Shown piece by piece: positions 1 to 51,825 of a stretch of 51,825 nucleotides of DNA (positions are counted from its first letter, which is position 1; every line of letters starts with the position of its first letter). The notes beneath the pieces were generated by a model that saw only the letters and a program-made list of their open reading frames with translations, searched no databases and was not told the origin of the DNA. The DNA comes from a virus: positions 1-51,825 of IMG/VR virus record IMGVR_UViG_3300027976_004270. One strand, given 5' to 3'. Position numbers and translations under genes: made by a program.

Positions 1-1170
1 ATGACGCCGAGGTCGGCCATTGAGGACCGCGAAGAGTTGCTGCTTCGATGGGCACTGTCCGACGACGTCCGGCGCATCGCTGAGCACGTCACTAGCCGGC
101 CCCGCGACATTCGCTCCGCGATAGCGTTCGAGACCCAAACTTACTCTGGTCACATCCCCGGCGCTGTCGATGCGCGGTCTACGCTTTTTGAACAGGAACT
201 GACGAGCAACCCAACGCTTTTTGTAGTCTCTGAGCCCTCCGTTTCTCCACTGACGCGCCGCAATCACGTCTTAGCGTGGGTCCTACGCGAAGCAGAGTCA
301 TTGATCTTTTCGGCCATTCGCCGTCACAAGCTCGGTCCTGACCAGGAATGGATTCATGGCCGTGCGGCACTAATTGAGCAAGCTACGCGCTCGAAGCTTT
401 TGCGCGAGGTGATGCTCTCGCCTTCCGGACGGCGCAGGCCAGGCGGGGCCGAGATTCGCGATGCCCGCAAGAGCCTCTCGCCCCTCTATCGGGTGGCGGC
501 GGATGCGGTGCTCTTGTTCGAAGGTATCGAGCGCCTTGAAACTGAGGCCCTCAAGGTATTGCTGTCTGGCACCATGATCGTTCAACTTGAAGACTGGCAG
601 AAGCTCGAACTGGCCGCAGGGCTTGCAATGGCCGAGGCGCTTTCGATCGCGTGTGGCGAGCGCATGCATTGGAAAGGCTCAATCGCTGGGGGCACCGAGA
701 TCGCTTCAGTCGGGCGATATAGGATCCATTGGCAAAACGCGCTGCCCAAGCGGGCTGACGCACAGCTTGATGCATCTGAGCTCATAGTCCGCGAGGTGGC
801 CGAGGCGTTGCGGGCTGGCCTTGGCCTGGCACGAGCCGACATTTCAGTCATCGACGAGATCACGCGGACCAACGTCTCGCACTTGGAATGCAAATGGTTC
901 GGCTCGCCTAACTCTGCAAGCTCGGCGATCGTTGACGCAATCGAGCAACTCGTCCGCTATTGCAGGGACTCGCGACCGGCTAGCCTTGCGTCGGCTAAAA
1001 CGTTGCTCGTCGATAGCGCGGTGATCTGCTCGGACCTGGCCGGTTTTGATGAAAGCGTTGATGGTTCCAAACCCGTAAGTCTCACCGACTTTTCTGGTTT
1101 GATCGTCGGGCGCCTATTGCCATTGGCATTAAGGCTGCACGCGAAAACGGCCTTTGCCCTCGCGGCCTGA
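1..1170 (+). CDS. Unrecognised protein with possible PD-(D/E)XK nuclease motif, in R-M-like cluster
   Basis: I do not recognise this 389-residue protein. No membrane segment or signal peptide is visible. In the C-terminal third an acidic beta-strand-like stretch (D280, D285) is followed by E296-C-K298, a spacing compatible with a PD-(D/E)XK nuclease core. This is a motif reading, not a family match. The gene converges on a DNA methyltransferase whose stop lies 3 bases away, and an HNH endonuclease follows, so a restriction subunit is a reasonable guess. The ATG is the first base of the window, so the true start could lie further upstream. Confidence 0.5.
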   Translation: MTPRSAIEDREELLLRWALSDDVRRIAEHVTSRPRDIRSAIAFETQTYSGHIPGAVDARSTLFEQELTSNPTLFVVSEPSVSPLTRRNHVLAWVLREAESLIFSAIRRHKLGPDQEWIHGRAALIEQATRSKLLREVMLSPSGRRRPGGAEIRDARKSLSPLYRVAADAVLLFEGIERLETEALKVLLSGTMIVQLEDWQKLELAAGLAMAEALSIACGERMHWKGSIAGGTEIASVGRYRIHWQNALPKRADAQLDASELIVREVAEALRAGLGLARADISVIDEITRTNVSHLECKWFGSPNSASSAIVDAIEQLVRYCRDSRPASLASAKTLLVDSAVICSDLAGFDESVDGSKPVSLTDFSGLIVGRLLPLALRLHAKTAFALAA

Positions 1171-1173
1171 CCC

Positions 1174-2355
1174 CTACCGCGTCTCGCCTCCATTGGCCAC
1201 AAGCGGCACGGCAGTCTCGTCGATCGGCTGCGAACACGGCGTGTTGATCGAATAGACAGCGGGTCGTCCCCGGCCAATCACCGAGTCGGCTTGGAATCGC
1301 CCCAGCCCGCCTCGTATGTATTCGCTGGACAACTCGATGCATGCCCACTTGCGCTTCAAAGACTCCGCCACCATGCCCGTCACGCAAGAGCCGCCAAAAG
1401 GATCTAGGACCATGTCGCCGGGATCGGTGAGCATACGGATGAAGTATTCTGGGAGCAGCGCCGGGAACCGGGCAGGATGAATGTCGATTCCGTTGGCTCG
1501 GCAATACTCCTGATAAGTGCCATTGCTTTCAGTGTTGGCAATAGCCAGAAGGTTGGGCGGAACCGATCCACCGTTGTCCTTGGAGAATTTGTCCGAAATA
1601 TCGTGGCCCGATGGACGCAACTTGGCCGTGTAGCCATTCTTGAGCAAGCTCTTCATCGAATCCGAGTACGGCGCAAGCACCCGCTTATTGCTGGCCTTAG
1701 GAAATGGTGTCTTCGAGAGCCACCATATGCAGTTGATCGCATCCTTCACGCGAACGCGACGGACGTTTACCCACTCGGCAGGCGATGGCAGCTTGGCCGG
1801 GTTCCACCAATAATGCTCTTGGGCCAAATGAAAGCCATATTCTTCGCAGAGCATCACCAGCAGCTTGAAATGGTATAGCGAACGGGTGGGCGAACCCGAC
1901 TTCCATGCTCCCCCAATGTCGATGACCAGGCTGCCGTTGTCTTTGAGAACACGATGAAAGCCCTCGGCGAACGGGCGAAACCATTGACAGTATTCCGCGG
2001 CGTCCTCGTTTCCATATGACTTTTTTCTGACCAGTCCGAACGGGGGCGACGTCAGGATTAGGTTGACGGAACCGGGCTTAGCTCGGTGGTGCAAATATTC
2101 GAGAGAGTTACCTTGATAAATCTTGCCGAGGTCCGTCTTGAACGCTTCACTGAACGGCCCATAGGTCTTCCCGTTTATCTTGTCGATCCGCTTCTGCTCA
2201 GGTGCAGCCGCGACCTTGTGAAGATGGCGGATGTAATCGCCGAGGGACTTGAATCCCAGGGCTTGCGATGTGAACTCCATCTCCTCTCGCTCGTTGGCGG
2301 TCAGCCTGAGGCTAGTGATGCTCTCTCGGGGCTCTGCGACGTGTGGACGACCCAT
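1174..2355 (-). CDS. Site-specific DNA methyltransferase (beta class) with N-terminal ribbon-helix-helix-like segment
   Basis: Transfers methyl from S-adenosylmethionine to an amino group on DNA (N4-cytosine or N6-adenine). Catalytic motif TSPPF lies near residues 102-106 and the AdoMet-binding DPFGGS near 318-323; catalytic motif before AdoMet motif is the beta-class order, and SPP(F/Y) is common in N4-cytosine enzymes. Residues about 11-46 (ITSLRLTANERE, then SLGDYIRHLH) look like a short strand plus two helices of a ribbon-helix-helix DNA-binding fold, which could let the enzyme regulate its own promoter. An AGAGGA ribosome site sits 6 bases before the ATG. It diverges from the HNH gene and converges on the gene at 1-1170. 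Recognition sequence unknown. Confidence 0.88.
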   Translation of the reverse strand: MGRPHVAEPRESITSLRLTANEREEMEFTSQALGFKSLGDYIRHLHKVAAAPEQKRIDKINGKTYGPFSEAFKTDLGKIYQGNSLEYLHHRAKPGSVNLILTSPPFGLVRKKSYGNEDAAEYCQWFRPFAEGFHRVLKDNGSLVIDIGGAWKSGSPTRSLYHFKLLVMLCEEYGFHLAQEHYWWNPAKLPSPAEWVNVRRVRVKDAINCIWWLSKTPFPKASNKRVLAPYSDSMKSLLKNGYTAKLRPSGHDISDKFSKDNGGSVPPNLLAIANTESNGTYQEYCRANGIDIHPARFPALLPEYFIRMLTDPGDMVLDPFGGSCVTGMVAESLKRKWACIELSSEYIRGGLGRFQADSVIGRGRPAVYSINTPCSQPIDETAVPLVANGGETR

Positions 2356-2389
2356 ATGTTCCTCTTCTTAATCGATTTTTCGCATTCAT

Positions 2390-2404
2390 TTAACTAGCAG
2401 TTAA
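2390..2404. promoter_or_regulatory. Inverted repeat between divergent methyltransferase and HNH genes
   Basis: TTAACT-agc-AGTTAA is a perfect 6-base inverted repeat, 35 bases upstream of the methyltransferase start. Its place in a divergent control region, beside a methyltransferase with a ribbon-helix-helix-like N-terminus, makes it a candidate operator. A 6-base arm is short, so chance cannot be excluded. Confidence 0.35.
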
Positions 2405-2576
2405 GTGTAATACGAAAACACACATGTCAGATCGATTTCAACAAGAGAGAGGGCCCTCTTCGCGACAGCCAGTTGTCAAAGTGGAATTCACATCGACCCA
2501 GAAGCACAAGCCCAATCTACAGATCAAGCATATTTCGCTATTACCATCTCTTCCTCACCTGAAACGCGGAGGAATC

Positions 2577-3554
2577 ATGGCCCAACTGTCCAAACTCGAG
2601 CTACGCGACAACGTACTCCAAGGCTTGCGTGGCGGCGGCTGGAGCCCATTGGTTCTGGAAGATGACCACCCCTTCTTGATCAGGGTCGTAAGCTCCGATC
2701 AAAGATCCTTTGATCTACGGGTTTACATCTGGAACTGTACGCACGGCGGTGGGAACCGGGCGGTTGACGAGTTCCGAATCCAAGTCACCAGCGCGGTCCC
2801 GCGCATTCGCCCCGAAGAAGTCACGGTCTTGCTGGGCTGGCACGAAGACACACAAGTATTCGCGGCTTGGGACATTGCGGCCCACAATGGGCAAGCTTCG
2901 TCGTCGCCTTCGGCACAAATCAAAGTGGGGACGCTCCGTGACGCCCGCCGCAACGCCTTCGCCACTCAGGTCAAGGAGAACGAAATTGTTGCGGCCTTTC
3001 GGCCAATATTTCTTGCCGACTACGCTCTTTCGAGTGCCAACCTTCACAAAACCGGTAAGGCCCAACGGGACATGGCACTGCTGAACAACCTCGACACGCT
3101 GACCGACGACGAGATCGAAGAAGTGGCCGACAAGACACGTCGCACCATCATCCGAACCATCGCAACCAAATTTCGTGCTGCCAACTTTCGAGACAACGTG
3201 CTCAGGGCCTATGGGCACAAGTGCGCCTTTTGCCAAGTCCAACTCGCTTTGTTGGACGCAGCGCACATCATTCCAGTCTCCGCTCCCAATAGCACTGACG
3301 AAATCGTCAATGGTTTAGCCCTGTGCAAACTGCACCACTTCGCATATGACAGCAATCTTGTCTCGTTCGATGAGGCATACCGTATTCAACTGAGCAAAAG
3401 GCGGCTCGACGAGCTTGTTGCCAAGGGACTTGACGGAGGATTGTCCGCATTCAAATCTAATATTGGAACATCACTGATTTTGCCTCGCAACAAAGCGCAT
3501 CATCCCAAAGCCTCATACATTGAGAAATCGCGGCTTCTCAGAGGATGGCGCTAG
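2577..3554 (+). CDS. HNH endonuclease, putative restriction enzyme
   Basis: A DNA-cutting enzyme of the HNH/beta-beta-alpha-metal family, 325 residues. The nuclease core is at the C-terminal side: C-A-F-C near residues 216-219 (zinc-type pair), AAHIIP about 14 residues later, and C-K-L-H-H near 251-255 followed by the typical YDSNLVSF tail. The N-terminal half is an unassigned specificity or regulatory region. The ATG at 2577 is chosen because GGAGG lies 4 bases upstream; the frame stays open for 51 more codons upstream, but that part shows no such site. It is transcribed away from the methyltransferase and probably forms a restriction-modification pair with it. The same architecture occurs in restriction-associated HNH proteins. 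Confidence 0.8.
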   Translation: MAQLSKLELRDNVLQGLRGGGWSPLVLEDDHPFLIRVVSSDQRSFDLRVYIWNCTHGGGNRAVDEFRIQVTSAVPRIRPEEVTVLLGWHEDTQVFAAWDIAAHNGQASSSPSAQIKVGTLRDARRNAFATQVKENEIVAAFRPIFLADYALSSANLHKTGKAQRDMALLNNLDTLTDDEIEEVADKTRRTIIRTIATKFRAANFRDNVLRAYGHKCAFCQVQLALLDAAHIIPVSAPNSTDEIVNGLALCKLHHFAYDSNLVSFDEAYRIQLSKRRLDELVAKGLDGGLSAFKSNIGTSLILPRNKAHHPKASYIEKSRLLRGWR

Positions 3555-3800
3555 CGCTTCAGAGAATGTCATAGGCGCGTCCAATCCATTCCAACGAAGG
3601 AGTCCCCAATTGGCATCTGTCGCGCCAAATGTTCAGTTACGCAAAAGATCCAAGGACGATTCAATCATGTGATATCAATCGTGCGATGCGTAGTAACTGC
3701 CCGATTGCTCCCGATACCAGCACCGACAACTGCGCTGGCACATTGCTGCGCACCGACACCTGCATCGCGAGGGCATCCTTCCGGTCGGGCACGCTCAGGG

Positions 3801-4289
3801 CTACGGAATTGCCTCGACTGACTGCACCAGCAAATTTGCTTCTGCCTCACGGCGCGAAACCAGCCCTTGGAGAAGCTTCCCGCCGCCATAGACCCACCGT
3901 CGCAGCTCGTGCGCCGCATTCGACCAGTCCCGCTGGTTGATCCGCCGCCGCAGCGTTGATGTCTGCAACCGCCCCGCGCCGAGGTTGAACGTGAAGTCCA
4001 CGATGGCTGCGAGTCGCCCTTCGGGCTCGGTGGCCAGCACCGGGCAGTAGCGCAGCGTCGCGGCGAGCGCGGTCTGCAGGTCACGCGCCAGAAAGACCTC
4101 GGCCTCCTTCTGTGTGATCGGCGGGTGGTCTGGTTTGCAGAGATGGCCGAAACCAATCGTCCAGAATCCCGCAGGGCAGATGTAAGGATGGGCTCGCCCA
4201 AGGTCATGCTTTGGAACCCGATGGAAACCTTCGAAGCGTTTTGCCAAATCAATAGCGGCTTGCGGGACTGCAATCACGCCCTGCATCAC
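3801..4289 (-). CDS. Phage lysozyme (endolysin, GH24 family)
   Basis: Cleaves the peptidoglycan glycan strand at the end of infection. The 162-residue length is typical of T4/P22-type muramidases. The signature is present: KRFEGF with catalytic Glu20, then GFWTIGFGH with the conserved Thr near 44; a later NLGAG segment also fits. There is no clear N-terminal secretion anchor, so export probably depends on the holin-like protein encoded just upstream. Its ATG overlaps the stop of that gene (ATGA), indicating translational coupling. It is the last recognisable gene of the long minus-strand late operon; about 250 bases without a gene follow up to the HNH gene. Confidence 0.92.
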   Translation of the reverse strand: MMQGVIAVPQAAIDLAKRFEGFHRVPKHDLGRAHPYICPAGFWTIGFGHLCKPDHPPITQKEAEVFLARDLQTALAATLRYCPVLATEPEGRLAAIVDFTFNLGAGRLQTSTLRRRINQRDWSNAAHELRRWVYGGGKLLQGLVSRREAEANLLVQSVEAIP

Positions 4290-4762
4290 GGCTTCACCCG
4301 ATCAAAAACCCTACCTAAAAACCAAAAATTCAGCACCCCCGCCCACAGCGCCTGATCGGCCTCGCTCCAGGCTGCCAGTACTGCAGCGCCCCACCCGGCT
4401 CCGGCGTTAAGCGCCGCCACAAACGCCACAGTCTTTGCCGCACAGTACAGCGCCATGAACCAATACGTGATCACTGGCCGAACGCTGGTCGACAGCGCAT
4501 CAGCCCACTTCACCCCTGAAGGGCGGCCCTGGGCCGCAACCGATTCCCTCAGCGCATCGATTGCCCCGGTGTTCCATGCCGCATCGGCACCCGCGCCGAT
4601 TTCCGACATCCGCTGCGCGCCACGCAGCTTCTCGAACTCCAGCGCCTTGTCCTGCATGGCCAGTTCGTGGCCACGCTCACCCTTGCGGTCCAGCCACTTG
4701 AGGAATTCAGGCGCCAGCCGAAACGCTCCGCCCAAAAGCCCACCAAGCAGGGTTTCGATCAT
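4286..4762 (-). CDS. Holin-like membrane protein (3-TM type)
   Basis: A 158-residue protein likely to permeabilise the inner membrane so that the lysozyme can reach the cell wall. It starts with a hydrophobic glycine-rich stretch (LLGGLLGGAF), continues with a charged helical middle (about 25-70), and ends with two probable membrane segments around YWFMALYCAAKTVAFVAAL and a segment ending in WAGVLNFWFLG. This resembles the three-segment holins of phages and gene transfer agents. The start at MIETLL is preferred over an upstream in-frame ATG because it gives a 4-base overlap with the previous gene. Lysis-cassette position supports the role; the exact family is an inference. Confidence 0.7.
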   Translation of the reverse strand: MIETLLGGLLGGAFRLAPEFLKWLDRKGERGHELAMQDKALEFEKLRGAQRMSEIGAGADAAWNTGAIDALRESVAAQGRPSGVKWADALSTSVRPVITYWFMALYCAAKTVAFVAALNAGAGWGAAVLAAWSEADQALWAGVLNFWFLGRVFDRVKP

Positions 4763-5061
4763 TGTGGGCCTCCCACCAACTTGAGCTTGATAGCCGCACC
4801 GACCAGCAGCGCGGCCAGAATGCCGGTGGTGATGACCTTGATGGTGGTCTGCCATGCCGTGCGGCGTGCGTCACGCCAGGCTTCCAGCAGATCGCGCAGT
4901 TCGCGGATGTCACGGGCTGCGTGGCCGTTCTCGAGGCCAAGGCTGGTCAGCACACGTTCGGCTCCACGTTCTGCAGCACGATCGAGAAGGTCTTCGAAAT
5001 CCTCGCGCCGAATTAGCAGCATGTTTTCCACGATGGCGGGTGGCTTTTCGGGTTCGGTCAT
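4759..5061 (-). CDS. Small single-span phage membrane protein, DUF6127-like
   Basis: A 100-residue protein with a charged N-terminal domain (LLIRREDFEDLLDRAAERGA) and a C-terminal membrane span around TTIKVITTGILAALLVGAAI. It resembles the DUF6127 family seen in phage lysis regions; that assignment is from memory of the motif. It overlaps the holin-like gene by 4 bases and opens the lysis cassette. It might be an antiholin or a spanin-like partner, but no lipobox or signal peptide is visible. Confidence 0.6.
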   Translation of the reverse strand: MTEPEKPPAIVENMLLIRREDFEDLLDRAAERGAERVLTSLGLENGHAARDIRELRDLLEAWRDARRTAWQTTIKVITTGILAALLVGAAIKLKLVGGPQ

Positions 5062-5083
5062 TTGCTATCTCCAGAAATGCGAA

Positions 5084-5115
5084 ACCCGCCCGATGCGCGT
5101 GCATCGTGGGCGGGT
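5084..5115 (-). terminator. Strong hairpin between tail and lysis genes
   Basis: ACCCGCC and CGATGC pair with GCATCG and GGCGGGT around a GCGT loop, with a two-base bulge. It lies between the stop at 5147 and the lysis-gene start at 5061. The following run on the minus strand is TTTCGCATTT, a poor U-tract, so it may be a weak terminator or an RNA-processing or stability element rather than a full stop. Confidence 0.45.
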
Positions 5116-5146
5116 CTCTGGGTTGAATCAGTGAATCAGCGTTGCT

Positions 5147-5380
5147 TCAGATTTCGATGATCTCCAGCGTCAGGCTCGGGGCGATGCCTTGGACCGCGTC
5201 GTCGCGCACGAACACCGTCTGGCCAAGTGCCGCAGAGCCGCGTGCCTTGATCTGGCCGCCACCGGGCAAAGCGACGGTGACCACGCCAGAGCCAACATCG
5301 ATTACGGTGCCCACCTGCAGCGGCGGGTCGGGAATGAGTTGGCGGAACTGCCAATACACGTTATTCAGCAGGTTATGCAT
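5147..5380 (-). CDS. Small phage tail-region protein, unassigned
   Basis: A 77-residue protein starting MHNLLNNVYWQF. It is rich in short beta-strand patterns with alternating V/I and G (VGTVIDVGSGVVTVALPGG), compatible with a small beta-barrel or OB-like fold found in baseplate proteins. It overlaps the end of the large hub gene by 8 bases, so it is probably co-translated with it. In-frame ATGs further upstream lie inside that gene and are not preferred. Function not recognised. Confidence 0.6.
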   Translation of the reverse strand: MHNLLNNVYWQFRQLIPDPPLQVGTVIDVGSGVVTVALPGGGQIKARGSAALGQTVFVRDDAVQGIAPSLTLEIIEI

Positions 5381-7328
5381 AGGCCTGCACTCCCAGCGTC
5401 TGCCAGACCTCGGGCATCCCTGCTTCGACTTGCGTCGAGCGCACGAGGCCAAGGCGGCGAGTCGTTTGACCTTGGCTGGCATCCTGGTACTCGACGAACG
5501 CGCCCGGCTCGATGATCCCGGTCTCGGCGAGCACCGGCAGGCGCAGACTGACCTCTATCTGCTGACCGGTATCACTCAGCACGGCGATGCCACGCTGCCT
5601 TGCGGCGGCGGCTTCGGTGATCAGCGGATCGACGACCATCGGTGCCAGCACGTCTCCGGCAGTCCCTGCCCGTGTCACCTGCCCGAGCACGCCAACATCC
5701 TGCCCAGAGACGAACACACGGTTGTACGCGGGCAACTCCCGCCAGCGCAGTGACTCGCGAGCGACGGCATCCTCCGGTAGCACGAAGTCCGGCGTGACCG
5801 TGCTCCAGTCCCACGGAGCGACCGGGTAGCGATGGCGCACGCGGATGCTCTGGGCCGATGGGTGCGGGATCAAGTAGCCACCGGCAGCACCGGCTATTGA
5901 CGTCAGTGCCTCGATCCACGTTCCCTGTCGGGCGAACACCCCGGCCGGCACGTTCCAATCCGTGAGGCCCCAATCGACAGTCCAGCCCAGCGAAATGCCA
6001 TTGACCGTGAGCACGTCGTCCATCAACTGGCGCGCGGTGCGGCCCTCGGTGTTCGAGAAGGTCATCACCGGCGCATACGGGGCGGCCAGGACGGCGTTGA
6101 AACCCCGGCCAGAAATCCGGATGCTGGCATCGCCAAAACTGCGCTCGCGGCTGATGCTCTCGGCAAGCACACGAAAGGTGGTGCCGTTGACGCTGGCAAT
6201 AAGCTCGACGGGCCCCGATGTGCTGCCGGGTGCGACCAGGGCCTCGGCCTTGGCGGGCAACACGGCGTCAAAGCCCCACGCCCACGATGACGCATCGAGC
6301 GAGAGCGAGAGGTTGAACACCGGCACCGGCGCGCCATCGGACACGCGGTACAAGGTCACGTTATTGATCACGAAATACACCCTCCTGACGGGGACAATGA
6401 TCTGCCCCTGTGGCGGGGGCGGTGGTGGAGGGGCGTAGCCGTCGCAGATAAAGACAAGGCTGGGCCCCGCAGGTATCAACGCCTCGAACACCAGAGTGCC
6501 ATCGGGGAAGTAGCACGGCTCGAACACCGGGGGCGGCGTCACCGGCAGAACACTGAGGCCCGCCGGTGGCGGCACCGCATCTTGGAACTTGCTCCACCAG
6601 GCCTTCGAGAACGCCCGCGCAAGCTGGTGGCTGGTGGCCAGAACAAATTGCAGCGGCGCCGCCTCTTGGTGGCTGGTAGCGAGCCGTCCGTGTGTGCGCG
6701 TGCCGTCTTGGTGTTTGAAGTACGTGTCGCGCCGGCTGATCGTGCCGTCCTGGAACACCCCGTCCCGATTCTGGTGCGCCCGGGTGCCGTCTTGCTGCGT
6801 GAACGAAGGCCCTGTGTGCAGGCCCGTGGCGTCTTGCGCGGGGCTGATCAGGTCGGGGCGGATAGTTCTGTCGAACCCGTTGGGCAGCAGGTTCTCGACA
6901 CCGGCTGCGGCGCCGATGGTCTTTTGCCAAAACGCCTCCCACCCCACCGGGCGCCTGCCACTGTCTTGCTGCGCGTGTTCGGTGTTTTGCGAGGCGTGCG
7001 AGGCGCTCTGCCAGGGGCCTTGGGCAACGCCCACCGTGGGGCGGGCGGTGTTGCTCAAATACTGCACAGGCAGCGCAGCAGTGAGCGCGGGCAGCACCAC
7101 CACCATTTGCGCTGCGACCACGGACACCACTTTGGCGGCGAACTCTAGGGGTGGCAGCACCCCGACCAGTTCCACTTCTACGTTGGGTGCCACCACCAGT
7201 GTGGCGGTCAGCGCGGGCAGCACGCCAGTGATGTTGACGTTTACCGATATGGGGCCCAGGCCATCCCCAAAAACCAGCGCCGTGCTGCCGGACTGTGCTC
7301 GTTCAAAGACCAGATTTTCTGGGGCCAC
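5373..7328 (-). CDS. Tail hub/baseplate protein with repetitive N-terminal half
   Basis: A 651-residue structural protein. The C-terminal half, from about residue 315, has the look of tail-hub proteins (gp27/gpD-like): a beta-rich segment starting VRRVYFVINNVTLYRVSDG, a short linear part with LMDDVLTVNG, then RYPVAPWDWSTV and a final domain with GAFVEYQDASQGQTTRR. The N-terminal half is unusual: three copies of a V-x-V-LP-(A/P)-L pattern (about 35-83), a polar stretch with repeated QQDGT, FQDGT and HQDGT (about 178-209), and a run of eight prolines near 300. The proline run separates the two halves like a hinge. It probably caps the tail tube and contacts the fibre proteins encoded upstream. 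Confidence 0.65.
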   Translation of the reverse strand: MAPENLVFERAQSGSTALVFGDGLGPISVNVNITGVLPALTATLVVAPNVEVELVGVLPPLEFAAKVVSVVAAQMVVVLPALTAALPVQYLSNTARPTVGVAQGPWQSASHASQNTEHAQQDSGRRPVGWEAFWQKTIGAAAGVENLLPNGFDRTIRPDLISPAQDATGLHTGPSFTQQDGTRAHQNRDGVFQDGTISRRDTYFKHQDGTRTHGRLATSHQEAAPLQFVLATSHQLARAFSKAWWSKFQDAVPPPAGLSVLPVTPPPVFEPCYFPDGTLVFEALIPAGPSLVFICDGYAPPPPPPPQGQIIVPVRRVYFVINNVTLYRVSDGAPVPVFNLSLSLDASSWAWGFDAVLPAKAEALVAPGSTSGPVELIASVNGTTFRVLAESISRERSFGDASIRISGRGFNAVLAAPYAPVMTFSNTEGRTARQLMDDVLTVNGISLGWTVDWGLTDWNVPAGVFARQGTWIEALTSIAGAAGGYLIPHPSAQSIRVRHRYPVAPWDWSTVTPDFVLPEDAVARESLRWRELPAYNRVFVSGQDVGVLGQVTRAGTAGDVLAPMVVDPLITEAAAARQRGIAVLSDTGQQIEVSLRLPVLAETGIIEPGAFVEYQDASQGQTTRRLGLVRSTQVEAGMPEVWQTLGVQAYA

Positions 7329-7331
7329 ATG

Positions 7332-7727
7332 TCACCCCAGGATCGCGCTGACCAACTTGGCTTCGCCCCCTGCCAGCAAATTGGCCTGGGCCAGTTGCAC
7401 CTCCCACGCGCCCGCGCCTTGACCGGCGTCGCAATCAAAGGCCACGTCGCCATTGCCGCTCACTACCCGCGCCCAAGTGGCGACGCCCGTGGAGAGGATC
7501 AAACCTGCCGCGCTGGATGCAAGCAGCAAGGTGCCTGCCGACACGCTGCCTGCGGGCTTGTTCAGGGTTATCTCAGACAAGAGTGGATCCGCGGGCGCAT
7601 CGGTGGGCGTTGCGGGGCGCGCGCCGCCATAAATTTGGACCGCTGCGTTGCCCGTCCCCGCATCCAGGAACGCCAGCGTGCCCATCAAGCGGGCATTGTT
7701 GAGCGCTGTCGTGATGGCGATGGTCAT
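7332..7727 (-). CDS. Phage tail-associated protein, unassigned
   Basis: A 131-residue protein beginning MTIAITTALNNARLMGTL. Alternating hydrophobic strands and Gly/Ala-rich turns (AGTLLLASSAAGLILSTG, then VATWARVVSGNGDVAFDC) suggest an all-beta virion component. Its start overlaps the stop of the LamG-like gene by 4 bases, so the two are co-translated. In-frame upstream methionines fall within that gene. No enzymatic motif is seen; a baseplate or fibre accessory role is inferred from position. Confidence 0.6.
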   Translation of the reverse strand: MTIAITTALNNARLMGTLAFLDAGTGNAAVQIYGGARPATPTDAPADPLLSEITLNKPAGSVSAGTLLLASSAAGLILSTGVATWARVVSGNGDVAFDCDAGQGAGAWEVQLAQANLLAGGEAKLVSAILG

Positions 7728-8719
7728 GGCATGGGCTCCGCGTACAGGCTGTCGGCGATCACGCCCCGGTAGATCCCGGTGTGGTCGTAGCCGATCACCG
7801 CGTATCTGCGAGACATCTGAACGTTTTCGAAGATGTAGGCCCCGGTAGCAGGGTTGCTCCACGTCTGGCGCACCAAGATGCCAGACTTCTCATCGAACAG
7901 CCGCACCCGTCGCTCAACCGGGGTGTTGGGGGCGTCGAACACGGTGCCCACAATCTTGCCCGCACCGCCGTACCAGTTGTCCCAGCGCCCAAATGGCTTT
8001 TCCAAGGCGTAGGCGTTGGGCTTGAACAATGCCTGTGGGGGTTCTGAGTTCCTGCGGCCTATCAGGGGCGCGAGATAGCGGGCAGTGCCGGGTTGACCTA
8101 CCAACTCGGCACGGCACGCCGCCTCTATTGCCTGGACATCCGCCTGAGTGGCCGTCCCCGACCAGATTCCCAGCGCATGGAATTTTTCATCTGCGTCCAG
8201 GTTGTATTCGTTGCCGTTGGCGGTGTACCCGACGTTACCCAGACTGGCCGGAACAAAGCTGATGCCCACCGGGCCACCCACCAGGGCCCCGTCAACGTAC
8301 AAAATCGAATCCGTCCCACGGTTGACCACTGAGACAAAGTACCGCTGCGCTATAGCACCGTAGGCCCCGTAAATCGCGTTCGCCGTGCCGTTGCTTGCGT
8401 ACCAGCTAAGGTTGGCGTCAGATATGTGCAGCAAGTACGCATTGCTAGAACCCGCAGGACCGCACACAAATACGTTGCGCCGTCTCGGATGCCAGAACCC
8501 GGCGATCACACCGGTGGTTGGGGTCGTGATTGGGGTGGAGAACGGCATCAGGTTGCCGTTACCGTAGACGGTCTTGTATTCAAAGTCGTAGGTCTGTACC
8601 GCGCTTGTGGGTGTGATGTGATTGGTCCCCACGCCATCGAGTAGCTGCGTGGCTGAGACCCTGCCCGCGTCCCAGGCCGCAATCGGGATCAGCCCCGGCA
8701 CTGTGGTCCACCAGGTCAT
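7724..8719 (-). CDS. LamG/concanavalin-like phage structural protein
   Basis: 331 residues. The middle part (about 70-200) has the strand pattern of laminin-G/concanavalin-like lectin folds: GVIAGFWHPRRRNVFVC, RYFVSVVNRGTDSILYVDG and the final HALGIWSGTATQADV, the last being typical of the end of such domains in phage proteins. The C-terminal 90 residues (GKIVGTVFDAPNTPVERRVR onward, ending RYAVIGYDHTGIYRGVIADS) resemble a carboxypeptidase-regulatory-like beta domain. It likely sits at the tail tip and binds host surface sugars. Overlaps the next gene by 4 bases. Confidence 0.65.
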   Translation of the reverse strand: MTWWTTVPGLIPIAAWDAGRVSATQLLDGVGTNHITPTSAVQTYDFEYKTVYGNGNLMPFSTPITTPTTGVIAGFWHPRRRNVFVCGPAGSSNAYLLHISDANLSWYASNGTANAIYGAYGAIAQRYFVSVVNRGTDSILYVDGALVGGPVGISFVPASLGNVGYTANGNEYNLDADEKFHALGIWSGTATQADVQAIEAACRAELVGQPGTARYLAPLIGRRNSEPPQALFKPNAYALEKPFGRWDNWYGGAGKIVGTVFDAPNTPVERRVRLFDEKSGILVRQTWSNPATGAYIFENVQMSRRYAVIGYDHTGIYRGVIADSLYAEPMP

Positions 8720-8722
8720 GGC

Positions 8723-10018
8723 CTACCACCAAGGGCCGGTGATGTCCATTGCCACAATCGCGCCTGCGTAGTCCGCGCCGTTGTAGGCCAACCGCACCAT
8801 GCGGAACTTTCGACCGGGGTAGCCGACCACGCCCTCGACCACATCTCCCTCAAGCAAAGCGTTGTTGCCGTGAACCCAGTAGACCCCCGGCAGCTTTCCC
8901 CGAAAGCCCTTGGAGCTTTCTTGGTTCAGGTAGATCGGGTGAATGATCAGGCCGTAGTCTGAGGGGTTGGGGTATGGAATGTTGCCGCTGAGACCGCTGA
9001 GCAGTCCGGTGTTGTCGGTGTTCAAGGAGACAAAACCCACACGCTGGTTGGCCCCCACCTGCGTGTGGTCGGTCATCAAGACCTTGCCCGAGAAATTCAT
9101 TGACCACGGGAAGTAATTCCCGGTCTCGACGATCGTGCTGGAGTAAGAGCCGTGGGCGGAATTGGCAGTCACATACCGGTCTGTGGCGCACAGGAGCGTG
9201 TTGTATCCGTCGGCCTGCCGAAAGCTCTCGAAATCGGTGAAGCAGTAACCCGAGCGACCATCGTATTGATGGAGGCTTTGGTGGTTGAACAGGTAAAACC
9301 CCCGATCATCGCCAACTATCACCCACTCCCGATCCCCGGCGGTGACGCCGGTGGAGTCAGCGATGCCGGTACCGTAGGCCGTATACCGTGCGTAGTACCA
9401 CTTGTACCAGCCGTTAATCGCCGTAACACCGCTTCCGGAACCTATCTCGTTCCTGGTGGTATTGAGCGGGTCGTACGGGGCCCGGTAGCCAATGAACGTG
9501 TCGATGTCGGTCATGGTTTCGGCCATCGTGACCTTGGCGTACTTCGCATAGGCGGTGTTCCAAACCGGGTCCTGGCCATCGTCCACCCGCAGATAGGGCT
9601 TGTTGCTTTGAAGGTTCAAACTCCGATAGGCCCGCTTGCTCGTTCCCGTGAACGCTATCTCCCAACCCAAAGGGGCGGTTTTCACGGTGATGGCCGCGCC
9701 TGTGGCCGGTGACACAGGGGTGCCCTCGACCGCGTAGGTGAGCGTACTCGTGGTGATCGACAGGACGCGGAACTCGCCGTTGTACGCAGCCTGATTTGCG
9801 CCTGCGACCGCGATCACTTGGTCCACCCAGTAGCCGTGCCCACTTGCAATCGTGAGAGTAGCAACACCTGCGGAACTGGTTAGAGTTGTCACGGATTTCA
9901 AGTTGAATCCGCTTACTAGAACTGCGTCCAGGAGTGCTGTCATTGCGCCCCATGCAGCGGGAAGCTGCGGGGCACCTTGCATGGTGGATTTGAAAAACTT
10001 GACAGGAACGGTGGCCAT
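8723..10018 (-). CDS. Phage tail structural protein, unassigned
   Basis: 431 residues starting MATVPVKFFKSTMQGAPQLP. The N-terminal 110 residues contain a small beta domain (VATLTIASGHGYWVDQVIAV, then FRVLSITTSTLTY) as seen where phage tail proteins describe a grid of strand repeats. The remainder is aromatic-rich and all-beta, with no enzyme motif. The gene lies 3 bases after the LamG-like gene start and 12 bases before the giant 1197-residue protein, so it belongs to the tail-tip block. A fibre or adhesin role is inferred from position only. Confidence 0.6.
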   Translation of the reverse strand: MATVPVKFFKSTMQGAPQLPAAWGAMTALLDAVLVSGFNLKSVTTLTSSAGVATLTIASGHGYWVDQVIAVAGANQAAYNGEFRVLSITTSTLTYAVEGTPVSPATGAAITVKTAPLGWEIAFTGTSKRAYRSLNLQSNKPYLRVDDGQDPVWNTAYAKYAKVTMAETMTDIDTFIGYRAPYDPLNTTRNEIGSGSGVTAINGWYKWYYARYTAYGTGIADSTGVTAGDREWVIVGDDRGFYLFNHQSLHQYDGRSGYCFTDFESFRQADGYNTLLCATDRYVTANSAHGSYSSTIVETGNYFPWSMNFSGKVLMTDHTQVGANQRVGFVSLNTDNTGLLSGLSGNIPYPNPSDYGLIIHPIYLNQESSKGFRGKLPGVYWVHGNNALLEGDVVEGVVGYPGRKFRMVRLAYNGADYAGAIVAMDITGPWW

Positions 10019-10030
10019 TTTTGGTCTCCT

Positions 10031-13000
10031 TTACGGGGTGTCTACGTCGCCGCGAATGAGCAGCGTGAAAGCGTCATCGGGTACGGTCATCGGCCCTTGC
10101 TGCACGGTGCGTACGACCCAGACCGGGAACTGCGCCCCGATGGTGTTGAACCGCACCACGTTGCCGGTGGCCCAGCCGATGCCCCAGCCCAGCGCGGGGA
10201 TGCTGAAATACGGCACGCCGGTCGCAGGGTTAATGGGCTCACAGTTGGCGCCGGTTGCGCCCGTGGCAATCACACCGACGTTCTCCCCTATCACCTCGAA
10301 CGCGGTGGTGTTGGTGAACCGCACAATCCAACGCTCGGTGATGGCCCCGCGATTGGTCACGGCAAAGGGGTACTGCGCGGCATTGAACGTCGCGGTGGCT
10401 GCGCTGCCCACCACGGCGTCGGCGAAGGCGCCGTTCCAGCTCGCCTGATCAAAAACCAGCGAGGTGCGGGCAAACAGGTCGCCTGCGATCAGCGCAGAGG
10501 ACACAAAGCTGCCAGGCAGCGGGTAGTTGTGGGTCAGCGGCCGCGTGAAGATCACGTTCCCACTGATGCTGGCCTCGCGCACCACGCCCATGTCCTCGAT
10601 GCGGTTCTGGATCGTGACGGGCTGCAAGTAGCCGGTCACGTTGGTGAATGTCACGGTGCCCAGTTCCAAATCCGCCGTGTAGCCGGTATTGATCACCCCG
10701 CCGTCGGCGCCGATCACGCGAACCCGCGAGAGCCGCACGCGACCACAATCCACCGTCTGGCCGTTCGCCACAGTGCTGGTGATCTCACCGGTGTGGCCCA
10801 CCACAGCGAAGCCGCCCGGGCGAAAGATCGGTACGCGCCCATCACTGGGCAGTCGCACCGGGTCGATGCCCAACAGGTCTGCATTCAGCGGCAGGTAGCT
10901 AAAGGCCACCGCGCTGTAGCGCAGGGTGCTGGCGGCGATTGGTTGGGGCTTGAAGATCAGCCCGGTAACTGGGTCCACGAAGCCAGCGGCGTACCACGGC
11001 TCGGCCTCGTTACCCACCGCCGTCACATTCGTACCGAACTGCAAGCGCACGACGCCGTTCTCAAAGTCCACTGTGCCCTGAACGCCAGTGCCCACGATAG
11101 CGCCAGCGGTGTCCGCCGTGACGTTCTGCGTGCCCCCTGTGGAGCGTGCAAACGTGATAGTGAGCGAACCTGGTCGAAGCGGGGCGCTGGCCGTGCGAAA
11201 GGTGTAGCCCGAACTGATGTTCTCGCCAACGGTGGTCACGCACGAACTGCGGGTGATGCTGTTTGCCCCGCCCGTCGTCCACGAGGTAAGCTGAACCTTA
11301 CCGGTCAGGTAGTCGATCAGGCCGCGCTGCACATACCCGGCGGACGTGTACTCGCGCAGGACCCCCAAAGCAGAGTCGCCCCAGGGCTGGCTGGCGTTGT
11401 TGAACAGCACCACGGAGCCCGGAATCACAGATGCGTTCGTGTCCGGCACCAACCGAAAGCTCGGATCAAACGTCACGATCTCCTGCTGGGCATTGGTCGC
11501 GCCGGCCGCGTTGTATTTCAGGATCACATAGCCAGATGCGTCATTGGGGTACAGCGAAGGGACGCTGACATATTCCATTCCCGTGTATGAAATCCGAACC
11601 CGCGCGCCGCTTGCCAACTGATTCCACGTAATGGGTGGGGTTGCGTACACCGGTCGGGGAACTTTGATCGCCACGTCGGGCTGGAACGTGACCAAGCCCG
11701 TGGCGTAGTCCACTGTTCCGATGGTCACACCGAAGCGCTTGAGGTTGCCCAGAGCGTCGTCATTTGCGGTTTGGATGGGGTCAACAAGCTGCAGGTTTAT
11801 CCCCATCTCCCGTATTTGCTGCGTCGTATAAAGCTGCAGCGCAGCCTCGTCCGTGAACGTGTTCCAGCTAACCTCCAAGCTACCTGGCGTAATCGCGCCA
11901 AGAGAGGCCGTAACCGGCACCAGACCGCCGCCATCGCGGCTTGGGTATGGGAAGTTGTCCGACTGCTTGGGGCCGCTGAAATAGTCGATGGTCAGCAGCG
12001 CACCCACGGCAGGCAGGTTGTTCGGCGCGAACTCCAAAATGCCATCGGCGGCCCGCAAGGTGCCTGTGGCAAAGCCCGAGAGCGTGCCGTTATTCTGGGC
12101 CGACGCCGTGCGGGCGACGCCGTCGTCCCAAGACACGGTAAGGCTACCAACTTGCACACCCGTATTGGCTGGCGGGTTGAGCTCGATGGTCTGGGATGCC
12201 TTGAGGGTCGTGACCGGGGCGGTCGTCTCCTGCGTCGGGGTATTCCAGACAAAGATCAAGCTGCTCGGAGCATCGGGCAACGCGCCAAGCGTGACCAAGA
12301 ACGCACCGGTGTCCGGGTTGAACGTGCCTATACCGAAGCTCGAATCCAGCCCGCGAAGCACGCCGTCACCTTGCTCGGACAGCACGTACCAGCGACCCTG
12401 CGCGAGGTAGCTGATGGAGAACGTACCGGGCTGGGGGATGGGGGTGATCACGCCCACGTAAGACAAACTGCGAGTCTCTTGGGTGATCTGGTACTCGGAC
12501 GACTGCGGGGCTCGCAGCACCCTGGCCGCTGGCGTGTACGTTATGACCTTGGCCCCGCTCAGTGTCGTGCTGGTGAGTGTCAACAGGCCGTTGGAGTAGT
12601 CAATGAACCCGATGTCGCCCGTGCCCGTGGCCAGCACCCCGGCGACGTCCGTGATCGTGATCCCCGCCGTGGTGATCGTGAGGCTACCGGGCAGGCAACC
12701 GCCAGGAAGGTTGATGTTTGTGGTGGGCGTCCACGCGATAGCCAGTGTGTAGGTCACAGGCACGGGGCCCTCAACCGGCAGACCACTGCCGTTGTACGGC
12801 AGGGCGAAGCTGATCGGGGTCTCGGTCTGGGCGCTGGGCACCAACTGTGTGTAGATGCTGGTGGCTTTGACCCCGAAGTCCCCGAGCATTGAGGCCTGGG
12901 ACAACGGGACAACCCCCACGTACGTGCCTGCGTCGGCCACTACGGTGTCGCGGGTAAGCGTGCTGCTGGTGGCAAGGCGGGTAAAAAAGCGGCTGGCAGG

Positions 13001-13624
13001 CGAGCCGGTGAAGTCATAGCGCAGTGCGTCGCTGATGTCGCAGGTCACCAAAGTGGCCTGGAAGTCCACGGGGTTGCCGCCGTTGCTGTACGTGAACGTG
13101 CTGGCGACGCCCGACACACTGGTGATCCGAACGTACTGCTCCTTTTGGGTGCCAAGGCCCTCGTTTTGCACCAGCACCAGCGTGCGGCCCACGGGCGGAA
13201 CTTCAGCGTTCGGGCGTTGAAAAAGCTGGATGACTCTTTGCCCTGCGATGTGATTTTCATGCAGGTAGCCGCCCCACTCTGGGCCTTTGTTCAGATAGCT
13301 TTCCACCCGCGAGGCCGCTTGGGTGCGGACATCGAAGGTGGCGTTGGTGGCAAACAGCGTGACACTGACGCGGGGATCTTCGGGCGGATCGGCCACGATG
13401 ATGTTGCCGCCAAAATAGGTGTCGGTGTCATCGGTCTGCACGGACACAAAGGTCTTGCGCAGATTGACCCGGCCACCGGCGCGGTCCAGTTCAGAGATGT
13501 CGGGGAAGATGGCGTTGGATACGCCATCGGCGATCACGCTTCCCGTAGGGGCTCCGCCCCCTTCTGGCACATCGGCCATGACGGCAGATTTGAGCAGTTT
13601 TACGTCGCCCGATTGGATCGGCAT
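10031..13624 (-). CDS. Giant beta-repeat tail protein
   Basis: 1197 residues, the second-largest product of the tail block. It contains a degenerate tandem module: a strand beginning (P/V)GSL(T/E)(I/V) near 312, 492, 580, 735 and 818, followed by a hairpin of the form G-x-(I/V)-D(Y/F)-x-x-G-x-(V/L), seen at IGFIDYSNG (338), IGTVDYATG (635), RGLIDYLTG (767) and GTVDFENG (850), with looser copies near 434, 520, 882 and 985. Such repeats suggest a row of small beta domains. No enzyme motif or membrane segment is visible. Genes of this kind between tape measure and hub encode long central fibres or baseplate spokes; that role is inferred. Confidence 0.65.
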   Translation of the reverse strand: MPIQSGDVKLLKSAVMADVPEGGGAPTGSVIADGVSNAIFPDISELDRAGGRVNLRKTFVSVQTDDTDTYFGGNIIVADPPEDPRVSVTLFATNATFDVRTQAASRVESYLNKGPEWGGYLHENHIAGQRVIQLFQRPNAEVPPVGRTLVLVQNEGLGTQKEQYVRITSVSGVASTFTYSNGGNPVDFQATLVTCDISDALRYDFTGSPASRFFTRLATSSTLTRDTVVADAGTYVGVVPLSQASMLGDFGVKATSIYTQLVPSAQTETPISFALPYNGSGLPVEGPVPVTYTLAIAWTPTTNINLPGGCLPGSLTITTAGITITDVAGVLATGTGDIGFIDYSNGLLTLTSTTLSGAKVITYTPAARVLRAPQSSEYQITQETRSLSYVGVITPIPQPGTFSISYLAQGRWYVLSEQGDGVLRGLDSSFGIGTFNPDTGAFLVTLGALPDAPSSLIFVWNTPTQETTAPVTTLKASQTIELNPPANTGVQVGSLTVSWDDGVARTASAQNNGTLSGFATGTLRAADGILEFAPNNLPAVGALLTIDYFSGPKQSDNFPYPSRDGGGLVPVTASLGAITPGSLEVSWNTFTDEAALQLYTTQQIREMGINLQLVDPIQTANDDALGNLKRFGVTIGTVDYATGLVTFQPDVAIKVPRPVYATPPITWNQLASGARVRISYTGMEYVSVPSLYPNDASGYVILKYNAAGATNAQQEIVTFDPSFRLVPDTNASVIPGSVVLFNNASQPWGDSALGVLREYTSAGYVQRGLIDYLTGKVQLTSWTTGGANSITRSSCVTTVGENISSGYTFRTASAPLRPGSLTITFARSTGGTQNVTADTAGAIVGTGVQGTVDFENGVVRLQFGTNVTAVGNEAEPWYAAGFVDPVTGLIFKPQPIAASTLRYSAVAFSYLPLNADLLGIDPVRLPSDGRVPIFRPGGFAVVGHTGEITSTVANGQTVDCGRVRLSRVRVIGADGGVINTGYTADLELGTVTFTNVTGYLQPVTIQNRIEDMGVVREASISGNVIFTRPLTHNYPLPGSFVSSALIAGDLFARTSLVFDQASWNGAFADAVVGSAATATFNAAQYPFAVTNRGAITERWIVRFTNTTAFEVIGENVGVIATGATGANCEPINPATGVPYFSIPALGWGIGWATGNVVRFNTIGAQFPVWVVRTVQQGPMTVPDDAFTLLIRGDVDTP

Positions 13625-13625
13625 T

Positions 13626-14033
13626 TCAGATCTCCAGGAATCGCAGGGTGATGCGATAAAAGTCGGTGTCGGAGCGGGCCGGGATGCCCAGTACCGGCTC
13701 GGATTCGATGGGTGTGTCGCTGTGGCGAAAGGCCACGGTGAACGAGCGCAGATCAGTGAGGGTTAGCGAGAAGCGCCCCGTGGCGCTGCTGACAGGAATC
13801 GCGGCCCAGGCCCGCAGCTGCTCGACGGCAGAGCGCGTGACCCAGGCCATGTCGGGCGCGCCCACCAGGGTGATGGGGCGACCGGCCTGGCGCGTGGCGG
13901 ACTGGATCAGCAAGGCTCCAGTGATGAGGTAGGACGCGCTCGCCACCGCGGGCGACCAGGCGTGCTCGTCGCTCCACAGCAAATCGTCGGGCAGCAGCAG
14001 GGCCACCTCGTCGGAGAGGTTCTTCAGTTGCAT
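13626..14033 (-). CDS. Small tail protein after tape measure, unassigned
   Basis: 135 residues starting MQLKNLSDEVALLLPDDL. The order after the tape measure gene corresponds to the distal tail protein or tail assembly position of other siphoviruses, but no domain is recognised. The C-terminus is strand-rich (GRFSLTLTDLRSFTVAFRHS). The start was chosen 11 bases after the tape measure stop; an in-frame upstream start would lie inside the tape measure gene. The stop is 1 base before the giant repeat protein gene, so all are on one transcript. Confidence 0.6.
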   Translation of the reverse strand: MQLKNLSDEVALLLPDDLLWSDEHAWSPAVASASYLITGALLIQSATRQAGRPITLVGAPDMAWVTRSAVEQLRAWAAIPVSSATGRFSLTLTDLRSFTVAFRHSDTPIESEPVLGIPARSDTDFYRITLRFLEI

Positions 14034-14043
14034 CGGATTGGAC

Positions 14044-17000
14044 TCAGACCGCTCGGGTGCGAGCAGCGTCAAGAAGTTGCAAAAGGCGCGACTCGTCGCG
14101 CGCATCAATTAGGGTGCTGACATTGCGCTCGCCCGAGGACAACTCCACACGCAGCGTGCGGCTGGGCCCGGAATCGGCAGCCAACACCGGTCGGGCCAGG
14201 GGCGAACCGACGGACTGAACCAAGCCGCCAGTGGCAAAGCCCTGAATGCCGATAAGCGCGCGACCGGCCAGGGCCTGCGCCGGAGCGGACAGGTTGTTGA
14301 TCGACTCAAAAAATCCAGCGCCGTACCGGGACACGGCATCCTTGTTCACAACGAACTCGCCTGGCGTGAGCATCGCGGGGACGGTGTCGGACTTGGCTAT
14401 GCCACCGCGCCGGTAGAACTCCCCCTGATGCTGCTCCATGTAGTCCATCAGATCGCGCTCAACGTCCCGGCCCCACAGCAGCGGCTGAGCCATGGCTTGC
14501 CGCCACGTCTGCTTCATGGCATCCAACTTTTGACGCTCGTTGGCAGTGAGTTGCTTGCGGGACATCAGCGATTGCAGTTCAGACCGATCCGATCGGGCCT
14601 GCTCGCCATAGCTCTTCATGGTGTCCCACTCAAAACCAATACTCAGGGCCGCGCCATATTGACTGCGCATCCAGTTGGTGTACTCGCGCATGCTTTTGAG
14701 GCCAAGCTCGATCATTTGCTGAACCTCGGCCGCATCCTTGTTGCGCTTGATCACATTGGCCGCTGGGTTGACCGGCCCACCGCTGGCGAATTTGGCAACC
14801 CCGGCCATGCTGCCGGCAATACTGCCAGCCATGCCGCCCGCCACACTGTTGGCCAGCTTTGCCAAGACGCCCCCGCCATATTTGCGCACAGAGGCCTTAC
14901 GAAGCACAAAGGCTCCGGCATCGAGCGTGCGCGGCACCGTGTCCTGATCACCAGAGCCTGGCACCGAGCCGCCACTCATGCGGGCAAAGGCGGGAGAAAC
15001 TGCGCCACCAAAGGCAAAATGCGCCGGACTACGTGGGACACCGCCACCCACCAGACCGCCAGTGGCATTGGCTTCCACCTTCCTCACGTAGACCGTGTGC
15101 GTACTCGAGGTGTTTTGACCGTTGAGACTTTGAATCTCGGACCGCGCGGCATCTGCATTGGTGCTGACGCTGTGTTTGGACTCGGTGTTGATCCGGTCCA
15201 GCGCGCGGATCATGCCCTCGACGTTGGTAATGGACGCTTGTGCCATTTCTGTGGTGACGCGCAGCTCCAGCAGGGAATTCTCTTTGGCGTAGGTTGTGAG
15301 CTTGTCCAGCGCTGCCTTGGCCTGCGTCACATCGGCATTCACAGGCAGTGTCTTGCCCTCCTTGAGTAAAGCCTCGTACTCCTGCAATTGCTTTTGTGCC
15401 TGCTCCAGTTCCAACTTGATGGGCAGCAGTCGCTCCTTTTGTGCAAGGGCAGTGTCCAGGTCAGCGATGGCTTTATCAAACCGGGTGGTGTCAGCGTCCA
15501 GCGTGACTTTGAGGCCGTCTTTGAGCTTGGCAGTGATCTGGTCGATCTGGGTTTCAGTGTCGATGAGGGTCTGCTTGATCTGATCGCGCGCGGCAACCGC
15601 TGACCTGGCAGCGTTTTGGTGGGCCAGAGCTTCAGCATCGAGCGCCTTGCCCAGGATCTCTTCAGACTCGCGGATGTCCTGAATGGCTTTGTTGACGCCC
15701 TCCTTGCCTTGGACGACGGCCGCATCCGAAACCCGGGTCTTTTGGGCCAGCTCGGCGCGCAACTGGTCGGCCTGACGCATCAGGTCCTGGGCCGTTGCGT
15801 ATTCCTGTTTGCTGGACGCTGCGCGTGACTGCGCCTCCAATTTTGCGACCTCAGAGAATCTCTGCTCGGACTGCTTGCGCGCCTCCTCGGCCTTTTTTGC
15901 CTCGGTGGATTGTGATGTGGCCACCTGCGCCGCCAAATCCATCGCCTTTTGCGCCAATTGGCGCGCCAACTCAAACTCGCCGTTTGCCAATGCGTCGCGG
16001 GCCTTGGTCTGCAGCTCGGCCACTTGGCGCTTGCGATCCTCGGTTGCCTCGAATTCGGTCAGCCCCAAGCGGCGCAATTCCCGAATCTTGTCCTCGGTGC
16101 TCATCGTGAGCTGGCGCTTGGCCTCCTCGATGCGCACAACCTCGGCCAGATGCCGGTTGGCCTGGGCATTCAACGCATCGATGTGAGCCCTGTACTCGGT
16201 GGCCGCCTGCGCTTGCGTCTGACGTTTTGTCGCCAGAATTTCGTTCTCGACACGCGTGACGTTGGCGCTGCGCTCCGCTTCTGTCAGCCCCTGCTTGGCA
16301 GCGGCTTGCACTGTGGCCTTGGACTCGTCATCGATGAGTTTCAAGGTATCCGTGGTCGCCTGGCGGCGCAAGGTGGTCTGCTGGCTCAACGCGTCGTTCA
16401 GCAGTTGCGTGGACTTGGCGATTTGCGTTGCCTCAGACGCGGCAGACAAATCCAGTGCCGCTTGCTCCTGCTGGTAGCGCGCCTTGACGGCGTCTACCTG
16501 GCGCTGCAAGTTTGTCTCCACCAACGTGGTCAACCCCTTGTAGGCTTCGGCCATTTTTGTGGTGGCATCCGTCACGACCGCATTGGCCTTGGTGACGGCC
16601 TGCTCCACCTCGCCCAGCCGCGACTTGAGCTTTTCGAGCGCAGCGTGGACGGCCTCGACACCCCGGCCGACCGCCTCTTGCGTGCCCTGACGCACAGCCT
16701 GCAGCCGCTTGGCAATTTCCTCTGCCGTATTGGCCACCGCCGTCATGGCACCTTTGGCAGCATCAGACCCCTTGCTGGCATCGGCATACATCTGGGCAAA
16801 CACGCCATTCATCTGCGCAAGACGGTCCTGATGCCGCTTGGTGGCTTGGGCAATCGTGTCGGAGGTGAAGATCGCAGCAAACGCCTCCCACTGAAAGCGA
16901 AGGAGCTCAATGCCTTTGATGAGCATCTGCACCATGAAGATGCCAGCTTTGCGCACGATCTCGAACTTTTCTGACAGCCAGGTGCCGATTTCCCACCCAA

Positions 17001-18105
17001 CCGCAAACGCACCGAGCACCGCGAAGGCTGCTTTGAGCACGCCCACGCTGGCCACTGCGCTTGATACTGACAAGTTGGCCGTAGCCCACGCGGCCGAGGT
17101 GGCCGCTGCTGCCGTGACGGCCGCCGCACCTGCGGTTTGCCACGCAATGACCAAGGCCGGAAGCAGCCGGTAGACCAGAACGGCCAGTCCTACCTCCGCG
17201 ATTTTCTTGAGCCACTGCATCACCACATCGAAATTGGTCGCCAGCCAGGTGAGTGCCTCGGAGAGCTTTTTGGTGATGCCCGTGGCAGCATCGACCTGGG
17301 ATACCCACTGGCCGAATGCGTTTTGCACACGCGTAAAGGCCTGGCTCACAGTCTGGGGCAACTGGGCGTACTCAAAGGCCAGTTTGTCCTTTTGACCCAT
17401 CAGCGCATTGACCACCACGTCGGCGGTCAGGCGCCCTTCTTCGGCCAGCTTGCGCAACCTCCCGATGGGAACGTTCAAGCCATCGGCCAAGGCCTGCGCC
17501 AGGCGGGGGCTGTTTTCGACAACAGAGTTGAATTCTTCCCCCCGCAGCACGCCAGAAGCGAGAGCCTGGCCGAACTGCAGCAAGGACGATTGCGCCTCGG
17601 TAGCCGACGCGCCCGAAATCCGCAGGGCCTGCGAAATGCTCTCGGTAATGGTGAGCGCGTCCTTCTGCTCACCACCGAGCATGCGCACCGCCTGCTGCAA
17701 CTTGCCGTACAGGGTGGAGACTTCGGCAATCGGCACACCGATGCGCTGGGCAATGTCAAACAGTGCCTTTTGCGCGGCGACAAATTCATTGTGTCCGATG
17801 GTGGCCAGTTTCAAGCGCGCCGACATCATGCTCCAGGCATCGGCCACTTGCACCAACTCTTGCACCTTGCCCGCGGCCCAGCTGATTGAGATGAACGCCA
17901 GCAACTGCGTCTTGGCGGTGTTGATCTGTTCACCGAAGGCAGAAACGCCCGCCTTGACCTCCGCCATGCCTGCGGCCGCCTTGGTACCTGCGGTTTTTGC
18001 GCCGCTGGCCAGCGTGTCCATGCTCTTTTGCGCCTGATTCAAGGCGCGTTTGAGCCCCTCGTCTGCGCCCTCTAACGCGACAAGGATGGAAATTCGTTTG
18101 GCCAT
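14044..18105 (-). CDS. Tape measure protein
   Basis: 1353 residues; sets tail length and probably helps DNA pass through the membrane. The N-terminal 240 residues match the tape measure N-terminal domain: VADAWSMMSARLKLATIG, a segment with LYGKLQQAVRMLGG, then GQALASGVLRGEEFNSV and SPRLAQALADGLNVPIG. Residues about 315-385 are strongly hydrophobic, likely membrane-inserting. Residues about 480-990 are long Ala/Gln/Lys/Glu-rich coiled coil. The C-terminal part has two copies of a DTVP-x-x-L-x-x-G-x-(F/A)-V pattern (DTVPRTLDAGAFVLRK and DTVPAMLTPGEFVVNK), common in this family. It follows the DUF6441-like gene by 2 bases. Confidence 0.95.
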   Translation of the reverse strand: MAKRISILVALEGADEGLKRALNQAQKSMDTLASGAKTAGTKAAAGMAEVKAGVSAFGEQINTAKTQLLAFISISWAAGKVQELVQVADAWSMMSARLKLATIGHNEFVAAQKALFDIAQRIGVPIAEVSTLYGKLQQAVRMLGGEQKDALTITESISQALRISGASATEAQSSLLQFGQALASGVLRGEEFNSVVENSPRLAQALADGLNVPIGRLRKLAEEGRLTADVVVNALMGQKDKLAFEYAQLPQTVSQAFTRVQNAFGQWVSQVDAATGITKKLSEALTWLATNFDVVMQWLKKIAEVGLAVLVYRLLPALVIAWQTAGAAAVTAAAATSAAWATANLSVSSAVASVGVLKAAFAVLGAFAVGWEIGTWLSEKFEIVRKAGIFMVQMLIKGIELLRFQWEAFAAIFTSDTIAQATKRHQDRLAQMNGVFAQMYADASKGSDAAKGAMTAVANTAEEIAKRLQAVRQGTQEAVGRGVEAVHAALEKLKSRLGEVEQAVTKANAVVTDATTKMAEAYKGLTTLVETNLQRQVDAVKARYQQEQAALDLSAASEATQIAKSTQLLNDALSQQTTLRRQATTDTLKLIDDESKATVQAAAKQGLTEAERSANVTRVENEILATKRQTQAQAATEYRAHIDALNAQANRHLAEVVRIEEAKRQLTMSTEDKIRELRRLGLTEFEATEDRKRQVAELQTKARDALANGEFELARQLAQKAMDLAAQVATSQSTEAKKAEEARKQSEQRFSEVAKLEAQSRAASSKQEYATAQDLMRQADQLRAELAQKTRVSDAAVVQGKEGVNKAIQDIRESEEILGKALDAEALAHQNAARSAVAARDQIKQTLIDTETQIDQITAKLKDGLKVTLDADTTRFDKAIADLDTALAQKERLLPIKLELEQAQKQLQEYEALLKEGKTLPVNADVTQAKAALDKLTTYAKENSLLELRVTTEMAQASITNVEGMIRALDRINTESKHSVSTNADAARSEIQSLNGQNTSSTHTVYVRKVEANATGGLVGGGVPRSPAHFAFGGAVSPAFARMSGGSVPGSGDQDTVPRTLDAGAFVLRKASVRKYGGGVLAKLANSVAGGMAGSIAGSMAGVAKFASGGPVNPAANVIKRNKDAAEVQQMIELGLKSMREYTNWMRSQYGAALSIGFEWDTMKSYGEQARSDRSELQSLMSRKQLTANERQKLDAMKQTWRQAMAQPLLWGRDVERDLMDYMEQHQGEFYRRGGIAKSDTVPAMLTPGEFVVNKDAVSRYGAGFFESINNLSAPAQALAGRALIGIQGFATGGLVQSVGSPLARPVLAADSGPSRTLRVELSSGERNVSTLIDARDESRLLQLLDAARTRAV

Positions 18106-18107
18106 TT

Positions 18108-18755
18108 CTAGTCGCCCAACTTGCTGATGTGGTTTTCGATCGCCACGGCCAGTTTTGGAATGCGCGCCTGGACCAACCTTTCGATATTGAGACGCTTTTT
18201 GATGACCACGCGCGGCACCAGCACGGCAATGGGGATGTCCGCACCGCGTTTGATGCGCTTGATACCCTCGGCTTTACGGTAACGGCGCTTGAATCCTGCA
18301 AGAGGCTGCGCGTGCTCTTTGATGTTCTCGGCCATCAAGACAACATTGCCCTTGGCGTTTTTGATGAAGTACGCGTTGCCGCCGCGCAAGAGCGCAGCAA
18401 TCTGGGCTTTGAACCGTTTGCGCCCGACCCGACCATGCAAGGGAATCAGCATCTTTGCGCCAATCTGGCCGCCGTATTCATGCATGCCCGCCCAGTCCAT
18501 CTTTGCACCCACATACAAAGCAGGCAATCGTGTCGGGTCCTTGTTGATCATGCGGGCAGTGAAGGCACTCAAAAACGATTTTTTGACCACCGCCATGTGG
18601 GCCATCACGTGCTCGCGCACCTCGGCCCGGATTTCCACCGCTTGGGCCGTCATTGCTTTGGCCGCAGCCACCTTGACCTTTTCGCGAAACGCCCCGCCCC
18701 ACTGGCGCAGTTGTGCGCGTGCCGCTGCACTGTCAATGGAGAGAGAGATTTTCAT
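18108..18755 (-). CDS. Tail protein, DUF6441-like
   Basis: 215 residues, basic, beginning MKISLSIDSAAARAQLRQWG. It fits the DUF6441 family of phage tail proteins in length and in motifs such as GAKMDWAGMHEYGGQIG, HGRVGRKRFKAQ and RGADIPIAVLVPRVVIKKRL. It lies directly before the tape measure gene, where many phages encode a protein needed for tail assembly. Its ATG overlaps the stop of the -1-frame chaperone ORF (ATGA), which ties its translation to that frame and supports the frameshift reading. Family name from recognition of the motifs only. Confidence 0.75.
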   Translation of the reverse strand: MKISLSIDSAAARAQLRQWGGAFREKVKVAAAKAMTAQAVEIRAEVREHVMAHMAVVKKSFLSAFTARMINKDPTRLPALYVGAKMDWAGMHEYGGQIGAKMLIPLHGRVGRKRFKAQIAALLRGGNAYFIKNAKGNVVLMAENIKEHAQPLAGFKRRYRKAEGIKRIKRGADIPIAVLVPRVVIKKRLNIERLVQARIPKLAVAIENHISKLGD

Positions 18756-19425
18756 GAAGATGGTCGTGAGGAGGATTGGTCCGCCAGGCGGTCCAGGGTT
18801 TGGTCAAGGTTTTTGGCATCACCCCGGGTGCCCACTGCAATGAGGGACAGCAGCCGCGCGTCAGCTGCGCCGTCCTGACGGTTGATGGCGTGCAAAAAGC
18901 CTTGCAACTGCGCCAAGGTGTAGTCCAGGATGTCGGGGAAATGATGGCCGTTGGAGATCAGCCGCTGGATGGCGTCGAACCAGAGGCCTGTGTCGGCATT
19001 TGCACTGCTGGCGTGAGGCTCTTGGCTTGATCGAGCAGGCCGCCGAGTTTGGGCATCACCGCTTGGGTAAAAAAATCGGCATTGACTTCAATCACCTTGG
19101 CAGCCAGCACGATGGCCTGGTCAGCTGCCAGTTCGTCGACCCACTGGCGCGGCTTGCCCACGGCAATGGCAATGGCCGACAGCAAGTCGTCACCGCGCTC
19201 GCCGAACAGTGCCAGCCAGTCGATCTCTGTCTTGGTCAGGTGCTGCATCACCGGCGAGATGGCCCGCAAAAAAGCAGGCATCTGGCCGACCTTGAGCGGT
19301 TTGATCGCCAAAGTCTCGCCATTGATGCTCAGCTCGAGCGCTTGGGGAACGAGTTTTTCCAAATCGGTCATGGGGGTGGCTCCGCTTTCTGTGGGTCCGC
19401 TTCCTGTCGCTCTTGTTTCGCTCAT
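18752..19425 (-). CDS. Tail assembly chaperone GT-type fusion via programmed -1 frameshift
   Basis: Reading the G-type frame to the T_TTT_TTT site at 19075-19069 and slipping back one base gives 119 + 105 = 224 residues with no stop until 18752. The -1 frame has no ATG of its own, yet encodes a plausible helical protein (LWFDAIQRLISNGHHFP, then LAQLQGFLHAINRQDGAADA). Its stop overlaps the ATG of the next gene, as expected for a real gene. In lambda and many siphoviruses the G/GT pair is made in just this way, and GT bridges the tape measure and tail tube. Joined coordinates: 19425-19069 then 19069-18752. Confidence 0.75.
18958..19425 (-). CDS. Tail assembly chaperone (G-type)
   Basis: 155 residues. 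Position between tail tube and tape measure genes, length and composition match the lambda gpG class of chaperones that coat the tape measure protein during tail assembly. The core includes LELSINGETLAIKPLKVGQM and LTKTEIDWLALFGERGDDLL. Its ATG overlaps the tail tube stop (ATGA). A second methionine at residue 19 (MTDLEKL) is also a possible start. A slippery T_TTT_TTT occurs at codons 118-119, and a continuing -1 frame is present downstream, so this is also the first part of a longer GT-type product. Confidence 0.8.
   Translation of the reverse strand: MSETRATGSGPTESGATPMTDLEKLVPQALELSINGETLAIKPLKVGQMPAFLRAISPVMQHLTKTEIDWLALFGERGDDLLSAIAIAVGKPRQWVDELAADQAIVLAAKVIEVNADFFTQAVMPKLGGLLDQAKSLTPAVQMPTQASGSTPSSG
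19069..19075 (-). promoter_or_regulatory. Slippery heptamer for -1 frameshift
   Basis: Seven T residues on the minus strand, in frame as gaT TTT TTT acc, fit the X_XXY_YYZ rule exactly. A slip by -1 enters the downstream open frame without a stop. I did not fold the downstream RNA for a stimulatory pseudoknot or stem. Confidence 0.7.
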
Positions 19426-20174
19426 AGCTGCACAATCCGGCCAAATTGGCCCAGCACCGCGTCATATGGCTTGCTGGAATCGGCCAAGAGCGAGCCCTCC
19501 AGGTCAAACTTGTTGTAGTCATTGGAGATCAGCGCCAGTTCCTTCAGGGGATCAAACGCCACCCGGTACAACTCCACCAGCACCCGGGCGTTGCTCTGGG
19601 CGGTGTTCAAACCCTCCAGGCGCAGGTAGCGCTCGGGCAGCGGCTGCGTGAAGATGCCGATCTCCGACACATCACCAAAAACGTAGCTGGCTTTGAACGG
19701 CGCGGTAAGGCCCGTGGTGTCCAAAAACTGGATGGCACCGAAATCCGTGTCCGCCGTGTACTGGACTCCCAAGCTCAAAGTAGCCGGTGTTCCCGCACTG
19801 TCCTTGACCACCAGGGTGGAAACCTTGGGATGCGCCAGAAAGTAGCGGTCTCCCACCATTGGGACGGCTCCACCAATGGGCTCGTCGGTGACGCTGGCCC
19901 CTGTGCTGGCTACCGCCGTGCCATAAAGAGCGAGGGCCAGGTTTTCTTTGGTGAACTCCTCGACCGACATGCTCACCGTCGCCGATTTGCTTTTGATCAT
20001 GCGGTGATCGAGCGAACGCTGGCCGGATTGGGACTCGTAATGCTCGAGCACCTCGGTTTTGAGGGAGAGTTTCAGATCGGCCACGTTGCCGGGACTGCGA
20101 ACCTCGATGGGGTTGCCAGACATGTCGCGTTTGCCGAGGTAAACCCGGCCCTGGAAGGATGCGTAGTAGCTCAT
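19422..20174 (-). CDS. Major tail tube protein
   Basis: 250 residues; polymerises into the inner tube of the tail. The N-terminus (SYYASFQGRVYLGKRDMSGN) and the pattern VADLKLSLKTEVLEHYESQSGQ followed by ATVSMSVEEF are characteristic of tail tube proteins of this group. Its composition is beta-rich with no membrane segment or Cys. The gene directly precedes the chaperone pair, the conserved siphovirus order, and overlaps it by 4 bases. A further 4-base overlap couples it to the 65-residue gene upstream. Confidence 0.85.
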   Translation of the reverse strand: MSYYASFQGRVYLGKRDMSGNPIEVRSPGNVADLKLSLKTEVLEHYESQSGQRSLDHRMIKSKSATVSMSVEEFTKENLALALYGTAVASTGASVTDEPIGGAVPMVGDRYFLAHPKVSTLVVKDSAGTPATLSLGVQYTADTDFGAIQFLDTTGLTAPFKASYVFGDVSEIGIFTQPLPERYLRLEGLNTAQSNARVLVELYRVAFDPLKELALISNDYNKFDLEGSLLADSSKPYDAVLGQFGRIVQL

Positions 20175-20368
20175 TTGGAGATCTCCTGTGTTGGTTTGGA
20201 AAGTGAGTGGGCAGAAACGGAAAGAGTGATGGGCTTGGCCACCTTCACACGGCGCGCGACCTGCAGATCAATCAGCCACTGGCCTTGGGATTCGTCAATC
20301 GTCAGGACCGCGCCTGCGAGAAATGGCGCTCCAGCGTGTTCGTGGGGTTTGAGAAGTTCAATTTGCAC
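20171..20368 (-). CDS. Small phage protein, DUF7210-like
   Basis: 65 residues beginning MQIELLKPHEHAGAPFLAGA. The layout, with a strand, an H-x-H-A-G turn, G-A-x-L-x-(I/V)-D and then a Q-W-L helix followed by basic residues, resembles the small DUF7210 proteins found between tail terminator and tail tube genes. Function unknown; probably a tail or head-tail accessory protein. It overlaps the tail tube start by 4 bases. Confidence 0.6.
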   Translation of the reverse strand: MQIELLKPHEHAGAPFLAGAVLTIDESQGQWLIDLQVARRVKVAKPITLSVSAHSLSKPTQEISK

Positions 20369-20395
20369 TGGGCTTCCTCCGATGTGTCGGTTTGT

Positions 20396-20851
20396 TCACC
20401 CAAGCTGCGATATGTCGCCAGCCATGGTGCGGTAAGTGATCTGGTAGCGCGCCGGCATGACAGAGAGGTCTGCGTCTGCGTCGTCCTCCTGCCAGTCGCA
20501 GTCAAGCTCCTGCAGTCCAATGGCCAGGCCATCGACCGCTTTGTTGGCAAAGAGGGCCAGGTGCGCCGCCACCAGCAACTGATCAGCGATGACGTTGGCA
20601 TCGATGGTTTGTCCTGCCATATCCGCCTGGTCTCGGGCCACCGCAGTCAAACGCAGCACCAATTGCCGCTGTACCCGGTCATTGGGGCGATCACTGACCT
20701 GATCGGACTCCGCCACCAGCAGCAATGCGGGCGACTGCTCGCGGGTCACAGGGGTCGTGGGCGATCGGATCAAAGTGGCACCTTGGTTTGATGCCACGTT
20801 TTGGAACGTCGCCATCAGCGTTTGAAGAATGCGTTCTCGAATGGAATTCAT
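20396..20851 (-). CDS. Tail terminator/minor tail protein
   Basis: 151 residues starting MNSIRERILQTLMATFQNV. The N-terminal helix with R-E-R-I, the following PALLLVAESDQVSDRPND strand-turn and the conserved (V/L)-x-L-x-L-T-A-V-A-R-D strand match tail terminator (gpU-like) proteins. These cap the tail tube at the head-proximal end. The ATG at 20851 is preferred to an upstream TTG because AGGG is 9 bases ahead of it, but only 3 bases ahead of the TTG. The plus-strand gene at 20964 separates it from the head-joining gene. Confidence 0.7.
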   Translation of the reverse strand: MNSIRERILQTLMATFQNVASNQGATLIRSPTTPVTREQSPALLLVAESDQVSDRPNDRVQRQLVLRLTAVARDQADMAGQTIDANVIADQLLVAAHLALFANKAVDGLAIGLQELDCDWQEDDADADLSVMPARYQITYRTMAGDISQLG

Positions 20852-20963
20852 GGTCAATGTCCCTTCTCGGCTGGTGGACGTGGCTGGTGGATGGGACTAG
20901 TAGTGGTCGCTGGTGCAGCCTGGCTCCATAAAATGCTCAGACTCAAACAAAAATTTGCACACC

Positions 20964-21596
20964 ATGGCAACCAATGCCCCCAAGAAACATCGCAGCAGCC
21001 AGTCCACACCGAGCAAATACACACTGCGCGTCGAGTTGGCGGAAAGCGAACCCCTCATCTGGCGACGAATCCATATCGACGGACGAGTCCGACTGAGTGC
21101 TTTGCATCACGTCTTGCAAGCGGCGATGGGCTGGAAGGATGCCCACTTGCATGAGTTCGAAATCAGGGACGCGCATTACTGCCCGCCTGACCCCGAGTGG
21201 GACAACTTGGACATGCCAAGGCTGGACGAGAAGAAATTCCGCCTCAACCAACTGCTCGGCACCGGGGACACCTTCACGTACCTTTATGACTTTGGCGACA
21301 GCTGGAGCCACCTCATCACGGTCGAGGCGATTGATGACGTCGACGACCGGTCAGCAAGTAGTGGAAATGCCTGGATTGAGGCAGGTGACTTGGCCTGCCC
21401 ACCCGAGGACAGCGGAGGCATCTGGCAGTACAAAGACTTCCTGAAGGAATTCGAGGACAACCCTTACGGCGAAGACACCAAAGACACCCGGGTTTGGGCG
21501 GGTCTGGATTTCGACCCGGATCTCTATGACCGGTACGCCGCCAACGCTGCCATTGCGCGCATGCTTTGGAATGGCTGGATCAAGATTGGCGCGTAA
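20964..21596 (+). CDS. pRiA4b ORF-3-like protein (insert in late operon)
   Basis: 210 residues with the pRiA4b ORF-3 (MM3350-like) pattern: YTLRVELAESEPLIWRRI, a helix with LHHVLQAAMGWKDAHLHEF, then FTYLYDFGDSWSHLITVE and the tail with YKDFLKEF. The family occurs on plasmids and mobile elements and its molecular function is not established. It is the only plus-strand gene within the head-tail operon and runs against about 26 kb of minus-strand genes, so it is probably an acquired extra gene with its own expression. The ATG at 20964 (MATNAPKK) is preferred; a frame-open start at 20913 has no visible support. No clear ribosome site is seen. It overlaps the end of the next gene tail-to-tail by 17 bases. 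Confidence 0.85.
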   Translation: MATNAPKKHRSSQSTPSKYTLRVELAESEPLIWRRIHIDGRVRLSALHHVLQAAMGWKDAHLHEFEIRDAHYCPPDPEWDNLDMPRLDEKKFRLNQLLGTGDTFTYLYDFGDSWSHLITVEAIDDVDDRSASSGNAWIEAGDLACPPEDSGGIWQYKDFLKEFEDNPYGEDTKDTRVWAGLDFDPDLYDRYAANAAIARMLWNGWIKIGA

Positions 21597-21915
21597 GTGG
21601 TAGGAGGGGCAGCAGTGTTAGGGTCGCCCGGCACTCCGAGCCATCGCCCACCGCCCGCACCTCGCGCACCTCATAGGCCTGACCGTCCACCGACAGGCGC
21701 GCCCTGGCTTTCAAACCGGCAAGACTGCTGGCCGGATAGGTGATCGTGTAATCACGCCCCATGGCCAGTCCGTCGAGCAAGTTTTCATCCGGAGCCCGAA
21801 ATCCGACCTGAGCGAGAATCGGACTGGTGCCCTGGTCAACCACCCAGACCACCTCCTTCAAGAGCCCGGCACTCGCCGCCGAGGCGTAGAGCGATTCGAT
21901 CATGCCCATGGTCAT
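21580..21915 (-). CDS. Head-tail joining protein (gpFII-like)
   Basis: 111 residues. The position directly after the major capsid gene and the all-beta C-terminal part (DYTITYPASSLAGLKARARL then VDGQAYEVREVR) fit the small head-tail connectors that join portal complex to tail. The start is uncertain, with ATGs at 21915, 21909 and 21903 and none with a clear ribosome site. The gene end overlaps the opposite-strand pRiA4b-like gene, so that insertion has not disrupted it. Confidence 0.65.
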   Translation of the reverse strand: MTMGMIESLYASAASAGLLKEVVWVVDQGTSPILAQVGFRAPDENLLDGLAMGRDYTITYPASSLAGLKARARLSVDGQAYEVREVRAVGDGSECRATLTLLPLLPLTRQS

Positions 21916-21938
21916 GCCACAAGTTCAAGCAAGCACGA

Positions 21939-22943
21939 TCAGGCCATGGTCAGTTTGACCAGCACACCCGGGCGGTGGCACATCGGCAGCGGATTGGCCT
22001 GCGTGTGCAGGTCGGTGCCACGCTCAAACTTGCGCGGTTGCTGCTTGGCGTACAAGACCTGTCCGAGCGTGTTGGCAGTCTCGTTGAAGTCCGCCGGTGC
22101 AAAGTAGGTGCTGAAGGTGTCCACCGTGCCCAGCGGAAACGCGTGCGCCTCACCGGCCGCGATGAAACGACGACTCACGCCATTGATGTCGGTGGCCTGG
22201 CCCCGGTATTCCTCGAACGTCAAGCCGCCAAAATTGAAGCCTGCACGCATGTCGTTGATCAGCACCGCTCCCTGCTGCCAGTAGGTATAGGCCTGCTCGA
22301 CCTTGGGGTGGCCCGTAAGGGCATCAAAGAACTCGGGCGAGCACAGCACGTGAATGCCAGTCATGAACTCGCCCTTGAGGTTGTCCTCCAAGTAGCGCAG
22401 CACATCGGCGGTTTTCTTCTTGACGTTGGTGCCGGCGGTGCCCAGATCAAAGTTGATGGCAGCAGCCGTGATGCCAAACTCATCGAACAGGTCGTAAATG
22501 ACCGAGCCGTCCGCATCCAGAATCACGCCCTTCAAGGCGCCCATGCGCAGGTGCTCCAAGGTGATGGCGTGCTTGTTGCGCATGGTCTCCAGGTGGCGCG
22601 CCATCACGCCGGCAATTGACTCCATCTCGGTCTCCGACCCGAAGGCCCGGATGCCCTGAACTTCTTCGGGCAGCACCACATCGTCATGGGGGATGTGGGG
22701 AATCACAAAGGAGCGCACCTTGCGTTTGCCACGCGTACCGACCGTACCAGGGGAGCCCGGCGGCATGGTGGGCAGCAGGTTCAGTACGCCGTTTTGCTCT
22801 TCCACAATCACTTGGCGGGTCCTCACCGGTTTGACAGGAAAGAGGTTCAAGGCCTCCATGCGGCCGTAGCGGTTCGGAATGATGTTGATGGCCGAGGTCA
22901 GCGCTGCCATCGAAAACGCTGGCGAATTGAATGGGTTGTTCAT
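21939..22943 (-). CDS. Major capsid protein (gpE family)
   Basis: 334 residues; the main shell subunit. It matches the lambda gpE family in length and motifs: an N-terminal FSMAALTSAINIIPNRYGRM, the segment RTRQVIVEEQNGVLNLLP, the helix pair with LRMGALKGVILDADGSVIYD, and GFNFGGLTFEEYRG, with the C-terminal CHRPGVLVKLTMA typical of the family. It is encoded directly after the decoration protein gene with a 25-base gap, in the conserved order protease-decoration-capsid. Confidence 0.94.
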   Translation of the reverse strand: MNNPFNSPAFSMAALTSAINIIPNRYGRMEALNLFPVKPVRTRQVIVEEQNGVLNLLPTMPPGSPGTVGTRGKRKVRSFVIPHIPHDDVVLPEEVQGIRAFGSETEMESIAGVMARHLETMRNKHAITLEHLRMGALKGVILDADGSVIYDLFDEFGITAAAINFDLGTAGTNVKKKTADVLRYLEDNLKGEFMTGIHVLCSPEFFDALTGHPKVEQAYTYWQQGAVLINDMRAGFNFGGLTFEEYRGQATDINGVSRRFIAAGEAHAFPLGTVDTFSTYFAPADFNETANTLGQVLYAKQQPRKFERGTDLHTQANPLPMCHRPGVLVKLTMA

Positions 22944-22968
22944 GGTGGGAATTCCTAAAAGGTGGGGT

Positions 22969-23349
22969 TCAAGCCGACTGGCGAATCAGGATGCCAATGG
23001 CTGCCAGGGAGGCGGTTGCAGCGGCCTTTTGTGCGAGGGAAATGCCTACCGGCCAGATCACGGCATTGGAGGCGACCACCGCATGGCGGTTCAGAAACAG
23101 CGCGTCGCCCACGTCAACCAGGCTGGCATCGACGTTGCCCAGCAAAATGCCCACCGGCACTTCTGTGCCATCGGTGGCAGCGGGATCCAGGGCTTTGAGC
23201 TTTGCGCTCAAGGTGTCTCGAGCGACCACCGCGCCCAGCAAAAGGCTCCGACCCGATGCGACAGTTGCCACTTCGCGCGAATAGTTCAGGCTGTCTTCCT
23301 CGTACTTGAGCAAGTCACCCAGGTTGGGGGATTCAGAGATAGCGTTCAT
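22969..23349 (-). CDS. Head decoration protein (gpD-like)
   Basis: 126 residues; stabilises the expanded capsid by binding at three-fold positions. The pattern LNYSREVATVASGRSLLLGAV followed by a short strand-rich tail with PVGILLGNVDASLVDVGDAL is typical. The ATG at 23349 is chosen because GAGG stands 8 bases upstream; an in-frame ATG 8 codons earlier lacks one. It lies between the protease/scaffold gene and the capsid gene, as in lambda. Confidence 0.88.
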   Translation of the reverse strand: MNAISESPNLGDLLKYEEDSLNYSREVATVASGRSLLLGAVVARDTLSAKLKALDPAATDGTEVPVGILLGNVDASLVDVGDALFLNRHAVVASNAVIWPVGISLAQKAAATASLAAIGILIRQSA

Positions 23350-23374
23350 GGTGATGTCCTCGAGGGTTTGCATT

Positions 23375-23863
23375 TCAGGATTTTTGGGTGAGTCGTTTGA
23401 CAGCGGCCATCAGGGCGCCGGCATCGCTTGCATTGACTGGGTTGGCCTTGAGGGCCGCGTCGGGGTGAATGCTTGATGTGATCTCCTCGCTCTGCGCACG
23501 CGATGCCAGCAGGCTGTGGCGCACCTGCGCAGACGTTGCCCCCTGGGCCAGGAACCCGGTGATGCGTTGGCTCTGGCCTGCAAGCTGGCAGAGTTCGGCG
23601 ATGGTGAGCGCCTCGGCCCGGGCGGCCAGTGCCGCGGCCTGACTGGCTGCGGCTTGACTGGCTGCGGCTATTTGCTCGCTGGCCACCACCGGATCAACCG
23701 GTACCGCAATGACGGGAGTGGCGGGAGTGGCGGGAACGACCGGATCTGAGGGCGCTGCAGGAATGACGGATGCTGGAAGCACTTTGGGCTGTTTGCCATC
23801 GTCTTCAGCAGCGGTGTCTGCTGAGCCTGTCGATACAGGGTTCGATGCGGAGTCTTGATTCAT
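23375..23863 (-). CDS. Nested scaffold protein (Nu3-like internal start)
   Basis: An in-frame ATG at 23863 within the protease gene is preceded by AGGAG with a 6-base gap and would yield a 162-residue scaffold (MNQDSASNPVSTGSADTAAE onward). The product is rich in Ala, Gln and Pro, with repeated AASQAA segments and a helical C-terminus. This is the same arrangement as lambda C/Nu3, where the scaffold is made from an internal start. Expression of the short form is inferred from the ribosome site. Confidence 0.75.
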   Translation of the reverse strand: MNQDSASNPVSTGSADTAAEDDGKQPKVLPASVIPAAPSDPVVPATPATPVIAVPVDPVVASEQIAAASQAAASQAAALAARAEALTIAELCQLAGQSQRITGFLAQGATSAQVRHSLLASRAQSEEITSSIHPDAALKANPVNASDAGALMAAVKRLTQKS

Positions 23864-24787
23864 GTGAATCTCCTGTTGGTTTGAAATACAAGTGGCAGTC
23901 ATTGCGCCGGCCGTGGTGGACAACACCCTGGCGGCGCTTTTCTGAACGCGCTGGACTGACAGGTAGGCAGAGAACTCCGAGAGCGCCTGACTCGGACTGG
24001 CCAGCGCATCGGCCAGACCAGAGCGCACCGCATCGGGTCCGAAGAACAGACCCGCTTCGGTCGCGCGAATGGCCTTCGCATCAACTCCGCGCATCGTCGC
24101 GACGTGCTCGACAAAGAGGCTGTAGAGCCGGTCGACTTCTGTCTGCAGCCGAGTCATGGCCGCCTTGTTGATGGGCTCGTGCGGTGACAGATCGTTTTTC
24201 AGGTCACCGGCGGAGATGGCTGTGAAGCGGTAGCCATCTTTGGCATCGCGGGCCGACTGGTCCACATGCATGGCAATCACGCCAATGGAGCCCACACCGC
24301 CGGTCTCCGTCACAAACACCCTGGAAGCAGCGCTGGCAATGGCATAGGCTGCCGAGTACGCACCGTCACTGGCAACAGCCCAGACGGGCTTGATGGCATT
24401 GATGTCGCGAACCTTTCTGCTGAGCTCAAACACCCCGCCGGCCTCTCCACCGGGCGAATCGATGTCCAGCAAAATGCCAGCTATTGCCGGATCGCTCACT
24501 GCCTCATCGAGCATGCTGGCAATCTCACCGTAGGAGGTCAGCCCGGAATGCGCATCCAAGGCCATGGACCTGCGAACCAACGAGCCATGCACCGGGACTA
24601 CCGCAATGCCTGCAGCGTTTGATCCCACACTTTGAGGCGATGCGCGCGCCTGCGGCAAAGCCAGCACTGTTTGAGATTCATTCCAGCCGATACGCGCGCC
24701 CAAGACAGCCAGGATGATGTCGAGTTTGCTGCGGGCAAGCAGAAGCGGCGTCCCGTACAAACGAGACGCCAAATGTGGCAACAACAT
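23375..24787 (-). CDS. S49-family capsid maturation protease with C-terminal scaffold
   Basis: 470 residues. Residues about 60-270 form a SppA/ClpP-like serine protease: DIDSPGGEAGG, catalytic Ser145 in GAYSAAYAIAS and the catalytic Lys197 in SAGDLKNDLSPHEP. It cleaves itself and head proteins after shell assembly. Residues about 310-470 are Ala/Gln-rich and helical, resembling a scaffold domain that has its own internal start. ATG at 24787 is preferred over TTG at 24793, since AGGAA lies 7 bases ahead. The TGA of the portal gene ends 2 bases before it. Confidence 0.93.
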   Translation of the reverse strand: MLLPHLASRLYGTPLLLARSKLDIILAVLGARIGWNESQTVLALPQARASPQSVGSNAAGIAVVPVHGSLVRRSMALDAHSGLTSYGEIASMLDEAVSDPAIAGILLDIDSPGGEAGGVFELSRKVRDINAIKPVWAVASDGAYSAAYAIASAASRVFVTETGGVGSIGVIAMHVDQSARDAKDGYRFTAISAGDLKNDLSPHEPINKAAMTRLQTEVDRLYSLFVEHVATMRGVDAKAIRATEAGLFFGPDAVRSGLADALASPSQALSEFSAYLSVQRVQKSAARVLSTTAGAMTATCISNQQEIHMNQDSASNPVSTGSADTAAEDDGKQPKVLPASVIPAAPSDPVVPATPATPVIAVPVDPVVASEQIAAASQAAASQAAALAARAEALTIAELCQLAGQSQRITGFLAQGATSAQVRHSLLASRAQSEEITSSIHPDAALKANPVNASDAGALMAAVKRLTQKS

Positions 24788-24789
24788 GG

Positions 24790-26289
24790 TCAACTTCCTT
24801 GAGGTGGGATATCGGGGACAGGCTGTACCGGCACCTCAACAGATGCCGACAACTCGTGACGCGGATCCGAGTCAAAGATCAATCCCAGGCCATCGGCACG
24901 CGCGTTGTCAGCGGCAATTTCCCGATCAACGTCTTCTGCGTCATAGCCGTTGGCCGAGATCGCTTCCGAACGACTCATCAACCCCGATCGAATCGCCGCC
25001 TTCATGGCATCGGCTTCTTTGAGGGGATCAACCCACTGCCAACCCTGAGGAATCCACTTGCAGGCCTGGTAGTCACGCCGCCTGGCTGCGATGGCGGCGC
25101 TGTAACCGGGCAAGGTCAATGCACCCTCCAGGACCGCCTGATCCATCCATGCCTGCCAGATCGGTCGGCACAGTTGGTGCACGATCACACCGTGCTGCAA
25201 GGATTCCACCCGCCGCCTAAATTCCAGCAGACCCGCCCGAATGGACGAGTAGTTGACCTGGGTGAGATCGCCGGTGAGCTGCTCGTACGTCACTCCCATG
25301 GCCGCTGCTACCGCGCGAAACTGCATGCGCAGGAATTCCGAGTACGAACCGCCCACATCCGCCGGTTGCGAGAACTTGATGTCTTCACCCGGCTCCAGAA
25401 TCTGCATGGTGCCAGGCTCCATTCCCGCCATCGAAGCCCCATTGGGGTCAGGAAGTCCCTCACCCAGCAGGTTGTCCTCGGGTGCCAGGCGGGTCACAAA
25501 GCCGGCAAACATCGCAGCAGTTTTCTTGCGCACCAATTCGGCGTCGTCATATTGATCCAGGTCGTGCAGCTTCATGAGCGCGCGCGCCAGCCACGGCTCG
25601 CCGCGAATCTGCCCTGGGCGCAAGGGTCGGTACATGTGAATGATCTCGCGCGCATCGACGCGCACCGTGCTCGTGTCGCCATTACCAGACATCGGTGCCA
25701 GAGAACCGTCTTCTGGGTGCGACCGATACAGGTGGTACGCGACTCGCTTGCCCAGGCGGTCAAACTCAATGCCTGCGCGAATCAGATTGCCGTTATCAAA
25801 CGTGGTGTTCATCTGTACCGGCAGGTGCTCGGGCTCCAGAACCTGCAATTGCAGCCCGACGCTCAGTGCATCTTCGGGCCGGCGATAGCGCAGGCGCAGC
25901 AACACTTCACCACCCTCGAGCATGGCCCGGCACGCCATGGCCTGCAGACCGTAAAAGTCGGTCAAGCCTGCCGCGTCCGCCTCGACCGTCCAATTGCGCC
26001 ATAGCGACTGGACCGCCTCGCGCTGCGTCGAGTCCGTCAGCATGGACTGCGGCTTGATGCCCGTGCCGATGGCGTTGGCCACATAGGACTCCAACGCGGC
26101 ATTGGCCCAGGCATTGCGGCGCACCAGGTCACGGCTCTTGGCGCGAAGCTCGCTCTGGTTGAACAGCATGGCGGCCACAGCACCGGGGTTGCCCACTGAC
26201 CAGGCCAATGCCCGACGGCCGCCACCAATGCCGTCGTAGGTTGGTGTGGTGGAGAACAGCCGTTTGCGAATCGCTTTGAACCAGCCCAT
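24790..26289 (-). CDS. Portal protein (lambda family)
   Basis: 499 residues; the 12-mer at the single capsid vertex through which DNA enters. Recognisable by RDLVRRNAWANAALESYVAN with IGTGIKPQ, the stem region RRPEDALSVGLQLQVLEPEH, a long insert with REIIHMYRPLRPGQIRGEP, and the helix FLRMQFRAVAAAMGVTYEQ with LTGDLTQVNYSSIRAGLLEF. The ATG shares one base with the stop of the gpW-like gene (TGATG), a coupling arrangement. The N-terminus MGWFKAIRKRLF is basic, as is common. Confidence 0.94.
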   Translation of the reverse strand: MGWFKAIRKRLFSTTPTYDGIGGGRRALAWSVGNPGAVAAMLFNQSELRAKSRDLVRRNAWANAALESYVANAIGTGIKPQSMLTDSTQREAVQSLWRNWTVEADAAGLTDFYGLQAMACRAMLEGGEVLLRLRYRRPEDALSVGLQLQVLEPEHLPVQMNTTFDNGNLIRAGIEFDRLGKRVAYHLYRSHPEDGSLAPMSGNGDTSTVRVDAREIIHMYRPLRPGQIRGEPWLARALMKLHDLDQYDDAELVRKKTAAMFAGFVTRLAPEDNLLGEGLPDPNGASMAGMEPGTMQILEPGEDIKFSQPADVGGSYSEFLRMQFRAVAAAMGVTYEQLTGDLTQVNYSSIRAGLLEFRRRVESLQHGVIVHQLCRPIWQAWMDQAVLEGALTLPGYSAAIAARRRDYQACKWIPQGWQWVDPLKEADAMKAAIRSGLMSRSEAISANGYDAEDVDREIAADNARADGLGLIFDSDPRHELSASVEVPVQPVPDIPPQGS

Positions 26290-26510
26290 CAGGTGCCCTT
26301 GGTTGTGTTGATCTGGACTTGCCGAGGCGCGCGCGGCAACAAGCCCGTGGCGGCGGACTGCATGAACAGGCCCTTTTGAACCTCGCGCAGGGCCATGCGC
26401 AACTCGTCAACCGATCGGTATTCCACAGTCTTGTCAGCAAAGGTGACCCGGCGTTCGCCCTTGGCCAGTGCGCTCTGCAAGGCGCTGACTTGTTCTTCGG
26501 TGTATGCCAT
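26289..26510 (-). CDS. gpW-like head-tail joining protein
   Basis: 73 residues beginning MAYTEEQVSALQSALAKGER. The helix-turn-strand pattern (RVTFADKTVEYRSVDELRMA) matches lambda gpW, which plugs the portal and lets the tail attach. Its position between terminase large subunit and portal is conserved. The start is set at 26510, because upstream in-frame codons run into the terminase stop region and read as a low-complexity basic sequence. Confidence 0.85.
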   Translation of the reverse strand: MAYTEEQVSALQSALAKGERRVTFADKTVEYRSVDELRMALREVQKGLFMQSAATGLLPRAPRQVQINTTKGT

Positions 26511-26615
26511 GGGTATTTCTTTCAAGCCCGCGCGTTCGGCTTTAGGTCGGTGGTGTCGGTAAGAGGGCCGGTGGGCAAGCAAACCGGCCCGCGTGGGGCA
26601 AACTACCTATCTGGC

Positions 26616-29600
26616 CTATCGACGCAGCCAACTGCTTCGGATCACCCGACGGACGGTGCTCTTGGCGGGCGGTGGCCCTGAATTTCTCGCGCTTTGTGAC
26701 GGATTGGAGAAGTCAGGTACCTCAACCGCAAATACCGTCTGATCTGGCCGGTCTCCTGCAACTGCGGTTGGCGGCAGGCGCACAGTTGCGACTGTTGTGC
26801 CGTCCTGCTCTGGCCGAAGTTGCCGATCCAGTTCCAGCCAGTGACGCTCCTCGAAGCGGTCCAGTCCACTGGCCGCCGCCGCTGCTCTGGCGTACACATA
26901 ACAGTCCAGCGCCTCATTTCTCTCACGCATCTTTTGCCACTCGCGCTGGGCAAAGCCGTTGCGGTCGCGCCGGGTGATCAACTGCTCCGCGCACAGTTGC
27001 TGAACAAATTCGCTATCGACCTTGGGCAAATGCACAAACCCGCTCGGAAACATGGGCGTGGTGCCGTCACTTTCGACGTCGGCTCCCTTGCGCAGGTTGT
27101 TGTACAGCTCCAACTTGGCAATCGAGCCCACCACGGTGAACACCTTCACACCTCGGCGCAGGCGTTTGCCATTGACCGTGGCATCCACCGCAGTTGGCGT
27201 TCCCACCAGCGCAGCGCCCCGGGCGACGCCCTTGATGGCCATAAGCCTGGGGTCGCGGCAAGAGCGCACAAAGGCATAAGCCTCCTGGGTGGCGTAACCC
27301 GTATCCAAGGCAAGTCGCACCAACGGCACCAGTGCGCCCGATGCGTGCGTCCAGGACTCATCCAGAACATTTGCCAGGCCTGTCCAAACATCGGCGCGTG
27401 CCGTGTCGCCTATCAGCACGCGATGCTCAATGAGCCAGGCCTCCTTGCCTCGACCAAACGCCCAGATGGACACTTCGATGCGGTCTTTCTGCACGTCGGC
27501 ACCGCCCACCAGCAGCATGCCGCCCATGGGAATCGTGCCAACCGCGTAATCTTCCCGGCGCTCCAGCAGTCGCTGCCAGTCCGGTGCCTCACCCTCTTCG
27601 ACCCAGGTTTCACCCAATTCCGTGTTCTTGAACGTCTTGATGGCCCCGGTGGAGCCCGTCTCTTTGCTGATCGCGCTCTCCCACGCGGCGGCGATCTCCC
27701 TCCAACTGCGCCAACCGACCGGGCTGTACAGGCTCGACAAATGGAATCCCATGGTCTTGCCCGTGTTCTGCGGCGCTGTTGCCTGCCACTGGCCGTTCTC
27801 CAGCATCCAGCTTTTATGGTGCTCAGGAATAGGCTGCTCACAGGACTCACAGACATACGCCGCCGTGTCCGGTTGTGACCCCTCTGGCCCGCGCTGCCAG
27901 CGCAACCGCTCGAACCGCAGCCACTGGCGGTGGTTGCAATGCGGACAGGGAACGAAGTACCGACGCTGGTCCGATGCCTCGTACTCGCGCTCAATCGCCG
28001 ACACACCCGAGATGGTCGGCGTCGACACGATGAAAATCTTGCGCCGGGAGAAGGTGCGCGTTCTGGCCTCCGCCAGCGAGATCGCATCGCCCTCGCCCTC
28101 CACATCCAGCGGATAGCCGTCCACCTCATCCAAGAACAGGTAACGCACCGGCATCGAGCGCAGGCCCACTGCAGAGTTCGCGCCGGTCATCACCAGCACG
28201 CCGCCCCTGAATTCCTTGGCCAGGATGGTGTTGCCCGCATCCCGACTACGCGCCGGCGCGATCAGCTCGGCCAGCACGGGCGACTCTTCGATCAGCGGGT
28301 CAATGCGCTGCTTGGAGTTGCGCTTGGCCATGTCCACCGTGGGCGAGACCGCCATCATCGGTCCTGGCGCATGGTGGATAACGTAGCCGATCCAGTTGTT
28401 GCCCATTTCCGTGTTGTGGGTCGGTATCCAGCCGTTGCCACACAGGAACAGGTGGTCAGGAGAATCGACGGCGATACAACGCACAGGAACGCTGGCGACC
28501 GGTCGAATGGCAACTACGGCGCGTCTGCGGCTTTTCCATAGGCGGCCATTTTCGATCGACAGCATGCGCTGCAGCTTTCGCTGCAAGCGAAACATGGGCT
28601 CTTCCCGGTACGCAGTCCACGATACCCGCCACGCTTTGCGGCTGACAGATTCGCGCCCATTGATCAGCGTTTTCTTGGCCGCACTGGTGTAGACCGCAGG
28701 CTTGTAGCCCAGGCTACGAAGCAATTGCGCCATCGCATCGACAAGGCCCTTATCGCTATTGCCAAATTCGCACCGCGATCCATCTGGCGTGATGCTGCCA
28801 TCACTGTCCATCAGACCCCGCACCAAGTCCAGTCGCTGGCCACGGCCCGAGCGCAAGTAGGCATTGGGCACGTGCTTGTTGCACAGCAGATCGAACTTGC
28901 GCAGCAGTTTTGTGAATGGGGATGCCCAACAGCTGGCGAGCGCCAAGCCGTCATCATCCGTGATCCTGAAGGTCGGATCAATCACGACGTTGGCACACTT
29001 TCCCTTGCGCCAAACAGGCAAACGGAAATGGGCTTGAACCCCACAGTCCGCTAAATGTGCAACGATGTCGCTGTCGTCTTCGTGAACACTCAAATGATTC
29101 ATCCACGACGACCCATCTCCCAACCACAAGCCCAGGAGATAGGGGTGAATTGGAAGATCGCGGTTGGGCAGCTCAATGGGTTTGCAAACATCAATGGAAA
29201 AGCGCCAACGCTTGCCATTCGAAAATCTCTCACGCCCCACCATTTCAGCAGTGGTCGTCGTTAGCTTCTTGATGCCTGCATAGCTGTATTGCCATACCGG
29301 CCAGCGATGCTCAGCGTCGGCTACGACGCGCTCGCCGTCTTCAAATTCAATCTCGTAACAGGTGCGCTCAAACAGGATGTCTGACACACCCAGTACGCGA
29401 ACCGGCCAACCCTCGGGGTCGAACACGAAGTCTCCCTCGACGACTTCACCCATCGTGGTCCATCCTCTGGGTGTCGGTATGGGAGTTGTCAGCGCCAATG
29501 GCGCCCCCACCTGCGCGGCCTTCATGAACACCACCCGCTCCACCGGCGAGGCCGGCGACAAGCAGTCCATGATGTCCTTGAGGTACGGCGTGCGGCTGGT

Positions 29601-29759
29601 GCGCCAGCGACCAGGCTCGGCAGACGCTTTGGATGACAACATGCGGTGGCGGTCTGACCACTCTGATACGGACAACAGCGGGTCGGGAGTAAGGCCCTCG
29701 CGCCAGGCGCGATCAATTTCAACGGCGCCCTCGTAATGATCAGTCGTACTCAATTGCAT
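26616..29759 (-). CDS. Terminase large subunit (GpA family) interrupted by an intein
   Basis: 1047-residue precursor: a 684-residue terminase plus a 363-residue intein. The terminase packages DNA using an ATPase and cuts concatemers with a nuclease. Before the intein: YEGAVEIDRAWREGLTPD and VERVVFMKAAQVGA (Walker A); after it: TEMGNNWIGYVIHHAPGP. Further on are Walker B (YLFLDEVDGYPLDVEGEG), IVSTPT coupling, a Cys4 zinc site (CPHCNHRQW and CESC), then a nuclease part with VGGADVQKDRIEVSIWAFG. ATG at 29759 is preferred: only 1 base separates it from the small-subunit stop. Without splicing, the Walker A motif is disrupted and the protein should be inactive. Confidence 0.93.
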   Translation of the reverse strand: MQLSTTDHYEGAVEIDRAWREGLTPDPLLSVSEWSDRHRMLSSKASAEPGRWRTSRTPYLKDIMDCLSPASPVERVVFMKAAQVGAPLALTTPIPTPRGWTTMGEVVEGDFVFDPEGWPVRVLGVSDILFERTCYEIEFEDGERVVADAEHRWPVWQYSYAGIKKLTTTTAEMVGRERFSNGKRWRFSIDVCKPIELPNRDLPIHPYLLGLWLGDGSSWMNHLSVHEDDSDIVAHLADCGVQAHFRLPVWRKGKCANVVIDPTFRITDDDGLALASCWASPFTKLLRKFDLLCNKHVPNAYLRSGRGQRLDLVRGLMDSDGSITPDGSRCEFGNSDKGLVDAMAQLLRSLGYKPAVYTSAAKKTLINGRESVSRKAWRVSWTAYREEPMFRLQRKLQRMLSIENGRLWKSRRRAVVAIRPVASVPVRCIAVDSPDHLFLCGNGWIPTHNTEMGNNWIGYVIHHAPGPMMAVSPTVDMAKRNSKQRIDPLIEESPVLAELIAPARSRDAGNTILAKEFRGGVLVMTGANSAVGLRSMPVRYLFLDEVDGYPLDVEGEGDAISLAEARTRTFSRRKIFIVSTPTISGVSAIEREYEASDQRRYFVPCPHCNHRQWLRFERLRWQRGPEGSQPDTAAYVCESCEQPIPEHHKSWMLENGQWQATAPQNTGKTMGFHLSSLYSPVGWRSWREIAAAWESAISKETGSTGAIKTFKNTELGETWVEEGEAPDWQRLLERREDYAVGTIPMGGMLLVGGADVQKDRIEVSIWAFGRGKEAWLIEHRVLIGDTARADVWTGLANVLDESWTHASGALVPLVRLALDTGYATQEAYAFVRSCRDPRLMAIKGVARGAALVGTPTAVDATVNGKRLRRGVKVFTVVGSIAKLELYNNLRKGADVESDGTTPMFPSGFVHLPKVDSEFVQQLCAEQLITRRDRNGFAQREWQKMRERNEALDCYVYARAAAAASGLDRFEERHWLELDRQLRPEQDGTTVATVRLPPTAVAGDRPDQTVFAVEVPDFSNPSQSARNSGPPPAKSTVRRVIRSSWLRR
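28413..29501 (-). mobile_element. Class 3 intein with LAGLIDADG homing endonuclease in terminase
   Basis: Encodes precursor residues 87-449. Block A reads PLALTTPIPTPRGWTTMG, so position 1 is Pro instead of Cys/Ser. Block B is GERVVADAEHRWPV, with His at B:10 and Trp at B:12. Block F is VRCIAVDSPDHLF with Cys at F:4. Block G ends WIPTHN before extein Thr, with Thr at G:5. Trp-Cys-Thr plus a non-nucleophilic first residue is the published signature of class 3 inteins. A LAGLIDADG endonuclease is inserted: LLGLWLGDG and LVRGLMDSDG carry both catalytic Asp. The insertion sits in the ATPase Walker A, a preferred intein site. Splicing would join QVGA to TEMGNN, restoring the usual GpA motif. Confidence 0.93.
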
Positions 29760-29760
29760 T

Positions 29761-30360
29761 TCAGTCCACTCGTGCTCGCAGGTCGCCAAGTTCCTGCAAG
29801 TGCTCACGCACCGCGTTCTCCAGCGCGACGTGCATCGGGTGTGGGTCCAGTCCCAACTTGACCGCCATCTGCGCCGATACGCGCGCGGGCCAGTTCAGCC
29901 AGGCATCGCGCTCTGACCTTGCCAACTTGAATACGTGGGCGATGGCCTGTGGTCTATCCACCAGCGCGCCCTTGAGCCTGGCCAGGCGCACCTTGTTGGT
30001 TTGGGCCTTGACCACCTCGTTGACGGTGCGCGCTTGCAACAGCGATGTGCCGCTGGAGCCAGTGGATCCGCCGGAGCCACTATTTGCGCTACTGCCCAAC
30101 CCTGCTGGTGTAGCGCCGCCATTTGCCGCGTCCCGGGTCTCATTGGACGGTGCATCGGCTTGCTGGAAATTGACGGTTGCAGCGCGCTCTCGGGTTCCCT
30201 TTTTTGCGGTGTCTGTATTGCGCGCCCACTCCTGGTCTACCCGTTCGGAGTCGATGGTTCCGTCGGGCTCGGGCGTGATGCGCCCGCTGCGAATTGCCTT
30301 ATGGACTGCGGTATCGGTGACGCCCCGGTGGCGAGCGTAGGCCCGTAACGAAATTCCCAT
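29761..30360 (-). CDS. Terminase small subunit (Nu1-like)
   Basis: 199 residues. The N-terminal helix-turn-helix (LRAYARHRGVTDTAVHKAIR, with SGRITPEPDGTID) binds DNA near the packaging start; residues about 60-105 are a low-complexity Gly/Ser/Asn linker; the C-terminal helix (TVNEVVKAQTNKVRLARLKG) contacts the large subunit. The ATG at 30360 is preferred over a TTG four codons earlier. It stops 1 base before the large-subunit ATG. It is the first gene of the late minus-strand operon as visible here. Confidence 0.88.
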   Translation of the reverse strand: MGISLRAYARHRGVTDTAVHKAIRSGRITPEPDGTIDSERVDQEWARNTDTAKKGTRERAATVNFQQADAPSNETRDAANGGATPAGLGSSANSGSGGSTGSSGTSLLQARTVNEVVKAQTNKVRLARLKGALVDRPQAIAHVFKLARSERDAWLNWPARVSAQMAVKLGLDPHPMHVALENAVREHLQELGDLRARVD

Positions 30361-30460
30361 CGTTTGTTTCAATCATTTTGTTGAATCTCTGCAGATTTAG
30401 CTTGGCTTGTATTCGAAGCAGAGCGTTCATGGAGGTGTTCCAACACCAACGCAAAACCCA

Positions 30461-30700
30461 ATGAAAACCATCACCGCCCAAGTCACAGACACCAACCACC
30501 GCGCCCGCGGCGAAATGCAGATCAACGTGGACTTTGACCAGACCGGTCCGTCCCTTGTCGAGCATGACGGTCAGACCTTCTGCTTCACGCAAAAAGCGGG
30601 CACCAACCGCAAGACAGGCTTGGCGGCGCGCGAGATGGCCACCTTTGACGACGCCCGACTTTGGATCACGCTGGACGGCACAAAGGTCTGGGAAGACTGA
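30461..30700 (+). CDS. Small hypothetical protein, accessory region
   Basis: 79 residues (MKTITAQVTDTNHRARGEMQ to TLDGTKVWED). Alternating strands with a Q-T-F-C-F-T turn suggest a compact beta fold; no motif, membrane segment or signal is visible. It is plus-strand, divergent from the terminase small-subunit gene, and followed after 83 bases by the DUF3489-like gene in the same direction. The upstream ATG-containing extension is not supported. The 100-base gap between it and the terminase gene is a place where a cos/packaging site would be expected, but I cannot define one. Confidence 0.5.
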   Translation: MKTITAQVTDTNHRARGEMQINVDFDQTGPSLVEHDGQTFCFTQKAGTNRKTGLAAREMATFDDARLWITLDGTKVWED

Positions 30701-30783
30701 ATACCAACCGAATGCAACAGACCATATGACACAACCCCAACCGCTACCACTATCACCACCACTACCACTGCCGTGGAAAAATC

Positions 30784-31284
30784 ATGACCACCATCCAACT
30801 CACCACAACCCAGACCCAAGTCTTGCAACATGCGCTGGATCACAACCACGGGCGCATTGACTGGTTCCCCGCAAGCGTCAAGGGTGGCGCACGCAAGAAG
30901 GTTCTGGGCGGTCTGGTGAGCCGCGCGCTCATCACCACAGATGGCACGCATTGGTTCATTGCCGCCGAGGGCTACGACGCACTGGGCGTCCCGCGCCGTG
31001 GGCCAATTACCCTGGCCGCCCTTGATGCGGTCATCGATTCTGCCGAGGCGGTCACGCAGCTCAAAGTTCTCAAGCCACGCACGCGCGACAACAGCAAGCA
31101 GGCCACCGTGATCGCGATGCTCAATCGACCCGAGGGTGCAACCATCCAGCAGATCGTCGAGGCGACCAACTGGCAAGCTCACACAGTGCGAGGCACATTT
31201 GCAGGAGCATTCAAGAAGAAGCTCGGGCTGGCGATCGTCTCGGACAAGCGCCAAGGTGGCGAACGGATCTACCGCATCCGCTAA
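30784..31284 (+). CDS. DUF3489-like protein with winged-helix fold
   Basis: 166 residues. The C-terminal half (DNSKQATVIAMLNRPEGATI, then QQIVEATNWQAHTVRGTFAG and KKLGLAIVSDKRQGGERIYR) is the DUF3489 pattern: a winged-helix-like domain found in phage and plasmid proteins. The N-terminal half is helical with no known motif. Probably DNA-binding; the role is unknown. It runs toward the minus-strand accessory pair and ends 6 bases before the stop of the 307-residue gene. The upstream 60 bases are a CA/AC-rich run (caccaccactaccact) with no clear ribosome site. Confidence 0.8.
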   Translation: MTTIQLTTTQTQVLQHALDHNHGRIDWFPASVKGGARKKVLGGLVSRALITTDGTHWFIAAEGYDALGVPRRGPITLAALDAVIDSAEAVTQLKVLKPRTRDNSKQATVIAMLNRPEGATIQQIVEATNWQAHTVRGTFAGAFKKKLGLAIVSDKRQGGERIYRIR

Positions 31285-31290
31285 TGCAGA

Positions 31291-32214
31291 TCAGATCGCA
31301 TGAGCAGCGTCTAGCAGTCTTGCAGCGATGCTCGGGGTTTCCGCTTCCAGTACGTTGATGCCCTCGTATTTGGCAAATCCGAGGAGTCGCTGCCTGGTCC
31401 ACTCGGCGTACTTGCGGGCATCACAACCAGGCGCTTCGTTGAGAACATCCGTGTTGAACAAGATCGTCGGATTAAACGCGTTCTCGCCCATCTGCTTTCG
31501 CGCGACATCCAACTGGAATAGCTTCGCCTGCGCTTCGCGCTCTGCGTTCTCTGCCTGCCTCGCCGTACTGGGAAGGCTGGTCACCTGCACTGCCAAGGGG
31601 CCGTAGGCATAGTCGATCACTACGTCTGGCACCTCAGCCGGCCCACGGAGTGGAACGTCAAAGCGCGAGGCGTGCATCTTGTCATGCCCTACGAATATTC
31701 GGCGCAGCTGCGTGAGGAACTCTCGCGTTCTAATCGTATGGCGAGGGCTTTGCCGAGTTTCCTCCTCCTCGATCATTTCATCCGCAGAGCCGAATGCACT
31801 TACGCTACGTACAGCAGCGTCCAAGAGCTGATCGATGCTCCATGCCCGCGCGACCATGACCGGACCGACGTCGAACCCGTGAAACAGCGGTCGTAGCTCC
31901 TCAAGGGGCAAGCCCGCTTGTTGCCGCTGGGTCATGTACTCCGCGCATTGGCGAAGAATTCCCGCAGCCGAGGCCCCCCGCTGTCGGCCGAGCAACTGCC
32001 TCAGTCGCTGCTCACTGATGACGGGGTAGGTGGCAGCAGCCACAGCTTGCGCAGTTGCATCATGAGGTTGGACCGCTACGAGTGCAACTATCCTTTCGTT
32101 AGTTCCCTCTATCGGCTCCCACAGCAACGGTCGGTATCGAGCGATGAAGGGGGCAGCGAGAGACGCGACATCTGCCGGCGAATCTGCTAACCCTGACTGG
32201 ATGAGGAGTTCCAT
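31291..32214 (-). CDS. Unrecognised protein paired with HipA-like kinase
   Basis: 307 residues; I do not recognise the family. The N-terminus (FIARYRPLLWEPIEGTNERI followed by VALVAVQP) faintly recalls the partner proteins (DUF3037 type) of HipA-like kinases, but is not a clear match. The C-terminal half has a pattern of strand then helix (VPDVVIDYAYGPLAVQVTSL, then a charged helix) reminiscent of a PD-(D/E)XK-like core in which Q210-V-T replaces E-x-K. It overlaps the kinase gene by 28 bases, so the two are certainly co-transcribed. Its role as effector or sensor of a defence or toxin module is inference. Confidence 0.6.
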   Translation of the reverse strand: MELLIQSGLADSPADVASLAAPFIARYRPLLWEPIEGTNERIVALVAVQPHDATAQAVAAATYPVISEQRLRQLLGRQRGASAAGILRQCAEYMTQRQQAGLPLEELRPLFHGFDVGPVMVARAWSIDQLLDAAVRSVSAFGSADEMIEEEETRQSPRHTIRTREFLTQLRRIFVGHDKMHASRFDVPLRGPAEVPDVVIDYAYGPLAVQVTSLPSTARQAENAEREAQAKLFQLDVARKQMGENAFNPTILFNTDVLNEAPGCDARKYAEWTRQRLLGFAKYEGINVLEAETPSIAARLLDAAHAI

Positions 32215-33086
32215 AGAAGTTTTTTCTCTGGCGTCTGAAGCCGCTCATTCACCATCAGCGGAAGTGCGGGTAGGCGAAGTGCAATACCTCGCACCGTCAC
32301 CTCCACCAAAGGCCACAAAGCGTCCACATGAAAGTTGCCTGTTCTCCACTCGCGGATTCGGTCAGCAACGAGTTCCAGTCGCCGTTGTGCTCGGACCAGC
32401 GCATTTGAATGCTGCTCCATTCCATGGTCCTTAGGCCTTCGTTGTTGGAGTTGCAGGGCGATTACATTCCTTTTGGCGCGGAAGTCGATGACTCCTTGAC
32501 GCGCCGCCTGCACAGCCCACTGCTTCATTATCTTTGCTATCGGCTCTAGAGCTGCTTCGTGATCGATGAACCAGTAATCCTTCCCGTCGAAGATGAAGTT
32601 GCGAATGTGTCGATCAGGATTTGCAGCGAGTTCGTCCCACACTGCACCGTTTACCGCCACCGGTTGTTTACAAAGCTGATGCCAAATGTACTCTTCGGCA
32701 GCTTCGTCATCCATCAGCCGCGTTGCACTGTCGTCGGGCCACTGGTGAAGGCTGCCGAAGCAGAGGAAATCCGCGCTGTTCCCGAGCGGCCGCGCGGTTG
32801 AAGGCAGTCCCGGTAGCTGGTCACGTTCAGCGAGTACGACCACGCCATGAGGAATCGGGACGTGAAGCTCGGATCCGGCTACCGCGCACGCCAGCTCAAT
32901 GGAGAGTTTCACCTGTCCACTCATCCACTTTAGGGCGACAGGCACCGAGGGTTCAGTGCAGCCCGGCACCTGCACCTGGCCGCGCCAGACCTTGTGCACT
33001 TGGCCTGCAAATACCGGCAAACCACCTGAGTTGAGGCGTGCGAGAGGCGGTCGACTGGTGTCTTTTGGATCGAGACCTGGGATCAT
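32187..33086 (-). CDS. HipA-like kinase domain protein
   Basis: 299 residues. The kinase fold is visible: GQVHKVWRGQVQVPG as phosphate loop, VALKWMSGQV with Lys53, a helix with E64, then NPDRHIRNFIFDGKDYWFID with catalytic Asp158, Asn163 and metal-binding Asp175. The family (HipA_2-like) contains Ser/Thr kinases of toxin-antitoxin or stress type. The start is supported by AAGGAG 5 bases upstream. It is encoded with the 307-residue gene, in an accessory block between the terminase genes and the phage methyltransferase. A substrate cannot be predicted. Confidence 0.75.
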   Translation of the reverse strand: MIPGLDPKDTSRPPLARLNSGGLPVFAGQVHKVWRGQVQVPGCTEPSVPVALKWMSGQVKLSIELACAVAGSELHVPIPHGVVVLAERDQLPGLPSTARPLGNSADFLCFGSLHQWPDDSATRLMDDEAAEEYIWHQLCKQPVAVNGAVWDELAANPDRHIRNFIFDGKDYWFIDHEAALEPIAKIMKQWAVQAARQGVIDFRAKRNVIALQLQQRRPKDHGMEQHSNALVRAQRRLELVADRIREWRTGNFHVDALWPLVEVTVRGIALRLPALPLMVNERLQTPEKKLLWNSSSSQG

Positions 33087-33232
33087 GCGTTCTCCTTAGG
33101 TGCATCTTAATCCCTAGTGCAACTACCCTCAGAGTCCAGACAGTGTCCGCAACCTGTGCGGATTGGCCGGCGGAACATGGCGCCGCCTGTGACGTACGCT
33201 TTCGGTCGACCATAAGCCGCCCTCGCGAGTCA

Positions 33233-34498
33233 CTACGAGGTCATTAACGCCTCCCTTGTCGCCTGATTGTCGAACGTCACCCCATCCGACTCGCGGATGG
33301 CTTTTTTGCTCGCCCATTCCTGCCAGCGGCGGACAATGACGTCGACGTACTTTGGATCCATCTCGATCAGCCGCGCACAACGCCCCGACTTCTCGCACGC
33401 AATTACAGTGGTGCCCGAGCCACCAAACGGATCGAGCACCATGTCCCCAGGCTTGCTGGAGTTGCGTATCGCACGCTCCACCAGTTCCACCGGCTTCATG
33501 GTCGGGTGCAAATCGTTCTTGTGCGGCTTCTTGATTTGCCAGACGTCGCTTTGATTGCGGTCACCGCACCAGTGGTGCTTACCGCCCTCGGGCCAGCCGT
33601 ACAAGATCGGCTCGTACTGGCGCTGGTAGTCTGAGCGTCCCATCGTGAACGTATTCTTGGCCCAGATGATGAAGGTCGACCACTTGCCACCGGCCACACG
33701 GAACGCCTCCTGCAAGACATCGAGCTCGCTGGAGGACATCGCCACGTAAATGGCGCCCCTGCTGTGCGCGACGGTCGGCGTCAGGGCCGCCAGGAGAAAG
33801 TCATAAAACCCTTCGCCCAGGTTGTCGTTCAGGATCGAGCGGTTCTTGCCGCGCATTTTGTCCTTGGCGCTGTTGGCGTAGTTCACGTTGTAGGGTGGAT
33901 CCGTGAAGACCATGTCGACCTTTTGGCCGGCAAGCAGCAACTCAAAACTTTGTGGGTCTGTGGAGTCGCCGCACAGCAAACGGTGGTTGCCGAGCAGCCA
34001 AATGTCGCCTGCACGCGAGACCGCGGCATCCAACACCTCGGGGGCCGCGTCATCATCCGTTTGGCCCTCATCGCCACCTTCCTCGCCCTCGAACAGATCG
34101 GCAATGTCGTCCACGTCAAAGCCGGTGAGCGAGAGATCGAAATCGTCATTGCGCAAGGCATCGAGTTCCAGGCGCAGCATGGCATCGTCCCAGCCCGCGT
34201 TCTCAGCAATCCGATTGTCGGCAATGACCAAGGCGCGACGTTGTGTCGGACTCAGGTGCTCTAGCACCAGGACCGGAACCTGTTGCAGGCCTAGCTTTTG
34301 AGCTGCCGCCAGGCGCCCATGCCCCGCCACGATGACGTCATCCGAACCCATGAGGATCGGGTTGGTAAACCCGAACTCGACAATGGATGCGGCAATCTGG
34401 GCCACCTGGCTCTCGGAGTGTGTCCTGGCATTTCGGGCATACGGAATAAGCGCATTGATGCTGCGGTATTCAACGTTGAGCTTGACGGTCTGTGGCAT
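33233..34498 (-). CDS. ParB-domain DNA methyltransferase fusion
   Basis: 421 residues. Residues about 15-90 are a ParB/Srx-like nuclease-type domain (ARNARTHSESQVAQIAASIV and SDDVIVAGHGRLAAAQKLGL). A DNA methyltransferase follows: TDPPYNVNYANSAKDKMRGK (catalytic DPPY) and, near the C-terminus, LDPFGGSGTTVIACEKSG (AdoMet). Such prophage fusions are usually solitary methyltransferases that protect phage DNA from host restriction; N6-adenine is likeliest given DPPY. The start at MPQTVKLNVEYRSI is favoured over the ATG 10 codons upstream, which overlaps the hairpin and has weak support. It is distinct in sequence from the methyltransferase at 1174-2355. Confidence 0.92.
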   Translation of the reverse strand: MPQTVKLNVEYRSINALIPYARNARTHSESQVAQIAASIVEFGFTNPILMGSDDVIVAGHGRLAAAQKLGLQQVPVLVLEHLSPTQRRALVIADNRIAENAGWDDAMLRLELDALRNDDFDLSLTGFDVDDIADLFEGEEGGDEGQTDDDAAPEVLDAAVSRAGDIWLLGNHRLLCGDSTDPQSFELLLAGQKVDMVFTDPPYNVNYANSAKDKMRGKNRSILNDNLGEGFYDFLLAALTPTVAHSRGAIYVAMSSSELDVLQEAFRVAGGKWSTFIIWAKNTFTMGRSDYQRQYEPILYGWPEGGKHHWCGDRNQSDVWQIKKPHKNDLHPTMKPVELVERAIRNSSKPGDMVLDPFGGSGTTVIACEKSGRCARLIEMDPKYVDVIVRRWQEWASKKAIRESDGVTFDNQATREALMTS

Positions 34499-34513
34499 GT
34501 GGTCGCTGAAAGT

Positions 34514-34544
34514 AAAAAAGCCCGCCACCGCGTCAAACGCGGGC
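34514..34544 (-). terminator. Probable rho-independent terminator upstream of methyltransferase
   Basis: On the minus strand GCCCGC-N13-GCGGGC is followed by TTTTTT (plus 34514-34519). It lies 16 bases before the methyltransferase ATG, so it would separate that gene from the upstream early genes, or act as an attenuator for it. A shorter alternative stem (CCGCG/CGCGG) overlaps. A stem of six GC pairs with a clean U-run makes this one of the two best terminators in the window. Confidence 0.65.
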
Positions 34545-34592
34545 GAGCTTTAGATGAAATGCCTGGCGGGGTATTCAGAAGCCGCATGGGGG

Positions 34593-34627
34593 TGCAAACC
34601 TGCAAACCCTGCAAACCTCGGTTTGCA
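34593..34627. repeat. TGCAAACC repeats, three direct and one inverted
   Basis: TGCAAACC occurs at 34593-34600, 34601-34608 and 34610-34617, and its reverse complement GGTTTGCA at 34620-34627. The last pair forms an 8-base inverted repeat with a 2-base spacer. Clustered direct and inverted copies suggest a protein-binding array such as an operator. Confidence 0.65.
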
Positions 34628-34860
34628 GCCTATCGCTAGAGGACTCTTGCGCTGTCCCCCCCCGCATACCCTTTTGGGCAGGAAGGACCCATCAGATTTC
34701 CGGAACAACCCTCAGGGCTCCAACCATCAAGCGCCATCAGGAGTTAGCAGCGATCTGCAACAGTCACAGTGGTCGGTCGCGCGGTCTTTGTCTTGATCTG
34801 CATCGCGCACCTTTTGCAACCATAGCCGTGAATGTAGGGTAATCCGGGGTCATTTGGGAC

Positions 34861-34882
34861 ACCCGCTTTTGACCCGCTTTTG
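34861..34882. repeat. Tandem 11-base repeat ACCCGCTTTTG
   Basis: Two head-to-tail perfect copies (34861-34871, 34872-34882), in the gene-free stretch just downstream of the DUF6362-like gene. Meaning unknown; two copies are too few to call an array. Confidence 0.6.
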
Positions 34883-34944
34883 TCATCCGTTGGCAGGCTT
34901 ACGCACGGCTCCGATACGCTTGTCAATATTGCTCAAGTTCCTTT

Positions 34945-35346
34945 TCATTTGCCATCGTTCAGTGTGCTCAGGCGCTGCGCCACACTCTGCAGTGCCACTT
35001 GCCAGTGACGCTGGGCGGTCTTTGTGCAGCAGGCAAAGCGAATGCTGATCTCACGCCAGCCATAGCGCTTGGCCCGCATCCAGACCAGGTGCCGTTGATC
35101 GAGTTCGAGCCACTGCACCCAGCGCATGACCTCGAGCATGGCGTCGACCTCAGCGGGACTGGGCTGGAAGTGCATTTTGGGACGCTCGTCGGCGGACATG
35201 CGTTCCCACTCCGAGCGCACAACCGCGGGCCACAGGGTGAAGTAGCCCTGCACGCGAACGGGAGGCAGGCGGCGTGCTGTGCTGGCAGCCTCCTCGAAGC
35301 GGTGGGCCACGTCCTCGGCGGTCCAGTTGGTCTTGGTGTTAGCCAT
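34945..35346 (-). CDS. Phage protein, DUF6362-like
   Basis: 133 residues starting MANTKTNWTAEDVAHRFEEA. The pattern of AST-x-RRLPPVR-V-QGYFTLWP followed by FQPSPAEVDAMLEVMRW and RYGWREISIRFACCTKTAQR (a helix-turn-helix-like end) fits the DUF6362 family found in Burkholderiales phages. Function unknown; sigma-like or DNA-binding activity has been considered only by resemblance to the C-terminal HTH pattern. Overlaps the 69-residue gene by 8 bases. Confidence 0.7.
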   Translation of the reverse strand: MANTKTNWTAEDVAHRFEEAASTARRLPPVRVQGYFTLWPAVVRSEWERMSADERPKMHFQPSPAEVDAMLEVMRWVQWLELDQRHLVWMRAKRYGWREISIRFACCTKTAQRHWQVALQSVAQRLSTLNDGK

Positions 35347-35548
35347 TTCGCCTGCCTCCCTCGCCGAACAGCCGCTCGCCGATGCGTTTGACAAACGCCT
35401 GCTCCACGAAGTCCAGCCGCTCGTCTGTGTCGCTGACCACCAGGATGTGCTGCTCACGCCAGCCCGTGCGTTTGACTGCGTCCAGGTCGGTGACCTGGGG
35501 CTGCAGACGACCCAGGGGGCATTGGTAACGATGGGGTGTGATCCTCAT
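35339..35548 (-). CDS. Small phage protein, unassigned
   Basis: 69 residues beginning MRITPHRYQCPLGRLQPQVT and ending with a basic glycine-rich tail. No motif or membrane segment is visible. It follows the resolvase stop by 1 base and overlaps the DUF6362-like gene start by 8 bases, so it is a gapless part of the early operon. The coupling is the main reason for calling it. Its ATG is at 35548; a longer ORF in this frame would run into the resolvase gene. Confidence 0.55.
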   Translation of the reverse strand: MRITPHRYQCPLGRLQPQVTDLDAVKRTGWREQHILVVSDTDERLDFVEQAFVKRIGERLFGEGGRRNG

Positions 35549-35549
35549 G

Positions 35550-36320
35550 TCAAAGCTCCTGTGTTTCGATGGCCCATGCGAGCAGCGCCAGGGCGTCGGC
35601 CTCGTTGTCGTCGGTGACGGGGTGGCCCTTGGCACGCATGGCAGCGATGACCTGTGCCTTGCCTGCGTTGCCCTTGCCGGTGGCGTGGCGTTTGATGGTG
35701 CCCACCGGAACGCCCTGGTACGCAATACGGTGGTGCTCGCACCACGTGGTGAGCGTGGCCATGAGGCCGCCGTACACGTGCGCTGCATCGACACCGTTGT
35801 GACGACGCACCTCTTCGAAATAGATCGAATGGATTTCACCGGCCGCGCCCTGAATCTCCGAGAGCCAACGCTTGAAGCGCAGGTATCGCATGCCACCACC
35901 TTCAAAGCGTTGTGGCTTGAAGCTCACAAAGCCATGTGCGATTTGACCGTCGCGTGCACGCAGTGCCCATCCGGTGGTGGTGCCCAGGTCCAGAGCCAGC
36001 ACCACCAGCCGAGTGGTCGGCTGCGTTTCACCGTCCGTGGAAACACTCCGACGTAGGTCAGAGGGAACTGCAGTTCCCTCTCCTACGTAGTAGGAGGGAG
36101 AGTTTTCTCCAACTTCGATATTCCCGGAAACCCAATAGCCATGCGGGTTTGCGCCAGTTGGCAAGTTGGCAGCGTTGCCAACTGCCAACATTGCCAACTT
36201 TGAGCTAAGTTGTTGATTCGTAAACGAATGAAGTTGGCAAGGGTCTGCCAACATACTCCAGTTGGCAAAAGTGGGGTTCCAGTTGGCAACGGTTTTGCCA
36301 ACTTGACGGTGCGGGTTCAT
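35550..36320 (-). CDS. RuvC-like Holliday junction resolvase; iteron-bearing 5' part
   Basis: Cuts branched DNA during phage recombination or packaging. The RNase-H-like core spans about residues 104-256: VLALDLGTTTGWAL (first acidic residue), FEEVRRHNGVDAAHVYGGLM (second), GVPVGTIKRHATGKGNAGKA, and DDNEADALALLAWA (last two acids). The ATG at 36320 overlaps the stop of the upstream gene (ATGA), but the first 100 residues read as translated DNA repeats. A GTG near residue 107 or an ATG near residue 44 could instead start the functional enzyme. The N-terminal extension looks unlike any protein domain. Confidence 0.8.
   Translation of the reverse strand: MNPHRQVGKTVANWNPTFANWSMLADPCQLHSFTNQQLSSKLAMLAVGNAANLPTGANPHGYWVSGNIEVGENSPSYYVGEGTAVPSDLRRSVSTDGETQPTTRLVVLALDLGTTTGWALRARDGQIAHGFVSFKPQRFEGGGMRYLRFKRWLSEIQGAAGEIHSIYFEEVRRHNGVDAAHVYGGLMATLTTWCEHHRIAYQGVPVGTIKRHATGKGNAGKAQVIAAMRAKGHPVTDDNEADALALLAWAIETQEL
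36052..36087. repeat. Large inverted repeat within 5' part of resolvase ORF
   Basis: CGTAGG, a 20-base perfect palindrome GAGGGAACTGCAGTTCCCTC, and CCTACG form nested arms with spacers of three and one base. Perfect 20-base palindromes are rare by chance. It lies between the repeats at 36156-36305 and the resolvase core, consistent with an RNA hairpin or protein-binding site in a non-translated leader. Confidence 0.8.
36156..36305. repeat. Iteron array, ten copies of GTTGGCA in both orientations
   Basis: GTTGGCA-type copies begin (as AGTTGGCA) at 36156, 36164, 36232, 36260 and 36281; inverted TGCCAAC copies begin at 36176, 36183, 36192, 36246 and 36296. Start positions fall in all three reading phases, so repetition is at DNA level, not protein level. 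Dense bidirectional short repeats beside a replication gene are typical of a replication origin or an operator array. Confidence 0.8.
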
Positions 36321-38509
36321 GTGGACTCCTTTGGGTCGTTGATGTCATCTTGGTAAACCCACACATCGGGGTTCTCCACGGGCATGGCGGCCCCCGATTG
36401 CGGGCATTTGTAGTGGGTGGGAAGCACGGCAAGCGCGCGAATCGGTAACTCGCCAGTGACCGGGTCCGGCGTGACGCCAGGCATGTGCAGAACCATGCCT
36501 TCGACGCACAGGTAGCCAAACTTGCTGCGTCCGCAGGACGGCAAACCGTGGTCCTTGCCATTGCGGAAATACTTGATGTAGCCCTGGGTGGACAGGACCG
36601 ACAGTCGCTCGCGAATCGTGCGCTCACCGCCCAGGCCCGCCTTGCCCTCAAAGGACTCGGCAAATTGATTGCCGGTGAAAGCGCGACCCTGTGCGGCCTC
36701 TTCAAACAAAATCTGAAGAATCGCGTCGCGCTTGCGACGACGCTCCGCATCCAGCCGTTCGCCGTATTCCTTCAGAACCAGCCTATCGTTCACATCCACC
36801 TGACGCCATTCGTCATTGATCTTGTCGACGAACTTGTTGGGAATGGCTGGGCCGTTGCGCAACTCATAGATCAACTGCCGGGTGCTTCGCGCCTCGTCAG
36901 GACGCTGCAGCAACATACCTGTGGAGTAGTAGCCGCGCAAACTGCCCGCTCCGGCTAAAGCCTGAAACGGGTCCTCCTCGAACTGCTTCTTGGACAGTTT
37001 TTTGGTGTGGTGGGCCAGGATCACACCGGCATCGAGATTGACCTCCCGGCGGATCCGATCCACCCGCTGCGACAGAAAGAACAGCATGGCGCCGTTGTCG
37101 TTCTCACCCCCGGCATCGCCACCATCAAAGACGTTGCGAATCGGGTCGATGACGATGATGTCAGGCAGCGGTCCGCCAAAGGCTATCTGGATGGTCGGAA
37201 TGATCTGGGCGAGGCCCGCATCATTGAGCAGCGTTTGAAGCTGGGGTGTGGCGACAAAATTGATCCTGGCCAACTCCAGCGCATGCTCTGGCAGCCGGAT
37301 CCTTTTGGCCCGCTCGCGCAAGTAGTGGTACTGCACCTCGGCCTGCAGATAGAACACCCGTAGCGGTCGCGCTGGCGACATCCCCAAAAATGGCAGGCCA
37401 GCCGACATGTGGGTAAGCCAGGCCAGCAGAAAATCACTCTTGCCAACCTTCGGCGCGCCGCCGAAGACCAGCATGCCGCCTGGCGTCACAACACGTGGCG
37501 CGATCAGGTCATCGGGCAATGGTGAGTCATCATCGAGCAGTTGACCCAGCGTGAAACTTGGCAGCATCGGGGCAGACGCCTTGACGACTCGGCGCTCGCC
37601 ATCTGCGATGAACGCTGCACAGTCAAACCCTTCGGCCACGCCGTCAGCAGCATCCCACTTGTCGGGCTTGTCGATGGGTGGGACCAGAATCGCCACGCAA
37701 TTGCAGCCCGCCAACGCGCAGGCCTTGGCCGCGTTTTCTGCGTACTCCCAACCTGGCGGATCCCGATCTGGCCAGATCAGGACATCCTTACCTTTGAGCG
37801 GCCTCCAGTCGGTCTTGTCGACCGGCGCCTTTGCGCCGTTCATGGCGGTGGTGGCCACCATGCCAGCACCGATCAGTGCATCGGCACACTTCTCGCCCTC
37901 CACCAGCACTACCGCGCGCGAGGTTGAAATCCTCGGCAGGTTGTAGAGCGGCCTCGGATCGGGCGCACGCCACATACGTGCACGGACATCCCAGGGGCGA
38001 AACTCCTTACCCGTGGGCGGGTCATACCGGTAAATGCAGGCAATCAGTTCGCCCTGAGCCGTGCAGTAGTCCCACTTGGCTGTGTAGGGCCCCAACTCAT
38101 CGACCGGCACACTGCGCGCATCACGCACGACCGGTCGATTGAGCGGCGGTGCAATGCCCAGCCACAGCCGGATCTCATCGACCACCCGCCGAAAGTCAAG
38201 CCGCGCGGACAAGCCTTGCGACATCGCCCAAAGATCGAGGGTGTCGCCACCATCATCCGTCGAGAAGTCCTTCCACAGCCCACGCCTGCTCCCTTGTAGC
38301 TCGACCACCATGCTCTTGCCCGGCGTGCCGTCAATATCGCCGACGTAGAACTTGTTGCCCCGGATCCGACCATGGGGGAACAGGTAGTGGAGAACGGATT
38401 CAAGTCGGTCCAGGAGCGCCGATCGCAACGCCTCGGTATCCGCAGTCAGATCGTCACGTTGGTCGGAAGCACTGTTGTAGTCAAGCCAGACAATGCTGCC
38501 CTGGGTCAT
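36317..38509 (-). CDS. Phage replication protein: TOPRIM plus RecA-like ATPase
   Basis: 730 residues; a primase-helicase type enzyme. A zinc-less N-terminal region is followed by a TOPRIM domain (VVLVEGEKCADAL at 199-211 with the later DVLIWPDRDPP), then a RecA/RepA-type ATPase (GGAPKVGKSDF near 350-360; Walker B PDIIVIDPIRNVF). A C-terminal winged-helix-like segment is present (RTIRERLSVLSTQGYIKYFR). Start MTQGSIVWLDYN at 38509 is preferred because it overlaps the upstream stop (ATGA). It likely opens and primes the phage origin; the iteron array begins a few bases past its stop. Confidence 0.85.
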   Translation of the reverse strand: MTQGSIVWLDYNSASDQRDDLTADTEALRSALLDRLESVLHYLFPHGRIRGNKFYVGDIDGTPGKSMVVELQGSRRGLWKDFSTDDGGDTLDLWAMSQGLSARLDFRRVVDEIRLWLGIAPPLNRPVVRDARSVPVDELGPYTAKWDYCTAQGELIACIYRYDPPTGKEFRPWDVRARMWRAPDPRPLYNLPRISTSRAVVLVEGEKCADALIGAGMVATTAMNGAKAPVDKTDWRPLKGKDVLIWPDRDPPGWEYAENAAKACALAGCNCVAILVPPIDKPDKWDAADGVAEGFDCAAFIADGERRVVKASAPMLPSFTLGQLLDDDSPLPDDLIAPRVVTPGGMLVFGGAPKVGKSDFLLAWLTHMSAGLPFLGMSPARPLRVFYLQAEVQYHYLRERAKRIRLPEHALELARINFVATPQLQTLLNDAGLAQIIPTIQIAFGGPLPDIIVIDPIRNVFDGGDAGGENDNGAMLFFLSQRVDRIRREVNLDAGVILAHHTKKLSKKQFEEDPFQALAGAGSLRGYYSTGMLLQRPDEARSTRQLIYELRNGPAIPNKFVDKINDEWRQVDVNDRLVLKEYGERLDAERRRKRDAILQILFEEAAQGRAFTGNQFAESFEGKAGLGGERTIRERLSVLSTQGYIKYFRNGKDHGLPSCGRSKFGYLCVEGMVLHMPGVTPDPVTGELPIRALAVLPTHYKCPQSGAAMPVENPDVWVYQDDINDPKEST

Positions 38510-39273
38510 GCATCCCTCCAACACCTGTCCTGCCAAGCGCAGAACTTGCACTCCAGATGGGTGGGGGTCGTGGTGTGACGTGGGAGCACTTCACCGGCGG
38601 CGGTTGCGGTCAGCACGCGCACGCCACGATCGGACATGCGCTGCGCTAGCCCGGCATCAAACGCCAGCAGCTCAAACCAGATCTCCTGTGTGTCCTTGTT
38701 GACGGCCGTAAACAGAGCCGGGTTGTCTGCAACGCCCGGCACCGACGCCTGCATATAGGCCTGATAGACGGCAACCTGCGCCGCATAGACTGGTTTGGAC
38801 TTGGCAACTCCCTGTTTGACGGTGTCGCGCCAGGACTTGTCGTTCATGGTCTTGAACTCCCAGATGGCGGGATATGCCATGCCGAAATCACCCAGCTGCG
38901 CAGGACCAGCATTCAGGATGCCGTCGACGTGACCCTGTATCCGACCGCCCGCCACTGAAAAGCCAAACTGACCGCCCTGGGCCTTGCGGGTGTACAGATC
39001 GAACCCAGCCAGTCGAAGCCAGCGGATTGCCAGGTCCTCCAGCGTGTGGCCCACTTCAAATATGCGCAGCAGACGGCCGGAGAAATCGCGTCCATCGTCG
39101 ACCGGCGTGCGCGTGTACTCGTATTGCAATGCGCGTTCACAGGCAACACCCAACCGGGATGCACCCAGGTAATTGCGTGGCACCTGGCACTCGCGCTCAC
39201 GGGTCAGTCCTTGATCGATCAAGACGCTGATCTGCTCGTCAAGCTTGGGGCGATGATTGAAGTCAAGCGTCAC
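38506..39273 (-). CDS. Cas4-like PD-(D/E)XK nuclease with predicted iron-sulfur cluster
   Basis: 255 residues. Core motifs: GHVDGIL with Asp117 and WEFKT with Glu139-x-Lys141. Four cysteines at 45, 242, 245 and 251 (LGVACERAL and the C-terminal LECKFCAWQDRCW) are placed as in Cas4/AddB/RecB-type iron-sulfur nucleases. It likely resects DNA ends during recombination. It overlaps the replication gene by 4 bases and the DUF6511-like gene by 4 bases. No CRISPR array is present, so a stand-alone phage role is meant. Confidence 0.85.
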   Translation of the reverse strand: MTLDFNHRPKLDEQISVLIDQGLTRERECQVPRNYLGASRLGVACERALQYEYTRTPVDDGRDFSGRLLRIFEVGHTLEDLAIRWLRLAGFDLYTRKAQGGQFGFSVAGGRIQGHVDGILNAGPAQLGDFGMAYPAIWEFKTMNDKSWRDTVKQGVAKSKPVYAAQVAVYQAYMQASVPGVADNPALFTAVNKDTQEIWFELLAFDAGLAQRMSDRGVRVLTATAAGEVLPRHTTTPTHLECKFCAWQDRCWRDA

Positions 39274-39692
39274 GGCATAGCCCCCGCCGAGGAAGCCGTC
39301 TGCTGGCTGGCAATACGCTGCTCGAGGAACGCTCGATCCTTGGCCGCCATGCGCTCGTGCTCGATGAGCATGTGCGACTGATAGGCAGACACCACCACGT
39401 CGACCAGGGTCAAGACTTCTTCGCGGCTGTAGTCGGCCAGTGGACGCCCCATGCCGATCTCGCCTACATACTCACCCAAAGGCGATAAGCAAGATCGCAT
39501 TGCGGTGACTTCCATTTCCGTGGGATCAATCATCTGACCCTCCGTTTTGTTCATGATTTGAGAGAAGGCGTTCTGGCACGCCATGGAGCAGAACACCCAC
39601 CGATCCGAATACCGGGCAGGGTCGCTACGGCGCAAGCGGGCGTTGAACCACCCCAGCCCCTTGGCTTGGCGACTGCAGACTGCGCACTTCAC
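39270..39692 (-). CDS. Zinc-binding phage protein, DUF6511-like
   Basis: 140 residues. The N-terminus MKCAVCSRQAKGLGWFNARL and later FCSMACQNAF give C-x2-C and C-x3-C metal-binding pairs. The middle has the MIDPTEMEVTAMRSCLSPLG pattern of DUF6511 proteins in phage replication operons. The remainder is helical (REEVLTLVDVVVSAYQSHML). Function unknown; overlaps helicase and nuclease genes by 4 bases each, so it works in the same operon. Confidence 0.75.
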   Translation of the reverse strand: MKCAVCSRQAKGLGWFNARLRRSDPARYSDRWVFCSMACQNAFSQIMNKTEGQMIDPTEMEVTAMRSCLSPLGEYVGEIGMGRPLADYSREEVLTLVDVVVSAYQSHMLIEHERMAAKDRAFLEQRIASQQTASSAGAMP

Positions 39693-41362
39693 GCGGCCGC
39701 CCGGTAGCTGTCATTGGCCGCCACGACCAGGCGTTGGATCTGTGCCTTGTTGAACTGGAAGGACAACAGGGCAGATGCCTGGTAACGCGTCAGGCTGAAA
39801 TCGGCACGCAGCGCCTCTGGCAAGTAGCGCAGTTGTTTTTCTGTCGGTGCCTCGTTGAGCCAGCGCCGCGTTTTGTGTGCAGAGTCTTCAGATTCATGGT
39901 CGTTGAGCCAGTCGTCGGCCTTGGCCATACACACGGTGCGCTCGCCAACTGCCAAAAGATGCGTTCCCATCCCCTGACCGCCACCGACTGCGTGCCAGCG
40001 TCCGGCGAGGAAGAAAATACCGCCCCAGGCCGAGAATCCGGTTGCCATCAGTGCGTCGTCGCAGCCGAACAGGTCACACCAGCGAAAGTTCGAACGCTTA
40101 AGCAGATCGATTTCGCTCATCACGAAGTCACTCAAGACACCGCCATCTTGCGGTTGGCGCTCCCAGACGTGGCCGCAGAACGGGCACTCCATGACCGCCA
40201 ACGGGACAATGGCGCCACATTCCGGACAGTCTTTGGTGAGCGCCTCGCCATCATGCTGGTGGCCGTCCAAATTGACGTCCTGCTCCAGGGCGCCATGCAT
40301 CAGGCTGGCCGTGCCAAAGTCGAGCACGATGCAGTCTGTTTTGATGACGTGGGGATATTCCTCTGGATCTACCGTACGCAAGCCCCGGCCCACCATCTGA
40401 ATGAAGGTGGACTTGTAGGAACTTGGTCGCAGCAGAACGACACAGGCTGTCGGAGTGAAGTCATAGCCTTCCGTCAGGATGGCCACGTTGACAATGACCT
40501 GTGCATCACCGCACTCAAAGCTGGCAATGCACGCCCTTCTTTCTCCGTCCGGCAGGTCACCGTGGATCAGCACTGCCGGCACTCCGGCCGCATTGAATCC
40601 ATTACACACACTTTGCGCATGGGCAACAGTCGAGCAGAACACGATGGTCTTTCGGTCGCTGGCCTTCTCCTTCCAGTTCTTAATGACGGCATCGGTGATC
40701 AAGGTTTTGTTGAGGATGGAGGCGACTTCGTCCATATCGAAGTCCACGGCCGTGCGTCTTACCTTACTCAGCGCTTCCTGCGCACCAACATCAATCACGA
40801 ATGTGCGCGGCGGCACCAAGTGCCCGCTGGCGATCATTTCGCCCAGCGTGATCTGGTCGGCAAGGTTGGAAAACACATCACGCAGGCCCTGGCCATCACC
40901 CCGGTTAGGGGTGGCAGTCAGGCCGCAGATGGCCGCACTGGGGTTGCGGCTGTGCACCTTGTCGATCACAGCCCGGTAGCTTGGCGACGCCGCATGGTGG
41001 GCTTCGTCGATCACCAGCAGGTCCAGTGTCGGAAGCTGGTCCAGGTTCGCCCCCTTTGAGAGGGTCTGCACCATGGCAAAGGTGGCACGGCCGGACCAGG
41101 ATTTCTCATTGGCATCGACCACCGAAGTGGTCAACCCCGGATTCACCCGAGAGAATTTGGTCCGGTTTTGATCTGTGAGTTCGGTGCGATGTGCAAGGAT
41201 GCACGCTTTGGCGTCGGGCTCAGCCAACACACTGCCAGCAACCGCCGACAACATGATAGTCTTGCCCGAGCCTGTCGGCGCCACCGCCAGCGCGTTGCCG
41301 TGCTGACGCAACGCCGCCAGCGTACGCTCTACCAGTTGGGTTTGACGGGGACGCAGCATCAT
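39689..41362 (-). CDS. SF2 DEAD/DEAH-box helicase
   Basis: 557 residues. Motifs in order: QTQLVERTLAALRQHGNAL with Walker A APTGSGKT (28-35), DEAH in LLVIDEAHHAA, GLTATPNRGDGQGL, a second RecA domain with VIHGDLPDGERRA, VNVAILTEGYDFTPTACVVL and the arginine-bearing QMVGRGLRTVDPEEYP. A C-terminal zinc ribbon follows (CPECGAIVPLAVMECPFCG). It unwinds DNA or branch structures during phage replication; helicases of this type occur in phage recombination operons. The start codon ATG is preceded by a short gap after the preceding gene. Confidence 0.92.
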   Translation of the reverse strand: MMLRPRQTQLVERTLAALRQHGNALAVAPTGSGKTIMLSAVAGSVLAEPDAKACILAHRTELTDQNRTKFSRVNPGLTTSVVDANEKSWSGRATFAMVQTLSKGANLDQLPTLDLLVIDEAHHAASPSYRAVIDKVHSRNPSAAICGLTATPNRGDGQGLRDVFSNLADQITLGEMIASGHLVPPRTFVIDVGAQEALSKVRRTAVDFDMDEVASILNKTLITDAVIKNWKEKASDRKTIVFCSTVAHAQSVCNGFNAAGVPAVLIHGDLPDGERRACIASFECGDAQVIVNVAILTEGYDFTPTACVVLLRPSSYKSTFIQMVGRGLRTVDPEEYPHVIKTDCIVLDFGTASLMHGALEQDVNLDGHQHDGEALTKDCPECGAIVPLAVMECPFCGHVWERQPQDGGVLSDFVMSEIDLLKRSNFRWCDLFGCDDALMATGFSAWGGIFFLAGRWHAVGGGQGMGTHLLAVGERTVCMAKADDWLNDHESEDSAHKTRRWLNEAPTEKQLRYLPEALRADFSLTRYQASALLSFQFNKAQIQRLVVAANDSYRAAA

Positions 41363-41374
41363 GGCGGCGACTCC

Positions 41375-41983
41375 TTACTGCGCCCAGCTGGGACGACCCG
41401 GCACAGGAGAGCGGCCGGTAGCCTGCGCATAGGCATTCGGCGCAGGTGTTGCCTGAGGTGCAGGTGCAGACGGCTGACGAGCGGTGCCCATGAGAGCTGC
41501 GTAGTCTTTGTGGTCCGGCGTCACGGCCGACTTGATGACGCTCTTGTCCTGACCGTTCTGATCCTTGTCCCAATCGACTTTCCCGAGGAATTCGATGCCC
41601 TCCAGGTCAGCAAAGCCGCTGATACGCCTTGCGTTCTGTGCTGCCGGACTGCTGTCACTCGGGTGGATGCCACGTGCCGAATTGAGGATGGCCTTCACAA
41701 AAGTACGGCCCATGTTGGCCCACTCCGGTCCCTTGGGGCTGTGCAGGCCGATGAGTGACCACATCTTGCGGCGCGCGAATGCACCGTCCATCACCACAAA
41801 CTCACAGTTCAGATAAACCGAGCCCGTGCTGGTATTGCGGGTGGCGAAACCACCGGTCCAGCCCTGTGCAGCATCGTCGTGGCCACCGGGTTTGATGGTC
41901 ATACGCACGCGCACCACGGTCCCCTTGGGGATCAGGTCGAAGGATGTTTGTTCGGAAGCAGAATTGAAATCGAAGTAAGTCAT
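41375..41983 (-). CDS. Phage protein, possible single-strand DNA-binding or recombination accessory
   Basis: 202 residues starting MTYFDFNSASEQTSFDLIPK. Conserved-looking elements include GTVVRVRMTIKPGGHDDAAQ, a strand region VYLNCEFVVMDGAFARRKMW, and an acidic/proline-rich tail (APAPQATPAPNAYAQ) reminiscent of single-strand-binding proteins. No assigned domain is certain. It lies between the RecA-like ATPase and helicase genes, the usual place of such a protein in phage recombination operons, which is the basis of the guess. The gap to the ATPase gene is 2 bases. Confidence 0.6.
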   Translation of the reverse strand: MTYFDFNSASEQTSFDLIPKGTVVRVRMTIKPGGHDDAAQGWTGGFATRNTSTGSVYLNCEFVVMDGAFARRKMWSLIGLHSPKGPEWANMGRTFVKAILNSARGIHPSDSSPAAQNARRISGFADLEGIEFLGKVDWDKDQNGQDKSVIKSAVTPDHKDYAALMGTARQPSAPAPQATPAPNAYAQATGRSPVPGRPSWAQ

Positions 41984-41985
41984 GA

Positions 41986-42915
41986 TCAGATCTCCTGAGA
42001 GGCAATGGATTCGGGGGTGGCGGGTGTGCCAGGGGTACTGGCGGAGGCGCCGGTAGTTCCGGCAGTGGATGTAGCGGCGGAAACGGGGCGAGCAAAATCG
42101 AGTCGCTCGCTGGCAGGCTTGGCGGGGCCCGCGATCTTTTCCATGAGGCGACCCAGGTGCGGTTCCTCAATCGGGTCGAGACGACCAGAACGATCCTTGG
42201 CCGGGTAGCCCCAGGAATTCAACGTGTGGCAGACGAACGCGCGGTAGTTTGCCCCGTCATCGCCCTTGAGCTCGGCGAGCGTCACGACTTCATCGACGAT
42301 TCCTGGCAATTCAAGGCCGGTCTTGGACCCGTCGATCTGCAGCGCAAAAACACGGCGATTGAAATCATCGAGTGACTCGTTGAGGATGCCGACGAACCAG
42401 ACATTCTTGCGACGGGTATGCTGCAGATGGGTGAGCCACCCGATCATTTCCTGTCCCATCAAACCGTAGGCACCGCGGCTGTCAGGCTTACCGGTCTTCT
42501 CAGAGTAGGCCTGGGGCTGACCCTTACTCCATTGCAGGCACAGGCGTCCGGCAACGGTGATCGAGTCCACAAACACGGTGTCGTACTTATCCAGTACCAC
42601 CGGATCACCGAAACGCGCGCACACGGCATCAAAGTGGGCCTGGCTGTAGGGCTGGTCCTCGCGCAATGCTGGGTTCGGGCCGCCGATGAAAACGGCAAAA
42701 TCGCGGCATTCCTGCCAGGTGCGAGGACGGATCGTGTCGCCCGCGTAACCTTCGACTGCCAGGTCGCCAGCCTCGAGATCCATGAACAAGGTGGCGATCG
42801 GATTCAGGGTCCACAGTTGCGACGTCTTGCCAATGCCGGACTTGCCGACCAGCACACCCTTGACGCCACGACGCTCGGCCAACCGCTGATCGGCGGTGAT
42901 GATGGGCAGACTCAT
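41986..42915 (-). CDS. RecA-like ATPase, Sak4/AAA_24-like
   Basis: 309 residues. The Walker A GVLVGKSGIGKTSQLWTL (24-31 for the core) and the following LEAGDLAVEG and a Walker B-like DTVFVDSITVAGRLC fit the AAA_24/Sak4 group, which supports single-strand annealing in phage recombination. A C-terminal low-complexity Thr/Ala/Ser tail (SAATSTAGTTGASAST) follows. It overlaps the upstream 127-residue gene by 4 bases. Alternative: a generic phage nucleotide-binding protein. Recombination role is inferred from family and context. Confidence 0.82.
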   Translation of the reverse strand: MSLPIITADQRLAERRGVKGVLVGKSGIGKTSQLWTLNPIATLFMDLEAGDLAVEGYAGDTIRPRTWQECRDFAVFIGGPNPALREDQPYSQAHFDAVCARFGDPVVLDKYDTVFVDSITVAGRLCLQWSKGQPQAYSEKTGKPDSRGAYGLMGQEMIGWLTHLQHTRRKNVWFVGILNESLDDFNRRVFALQIDGSKTGLELPGIVDEVVTLAELKGDDGANYRAFVCHTLNSWGYPAKDRSGRLDPIEEPHLGRLMEKIAGPAKPASERLDFARPVSAATSTAGTTGASASTPGTPATPESIASQEI

Positions 42916-43295
42916 TTGCGCATCTCCTCATCAGACAGGGATGCAAAAGCCTGGGCAATGGTTGTTGTGCCCACCGCACCGCGCCCGCGTGCAGCCTCGT
43001 ACAACTCCTTCAATGCACCGGAGCGGCGCATGATTGCGCTGCATTCCGCCTCAGTGCCTTGAATGGCAAAGGCAATGTCATCAATAGTCGCGTCGGTCAA
43101 CTGGCGAATCACCTCATCAGGACGCGTTGTGCCATTTGCAGGGATGCGAACGGCATCAGGCAAGTAGGCCGAATGAAAAGATTGATGCTTGCGCAACCGC
43201 GACATCAACGACTTGCGAACGCTGAGCGCAGCGACGCTAGGTTTGAATTCCGTCGCCTCGGTGCTGGCCGTCTTTTGGAAAATTGGGAACTGCAT
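42912..43295 (-). CDS. Small phage protein, unassigned
   Basis: 127 residues beginning MQFPIFQKTASTEATEFKPS. Contains a basic stretch (SVRKSLMSRLRKHQSFHSAY) and a helical C-terminus (TIAQAFASLSDEEMRK). No catalytic or metal motif is visible. It overlaps the RecA-like ATPase gene by 4 bases and is 5 bases after the 156-residue gene, so it belongs to the recombination part of the early operon. Function unknown. Confidence 0.6.
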   Translation of the reverse strand: MQFPIFQKTASTEATEFKPSVAALSVRKSLMSRLRKHQSFHSAYLPDAVRIPANGTTRPDEVIRQLTDATIDDIAFAIQGTEAECSAIMRRSGALKELYEAARGRGAVGTTTIAQAFASLSDEEMRK

Positions 43296-43300
43296 GCTGA

Positions 43301-43771
43301 TTACTCCTGAATGAGTGCGAGACGGAAGCTGGGCTTGCCGGTTTTGAGGGTGCGTGCCTCTACAAAGGCAGACTTGAGGGACTCAGGCCAGGCGCCGAAC
43401 TTGGTTTCGGACACGCGGTATGTGATTTCCACGTACTGGGCGGGGTCGTCGCCATTGGCGGCGATGCGACGAGTGATTTCAGCCAGCTTGGACTGATTCC
43501 ATTCGACCTTCTTGGGCAGGTCGGCAGTAATGCACACACGGCCATCGTCAAAGTGCACGACGCCAGTGTCTTTGCCAGCTGCCAGGCGAAGACCATGGGC
43601 ACGTTCGGCGTACTTGAGATCCAGAGCACGATCGACGTGATCTTGGGTGGACTTGGCGGTTGACTGCTGATCGACGGCTTCGTTTTTCAGATGGAACAAG
43701 ACGTCGCTGGAATACGCTGCCAGATCTCCGGCGGGTGTGGCGAGCGCCTGCTCAAGTGTCAGGCGGCTCAT
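43301..43771 (-). CDS. Phage early protein, DUF7173-like
   Basis: 156 residues. The patterns KKVEWNQSKLAEITRRIAAN, GDDPAQYVEITYRVSETKFG and AWPESLKSAFVEARTLKTG match a family of phage proteins adjacent to recombination ATPases (my recollection is DUF7173). No enzymatic motif is visible. It overlaps the small HTH gene by 4 bases, so it is the second gene of the early operon. Confidence 0.65.
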   Translation of the reverse strand: MSRLTLEQALATPAGDLAAYSSDVLFHLKNEAVDQQSTAKSTQDHVDRALDLKYAERAHGLRLAAGKDTGVVHFDDGRVCITADLPKKVEWNQSKLAEITRRIAANGDDPAQYVEITYRVSETKFGAWPESLKSAFVEARTLKTGKPSFRLALIQE

Positions 43772-43980
43772 ACAGCACCCCCTGCATCTGCGCGCTCAGA
43801 GGTGCTCTTGCGCAGGCTGTCGGTCTCGAACGCTTCCACGTCCTCGATGCGGTACAGTACGCGCCCTTGCAGTTTCAGAAATACCGGCCCGATGCCTTCG
43901 GTCCGCCAGCGTTCCAGTGTGGCCTCGCTAACGTCCCAACGGTCGGCCAAATTGCGCTGGTTGAGGTGTTTGGTACTCAC
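43768..43980 (-). CDS. Small helix-turn-helix DNA-binding protein (AlpA/excisionase-like)
   Basis: 70 residues beginning MSTKHLNQRNLADRWDVSEA. The winged-helix pattern (RNLADRWDVSEATLERWRTE, then GRVLYRIEDVEAFE) is the MerR-like HTH_17 type of AlpA and recombination directionality factors. The start codon is GTG; AAAGGA is 8 bases ahead. As the first gene of the replication operon, and with three GCCCGTACAT repeats upstream, it could control its own operon or help excision. It overlaps the next gene by 4 bases. Confidence 0.8.
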   Translation of the reverse strand: MSTKHLNQRNLADRWDVSEATLERWRTEGIGPVFLKLQGRVLYRIEDVEAFETDSLRKSTSERADAGGAV

Positions 43981-44033
43981 GTTTGTGTCCTTTCAGGTAG
44001 TTGCTAAAACGTGAGGTCATCGTCGGATTTGTG

Positions 44034-44078
44034 ATGTACGGGCGTCAGCCACCGCTATGTACGGGCTGATGTACGGGC
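44034..44078. repeat. Three direct repeats ATGTACGGGC upstream of HTH gene
   Basis: ATGTACGGGC begins at 44034, 44057 and 44069 on the plus strand, within 45 bases and 54 to 98 bases upstream of the HTH gene. Spacings of 23 and 12 bases, near whole helical turns, suggest cooperative protein binding on one face of the DNA. Confidence 0.75.
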
Positions 44079-44113
44079 GCGACATTTGCGGGTGCTTTGG
44101 TGCGCCAGAAAGC

Positions 44114-44135
44114 AAAAAACCGCCAGAAGGCGGTT
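44114..44135 (-). terminator. Strong rho-independent terminator of the two-gene cassette
   Basis: On the minus strand AACCGCC-TTCT-GGCGGTT is followed by a TTTT run (six T from plus 44114-44119, two of them in the stem). It lies 35 bases after the stop of the 335-residue gene and therefore closes the transcript that starts at the strong leftward promoter. Confidence 0.85.
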
Positions 44136-44170
44136 GTGCGTGATGCGGCGTGATGGCGCTGGTGGGAATG

Positions 44171-45178
44171 TCAATCCAGCACAAAACCGTACATGCCGTT
44201 TCCGTCGCTGCCGATGTAGTCCTGCCAGACAGGGTTACCGGCAAAGATGTTTTGAATTCGCTGGCTACGGCCCACCTTCTGCGCGCCGTACACGAACGCC
44301 AGAATTTCGTGTGCGGGCACGTGCCAACGATCAACGCAGGCTTGCTCAAACAAGTACTGGACCACCGCAATCTGGCGCTTGCCCTTGATCGCCCAAGGCT
44401 CAATCTGTTTCGTCGCGATCACCAGTGTGCTGGAGTACGAATCAAATCGCACCGGCAGCGATTTCTGAACCGTTTGCCCGGCCGGAGCAGTCATGAGCCG
44501 ATGAATCAGATCGACGTCAAGGATGCGACTGGTAGCACGTTCGAGGATCACTGCGTTCACAGGCACGATGCGGTACTGGCGCGGCAGCGATATGAAGTCA
44601 GGAAGGCGCTGTCCACTTGTCAGGATCAATCCTTGATCGGGCAGCGACGGCGATTGAAAATACCGCAGCACATCTCTTGTGCGCTGTGCAAGCTCGCGCA
44701 CGAACCAGACGTCCACGAGTGCGGCGCCGATGCGTGTCTTTCCGAGATGCCACAGAACACCATCAATGGCAGGCGCATCAATGCCGCGCCGTAACGCCTG
44801 AGCAATGCCGAGCAGGGTCGCGATCTGATTCAGGAATTCTGATGGTCTGACGCAGTAGACACCGACGTCGGCGGCTGGCACGTATTTGATGCGAAACGTC
44901 TCAGGGCAACGGTAATGGTATCGCCCGGGATCCTCATCCTCGTTCAGTTCAACTGCGACAAGATCGTCCCCGCATGGTGCCGGATACATCCCGGCATACC
45001 CGGTGCATTCGGTCCACGCCATCGCTTCGCCGCGAGAAAGCGAGGACCCGCCAAAGAGGTCCCAGCCAGGGATGCCTCGCAAACGCTGTCCTTGACCATC
45101 AGTGGTCGACTGACTCGATCGCTCGAACCAGCCGGCCAACTCAAGCAGCGATGGCGTCGACAGAGTCTGCGCCGGCAT
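44171..45178 (-). CDS. Unrecognised protein, second gene of early cassette
   Basis: 335 residues; no family recognised. The C-terminal 75 residues (KGKRQIAVVQYLFEQACVDR, then AHEILAFVYGAQKVGRSQRI) look like a winged-helix DNA-binding domain; the middle contains DLIHRLMTAPAGQTVQKSLP and several strands. It starts inside the 409-residue gene, overlapping it by 38 bases, so the two are translated together, and is followed by a strong terminator. Its position next to the repressor and under the main early promoter suggests an early phage regulator or host-takeover function; that is inference. Confidence 0.65.
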   Translation of the reverse strand: MPAQTLSTPSLLELAGWFERSSQSTTDGQGQRLRGIPGWDLFGGSSLSRGEAMAWTECTGYAGMYPAPCGDDLVAVELNEDEDPGRYHYRCPETFRIKYVPAADVGVYCVRPSEFLNQIATLLGIAQALRRGIDAPAIDGVLWHLGKTRIGAALVDVWFVRELAQRTRDVLRYFQSPSLPDQGLILTSGQRLPDFISLPRQYRIVPVNAVILERATSRILDVDLIHRLMTAPAGQTVQKSLPVRFDSYSSTLVIATKQIEPWAIKGKRQIAVVQYLFEQACVDRWHVPAHEILAFVYGAQKVGRSQRIQNIFAGNPVWQDYIGSDGNGMYGFVLD

Positions 45179-46370
45179 CGCCGATCACCTTCACCAGATT
45201 CCACTTGGCAAGAAGCCGGTCGCACAGCGCGCGGTCCTTCTCGCGTTTGGTCTTGACGTTGCACCTGTTGTCATCACGCAGTACGACACTGATTGTGCGT
45301 GCACGGTCAACGCCAACTTTCTTCAGGCGGATGGACAGCCGAGCGTAATTCAGGTGATGATTGCTGAAATCAAACGTCGGGCCCACCAGTGATCGAGCTG
45401 CCGAGTAGATGTCATCGGCATCGTTGCTCCAGATCTTGACGAGCAGCGATCGGTGCGCGCCACCAGAATACCCAAGCTCAGTGACTTTCACGGACACTAC
45501 GTTCTCGCCAGTCAGATCGAAGTTGCGCACGGCTGCCAGGCTCTGGTAGTTGTACTGCTTGATCGGGATCTTCTCGCCAGAGATGGGGGACTGGAGCAAG
45601 CAGTCGGCGGCAAAACCAGCCAGAGCTTCCCGCCCGTCCGAACCCCTGGACAGAACTTCCAGGTGACCGTTGGCAGGTTCATACGTGATGTGCGACGAGA
45701 CCGCCCGGACCACTTCCTGAGCTACAAGTTCACTGGCTTGGACACAGTCCATGATTTCAGGCGGCCGGTTGTGGTGGATGCTGATCTGGTACAGGTCAAC
45801 GTCTTCGCCAGTGTCGGTGTCCGGGCGCAATCGATTGAAGATCTGGATTGCAACGGCGTCCGCTGCGCAACCGTAGTGGGCAGCGACCTTCTGGTGGAAC
45901 GCGGCCCTGGCCACCAGATCGGTTTTGACGGCCAGCTTGGATGGCGCGACAAAGCCAGAATAGCAGGAAGCGCTTTGACGGAAGACGTCGGCCTGCCGTG
46001 CATCGACTGCATCCTTGAACAGCTTGGGCTCATTGACGTACAACCAAAGTGCGCGTTCGTACTGGTTCTTGAGGATGCCAAAAGCGGCCTTGTCTGCTGC
46101 GTGGACGATGTCGCCCTTGAATCCATCAATGACGTCCTGGCCAGCACCGTCCGACAGCAGCACGATGCGCTCGGCCAATTCCTCCATCTTTTGGCGCTTG
46201 CCCACCGCGAGCGCGGACAGATCTGCCTCCATGACTGCCCGCTGCTCGCGTCTCCCCTGCTTGAGATCCAAGACGGGCATGCTCACGCCAAATTCGCTGG
46301 CGATGAATTCGCCGAAAACTGCCGGCGGCAGATGACCAAGCAACTTCGACAGGTTCTCCGAATCATTCAT
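45141..46370 (-). CDS. Unrecognised protein, first gene of early cassette
   Basis: 409 residues; not recognised. Helical N-terminal half with basic RREQRAVMEADLSALAVGKR; C-terminal half has strand-rich blocks with ENVVSVKVTELGYSGGAHRS and RLSIRLKKVGVDRARTISVV. No enzyme motif is evident. The ATG at 46370 is best placed 8 bases after AGGAAGG; an ATG at 46376 and a GTG at 46379 are nearer. It follows directly from the strong promoter at 46477-46506, so it should be the first protein made on induction and kept off by the repressor in lysogeny. Partner gene overlaps by 38 bases. Confidence 0.65.
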   Translation of the reverse strand: MNDSENLSKLLGHLPPAVFGEFIASEFGVSMPVLDLKQGRREQRAVMEADLSALAVGKRQKMEELAERIVLLSDGAGQDVIDGFKGDIVHAADKAAFGILKNQYERALWLYVNEPKLFKDAVDARQADVFRQSASCYSGFVAPSKLAVKTDLVARAAFHQKVAAHYGCAADAVAIQIFNRLRPDTDTGEDVDLYQISIHHNRPPEIMDCVQASELVAQEVVRAVSSHITYEPANGHLEVLSRGSDGREALAGFAADCLLQSPISGEKIPIKQYNYQSLAAVRNFDLTGENVVSVKVTELGYSGGAHRSLLVKIWSNDADDIYSAARSLVGPTFDFSNHHLNYARLSIRLKKVGVDRARTISVVLRDDNRCNVKTKREKDRALCDRLLAKWNLVKVIGDAGADSVDAIAA

Positions 46371-46453
46371 TTCCATCACCTTCCTGAGGTTCTATCCGGT
46401 TGGGTTCAGCCCGGGTGGCCCCTTCTTCTTGTTGGGGTTGGCAGACCGCATAT

Positions 46454-46469
46454 GTTCGGTACACCGAAC
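46454..46469. promoter_or_regulatory. Operator palindrome O1
   Basis: GTTCGGT-AC-ACCGAAC, a perfect 7-base inverted repeat. It covers about +1 to +16 of the leftward promoter, so binding of a repressor there would block transcription. An 11-base element CGTTCGGTGTA is present on the minus strand at 46470-46460 and again on the plus strand at 46520-46530. Confidence 0.8.
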
Positions 46470-46476
46470 GATTGGG

Positions 46477-46506
46477 ATTATTTCAGACTGAAAAGGAGTT
46501 TGTCAA
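46477..46506 (-). promoter_or_regulatory. Strong leftward early promoter
   Basis: A perfect TTGACA (plus 46501-46506 reversed) and AATAAT (46477-46482, five of six to consensus) are separated by 18 bases. Transcription should begin near 46470 and run into the 409-residue gene. Operators O1 and the 46520-46530 half-site flank it, so it is probably repressed in the lysogen. Confidence 0.8.
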
Positions 46507-46519
46507 GCAGGTACGAATT

Positions 46520-46530
46520 CGTTCGGTGTA
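46520..46530. promoter_or_regulatory. Operator half-site matching O1
   Basis: CGTTCGGTGTA, identical to the minus-strand sequence of O1 at 46470-46460. It lies beyond the -35 box on the repressor side, consistent with a second repressor-binding site between the two divergent genes. Confidence 0.6.
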
Positions 46531-46533
46531 ATG

Positions 46534-46553
46534 GTAATATTCGCGAACATTAC
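46534..46553. promoter_or_regulatory. Near-perfect 20-base palindrome before repressor gene
   Basis: GTAATATTCGCGAACATTAC has one mismatched pair. It includes TAATAT, which could serve as a -10 box of a plus-strand promoter for the repressor gene (a matching -35 is weak), so the repressor may regulate itself here. The start codon GTG is at 46575. Confidence 0.65.
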
Positions 46554-46574
46554 AGGACAAATTGGGAGGATAAA

Positions 46575-46898
46575 GTGCCATCACCACTAGGTGACAAGAT
46601 CCGCCTACTGCGAAAGCGAAAAAAGCTCAGCCTCGAGCAATTGGCCGATCTCACCGAATCCAGCAAGAGCTACATCTGGGAGCTGGAGAACAAGGACGAC
46701 CCAAAACCGTCGGCCGACAAGATCGGCAAGATCGCGACAGTGCTCGAGGTCACGACCGAATTCCTGCTTACCGAATCGACGGCATCCCCTGGCGAGGAAG
46801 TCATCGATGAAGCCTTCTTCCGAAAATACAAGGGCATGCCGGACGACACCAAGAAGCGGCTGCGCAAGATCCTCGACGCATGGGATGACGACGAGTGA
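46575..46898 (+). CDS. XRE-family prophage repressor
   Basis: 107 residues. The helix-turn-helix spans IRLLRKRKKLSLEQLADLTE with the recognition helix SKSYIWELENKDD; PSADKIGKIATVLEVTTEFL follows. The GTG at 46575 is chosen because GGGAGGA lies 4 bases before it; the frame remains open much further upstream but only as a reading through the antisense of the cassette genes. The repressor overlaps the metallopeptidase gene (GTGA), the ImmR-ImmA order of a proteolytic induction switch. It should bind the palindromes just upstream. Confidence 0.88.
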   Translation: MPSPLGDKIRLLRKRKKLSLEQLADLTESSKSYIWELENKDDPKPSADKIGKIATVLEVTTEFLLTESTASPGEEVIDEAFFRKYKGMPDDTKKRLRKILDAWDDDE

Positions 46899-47809
46899 CC
46901 GAACGCAAAATGCCAATGGCGCAGGCCAACCGAATCTCGTCCATGCTCAACACGGTCCTGGGGGCGAACCGCTTTCCGGTCAAGGTGGACGAGGTCGCGA
47001 TGGAGTATTCCCGGCAGTGCTTTGCCGACTCGCCTGTGGGCAAGGTCCTGGGCGACGATCTCGAAGGTTTGGAAGGAATGCTCGCGGCCAACAAGGACCG
47101 CTCGAAGTGGTTGATTGTCTACAACAGCGCCGTGCGGTCCGAGGGACGCAAGCGTTTCACGATCGCGCACGAGTTCGGTCACTACATGCTGCACCGCCAC
47201 GACCAGGATCGGTTCGAGTGCGGTGACGACGACATTGAGACCGGTGACGGCAACGAACAAGACATCGAAACTGAGGCTGACAAATTTGCATCGACCTTGC
47301 TGATGCCACTGGACGATTTCAGGAGGCAAGTCGATGGGCAGCCGATCGGCTTTGATTTGCTTGGCCACTGTGCCGATCGTTACGGCGTCTCATTGACAGC
47401 TGCCGCATTGCGTTGGATCGAAATCGCTGACAACCGTGCCATCCTGGTGGCCAGCCGAGACGACCACATGCTGTGGGCAAAATCGAACCAAGCGGCGTTC
47501 AAGTCTGGCGCTGTGTTTGCGACCCGAAAACACACGATCGAATTGCCGCGTGACGCTCTTGCCCACAGCGACAACTCTTCAGGAACCAGCCAGGCCCAAT
47601 CGATCCGCGCCAGGTCCTGGTTTGCGCGCGAGCCCTCCTACGTCGAGCTGACAGAGATGACCAAGGTCGCCGCCAACTACGACTACACACTGACCCTACT
47701 GTTGATGCCGCAAGCCGAGTGGCGCCAACCGCAGCACGAAGATGCAGAGCCGGAGGAAGACGCCTTCGATCGCTTCATCAATAACGGCCAGTTCTCCGAC
47801 AGAAAATAG
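46895..47809 (+). CDS. ImmA/IrrE-family metallopeptidase
   Basis: 304 residues. The zinc site HEFGH is in RFTIAHEFGHYMLHRHDQDR, with a downstream glutamate-bearing segment (ETEADKFASTLLMPLDDFRR) typical of the ImmA/IrrE (COG2856) family. In conjugative elements such enzymes cleave the repressor and relieve immunity. It starts with GTG overlapping the repressor stop, so the two are co-translated. The C-terminal third is unassigned and may sense a signal. Confidence 0.9.
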   Translation: MTERKMPMAQANRISSMLNTVLGANRFPVKVDEVAMEYSRQCFADSPVGKVLGDDLEGLEGMLAANKDRSKWLIVYNSAVRSEGRKRFTIAHEFGHYMLHRHDQDRFECGDDDIETGDGNEQDIETEADKFASTLLMPLDDFRRQVDGQPIGFDLLGHCADRYGVSLTAAALRWIEIADNRAILVASRDDHMLWAKSNQAAFKSGAVFATRKHTIELPRDALAHSDNSSGTSQAQSIRARSWFAREPSYVELTEMTKVAANYDYTLTLLLMPQAEWRQPQHEDAEPEEDAFDRFINNGQFSDRK

Positions 47810-47814
47810 GCCCA

Positions 47815-47850
47815 GTCCCTGTTGCGGTTTCGGCATTGACCCGCAGGGAC
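47815..47850. repeat. Hairpin after metallopeptidase gene
   Basis: GTCCCTG pairs with CAGGGAC, with an inner GCGG/CCGC. It begins 6 bases after the metallopeptidase stop. There is no T-run, so it may be an RNA-stability element, a weak terminator or a recombination site rather than a typical terminator. Confidence 0.4.
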
Positions 47851-47942
47851 CAGCACGCATCCGAAACTTCCTCATGGTGTCGGCGGCGGTCTTTTTGGAC
47901 AATTTTGCTTCAAGCAAGTTGGACAACCAGGACCGCCACCCG

Positions 47943-48158
47943 ATGCATGAAATCAACCACACTCCACCTGAGCGTATGACGCCCGAGCAGCGTCGACGCG
48001 AAATTGCGTCGCTGCTCGCGCGTGGCCTGGCACGCTTGCGCATGGCTTCGTTGCCACAGCCCGCAAAAATCCTCACCGCAAGAGAAGTATCACTTGGCTT
48101 TTCTGGCAACCAGAGCGTTCATACAGACCCCGTCAACAACAGATATTCGGAGTCCTGA
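47943..48158 (+). CDS. Small protein of serine-recombinase module
   Basis: 71 residues starting MHEINHTPPERMTPEQRRRE. Such short proteins with an N-terminal RMTPEQRRREIA and a C-terminal LGFSGNQSVHTD are commonly found before DUF2924 and recombinase genes in betaproteobacterial elements. AGGA is about 10 bases upstream of the ATG; a methionine 23 codons earlier is also in frame. It ends with TGATG, coupling it to the DUF2924 gene. Function unknown. Confidence 0.6.
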   Translation: MHEINHTPPERMTPEQRRREIASLLARGLARLRMASLPQPAKILTAREVSLGFSGNQSVHTDPVNNRYSES

Positions 48159-48658
48159 TGAGATCGCAAAAACCCATGCCCGCCACACCGCCATCGGTGA
48201 TGTCACAGATCGCACAGTTGCCAGAGCTGGCCATGCCCGAAATTAAATCCCTCTGGAAGAGACTTTTTCATGGCGACACGCCTACCCACAACCGGCAGTT
48301 CCTGGAACGTCGGATTGCCTACAAGTTGCAGGAGATCGAGTTTCGCAAGGTGGACCCAAACCTGCTGGATCGCAACAAGCGCCGCATTGAGTCCCTGATC
48401 GAGACAGGCAAGGTCAAGACACGCGATCCGGACTACCGCCCGATCGCTGGCACGATGCTCACCCGCGAGTACCAAGACAAGGAATACCGCGTGATCGCCA
48501 CGGCCGATGGAAATTACGACTTCGATGGCAGGATGTACCAAAGCCTGTCACAGATCGCCCGTGAAATTACCGGCACACGCTGGTCGGGGCCACTGTTCTT
48601 TGGACTCAAGACTCGGGCGGCCAAGGCTGCGCCTGCCAGGAAGGGAGTCCGGACATGA
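48158..48658 (+). CDS. DUF2924 protein of the integration module
   Basis: 166 residues. The DUF2924 pattern is present: PEIKSLWKRLFHGDTPTHNR, FLERRIAYKLQEIEF, LTREYQDKEYRVIATADGNY, the last part resembling a small strand domain (DFDGRMYQSLSQIAREITG) followed by KTRAAKAAP. In phage elements it accompanies large serine recombinases, possibly as an accessory or directionality factor. Start at 48158 overlaps the previous stop; overlaps the recombinase gene by 4 bases. Confidence 0.85.
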   Translation: MRSQKPMPATPPSVMSQIAQLPELAMPEIKSLWKRLFHGDTPTHNRQFLERRIAYKLQEIEFRKVDPNLLDRNKRRIESLIETGKVKTRDPDYRPIAGTMLTREYQDKEYRVIATADGNYDFDGRMYQSLSQIAREITGTRWSGPLFFGLKTRAAKAAPARKGVRT

Positions 48659-50013
48659 GCGAAGTTCTGAAAAGGCGGATTCGTTGCGCGGTCTACACCC
48701 GCAAGTCCAGTGAAGAAGGCCTGGACCAGGATTACAACTCCCTTGATGCCCAGCGCGACGCAGGTCACGCGTACGTGGCCAGTCAACGTGCAGAGGGCTG
48801 GACTGCGGTCGCCGATGACTACGATGATCCGGCGTTCTCGGGCGGCAACATGGAGCGACCTGCGCTCAAACGCCTGATGGCCGACATTGAGGCCGGAAAA
48901 ATCGATGTGATCGTGATCTACAAGATCGACCGCCTGACGCGCAGCCTGGCCGACTTTTCCAAGATGGTCGAGGTGTTCGAGCGCCGGGGCGTGTCATTTG
49001 TCTCGGTCACGCAGCAGTTCAACACCACCACGTCCATGGGGCGTTTGATGCTCAACGTCCTGCTGTCCTTCGCGCAGTTTGAGCGCGAGGTCACCGGGGA
49101 GCGAATCCGCGACAAGATCGCAGCCAGCAAACGCAAGGGGCTGTGGATGGGCGGCGTTCCGCCCTTGGGGTACGACGTTGAAAACCGACGATTGGTGCCC
49201 AACGTCAAGGAGGGCAAACTTATCCGTCACATCTTCCTGCGATTCGTGGAACTCGGATCAAGCACCACACTGGTCAAGGAACTCAGGCTTGACGGCGTGA
49301 CATCGAAAGCGTGGACAACCCAGGACGGCAAAGTTCGGGAGGGCAAGCCGATCGACAAGGGTTTGATCTACAAGCTACTGGGCAATCGAACCTACCTTGG
49401 AGAACTCCGCCACAAGGACCAGTGGTACCCAGCCGAACACCTTGCCCTCATCACCCCAGCGCAGTGGGACGATGTGCACGCCATATTGGCAACCAACGCC
49501 CGTGTGCGGGGCAACCACACCCGCTCGAGCACACCGTTTTTGCTCAAGGGCATCGTCTTTGGCCATGACGGGCGGGCGCTGACACCTTGGCACAGCACAA
49601 AGAAAGCGACCGGAAAGAAATACCGCTATTACCTGCCCATGCGCGAGATCAAGGAGCACGCCGGCGCGTCAGGTTTGCCGCGTCTGCCGGCAGCCGAATT
49701 GGAATCAGCGGTGCTCGACCAACTTCGTGGCATTCTGCGTTCGCCAGACTTGCTCGGCAACGTGCTGCCACTGGCGATAGCGCTGGATCCAACTCTTGAC
49801 GAAGCAAAAGTCACCGTCGCCATGACACGGCTCGACACCATATGGGACCAACTTTTTCCGGCCGAGCAGACCCGGATCGTCAGACTGCTGGTCGAAAAGG
49901 TGATCGTGTCCCCCAACAATCTTGAAGTGCGACTGCGGGCCAACGGCATCGAGCGACTGGTGCTGGAACTGCGTCCGGAAAAGGCTGAAGGCATGGATGC
50001 GGTACCGGCATGA
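48655..50013 (+). CDS. Large serine recombinase (integrase)
   Basis: 452 residues; cuts and joins att sites to insert and excise the prophage. N-terminal catalytic domain: CAVYTRKSSEEGLDQDYNSL with the nucleophilic Ser18 in Y-x-R-x-S, QFEREVTGERIRDKIAASK, then a recombinase domain (GLWMGGVPPLGYDVENRRLV) and a C-terminal tail. The usual zinc-ribbon cysteines are absent in LLKGIVFGHDGRALTPWHST, where other relatives may have them, as seems common in DUF2924-associated recombinases. Overlaps the downstream gene by 4 bases. Large serine recombinases use short core sequences, so no direct repeat is expected at the prophage ends. Confidence 0.93.
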   Translation: MSEVLKRRIRCAVYTRKSSEEGLDQDYNSLDAQRDAGHAYVASQRAEGWTAVADDYDDPAFSGGNMERPALKRLMADIEAGKIDVIVIYKIDRLTRSLADFSKMVEVFERRGVSFVSVTQQFNTTTSMGRLMLNVLLSFAQFEREVTGERIRDKIAASKRKGLWMGGVPPLGYDVENRRLVPNVKEGKLIRHIFLRFVELGSSTTLVKELRLDGVTSKAWTTQDGKVREGKPIDKGLIYKLLGNRTYLGELRHKDQWYPAEHLALITPAQWDDVHAILATNARVRGNHTRSSTPFLLKGIVFGHDGRALTPWHSTKKATGKKYRYYLPMREIKEHAGASGLPRLPAAELESAVLDQLRGILRSPDLLGNVLPLAIALDPTLDEAKVTVAMTRLDTIWDQLFPAEQTRIVRLLVEKVIVSPNNLEVRLRANGIERLVLELRPEKAEGMDAVPA

Positions 50014-50450
50014 GTGGGATCCTCATCCGCAAGACCGGCGCGACGGACGTCATGTCATCGAGTGATGGCAGGTTGACCCTGTCAGTGCCAATTCAGTTCA
50101 AGCGGCGCGGCGGACGCAAGCAAGTCACGCTGCCCCATGGCGCGGGCGGCCAGCCCCGGCCGTGGGACACGACCTCCACGGCGTTGCAACTGGCGCTCGC
50201 GAGGGGACATCGCTGGCTGGCAATGCTGGAGTCTGGCGAGGCCAAATCGCTACGTGAGATCGCCGCGCGGGAGGGCGTCGACAACAGCTATGTCAGTCGG
50301 ATGGTCAACCTGACCACTCTGGCGCCGGACATCGTGGCCGCCATCTTGCTGAACGAATTGCCTGACCGTCTCACGTTGTTCGATCTGGCCAGCGATACGC
50401 CATTGTCATGGGATGCGCAGAGGGGCCTGCTGCATCTGCCCGCTGGGTAG
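50010..50450 (+). CDS. Helix-turn-helix protein of the recombinase module
   Basis: 146 residues. A central helix-turn-helix is visible (SLREIAAREGVDNSYVSRMV), with PWDTTSTALQLALARGHRWL before it and a short C-terminal tail. Proteins with this layout regularly follow DUF2924 and serine recombinase genes and may act as accessory or directionality factor. It overlaps the recombinase stop by 4 bases, so it is co-translated. The next 163 bases to the minus-strand gene at 50614 hold no gene and may contain attP-derived sequence. Confidence 0.75.
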   Translation: MSGILIRKTGATDVMSSSDGRLTLSVPIQFKRRGGRKQVTLPHGAGGQPRPWDTTSTALQLALARGHRWLAMLESGEAKSLREIAAREGVDNSYVSRMVNLTTLAPDIVAAILLNELPDRLTLFDLASDTPLSWDAQRGLLHLPAG

Positions 50451-50613
50451 CAAACTGGTGAAGCGAAGTTGCACGGTGGTCGGCTTGGTGCCTATTAACG
50501 ACCGAGGCGGCTTGGGGGCGACCGGCTTCTTCACTGCGGTTGCAAACGTTCGAGTTAGCTGGATGAACTCAAGCCACCCAAAGGCGACACTCGCCACGGA
50601 ACGAAGCAGCCGT

Positions 50614-51825
50614 TCATTGCTTGAGGTAAGGGGCATTCTCGGCGGAAGAGAGATTAATTTGGCGATATGTATTCAGCGCCAGCCCAAGCGTCTGCCTTGC
50701 GTACGAAACACTCAACCTAGTATGGCGTTGCGTCGGCGGAGCGCCATGAGTCGCGTCGTTTCGAGTTAGGACGAGTTCCCGCAGCAGCTTGATGGTCTCA
50801 GGCTGCAGCACGTTTGAGTGCCGACTTTGAAGAAAAGTGTGAATGCTGCCGGTACGAACCTCTCCATTCCTTTTTGTAGTCGATAGGTCTCGAAACTTTT
50901 GATTTAGGAACCATTCCAGTGCTGTGCAAATTCCAATGAGAGCCAACTCAGGTTCATCGTCAGTACAGAGCGCATGCAACGCCTGCAATCTGCGGATAAA
51001 GGGATCATCAGCTCTGATTGCGGAACCGACCGTATCCTTGATGTCCCTTAGGGACGAGCTAACAGGTTCCGGCGACGGGGCGGGCTCGACTAGACCGTTG
51101 AGTATCGGTATCGGAACACCTGCGCCGACAATTCGTCCAGGCGCGAGCATTGCGTGGTATCCATACAAATACGAGCGCTTTCGCACGTTGATCAGGGCAG
51201 ATACGCTGTACGCGTTGAGCAAAGCTCTCGTGGCAGTTATTAGATGGTCTCGCATGCGTGCCGCTACGTCACGCTGAAAGTCGAAACCGGTCAATGGTCT
51301 GCGCCGGCGGCTCGGCTCACCCTGGGACACTTCTGGCAGACGCATCCAGTTCTCGACCATGTGAGAGCCAAGTTGCTCGTTGAGCGTTTTAAGGTTCCTC
51401 AATCTGGCGACGTAAAGCGGATGAACGCGCTCTCGTTTGTCTCCTAGACGAATGATCCCAACAAGCTGAGTGATCGTTGTACGCCCTCGGCTATCTTCGT
51501 CAGAGGAATCTAGGCTCTTTAGACGCCCAAAGCTGTCGATCGACATTCGAACCGGACGAAGCCATAGCTCAACGGTAGATCCTGAGCGATCGCCCGGCGC
51601 ATCTACCTTTATGGCACCTAAGCCTAGGTCAAATGGAAGTTGCCCAAAAGCGGCAACAAACGGTCCGTGGCGGGTTTCTAAATCTACAGCGCACTCCAGA
51701 AGCAAGTCTGGTGACGTTGCCCCAAACTCCAGAAGTCTGTCCAGAAAGCTCGTATGTTGCGGAGAATCCGGCGGATTCAGAGTGACAACATCTTCGATAG
51801 TCCACGTTTGCGCGACGCGATGCAT
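50614..51825 (-). CDS. Protein with HEPN-like C-terminal domain (runs to window edge)
   Basis: 403 residues shown. The C-terminal part has CTALEWFLNQKFRDLSTTKR and a helix ending in LRELVLTRNDATHGAP, where R355-N-D-A-T-H360 is an RX4H motif of HEPN (Apea-like) RNases. The N-terminal 270 residues show strand-rich segments (SSTVELWLRPVRMSIDS), a possible sensor, not recognised. The ATG is at the last bases of the window; the gene may extend further. HEPN proteins are frequent in abortive-infection systems; this function is inferred. It lies just outside the recombinase module, facing it. Confidence 0.6.
   Translation of the reverse strand: MHRVAQTWTIEDVVTLNPPDSPQHTSFLDRLLEFGATSPDLLLECAVDLETRHGPFVAAFGQLPFDLGLGAIKVDAPGDRSGSTVELWLRPVRMSIDSFGRLKSLDSSDEDSRGRTTITQLVGIIRLGDKRERVHPLYVARLRNLKTLNEQLGSHMVENWMRLPEVSQGEPSRRRRPLTGFDFQRDVAARMRDHLITATRALLNAYSVSALINVRKRSYLYGYHAMLAPGRIVGAGVPIPILNGLVEPAPSPEPVSSSLRDIKDTVGSAIRADDPFIRRLQALHALCTDDEPELALIGICTALEWFLNQKFRDLSTTKRNGEVRTGSIHTFLQSRHSNVLQPETIKLLRELVLTRNDATHGAPPTQRHTRLSVSYARQTLGLALNTYRQINLSSAENAPYLKQ

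Follow-up and report, generated by a model that had tools for sequence, protein, structure and literature searches.

The phage DNA analysed here (51,825 nucleotides, the whole of which we call the window; IMG/VR record IMGVR_UViG_3300027976_004270) carries a full-length class 3 intein, which splits the P-loop of a GpA-type terminase and which, on the reading that we favour with high confidence, would splice itself out of its host protein and home by means of its LAGLIDADG nuclease. The features concerned, all encoded on the minus strand, are the following.

26616..29807, minus strand: open reading frame of the precursor of a GpA-type terminase large subunit (1063 aa, open)
29761..30372, minus strand: terminase small subunit, immediately upstream of the large-subunit gene (PHROG 57, 5.3e-34)
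29502..29759, minus strand: N-extein, 86 aa, ending ...MKAAQVGA within the Walker A motif
28413..29501, minus strand: intein, in frame, 363 aa (P1 to N363), boundaries from 80 intein-free alleles
29247..29501, minus strand: N-terminal splicing domain, intein aa 1-85 (phmmer alignment to DnaBi1 residues 2-69)
29358..29360, minus strand: Cys48, equivalent of the DnaBi1 redox-switch Cys48 (phmmer alignment)
29307..29309, minus strand: His65, block B
29301..29303, minus strand: Trp67 of the WCT motif, block B (DAEHRW), invariant in 43 GpA relatives
28602..29159, minus strand: LAGLIDADG homing endonuclease domain, about aa 115-300 (Pfam LAGLIDADG_3, 1.6e-7)
29115..29117, minus strand: Asp129, first LAGLIDADG catalytic Asp (LGLWLGDG), aligned with PI-SceI GLWIGDG
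28800..28802, minus strand: Asp234, second LAGLIDADG catalytic Asp (GLMDSDG), aligned with PI-SceI GLIDSDG
28413..28526, minus strand: C-terminal splicing domain (blocks F and G), aa 326-363 (phmmer, DnaBi1 residues 104-139)
28476..28478, minus strand: Cys342, block F (VRCIAVDS), Cys in all 54 aligned inteins, counterpart of DnaBi1 Cys118
28419..28421, minus strand: Thr361 of the WCT motif, block G (PTHN), Thr in 42 of 43 GpA relatives
26619..28412, minus strand: C-extein, 598 aa, first residues TEMGNNW, Thr+1 at 28410-28412

By its sequence the intein-bearing terminase belongs to the GpA family (phage lambda gene A type): its exteins match Pfam GpA_ATPase (PF05876, 8.4e-98) and GpA_nuclease (PF20454, 1e-91), the precursor frame matches PHROG 15 (terminase large subunit) at 1.2e-302, and lambda gpA is 29% identical over 527 aligned residues. 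Translation likely starts at the ATG at 29757-29759 (MQLSTTD), and portal and head-protease genes lie downstream. The source phage was probably temperate, with a betaproteobacterial host; a large serine recombinase at 48655-50013 (Resolvase, Recombinase and Zn_ribbon_recom domains) suggests that it integrated via a serine integrase. Elsewhere in the window, at 1174-3554, a DNA methylase gene (N6_N4_Mtase) adjoins a gene with MTaX1 and HNH_2 domains in what looks like a phage-borne restriction-modification pair, and the protein encoded at 33233-34528 matches ParB-like nuclease families in its N-terminal part and, along almost all of its length, a DNA methyltransferase family.

The intein runs from its Pro1 codon (29499-29501) to its last codon, Asn (28413-28415), through 363 codons with no stop, and its sequence (PLALTTPIPTP...GWIPTHN) is foreign to the terminase. 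A search of viral contigs with the spliced protein found 80 intein-free relatives, a set selected by likeness to that protein and hence no unbiased count of filled and empty loci. All 80 are ungapped at the insertion site (pattern ...AQ[LV]G[AK]/TE..., the slash marking the insertion point), which reads MKAAQLGATEMGSNWIGY in 66, MKAAQLGATEMGNNWIGY in nine and close variants in the remaining five, so that the intein must start with Pro, end with Asn and be followed by Thr. A preliminary description of this DNA had placed the element at 28413-29501 and proposed a search for intein-less terminase alleles as a check; these alleles fix the boundary independently, and the coordinates prove exact to the base.

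Lambda gpA carries its Walker A motif, KSARVGYS, at residue 76 (Lys76). Since MKAAQVGA/TE of the window aligns with VKSARVGYS of lambda gpA at Lys76, the intein splits the P-loop right before the final Thr, and the proposed insertion into the ATPase motif of a GpA-type terminase is thus borne out. The insertion point corresponds to the classic P-loop site of TerL1-a inteins (PMC5050341). At one intein-free locus, L031, which is 89% identical overall, the site is rewritten (MAGAQLGK/TECG vs MKAAQLGA/TEMG) and the lysine of the P-loop has apparently shifted from the motif start to the classical position; this could be a homing-resistant allele. Close GpA members seemingly show a regularity at the junction, with Pro1 after Ala or Gly and Ala1 after Lys; a rule linking position 1 to the preceding residue was nevertheless dropped, as other terminases break the pattern (GK/P in L167).

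Judged by its residues, the window intein is class 3. Pro1, Trp67, Cys342 and Thr361, the WCT signature originally noticed, are all found, together with Asp62, His65, His362, Asn363 and Thr+1, and Cys342 is predicted to be the initiating nucleophile of splicing. The best match among solved inteins is the class 3 DnaBi1 of M. smegmatis (6bs8; phmmer E=3.4e-32), and by profile the best solved relatives are the mycobacterial DnaB class 3 inteins (6bs8, 6rix; 3.5e-45). With DnaBi1 and M. chimaera DnaB1 (6rix) the window intein shares splicing-domain sequence and fold, the motif Asp62-x-x-His65-x-Trp67, the F-block Cys, the G-block Thr-His-Asn and the position of Cys48; in DnaBi1, Cys48, Asp62, His65 and Trp67 even bear the same residue numbers. 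However, both mycobacterial proteins are mini-inteins without an endonuclease, in a helicase host and with Ala1 in the solved proteins, whereas the window intein begins with Pro1, contains a complete LAGLIDADG domain and sits in a terminase.

For the endonuclease the solved counterpart is PI-SceI (1vde), likewise a splicing domain with an inserted two-motif LAGLIDADG nuclease, but of class 1, hosted by yeast VMA1 and only 14-16% identical. Intein residues 118-283 align with it at 4.5e-5 (single sequence) and 2e-17 (profile), values that together with the DnaBi1 match exclude chance. An AlphaFold2 model built on 54 sequences (one from 7 close relatives, pLDDT 43, was discarded) is confident nearly throughout (mean pLDDT 93.6) and joins the splicing fold to a two-motif LAGLIDADG enzyme like PI-SceI, which is also its top Foldseek match (E=1.2e-20); the splicing part retrieves the class 3 DnaB inteins (DnaBi1, E=4.9e-10, target TM up to 0.85). 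A search of NCBIfam gave no useful match. The catalytic aspartates, said at the outset to be retained in both motifs, are indeed kept, Asp129 and Asp234 falling on those of PI-SceI, and with two motifs and a PI-SceI-like fold the description of the endonuclease as intact holds. Where dS could be estimated, pairwise dN/dS of the endonuclease domain is about 0.05-0.13, similar to that of the splicing domain, these values being rough as many dS are saturated. The aligned aspartates and the low dN/dS indicate that the endonuclease is probably active; continued selection fits an active homing enzyme but is not proof of one.

Ramlibacter aurantiacus, a Nitrosomonadales MAG and several viral contigs have GpA terminases in which close relatives of the intein (66-93% identical) interrupt the protein at this site, and the same sequence was found again in two other IMG/VR contigs (L006 and L008). 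A profile search added a group at 60-63%, again in GpA, along with more remote inteins hosted by GpA or by other proteins. The GpA-terminase inteins of L116-L131 (IMG/VR contigs), L002 and L005 (R. aurantiacus), L003 (the Nitrosomonadales MAG) and L195 agree with that of the window in site, class and architecture and differ from it by small changes in length, being 56-79% identical (L007, 93%); as far as could be searched, no annotation or report of them was found. In R. aurantiacus, L002 and L005 are two related prophage-like regions of contig8, about 118 kb apart, each holding an intein-bearing terminase. Among 251 genomes of the Ramlibacter family surveyed, the close form occurs only in this species, the matches in the other 20 genomes being distant and mostly partial. 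A phage collection yielded 476 matching records, mostly mycobacteriophage terminases, with none among the matches listed more than 39% identical over the full length. One named isolate, Acidovorax phage ACF1, also has an intein in its GpA terminase, though this is only 36% identical to that of the window. L195 (5761-8723 of the 39.5 kb 'plasmid' CP092490 of Endozoicomonas sp. Mp262) is phage-like and bears the same kind of GpA intein at 56% identity, and shortly past the intein its terminase reading frame is disrupted, whether through mutation or through an error in sequencing.

Filled and empty alleles intermix among terminases up to 97% identical, and in an extein tree of 53 rows the window groups with one filled and three empty alleles (support 100/99), while intein presence changes state 7 times, at least 4 of these changes being forced by well-supported branches. 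The distances between inteins, however, closely track those between exteins (Mantel r 0.96, 351 pairs, 0 of 2000 permutations), so recent long-range homing is not evident; recent long-range horizontal transfer was looked for and is unsupported by this correlation. A reading in which the intein splices, the endonuclease is inactive in homing and the element passes vertically with the terminase, with occasional loss, could draw on these parallel distances and on the window and L007 inteins, whose silent-site divergence is about equal to that of their exteins. We nevertheless consider it unlikely, in view of the purifying selection acting on a nuclease that keeps both Asp and is conserved to roughly the same degree as the splicing domain, of the intermixing of empty and filled alleles, and of two pairs of loci in which inteins are much more alike than exteins (L129/L130, 94% vs 82%; L010/L116, 87% vs 77%), likely products of transfer between moderately diverged phages. 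A co-conversion tract beside the site was sought in 60-bp bins against the nearest empty alleles and none was clear, the only local drop being that in L031. Much of the distribution pattern is accounted for by prolonged vertical descent in which the intein was lost repeatedly, purifying selection on the nuclease and the intermixed alleles support intein activity, and homing is probably local, with losses; the sequences are most fairly read as the record of a long-standing association in which homing was local and losses recurred.

It is very improbable that the intein is degenerate and non-splicing, with the terminase dead or replaced: frame breaks in or after the intein do occur in L132 and L195, but in the window the frame is open, every splicing residue is intact and the exteins are fully conserved, the same sequence stands again in L006 and L008, and no second terminase was recognised among the proteins examined. 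Least credible of all is a misread boundary that would hide an intein of class 1 (or class 2), a reading that can point to the Cys1 found alongside the WCT residues in phage ACF1 (L193), but against which stand a boundary fixed by the 80 empty alleles, the absence in the window of any Cys or Ser at that position, a residue that the preliminary description had named as a refutation of its class 3 assignment and that was looked for without success, and the full WCT and DxxH set, as in DnaBi1.

In the GpA-terminase intein of L193 (460-1512), Cys1 (GK/CLDVNTP) accompanies the full Trp-Cys-Thr set and the first LAGLIDADG Asp is replaced by Asn; having two candidate nucleophiles, it may be intermediate between class 1 and class 3. 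In L009 (8620-9693 of IMGVR_UViG_3300035703_004045) the GpA terminase of a relative carries a second intein of 358 aa near the end of the nuclease domain (NEGLD/.../CYVYARAA), which starts with Cys, ends with Asn, has Cys at +1 and is thus class 1-like, and the protein gives two LAGLIDADG_3 matches; one terminase therefore holds both class 3 and class 1-like inteins.

The anatomy, boundaries and class of the window intein, its intact nuclease motifs under purifying selection and the empty and filled alleles among near-identical terminases can be read from the sequence itself; we infer splicing, cleavage, homing and a dependence of packaging on splicing. Translation would yield an inactive terminase precursor, presumably unable to hydrolyse ATP, in which the intein interrupts the ATP-binding loop between MKAAQVGA and TEMG. 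Cys342, held with His65, Trp67 and Thr361, would attack the Ala-Pro1 bond at the N-terminal junction, the chain would then be passed to Thr+1, and cyclisation of Asn363 would free the intein and leave the Walker A motif whole. Either once freed or while still unspliced, the intein could act as a LAGLIDADG nuclease on related phages, co-infecting or resident as prophages, whose terminase genes lack it, cutting them at the corresponding site, and repair of the cut allele would copy the intein in.

The window intein also retains a residue implicated in redox control of its solved relative. In DnaBi1, oxidation joins Cys48 to the catalytic Cys in a disulfide that prevents splicing, and splicing was lost with every Cys48 substitution tried; that study describes Cys48 as non-conserved (PMC6195587). 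Among the relatives of the window intein it is conserved in 53 of 54 aligned close relatives and in all 43 of the GpA type, some more distant class 3 inteins having Thr, Ser or another residue there. Near-invariance within the clade points to a general function, in splicing or in redox control, and not to the quirk of one intein, and it fits a structural need as well as a redox switch. By analogy with DnaBi1, packaging could be redox-gated, a reversible Cys48-Cys342 disulfide keeping the motor unspliced and inactive in oxidative stress and a return to reducing conditions releasing it, but we regard this as a long shot.

Class 3 inteins were already known to be pervasive in the TerL proteins of mycobacteriophages, where the carriers are only the TerL1 and TerL6 families and a TerL-like protein, and where five TerL inteins splice and two cut intein-free alleles (Kelley et al. 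2016, PMC5050341). Like the window intein, those of TerL1 and TerL6 lie in the ATPase domain of a phage terminase, several of them in the P-loop, and carry LAGLIDADG nucleases, with splicing and cutting shown for TerL ones (PMC5050341); their hosts, by contrast, are Terminase_1 and Terminase_6 proteins and not GpA, and identity is at most 39% among the matches listed. The suggestion that the combination is poorly described stands in one respect, as our literature search on inteins in gpA-type large subunits turned up no paper dedicated to GpA, though this does not prove that none exists. In other respects it does not, since class 3 terminase inteins with working endonucleases have been published (PMC5050341) and the group is common in public GpA terminases, with dozens of sequences. 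With the TerL1 and TerL6 inteins already described, the GpA host is a modest extension.

What is added is that class 3 terminase inteins with an endonuclease also occur in the P-loop of a terminase of the lambda gene A type. Near-identical intein-free alleles (for example L030 and L032) make homing and the dependence of packaging on splicing easy to test, and the location of the intein in a lambda-A-type motor likewise makes the idea of redox control testable.
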